A DNA stretch of 6,997 bases from Clostridia bacterium (GTDB lineage Bacteria > Bacillota_A > Clostridia > Christensenellales > Aristaeellaceae). The notes under the pieces were generated by a model. The model saw nothing but the letters and a program-made list of their open reading frames with translations. It had not been told where the DNA came from and searched no databases. The stretch is taken from contig JAGBAU010000263.1 of assembly GCA_017938785.1 (NCBI GenBank), forward strand, positions 1-6,997, read 5' to 3'. This document shows, in pieces, positions 1 to 6,997 of this stretch (the first letter of the stretch is position 1; every line of letters starts with the position of its first letter). A program made the position numbers and the translations under genes.

Positions 1-651
1 CTTGCCGATAACGGCGTCGCAGATGATTTCAACGCCCATGGCCTTCAGGTTGTCAACTTCCTTGTTGACGATGGCCTTGGGAAGACGGAACTCCGGAATG
101 CCGTAGGACAGAACGCCGCCGGCGATGTGCAGGGCTTCGTAAACGGTAACGGCATAGCCCAGGCGGGCCAGGTCGCCGGCGCAGGTGAGGCCCGCAGGGC
201 CGGCGCCGATGACGGCTACCTTGTGGCCGTTCTGTGCGGGGGCCTTGGGGGCTTCGGTGGAATGCTCACGATGCCAGTCGGCAACGAAGCGCTCCAGGCG
301 GCCGATGCCAACGGGTTCACCCTTGATGCCGCGGACGCACTTGGATTCGCACTGGGTTTCCTGGGGGCAGACGCGGCCGCAGACTGCGGGCAGGGAGGAC
401 TGCTTGTTCAGGATTTCGAAAGCGCCTTCGATGTCTTCGTTGGCGAGCTTTTCAATGAAAGCGGGGATGTCAATGCGAACGGGGCAAGCGGAAACGCAGG
501 GCTTGTTCTTGCAGTTCAGGCAGCGACGGGCCTCTTCGATGGCCATTTCATAGGTATAACCGGTAGCAACTTCCTCGAATACCTTATTGCGGTAGTTGGG
601 ATCGAGGGAGGGCATCGGGCACTTGGTGAGGGACATGTTCTTCTGTGCCAT
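1..651 (-). CDS. nfnB: NfnB: NADPH-dependent reduced ferredoxin:NAD+ oxidoreductase, large subunit (partial, C-terminus outside window)
   Basis: NfnB is the NADPH-side subunit of the cytoplasmic electron-bifurcating transhydrogenase that couples NADPH oxidation/formation to NAD+ and ferredoxin. The visible 217 residues start MAQKNMSLTKCPMPSLDPNY. A four-Cys iron-sulfur motif lies at C44, C47, C52, C56 (RRCLNCKNKPCVSACPV), and a second Cys group at C91, C95, C101, C105. Then comes the FAD dinucleotide fold VIGAGPAG (147-154) and the GGVLSYGIPEFRLPK signature (178-192) typical of the GltD/NfnB flavoprotein family. Family members are about 460 residues, so roughly half is missing past the window start. 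The ATG at 651-649 follows the nfnA stop by one base, and its GGAGG (665-661) lies inside the nfnA 3' end, indicating translational coupling. The main alternative is a glutamate synthase small subunit; pairing with nfnA argues for Nfn. Confidence 0.9.
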   Translation of the reverse strand, partial: MAQKNMSLTKCPMPSLDPNYRNKVFEEVATGYTYEMAIEEARRCLNCKNKPCVSACPVRIDIPAFIEKLANEDIEGAFEILNKQSSLPAVCGRVCPQETQCESKCVRGIKGEPVGIGRLERFVADWHREHSTEAPKAPAQNGHKVAVIGAGPAGLTCAGDLARLGYAVTVYEALHIAGGVLSYGIPEFRLPKAIVNKEVDNLKAMGVEIICDAVIGK

Positions 652-652
652 T

Positions 653-1495
653 TTATTCGACCTCCTTCTTGAGCAGGTTGCAGGTTTCCTCGCGCTTGTG
701 GGCCTCGAAATCACGGTACATTGCGCCGCGCTTCATGGCCTCGTCGAAGTCTACCAGGTGGCCGTCGAACTCGGGGCCGTCAACGCAGGCGAACTTGGTT
801 TCGCCGCCAACGGTCAGGCGGCAGCCGCCGCACATGCCGGTGCCGTCGATCATGACAGGGTTCATGGAAACGACAGTCTTGACATTGTACTTCTTGGTGG
901 TGAGGCAAACGAACTTCATCATGATGACGGGGCCGATGGCGATAACTTCGTCATAGTTCTCGCCTGCGAGGATGGCCTCCTCCAGCGGAACGGTAACGAC
1001 GCCCTGGCGGCCGTAGGAGCCGTCGTCGGTCATCATGAACAGCTTATCGGAATACTCGTTGAATTCCTTCTCGAGGATGACGAGATCCTTGCAGCGGAAG
1101 CCGACGAAGGAATGAACCTCTGCACCGGCCTCATGGAAGGCGCGGGCAACGGGCAGTGCGATGGCGCAGCCTACGCCGCCGCCAACAACAGCAACCTTCT
1201 TCTTGCCTTCGATCTGGGTGGGCTTGCCCAGGGGGCCTACGAAGTCCTGCAGGTATTCGCCTTCTTTGAGGGCGTTGAGTTCCATGGTGGTGCCGCCGAC
1301 GATCTGGAAGATGATGTCTACGGTGCCTGCTTCACGGTCGTAACCTGCGATGGTCAGCGGGATGCGCTCGCCATCTGCGCTGGTGCGCAGGATGATGAAC
1401 TGGCCGGCCTTTGCCTTCTTGGCTACCAGGGGAGCCTCGATGGACATCAGGGTGACCGTCGGGTTCAGTTCCTGCTTCTTGACGATCTTAAACAT
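653..1495 (-). CDS. nfnA: NfnA: NADPH-dependent reduced ferredoxin:NAD+ oxidoreductase, small subunit
   Basis: This is a complete 280-residue flavoprotein of the ferredoxin-NADP reductase/PyrK-like family, the NAD(H)- and FAD-binding subunit of Nfn. In order: a beta-barrel FAD domain with the RIPLTIA motif (44-50), a nucleotide-binding domain beginning VAVVGGGVGCA (101-111), and a C-terminal [2Fe-2S] site D217, C222, C225, C237 (IDGTGMCGGC, then FACVDGPEFDG). The Asp-plus-three-Cys pattern is known for the [2Fe-2S] cluster of NfnA and separates it from ordinary PyrK, which has four Cys. The start is ATG at 1495-1493 with AGAGGG (1506-1501) five bases upstream. It is first in an operon with nfnB. 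Archaeal homologues are named sulfide dehydrogenase subunits, so automated annotation may say 'sulfide/dihydroorotate dehydrogenase-like FAD/NAD-binding protein'. Confidence 0.9.
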   Translation of the reverse strand: MFKIVKKQELNPTVTLMSIEAPLVAKKAKAGQFIILRTSADGERIPLTIAGYDREAGTVDIIFQIVGGTTMELNALKEGEYLQDFVGPLGKPTQIEGKKKVAVVGGGVGCAIALPVARAFHEAGAEVHSFVGFRCKDLVILEKEFNEYSDKLFMMTDDGSYGRQGVVTVPLEEAILAGENYDEVIAIGPVIMMKFVCLTTKKYNVKTVVSMNPVMIDGTGMCGGCRLTVGGETKFACVDGPEFDGHLVDFDEAMKRGAMYRDFEAHKREETCNLLKKEVE

Positions 1496-1571
1496 AAAAT
1501 CCCTCTTCTCTGTCTACTTGGTTTGCGAAAGTATGCGTCCGGGCACAAATTGCACCCATACACTCGACAAT

Positions 1572-1600
1572 ATAGTATCATATCGCGGGTAAAAATGCAA
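1572..1600 (-). promoter_or_regulatory. Sigma-A promoter of nfnAB
   Basis: Read on the minus strand: -35 TTGCAT (1600-1595), a 17-base spacer, then -10 TACTAT (1577-1572). TG one base upstream of the -10 gives an extended -10 element. The predicted transcription start is near 1565, leaving a leader of about 70 bases before nfnA. It lies back-to-back with the aldolase promoter, the two -35 boxes being 11 bases apart. Confidence 0.75.
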
Positions 1601-1611
1601 GGGAAGAAGGC

Positions 1612-1640
1612 TTGAAGTTACGAAGGCTTTGCATTATAAT
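1612..1640 (+). promoter_or_regulatory. Sigma-A promoter of the aldolase-kinase operon
   Basis: TTGAAG (1612-1617), a 17-base spacer and a perfect TATAAT (1635-1640). The predicted start of transcription is near 1647, giving a leader of about 52 bases that contains a 10-bp palindrome and the AAGAAGGA ribosome binding site (1685-1692). Confidence 0.8.
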
Positions 1641-1670
1641 GTTGCTGGAAACCATCTTCCAACCGAATGA

Positions 1671-1680
1671 CAAACGTTTG
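1671..1680. promoter_or_regulatory. Candidate LacI-family operator palindrome
   Basis: CAAACGTTTG is a perfect 10-bp palindrome with a central CG. It sits about 25-34 bases after the predicted transcription start of the aldolase operon and just before its ribosome binding site. LacI-family regulators characteristically bind palindromes with this kind of core (the E. coli PurR operator contains the same ten bases). A roadblock or repression role is inferred from position only; no regulator gene is in the window. Confidence 0.45.
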
Positions 1681-1698
1681 AGAAAGAAGGATATTAAA

Positions 1699-2538
1699 AT
1701 GGCACTTTATACGATGAAGGAAATCCTGGCGGACGCCCAGGCGCGCAAATACGGCGTTGGCTTCTTCAACACCTTCAATATGGATATGGCCCGCGCGGTG
1801 ATCCATGCCGCCGAGGAATGCAATTCCCCCGTGATCATCGGCACCGCCGACGCCCTTTTGAAGTACGGCTCCTTTGACTGGGTGATGCCCGTTCTGCTGG
1901 AGCAGGCCCGCAAGGCCAAGGTTCCGGTGGCTGTGCATCTGGACCACGGCTACAGCTTTGACGTGATCATGCAGGCCCTGCAGGCCGGCTGCGGCTCCGT
2001 TATGTACGACGGCACCCGCGAAGCCTGCCACGAGGACAACGTGAAGAACAGCGCGCAGCTGGCCAAGATCTGCCACGCCATGGGCGTGGGCCTGGAGTGC
2101 GAGCTGGGCAGCGTCGGCGGCCTGTCCGACGAGACCGGCAACGTGGACTTCACCGCCTATACCGATCCCAACGAAGCCGCGAAGTTCATCGACCAGACCG
2201 GCGCGGACTTCCTGGCCGTTTCCATCGGCACCCAGCACGGCGTTTACAAGGCCGAGCCCAAGCTGGATCTGAACCGCCTGGCCGAAATCCACGCAGCTGT
2301 GGACGTACCGCTGGTACTGCACGGCGGCTCCGGCCTGTCCGACGACGACTTCCGCAACACCATCGCCGGCGGCATCCGCAAGGTGAACGTGTTCACCGAC
2401 ATCATCCTGGCCGCCAAGGCTGCCATCCATGCCGATGACGACGAGATCTACGGCGACGCCCTCCTGCGCGCCGAAGCTGCCATGAAGGAAGCCACGATCG
2501 CCAAGATCAAGCTCTTCGGCAGCGAAGGAAAGGCATAA
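1699..2538 (+). CDS. Class II (zinc-dependent) ketose-phosphate aldolase, GatY/KbaY/YdjI-like
   Basis: This 279-residue cytoplasmic aldolase would cleave or form a ketose (bis)phosphate using dihydroxyacetone phosphate. Visible family residues are HLDHG (80-84) with catalytic D82 and zinc ligand H83, H180 in SIGTQHGVYK, H208 in LHGGSG (zinc ligand and phosphate loop), and N230 in KVNVFTD. The C-terminal KIKLFGSEGKA resembles the end of E. coli YdjI as I remember it, more than fructose-bisphosphate aldolase proper. The start at 1699 is chosen because AAGAAGGA (1685-1692) precedes it at good spacing and MALYTMKEIL matches the usual N-terminus; the in-frame upstream extension to 1612 would include the promoter itself. 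It overlaps the regulation of the following kinase (one base between stop and next start). The true substrate cannot be read from sequence; fructose-, tagatose- or sugar-acid phosphates are all possible. Confidence 0.88.
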   Translation: MALYTMKEILADAQARKYGVGFFNTFNMDMARAVIHAAEECNSPVIIGTADALLKYGSFDWVMPVLLEQARKAKVPVAVHLDHGYSFDVIMQALQAGCGSVMYDGTREACHEDNVKNSAQLAKICHAMGVGLECELGSVGGLSDETGNVDFTAYTDPNEAAKFIDQTGADFLAVSIGTQHGVYKAEPKLDLNRLAEIHAAVDVPLVLHGGSGLSDDDFRNTIAGGIRKVNVFTDIILAAKAAIHADDDEIYGDALLRAEAAMKEATIAKIKLFGSEGKA

Positions 2539-2539
2539 C

Positions 2540-3475
2540 ATGGGCCGCCGCTTCGACGTTCTGGTGGTGGGCATGCAGGTCATCGACCTGCTGATCATGG
2601 GCGCCAGTCCCGCTGTATTCGACTGCGAAACCTTCAATTCCCCGGATATCCAGCTGCTCATGGGCGGCGACGCCCTGAACCAGGCGGTTTCCGCATCCAT
2701 GCTGGGCGGAAAGATCGGCCTGATGGGCGTGGTGGGCAACGACCGCCTGGGCGAGGTATTGCTCAGCCAGCTGGCCAACTATCCGCTCACCGTGCTCGAT
2801 CCCAAGATTGAGTCTAAGACCGGCATCTCCGTGGTGCTGTGCAAGCCCGACGGCCACCGCCACTTCATCCTGCAGTCCGGCCACAACACCCACTTCTGCT
2901 ACAAGCACATCGATGAGCAGGCCGTGCGGGATGCGAAGATCGTGTCCATCGGCAGCTGCATGGCCCTGCCGTCCTTCGACGGCGAGGATACCATCCGCCT
3001 GCTGGACCTGGCCCGCAGTGCGGGAACCGTATCCGCCATGGACATCAAGATCAACCGCAGCGAATACGACATGCCGCCCATCCTGGAATCGCTGAAGCAT
3101 GTGGATTACCTGCTGCCCAGCGAGGCCGACGTCAGGACCCTCACCGGCGAGGACGAGGATCCCGTGAAGATGGTGCAGGGCCTGCACGATATGGGCGTGA
3201 AGAATGTCATCCTGAAGCTGGGGGACAAGGGCTGCTATGTGAGCGCAGACGGCGTTGAGAAGGCCATTCCCGCCTACCCGGCCAGGAGCATCGACACCAC
3301 CGGCGCAGGCGATACCTTCACCGGCGCGTTCCTGCACGCCAAGGCGAAGGGCTGGGATGTGGAAACCTGTGCGCGCTTTGCAAACGCGGCGGGCGCCATC
3401 AGCGTGGAAGTGCCCGGCGCATGCGGCGCAATCCGCTCCGAAGCCCAGGTTCTGGAACGTATGAAGCAGATTTAA
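2540..3475 (+). CDS. PfkB-family carbohydrate kinase (ribokinase-like)
   Basis: This 311-residue ATP-dependent sugar kinase probably makes the phosphorylated substrate for the aldolase encoded just upstream. Family signatures are the substrate-binding GGDALNQA (42-49, PfkB signature 1 region), LPSEAD (192-197), LKLGDKGCYV (226-235) and DTTGAGDTFTGAF (252-264, PfkB signature 2), where D258 is the predicted catalytic base and GAG forms the anion hole. The length is normal for the family. The ATG follows the aldolase stop codon by a single base, with AAGGAAAGG at the end of the aldolase gene as ribosome binding site, so the two are translationally coupled. The motif wording (GGDALNQA, VDYLLPSEAD, ARFANAAGAISV) is reminiscent of E. 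coli YdjH, whose partner is the aldolase YdjI. Substrate is unknown; 1-phosphofructokinase or tagatose-6-phosphate kinase roles remain possible. Confidence 0.88.
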   Translation: MGRRFDVLVVGMQVIDLLIMGASPAVFDCETFNSPDIQLLMGGDALNQAVSASMLGGKIGLMGVVGNDRLGEVLLSQLANYPLTVLDPKIESKTGISVVLCKPDGHRHFILQSGHNTHFCYKHIDEQAVRDAKIVSIGSCMALPSFDGEDTIRLLDLARSAGTVSAMDIKINRSEYDMPPILESLKHVDYLLPSEADVRTLTGEDEDPVKMVQGLHDMGVKNVILKLGDKGCYVSADGVEKAIPAYPARSIDTTGAGDTFTGAFLHAKAKGWDVETCARFANAAGAISVEVPGACGAIRSEAQVLERMKQI

Positions 3476-3482
3476 GGTACAC

Positions 3483-3514
3483 AAAAAAGCGAAGCCGTGC
3501 GGCTTCGCTTTTTT
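3483..3514. terminator. Bidirectional intrinsic terminator between convergent genes
   Basis: A perfect 14-bp inverted repeat (3483-3496 and 3501-3514) has a GC core GCGAAGCC/GGCTTCGC, a GTGC loop and six A/T pairs at its base. It therefore ends in a T tract when read in either direction. It lies 8 bases after the kinase stop codon, and its right edge touches the stop codon of the minus-strand repressor gene, so it can serve both transcripts. Confidence 0.92.
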
Positions 3515-3933
3515 CATTTCATATACTTGTCGATGGCCTGGCAGAGATCGTCGATGGCCTGCTGGTCGCCTTCGCGGGCGGCGTCGATGATGCAGTGCTT
3601 CAGGTGGTCCTGCAGGATGATCTTGCCGGTGTTGTCGATGGCGCTGCGCACAGCGGCAATCTGCACCAGAACCTCGGAGCAGTCGCGGCCGTCCTCCACC
3701 ATGCGGCGCACAGATTGAAGATGCCCGATGGCGCGGCTTAAGCGGTTCAGCACGGCCTTGGTGTGTTCGTGGCTGTGGGTGTGGCCGTGGGGACCGTGTT
3801 CATGGGTATGGCCGTGTTCATGCTCATGTTCATGGCTGTGTTCATGCTCGTCGGCGGGCGTGATGCCCAGGCGCAGCATCAGCTCGCGGGCCTCATCGGC
3901 GGTGGGAATATCGTGGATGTGTTCATTTTGCAT
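3514..3933 (-). CDS. CsoR/RcnR-family metal-sensing transcriptional repressor with His-rich N-terminal extension (probable nickel sensor)
   Basis: This 139-residue protein has three parts. Residues 1-29 are a short acidic/helical segment of unknown role. Residues 30-57 hold 14 His alternating with Glu, Gly, Thr or Ser. Residues 58-139 are the all-helical DNA-binding domain of the CsoR/RcnR/FrmR family (metal-sensitive repressor, DUF156). Within it C85, H110 and C114 are the conserved X-Y-Z ligands. Counting back 32 residues, as in RcnR and InrS, puts H53 in the fourth ligand position, giving a His-Cys-His-Cys set like the nickel sensor InrS. Copper-type CsoR lacks this N-terminal His. Start: ATG at 3933-3931 is preferred because GAGGT (3945-3941) lies seven bases upstream; a GTG at 3942 in frame overlaps that site. 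It is divergent from a His-rich protein and CooT. A role in repressing those nickel genes, or itself, is inferred. Typical family members are about 85-105 residues, so the extension is unusual. Confidence 0.85.
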   Translation of the reverse strand: MQNEHIHDIPTADEARELMLRLGITPADEHEHSHEHEHEHGHTHEHGPHGHTHSHEHTKAVLNRLSRAIGHLQSVRRMVEDGRDCSEVLVQIAAVRSAIDNTGKIILQDHLKHCIIDAAREGDQQAIDDLCQAIDKYMK

Positions 3934-3940
3934 GGGCTTC

Positions 3941-3945
3941 ACCTC
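3941..3945 (-). promoter_or_regulatory. Ribosome binding site deciding the repressor start
   Basis: GAGGT on the minus strand, seven bases before the ATG at 3933-3931. A GTG at 3942-3940 in the same frame would overlap this site and has no ribosome binding site of its own at a usual distance, so the ATG is the better start. Confidence 0.7.
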
Positions 3946-3960
3946 GTTTGCTATGGCTTC

Positions 3961-3989
3961 ATTCTACGCCATGCCTGTTATTTTTGCAA
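3961..3989 (-). promoter_or_regulatory. Sigma-A promoter of the metal-sensing repressor
   Basis: On the minus strand: -35 TTGCAA (3989-3984), a 17-base spacer and -10 TAGAAT (3966-3961). The predicted start near 3954 leaves a short leader holding the GAGGT ribosome binding site. Confidence 0.65.
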
Positions 3990-3991
3990 GC

Positions 3992-4013
3992 CGGGAAGGG
4001 GGATATTTTCCCG
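3992..4013. promoter_or_regulatory. Candidate repressor operator (inverted repeat with G tract)
   Basis: Inverted repeat CGGGAA (3992-3997) and TTCCCG (4008-4013), separated by ten bases that begin with a run of five G. It lies just upstream of the repressor -35 box. CsoR/RcnR-family operators commonly contain G/C tracts flanked by inverted repeats, so autoregulation is plausible, but the match is generic. Confidence 0.3.
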
Positions 4014-4070
4014 AAACTGTTTCAATTCTGCCCCGAAGGGTGATAAGAAAACGGCGGGATGCGTATCTCT

Positions 4071-4099
4071 TTGACAAATGCGCCCGCTTGCGGTATAAT
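4071..4099 (+). promoter_or_regulatory. Perfect-consensus sigma-A promoter of the His-rich protein/cooT genes
   Basis: TTGACA (4071-4076), a 17-base spacer and TATAAT (4094-4099): consensus at all twelve positions. The spacer ends in CCGCTTGCGG (4084-4093), a palindrome with a two-base centre abutting the -10 box and a possible repressor-binding site. A promoter this strong normally needs a repressor, which fits the divergent metal sensor. Predicted start is near 4106; AAGGAGA (4127-4133) is the downstream ribosome binding site. Confidence 0.88.
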
Positions 4100-4140
4100 C
4101 TTCAGCAGCAAACCACTATATACTGTAAGGAGATAGAAAA

Positions 4141-4482
4141 ATGCACGATCACGATTATATGCATGCCCACGGCATCGAACATAGCCATGACCACGATCAC
4201 GATCATCACCACGATCATGACCATCATCACGACCACTGCCACGAGGGCTGCGACCACGATTGCGCAGGCTGCGCTTCCGCCGATCCCAAGGCGGAGCTGG
4301 TTGCCCTGATGAAGTACATGGTGGGCCACAACGCAGCCCACGCAAACGAACTGGCCCAGCTGGCCGGCAAACTGAAGGACATGGGCGAGGCCGTTGCCTA
4401 TGAGCAGGTCATGAGCGCCGTTTCCGATTTCGAAAAGGGCAACATGCGCCTGTCCACCGTGCTGGCCGCACTGAACGTCTGA
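4141..4482 (+). CDS. His/Asp/Cys-rich small metal-binding protein, probable nickel storage or chaperone (CooJ-like in concept)
   Basis: This 113-residue protein has two parts. Residues 1-44 contain 18 His, mostly alternating with Asp, plus four Cys (C33, C37, C41, C44). Residues 49-113 look all-helical, probably a two- or three-helix bundle, with a further HNAAH pair (H63, H67) one helical turn apart. There is no signal peptide or membrane segment, so it should be cytoplasmic. It starts at ATG 4141, eight bases after AAGGAG, and is followed by cooT after 16 bases. The His-rich part could bind several Ni(II) or Zn(II). Rhodospirillum rubrum CooJ, a nickel-binding protein of the CO dehydrogenase cluster, is similar in size but has its His tail at the C-terminus, so this is an analogy and not a demonstrated homology. 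Automated names such as 'cobalt' or 'zinc transporter' would be misleading, as no transmembrane helix is visible. Confidence 0.8.
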   Translation: MHDHDYMHAHGIEHSHDHDHDHHHDHDHHHDHCHEGCDHDCAGCASADPKAELVALMKYMVGHNAAHANELAQLAGKLKDMGEAVAYEQVMSAVSDFEKGNMRLSTVLAALNV

Positions 4483-4498
4483 CTGGAGGAATAATACT

Positions 4499-4693
4499 AT
4501 GTGTCTGTCCACCGTCTATAAGAATGAAAAAGCGCCTGAGAACGTGGTTCTGGGCAATGTGATGCGCATTACCTGCGAAAACGGCGTGGTGACCCTCACC
4601 GATATCATGGGCCGCGAAGCGGTTGTCGAGGGTGAAATCCTGTCCGCAGACCTGACCGGCGGCACCGTGGTTGTGAAGACCAAGGCAAGCTGA
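4499..4693 (+). CDS. cooT: CooT-family nickel-binding protein
   Basis: This 64-residue protein begins MCLSTVY, continues with a predicted small beta-barrel (NVVLGNVMRITCENGVVTL at 15-33; ILSADLTGGTVVVK at 47-60) and fits the CooT family in length (about 60-70 residues) and layout. In R. rubrum, CooT is a dimer that binds Ni(II) through the conserved Cys2 and takes part in nickel delivery to CO dehydrogenase; Cys2 is present here. GGAGG (4485-4489) precedes the ATG by nine bases. It is in an operon behind the His-rich protein and is followed at once by an intrinsic terminator, then by cooC and acs genes. Older annotations of this family as 'RNA-binding protein' are based on fold resemblance. 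Confidence 0.85.
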   Translation: MCLSTVYKNEKAPENVVLGNVMRITCENGVVTLTDIMGREAVVEGEILSADLTGGTVVVKTKAS

Positions 4694-4702
4694 TGACTGA
4701 AT

Positions 4703-4734
4703 GCCGATGTGCCGGAAGGTGCGTCGGCTTTTTT
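4703..4734 (+). terminator. Intrinsic terminator after cooT
   Basis: Stem 4703-4713 and 4718-4728 (eleven pairs counting G-U) closes on a GGAA tetraloop and is followed by six T (4729-4734). It starts nine bases after the cooT stop codon. The next gene's ribosome binding site begins only two bases after the T tract, so any transcript of that gene from the upstream promoter must read through this structure. Confidence 0.85.
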
Positions 4735-4748
4735 ATGGAGGGAAAGTT

Positions 4749-4979
4749 ATGGCCTGGTATGAAGTGGTTCGGGAGATTCAGAACAGCTGCGAGCGCAACC
4801 AGATGCGGGATGTGTTTTTCGATGAAATCGAAACCGATGATCCCATGGAGGCCGTGCGCGGCATGCTGAAGGATGAAACGAATCCTGTGCTCACGATGCA
4901 GGTGCTCAATGAGGAAAGCTTTACCATTTACGCCGAATGCAGCGGCATCAACCAGCGGTTTCTTTTCACCAAAATTTGA
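4749..4979 (+). CDS. Unrecognised 76-residue cytoplasmic protein in the nickel/CODH region
   Basis: I do not recognise this protein with confidence. It starts MAWYEVVREIQNSCERNQMR and has no signal peptide or membrane segment. The charge pattern suggests an N-terminal helix, an acidic stretch FFDEIETDDP (24-32), a second short helix, then beta strands (VLTMQVL, SFTIYAEC) and an ending INQRFLFTKI. Two Cys are present (C14, C64). The ATG at 4749 is preferred because GGAGGGAAAG (4737-4746) precedes it; the frame stays open further upstream, but that part lies in the terminator hairpin. It lies between cooT and cooC on the same strand, which suggests a role in CODH/ACS biogenesis by association only. 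No promoter of its own was clear. Confidence 0.7.
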   Translation: MAWYEVVREIQNSCERNQMRDVFFDEIETDDPMEAVRGMLKDETNPVLTMQVLNEESFTIYAECSGINQRFLFTKI

Positions 4980-5010
4980 CATAAATGTGCCCGATTCATA
5001 AATGCAGAGC

Positions 5011-5039
5011 TTGCAAGTGCGCAGCTTTTGTGATATTAT
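5011..5039 (+). promoter_or_regulatory. Sigma-A promoter of cooC-acsD-acsC
   Basis: TTGCAA (5011-5016), a 17-base spacer and -10 TATTAT (5034-5039), with TG one base upstream giving an extended -10. The predicted start of transcription is near 5046, directly at the foot of a leader stem-loop. An overlapping TATAAT three bases later has a poorer spacing. Confidence 0.7.
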
Positions 5040-5047
5040 AATAATAG

Positions 5048-5087
5048 CGTTCAGGTGGAGTATACTATTTACTTCGCCGCGTGAACG
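5048..5087 (+). promoter_or_regulatory. 5' leader stem-loop before cooC
   Basis: Outer arms CGTTCA (5048-5053) and TGAACG (5082-5087) pair perfectly. Inner arms GGTGGAGTA (5054-5062) and TACTTCGCC (5070-5078) pair over nine positions with two G-U pairs, closing on a seven-base loop. The only interruption is a three-base bulge, GCG (5079-5081). No T tract follows, so it is not a terminator. It ends four bases before the AGGAG ribosome binding site (5092-5096). It could stabilise the mRNA, modulate translation, or act at DNA level as a repeat for a regulator; it does not match a riboswitch I know. Confidence 0.6.
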
Positions 5088-5102
5088 GAATAGGAGCAGA
5101 AA

Positions 5103-5873
5103 ATGACACACACCATTGCAGTTGCCGGAAAGGGCGGCGTCGGCAAGACGACCACCTGCGGCATGTTGATCGACCTGCTTTGCAGCCAGCGTAAAACCCC
5201 CATCCTGGTGGTGGACGCGGATGCAAATTCCAATCTGAACGAAGTGCTGGGCGTGGAGGTTGAAACCACGCTGGGCGATATTCGTGAGGAAATGGCGCGC
5301 GCTGAAATGATGAAGAACAGCCCCATTCCTGCGGGCATGACCAAGGCGGACTATGCCGAAATGAAGTTTTCCTCGGCTCTGATCGAAGATGACGATTTCG
5401 ACATGCTCGTCATGGGCAGAACCCAGGGCAAGGGCTGCTATTGCTACGTCAACGGCGTGCTGACCTCCCAGATGAACAAGTACTACGGCAATTACCGCTA
5501 CATGGTGATTGACAATGAGGCCGGCCTCGAGCACATCAGCCGCGGCGTTCTGCCTCATGTGGACACCCTTCTGCTCATCAGCGACTGTTCCCGCCGCGGC
5601 ATTCAGGCCGTAGCGCGCATCGCTGAAATGGTTCGGGATTTGGATCTCAAGCCCGGCCAGATGAAACTGATCGTCAACCGTGCGCCCGGCGGACAGCTGA
5701 ACGCTGCGGTTCTCGAAGAGATTGAAAAGCATGGCCTTGACCTGGTCGGCGTTCTCCCGCAGGATGATACCGTTTTCGAGTATGACTGCGAGGGCAAGCC
5801 CAGCGCCAAGGTGCCCGACACCAACCCGGTGAAGGTCGCGCTGACTTCAATCATGGCAAAACTCGGACTTTAA
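5103..5873 (+). CDS. cooC: CooC/AcsF-type ATPase, nickel-insertion factor for CO dehydrogenase/acetyl-CoA synthase
   Basis: This 256-residue P-loop ATPase of the MinD/ParA (SIMIBI) class assists nickel incorporation into CODH or ACS. Motifs in order: deviant Walker A GKGGVGKTT (9-17) with the signature Lys at position 10, switch I VVDADANSNL (36-45), the CooC-specific CxC pair C112/C114 in GKGCYCYVNGVL (the metal site at the dimer interface), and a Walker B/switch II region MVIDNEAGLEHISRG (134-148). Length fits CooC (about 250-265). The start ATG 5103 has AGGAG (5092-5096) six bases upstream. It lies 20 bases before acsD in what looks like one operon. Position beside acsD/acsC suggests the acetogen AcsF role in ACS maturation; CooC1-type work on CODH cannot be excluded, as the subtypes are not separable by eye. 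Confidence 0.92.
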   Translation: MTHTIAVAGKGGVGKTTTCGMLIDLLCSQRKTPILVVDADANSNLNEVLGVEVETTLGDIREEMARAEMMKNSPIPAGMTKADYAEMKFSSALIEDDDFDMLVMGRTQGKGCYCYVNGVLTSQMNKYYGNYRYMVIDNEAGLEHISRGVLPHVDTLLLISDCSRRGIQAVARIAEMVRDLDLKPGQMKLIVNRAPGGQLNAAVLEEIEKHGLDLVGVLPQDDTVFEYDCEGKPSAKVPDTNPVKVALTSIMAKLGL

Positions 5874-5893
5874 CGACATAGGGGGATACGATT

Positions 5894-6838
5894 ATGGCTT
5901 TTACTCCGAAGAAGCAGGCATACAACGCTTCCATCAATGCCCTGGAACTGGGCGTAGGTGAGAAGAAGATCGTTGTCGGCGGCGAGAACGTTTTCCCGTT
6001 CTTCACCTTCGACGCACCGATCGCCAATGCACCCAAGATCGCTATCGAGATCAGCGATAAGGGCATGGCAGCACTCCAGACTCCCGGCATGAAGGCAGCT
6101 TTCGAAGGCTGCGTTACCGTTGCCGACATGGCCAAGAAGGCTGAGGAAATCGAAGGCGTTTCCGCAGTTTGCCTGTACTTCGAATCCGCAGATCCCAACG
6201 GCGACAACATGTCCGTTGAAGAGTGCGTAGAAATCGCCAAGGCTGCTGCTGATGCAACCGCCCTGCCGATCATCATCATGGGCTGCAAGAACATCGAAAA
6301 GGATGCCGAAATCTTCAATAAGGTTTCCGACGCCCTGCAGGGCAAGAACATCCTGGTTCTGGCTGCACGCGAAGAAAACTACAAGACCGTCGGCGCTTCC
6401 GCCGGCATGGCCTACAACCAGAAGGTTGGCGCAGAATCCGCTGTTGACATCAACCTGGCCAAGCAGCTCAACGTTCTGCTTTCTCAGCTGGGCGTACCCG
6501 CTCAGTCCGTCGCCATGAACCTGGGCTCTTCCTGCGCAGGCTACGGCTACGAATACCTCTCTTCCACCCTGGACCGCGTTAAGGCTGCTGCCCTGGCTCA
6601 GAACGACGCTCAGCTGCAGATGCCCATCGTGACCCCCGTCTCCACCGAGACCTGGAACGTTAAGGAAGCCATGCTTTCCGAAGAAGAGGCTCCGGAATGG
6701 GGCGACGTTGAAGAGCGCGGCATCGAAATGGAAATCACCACCGCAGCTGCTAGCCTGACCAGCGGCTCCGATATGGTTATCATGAAGCATCCCGCTGCCA
6801 TCGCAACCATCGCAAAGTTCATCGACAGCCTGATGTAA
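5894..6838 (+). CDS. acsD: Acetyl-CoA decarbonylase/synthase delta subunit: corrinoid iron-sulfur protein small subunit
   Basis: AcsD (CdhD-type) forms a heterodimer with AcsC; together they hold the cobamide and carry the methyl group from methyltetrahydrofolate (via the AcsE methyltransferase) to acetyl-CoA synthase. The 314-residue protein has the usual length and a TIM-barrel-like alternation of strands and helices. Recognisable segments are YFESADPNGDN (95-105), IIIMGCKN (126-133), SVAMNLGSSCAGYGYEY (205-221) and DMVIMKHPAA (293-302). It contains no cluster-binding Cys set, as expected for this subunit. The ATG at 5894 follows AGGGGGAT after the cooC stop; acsC starts 22 bases downstream with no terminator between. 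The codons seem biased towards a restricted set, as in highly expressed genes (an impression, not a calculation). Confidence 0.93.
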   Translation: MAFTPKKQAYNASINALELGVGEKKIVVGGENVFPFFTFDAPIANAPKIAIEISDKGMAALQTPGMKAAFEGCVTVADMAKKAEEIEGVSAVCLYFESADPNGDNMSVEECVEIAKAAADATALPIIIMGCKNIEKDAEIFNKVSDALQGKNILVLAAREENYKTVGASAGMAYNQKVGAESAVDINLAKQLNVLLSQLGVPAQSVAMNLGSSCAGYGYEYLSSTLDRVKAAALAQNDAQLQMPIVTPVSTETWNVKEAMLSEEEAPEWGDVEERGIEMEITTAAASLTSGSDMVIMKHPAAIATIAKFIDSLM

Positions 6839-6860
6839 GCTGGGAAGGGAGATAAAAACA

Positions 6861-6997
6861 ATGGCACTCAAAGGTCTTGATATTTTTAAGCTGACTCCTA
6901 AAAAGAATTGTAAGGAATGCGGCAACCCCACTTGCATGGCTTTCGCTATGAAGGTTGCTCAGGGCGCAGTTTCCATCGATAAGTGCCCCTACATGTC
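6861..6997 (+). CDS. acsC: Acetyl-CoA decarbonylase/synthase gamma subunit: corrinoid iron-sulfur protein large subunit (partial, 5' end)
   Basis: Only the first 45 codons are in the window. They start MALKGLDIFKLTPKKNC and contain the N-terminal four-Cys motif C17, C20, C25, C42 (CKECGNPTCMAFA, then DKCPYM) that binds the [4Fe-4S] cluster used for reductive activation of the cobamide. This pattern is diagnostic of AcsC/CdhE. GGGAAGGGAGA (6842-6852) precedes the ATG by eight bases. The rest (family length near 440-450 residues), including the cobamide-binding C-terminal domain, lies beyond the window end, probably followed by further acs genes. Confidence 0.93.
   Translation, partial: MALKGLDIFKLTPKKNCKECGNPTCMAFAMKVAQGAVSIDKCPYM

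Follow-up and report, generated by a model that had tools for sequence, protein, structure and literature searches.

The window analysed here is a stretch of 6,997 nucleotides (positions 1-6,997, forward strand) of contig JAGBAU010000263.1 in assembly GCA_017938785.1, from a Clostridia bacterium (Christensenellales; Aristaeellaceae). Seven genes lie in its part 3514..6997, in the order csoR (minus strand), hisR, cooT, a gene for a 76-residue protein, cooC, acsD and acsC; this list and its order had been put forward in a sequence-only reading and are borne out by domain matches in the window. The genes, with the features found around them, are:

3514..3942, minus strand: csoR, CsoR/RcnR family (PF02583, 96 bits against a cut-off of 22.8)
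3961..3989, minus strand: csoR promoter-like site TTGCAA-17-TAGAAT (9/12), read 3989-3961, divergent and weaker
3990..4005, no strand: candidate operator 1, GCC-N5-GGGGGATA, exact match, abutting the csoR -35
4030..4045, no strand: candidate operator 2, GCC-N5-GGGGGATA with one mismatch, 40 bp from operator 1
4071..4099, plus strand: hisR promoter TTGACA-17-TATAAT, perfect (12/12)
4141..4482, plus strand: hisR, 113 residues including 20 His; His-rich tail and helical core; PF26551 listed among the precomputed domains of the protein database
4499..4693, plus strand: cooT, CooT family (PF10133, 65.1 bits against a cut-off of 27), with a Met-Cys start
4703..4734, plus strand: terminator-like hairpin after cooT, 11 pairs (4703-4728) and T6
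4749..4979, plus strand: gene for the 76-residue protein, no family assigned
5011..5039, plus strand: promoter-like site before cooC, weak (9/12)
5103..5873, plus strand: cooC-like MinD-type ATPase (CooC or AcsF), with CbiA and AAA_31 matches and CYC
5894..6838, plus strand: acsD, corrinoid protein small subunit (NF040759, 451 bits against a cut-off of 430)
6861..6997, plus strand: acsC, corrinoid protein large subunit, first part (first 45 residues), with PF04060 and PRK04165 matches

MinD-like P-loop ATPases of the CooC type are marked by a CXC motif, and the ATPase encoded here has both a GKGGVGKTT P-loop and the sequence CYC. In CooT, a Cys directly follows the start Met in all 30 aligned rows. 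A search of the window against Rfam gave no match at the gathering thresholds. The terminator-like hairpin and the promoter-like site before cooC had both been missed in the earlier reading.

The genes for the sensor, the His-rich protein and CooT recur together as a unit. Among close AcsD loci with at least 5 kb of upstream sequence, 17 of 20 show the order csoR (minus strand) diverging from hisR-cooT, which places the arrangement beyond chance; the same unit is found at one distant acs locus (L123), and in four related genomes it is located away from the acs locus. Left out before counting were 19 of the 80 AcsD loci, with less than 5 kb upstream, and 13 locus ids that repeat genomes already counted. 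The proposal that the sensor, hisR and cooT stand together as a module is upheld by this survey, and the arrangement is not peculiar to one genome.

A further proposal, that one continuous nickel supply line runs from this unit to AcsC, is not supported. The hairpin at 4703-4728 with its T6 lies between cooT and the 76-residue gene (z -3.6; 1 of 200 shuffles as stable). The 76-residue gene is present in acs loci without CooT, the His-rich protein or the sensor, and is associated with the acs locus rather than with nickel; its product has a predicted fold (pLDDT 89) for which a comparison with the PDB gave no match at E 0.001 or better. Because the hairpin closes hisR-cooT and the 76-residue gene occurs without the nickel genes, we reject a single-line operon down to AcsC, and the unit's detachment from acs in four genomes tells against it as well.

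Residues 1-60 of the sensor form an N-terminal tail rich in His, and residues 61-139 a DUF156 core. In a search of the sequences of solved structures, its nearest relative is InrS (E 7.4e-26). The W-X-Y-Z ligands, mapped on InrS by alignment, are His56, Cys88, His113 and Cys117 and are invariant in 13 orthologues, as is Asp87 at the 'A' position, where Cu(I) CsoR proteins have Tyr. Nor does the sensor resemble RcnR in its signature residues, the 'Z' ligand being Cys117 in place of His and the sequence RLSR in place of RASK. The Glu residues of InrS are also replaced: Glu95, at the 'C' position, aligns with Ala129 of the sensor, and Glu98 with Asp132. Within the CsoR/RcnR family, the metal is not predicted by Cys/His fingerprints (PMC4235346).

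Genomic context adds to this picture. Of 23 close homologues outside the module loci, many of which are kin and not independent, 14 have NikA/NikB, CbiM or a hydrogenase/Nuo-type subunit as a neighbour and none has a copper-type ATPase; in a control set of 20 weaker homologues the corresponding counts are 0 and 7. NikA/NikB-type genes adjoin 4 of the 23 and CbiM, which can serve cobalt, adjoins 5. In a sensor tree built from few columns, whose deep forks are open, one acs clade holds 11 of 12 acs rows together with the NikA-side paralogue of genome G001, with L123 outside. All 11 further acs genomes tested carry a sensor of the subfamily at 140 bits or more, against a sensor match above 100 bits in 23 of 391 genomes of the class.

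Since InrS is the nearest relative, the ligands are invariant with Asp in place of Tyr, and the neighbours are of nickel type without copper-type ATPases, nickel is the likeliest metal of the sensor on sequence grounds. The earlier suggestion of a nickel sensor keeps its footing to that extent, and the copper or formaldehyde response that had been set against it is a candidate rival only. According to this rival, an ordinary copper, zinc or formaldehyde repressor of the CsoR family owes its place next to the nickel genes to chance or hitch-hiking. CsoR does use Cys-His-Cys as its ligands for copper, and the in vitro affinity of InrS itself for Cu(I) and Zn(II) is high (PMC4235346), but the absence of copper-type ATPases beside all 23 close homologues, the Asp at the copper-type Tyr position in 13 of 13 sensors and the recurrence of the unit even where it is detached from acs make the explanation improbable. 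Most of the 13 genomes searched with PF02583, moreover, hold further family members (a second over the cut-off in ten, a third or second in two more, G004 being the sole genome with one), so another member of the family could serve copper.

The region between csoR and hisR (3943-4140) contains the sites at which a sensor of this kind might act. Promoter-like sites number five, against 2.6 in shuffles, and so only the 12/12 hisR promoter stands out alone; a comparable hisR site is found in 21 of 22 loci and a comparable csoR site in 16 of 22, the window included in each case. Two G-tract sites with at most one mismatch are present where 0.13 are expected, and none of 200 shuffles reaches two. 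With a hisR-site matrix built by leaving one locus out, the best match in the window is candidate operator 1. The strict form CCCC-N5-GGGG is absent from the window; of 23 other members of the subfamily only 2 have it nearby, against 3 of 20 weaker homologues. A second matrix match common to L015, L017 and L068 was dropped, as it falls inside a coding frame (folC by eye).

The key enzyme of acetogenesis, CODH/ACS, is nickel-dependent. Beyond what the sequence-only reading had noticed, CODH and nickel-type ABC transporter genes of related genomes carry the module's site. CODH itself is encoded outside the module, and its site was read in those genomes: the exact site is upstream of CODH in 7 of the 10 close genomes that could be assessed, and in G001 it is the sole exact match in 3.9 Mb. 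Among close genomes, G007, G318 (a partial site) and G393 have no exact site there. The exact site also precedes three nickel-type ABC operons in related genomes, and the exact pattern occurs in the csoR upstream regions of the window, G380 and G783. The sensor probably binds the candidate sites, including those before CODH and nickel-uptake genes in relatives.

Less probably, the CODH and nik sites are those of a different regulator or a matter of promoter architecture, and the sensor would control nothing beyond itself and hisR-cooT. A matrix trained on the CODH sites transfers poorly: it puts the hisR operator at the top in only 5 of 22 loci, and in the window it picks the promoter spacer rather than the operator. 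In addition, eight of eight more distant acs genomes whose CODH is whole hold a sensor without the exact site before CODH. Against this, the same exact pattern lies upstream of csoR and before both CODH and nik, and G-tract pseudopalindromes are the known operator type of RLxR members of the family (PMC3902906).

The sensor and HisR share an N-terminal motif, which reads YMHxHxIPH in the sensor tail and YMHAHGIEH in the His-rich tail of HisR. The HisR core, with a conserved HNxxH, is predicted to fold as a two-helix hairpin (pLDDT 92); the fold gave no match in the PDB at E 0.001 or better, and of the 31 PDB sequences matched by a profile of the core at E up to 10, none is a molecule named CooJ. 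The hisR-cooT pair occurs without a sensor in G351, where HisR has few tail histidines and QNxxR replaces HNxxH, a natural loss that we count in favour of the nickel unit proposed here.

Taken together, the computed results (what the genes encode, how the unit recurs, the shared tail motif, the ligands, the nickel-type genes beside members of the sensor subfamily and the shared DNA sites) suggest that csoR and hisR-cooT constitute a nickel-sensing and nickel-handling unit, in which the sensor controls itself and hisR-cooT and, in relatives, a regulon with CODH and nik; we put the probability of this reading at about 0.7. The InrS-like, His-tailed sensor would bind the G-tract sites between the divergent csoR and hisR promoters, controlling both, and the same type of site before CODH and nickel-type ABC operons in close relatives would extend this to a nickel regulon. 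HisR, with its His-rich tail and HNxxH hairpin, would buffer nickel, CooT would pass it on and CooC would drive insertion. We infer that nickel is the effector, that the sensor binds these sites and, by the precedent of InrS (PMC7055735), that nickel would release it from DNA, the chaperones and CODH being made when nickel is present; at uptake genes the sign of control may be opposite.

AcsC and AcsD, as corrinoid proteins, are cobalt proteins, and the sensor might instead respond to cobalt, alone or together with nickel, tying the corrinoid protein genes rather than CODH maturation to the metal. The CbiM neighbours fit such a role, and the relative RcnR senses both metals (PMC4235346), but CooT of R. 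rubrum binds nickel (PMC6006190), NikA/NikB-type genes adjoin 4 of the 23 homologues and three of the sites, CODH, before which the site lies, is a nickel enzyme, and the sensor's ligands match those of nickel-binding InrS. We consider this alternative unlikely.

The nickel unit has likenesses to several known systems. Like InrS of Synechocystis, its best solved relative, the sensor has a His-Cys-His-Cys set, several N-terminal histidines and a non-Tyr 'A' position (PMC4235346), but it is distinct in its long His-rich tail, which carries YMHxHxIPH, and it adjoins hisR-cooT where InrS adjoins nrsD. Near its CODH/ACS genes the window combines a CooT-family protein with a small His-rich one and a CooC-type ATPase, as in the CooC/CooT/CooJ maturation set of R. 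rubrum; the His-rich part of CooJ is C-terminal (PMC6006190), whereas that of HisR is N-terminal, and a CsoR-family sensor is added here. The S. lividans CsoR likewise has an RLxR motif and a G-tract pseudopalindrome whose halves stand 5 bases apart, but is a copper sensor with copZA targets and TAC/GTA flanks (PMC3902906), the flanks here being other A/T-rich sequences. The pairing of a His-rich protein with CooT in acetogens is already in print: in C. autoethanogenum, hp and CooT (nbp) lie beside the Wood-Ljungdahl cluster and are said to be conserved among acetogens, and the available text of that report describes no regulator (PMC10230548), in contrast to the divergent sensor and shared tail motif found here. 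In the open-licence literature searched, we found no paper on a nickel-responsive regulator of CODH/ACS in Clostridia, and a report on one acetogen strain states that the import and export systems of its nickel homeostasis still await identification (PMC10134865).

We propose, tentatively and as something rather improbable in its full form, a nickel regulon dedicated to the Wood-Ljungdahl enzyme, in which one His-tailed sensor sets CODH, HisR-CooT and nickel uptake together and, since its N-terminal motif, which would bind nickel, is also that of the chaperone, reads the chaperone-held pool by exchange or competition and not free nickel. The common tail suggests a route by which chaperone-held metal might be sensed. 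Now that a candidate sensor, its probable DNA site and a few targets can be named, nickel control of CODH/ACS becomes directly testable.

Annotation of the window bears out both the seven genes named by the sequence-only reading and their order: csoR on the minus strand, encoding a CsoR/RcnR-family sensor; the divergent pair hisR-cooT, encoding a His-rich protein of 113 residues (HisR) and the nickel-binding helper CooT; and the genes for a 76-residue protein, CooC, AcsD and AcsC. The window comes from an uncultured Clostridia bacterium; the nearest AcsD to its own, at 91% identity, comes from a MAG (L001), and genome-wide comparisons were made in relatives. The stretch between csoR and hisR contains two promoter-like sites and two G-tract sites, the candidate operators, as follows.

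4071-4099, plus strand: perfect sigma-70-type promoter of hisR
3989-3961, minus strand: weaker, divergent promoter-like site of csoR
3990-4005: candidate operator, exact pattern
4030-4045: candidate operator, one mismatch

Directly after cooT lies a hairpin of 11 pairs followed by T6 (z -3.6), and hisR-cooT probably forms its own transcription unit in the window. The hairpin is not universal, since a scripted scan of the gap between cooT and the 76-residue gene found a hairpin with a T run in 6 of 23 loci, the window included (the others being L003, where it is weak, L004, L010, L018 and L135). The cooC gene has its own, weak promoter-like site. Upstream of AcsD, 16 of the 20 close loci carry a metF-like gene, a label taken from an open frame of L071 that we presume, on reading it by eye, to be MetF. 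CODH itself lies outside the module; a match was present in 12 of 13 genomes, on another contig or at least 15 kb away.

A hairpin with a T tail at 3483-3514 divides csoR from the genes of 1-3475. These begin with two minus-strand genes for NAD(P)-type flavoproteins, one of the PRK06222 family and the other its partial partner, after which come genes for a class II aldolase and for a kinase of PfkB type. The 76-residue protein (4749-4979) has 259 relatives, with Cys14 and the motif NQMRD invariant, and occurs in acs loci both with and without nickel genes; its predicted mixed sheet-helix fold gave no match in the PDB.

A His-rich protein paired with CooT, with no sensor, is already described for C. 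autoethanogenum; according to that paper, further acetogens also have the pair with their Wood-Ljungdahl genes, and growth was affected by deletion of either gene (PMC10230548). A 2026 survey lists CooT and CooJ for certain operons of clades E and F; its main text names neither CsoR nor RcnR (PMC13056359).

The gene-neighbourhood survey proposed with the sequence-only reading shows that the trio of sensor, HisR and CooT recurs beyond the window genome. Among 80 AcsD loci, 61 had at least 5 kb of upstream sequence; in these the trio occurs together in 17 of 20 loci at AcsD identity of at least 72%, in none of four at 65-71% and in none of 37 below 65%. Two loci with shorter upstream sequence (L022, L026) also contain all three genes. 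Three close loci lack the sensor: L013 and L016, whose genomes carry the unit elsewhere (G774, at L217, and G393, at L132), and L057 (G351), in which hisR-cooT is present, tail histidines are few and QNxxR replaces the conserved HNxxH. At L133 and L134 of G351, a HisR copy that lacks HNxxH and most histidines has no sensor, and a second His-rich copy lies on another contig.

The unit is detached from the acs locus in G774, G775, G782 and G783, and the CooC model gave no match in these detached stretches. In seven acs genomes (G776-G781, G784) no recognised CooT adjoins the sensor; in G777 a weak match to HisR lies beside it. Within a class sample of 391 genomes, HisR was found in 10 and CooT in 43, the two being neighbours by coordinates in 8 of the 10 HisR genomes. 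In the distant genome G510 the trio lies on one strand downstream of acsD-acsC-acsE, and its sensor falls outside the main acs clade of the sensor tree. L105 and L129 have a conserved protein of 138-139 residues, which we take to be DUF3842, immediately after cooT. A His-rich open frame lies between two AcsB-query matches in L115 and L117, with cooT close by, and a 116-residue database protein (P0069) combines the HisR core domain PF26551 with CooT PF10133, a possible fusion.

The closest solved relative of the sensor is InrS, whose ligand set is kept and is invariant in 13 aligned sensors. InrS Glu95 and Glu98 are not retained. Unlike copper sensors, the sensor has Asp at their Tyr position, and its RLSR corresponds to RLxR, the motif found in type 2 operator binders. 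Among the matches listed for the 391-genome sample, scores have a bimodal distribution: 25 places, spread over 23 genomes, exceed 100 bits and the others reach at most 86 bits. Apart from two module loci among the 25, the neighbours of these places include NikA/NikB (4), CbiM (5), a NuoL/hydrogenase-type membrane subunit (5, tallied on that subunit alone) and FmdE/FecCD (3), with none of these types at six of the remaining 23, one of which is near FeoB. A copper-type ATPase adjoins none of the 23, whereas the 20 next-ranked homologues fetched gave seven copper-type ATPases and no nickel-type neighbours. CooT is also present in 10 of the 23 genomes with a homologue above 100 bits, all 11 further acs genomes tested have a subfamily member at 140 bits or more, and G001 has a second such member adjoining a NikA-like gene. 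At L151:6644-7615 an AstE/AspA-type enzyme gene adjoins the sensor together with a NikB-type gene; at L198:4295-5266, in a different genome, a gene of this type adjoins a candidate site together with a NikA-like gene.

HisR and the sensor have a YMHxHxIPH-like motif near their N-termini. All 32 matches among 8194 open frames from 81 loci fall in one or other gene. Of 297 genomes from the order, 2 contain it as a DNA pattern, each with one copy per gene; nine chosen genomes have it in each gene (5), in HisR alone (1) or not at all (3). Across 23 loci it is found in 16 sensors and 19 HisR proteins, and in both at 14; shuffled tails recreate the motif in at most 0.075% of cases. The window has it in HisR only, the sensor copy being degenerate, and similar sensor tails occur in G778, G779, G780, G781 and G784 though no HisR adjoins. 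The common tail is likely to reflect common descent, and the tails of sensor and HisR may read the same pool.

A leave-one-out matrix picks the site ahead of hisR as the top match of the entire locus in 16 of 20 loci; its training sites were drawn from the same alignment, one of related loci. Of 22 loci, 15 have the strict form CCCC-N5-GGGG ahead of hisR, compared with a frequency of 0.04 per 230 bp elsewhere. The window site departs from this form; the window carries an exact GCC-N5-GGGGGATA and, 40 bp further, a copy with one mismatch. At up to two mismatches this pattern occurs in 13 of 22 loci (2.6 per kb against 0.43 elsewhere).

Upstream of CODH, a promoter-like TTGAC[TA]-17-TAAAAT is present in 8 of the 9 genomes with CODH upstream sequence. 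An exact site stands just ahead of it in six of the nine (G001-G005, G273), is partial in G318 and is absent in G007 and G393; G774, placed by coordinates, brings the total to 7 of 10 assessable genomes. Ten whole genomes gave 23 exact matches (reversed control, 10): six before CODH, one upstream of csoR in G380, three before nickel-type ABC operons, one in G005 (L194:4039) 29 bp ahead of a secreted-looking FAD/FMN reductase-like gene, and 12 others without recognised nickel genes. In the ABC operons of G273 and G004, NikA-like falls below and NikB-like just below the curated cut-offs; in that of G005, NikB-like exceeds its cut-off. G783 has an exact site just upstream of csoR. None of eight more distant, sensor-bearing acs genomes with a whole CODH has an exact site ahead of it, which counts against a general rule, as does the poor transfer of a CODH-trained matrix, which gives the hisR candidate operator top rank in just 5 of 22 loci.

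The open-licence literature searched yielded no nickel-responsive regulator of CODH/ACS in Clostridia (PMC10134865, PMC3519856, PMC9040625, PMC11247825). InrS provides a precedent for release by nickel (PMC7055735); the paper also reports that InrS enhances nik expression, so the sign of control at uptake genes may differ. The most likely arrangement, by analogy, is that the nickel-free sensor would occupy the divergent csoR/hisR promoters and that nickel binding would release it. HisR and CooT, together with CODH in this clade, would then be made once nickel is at hand.
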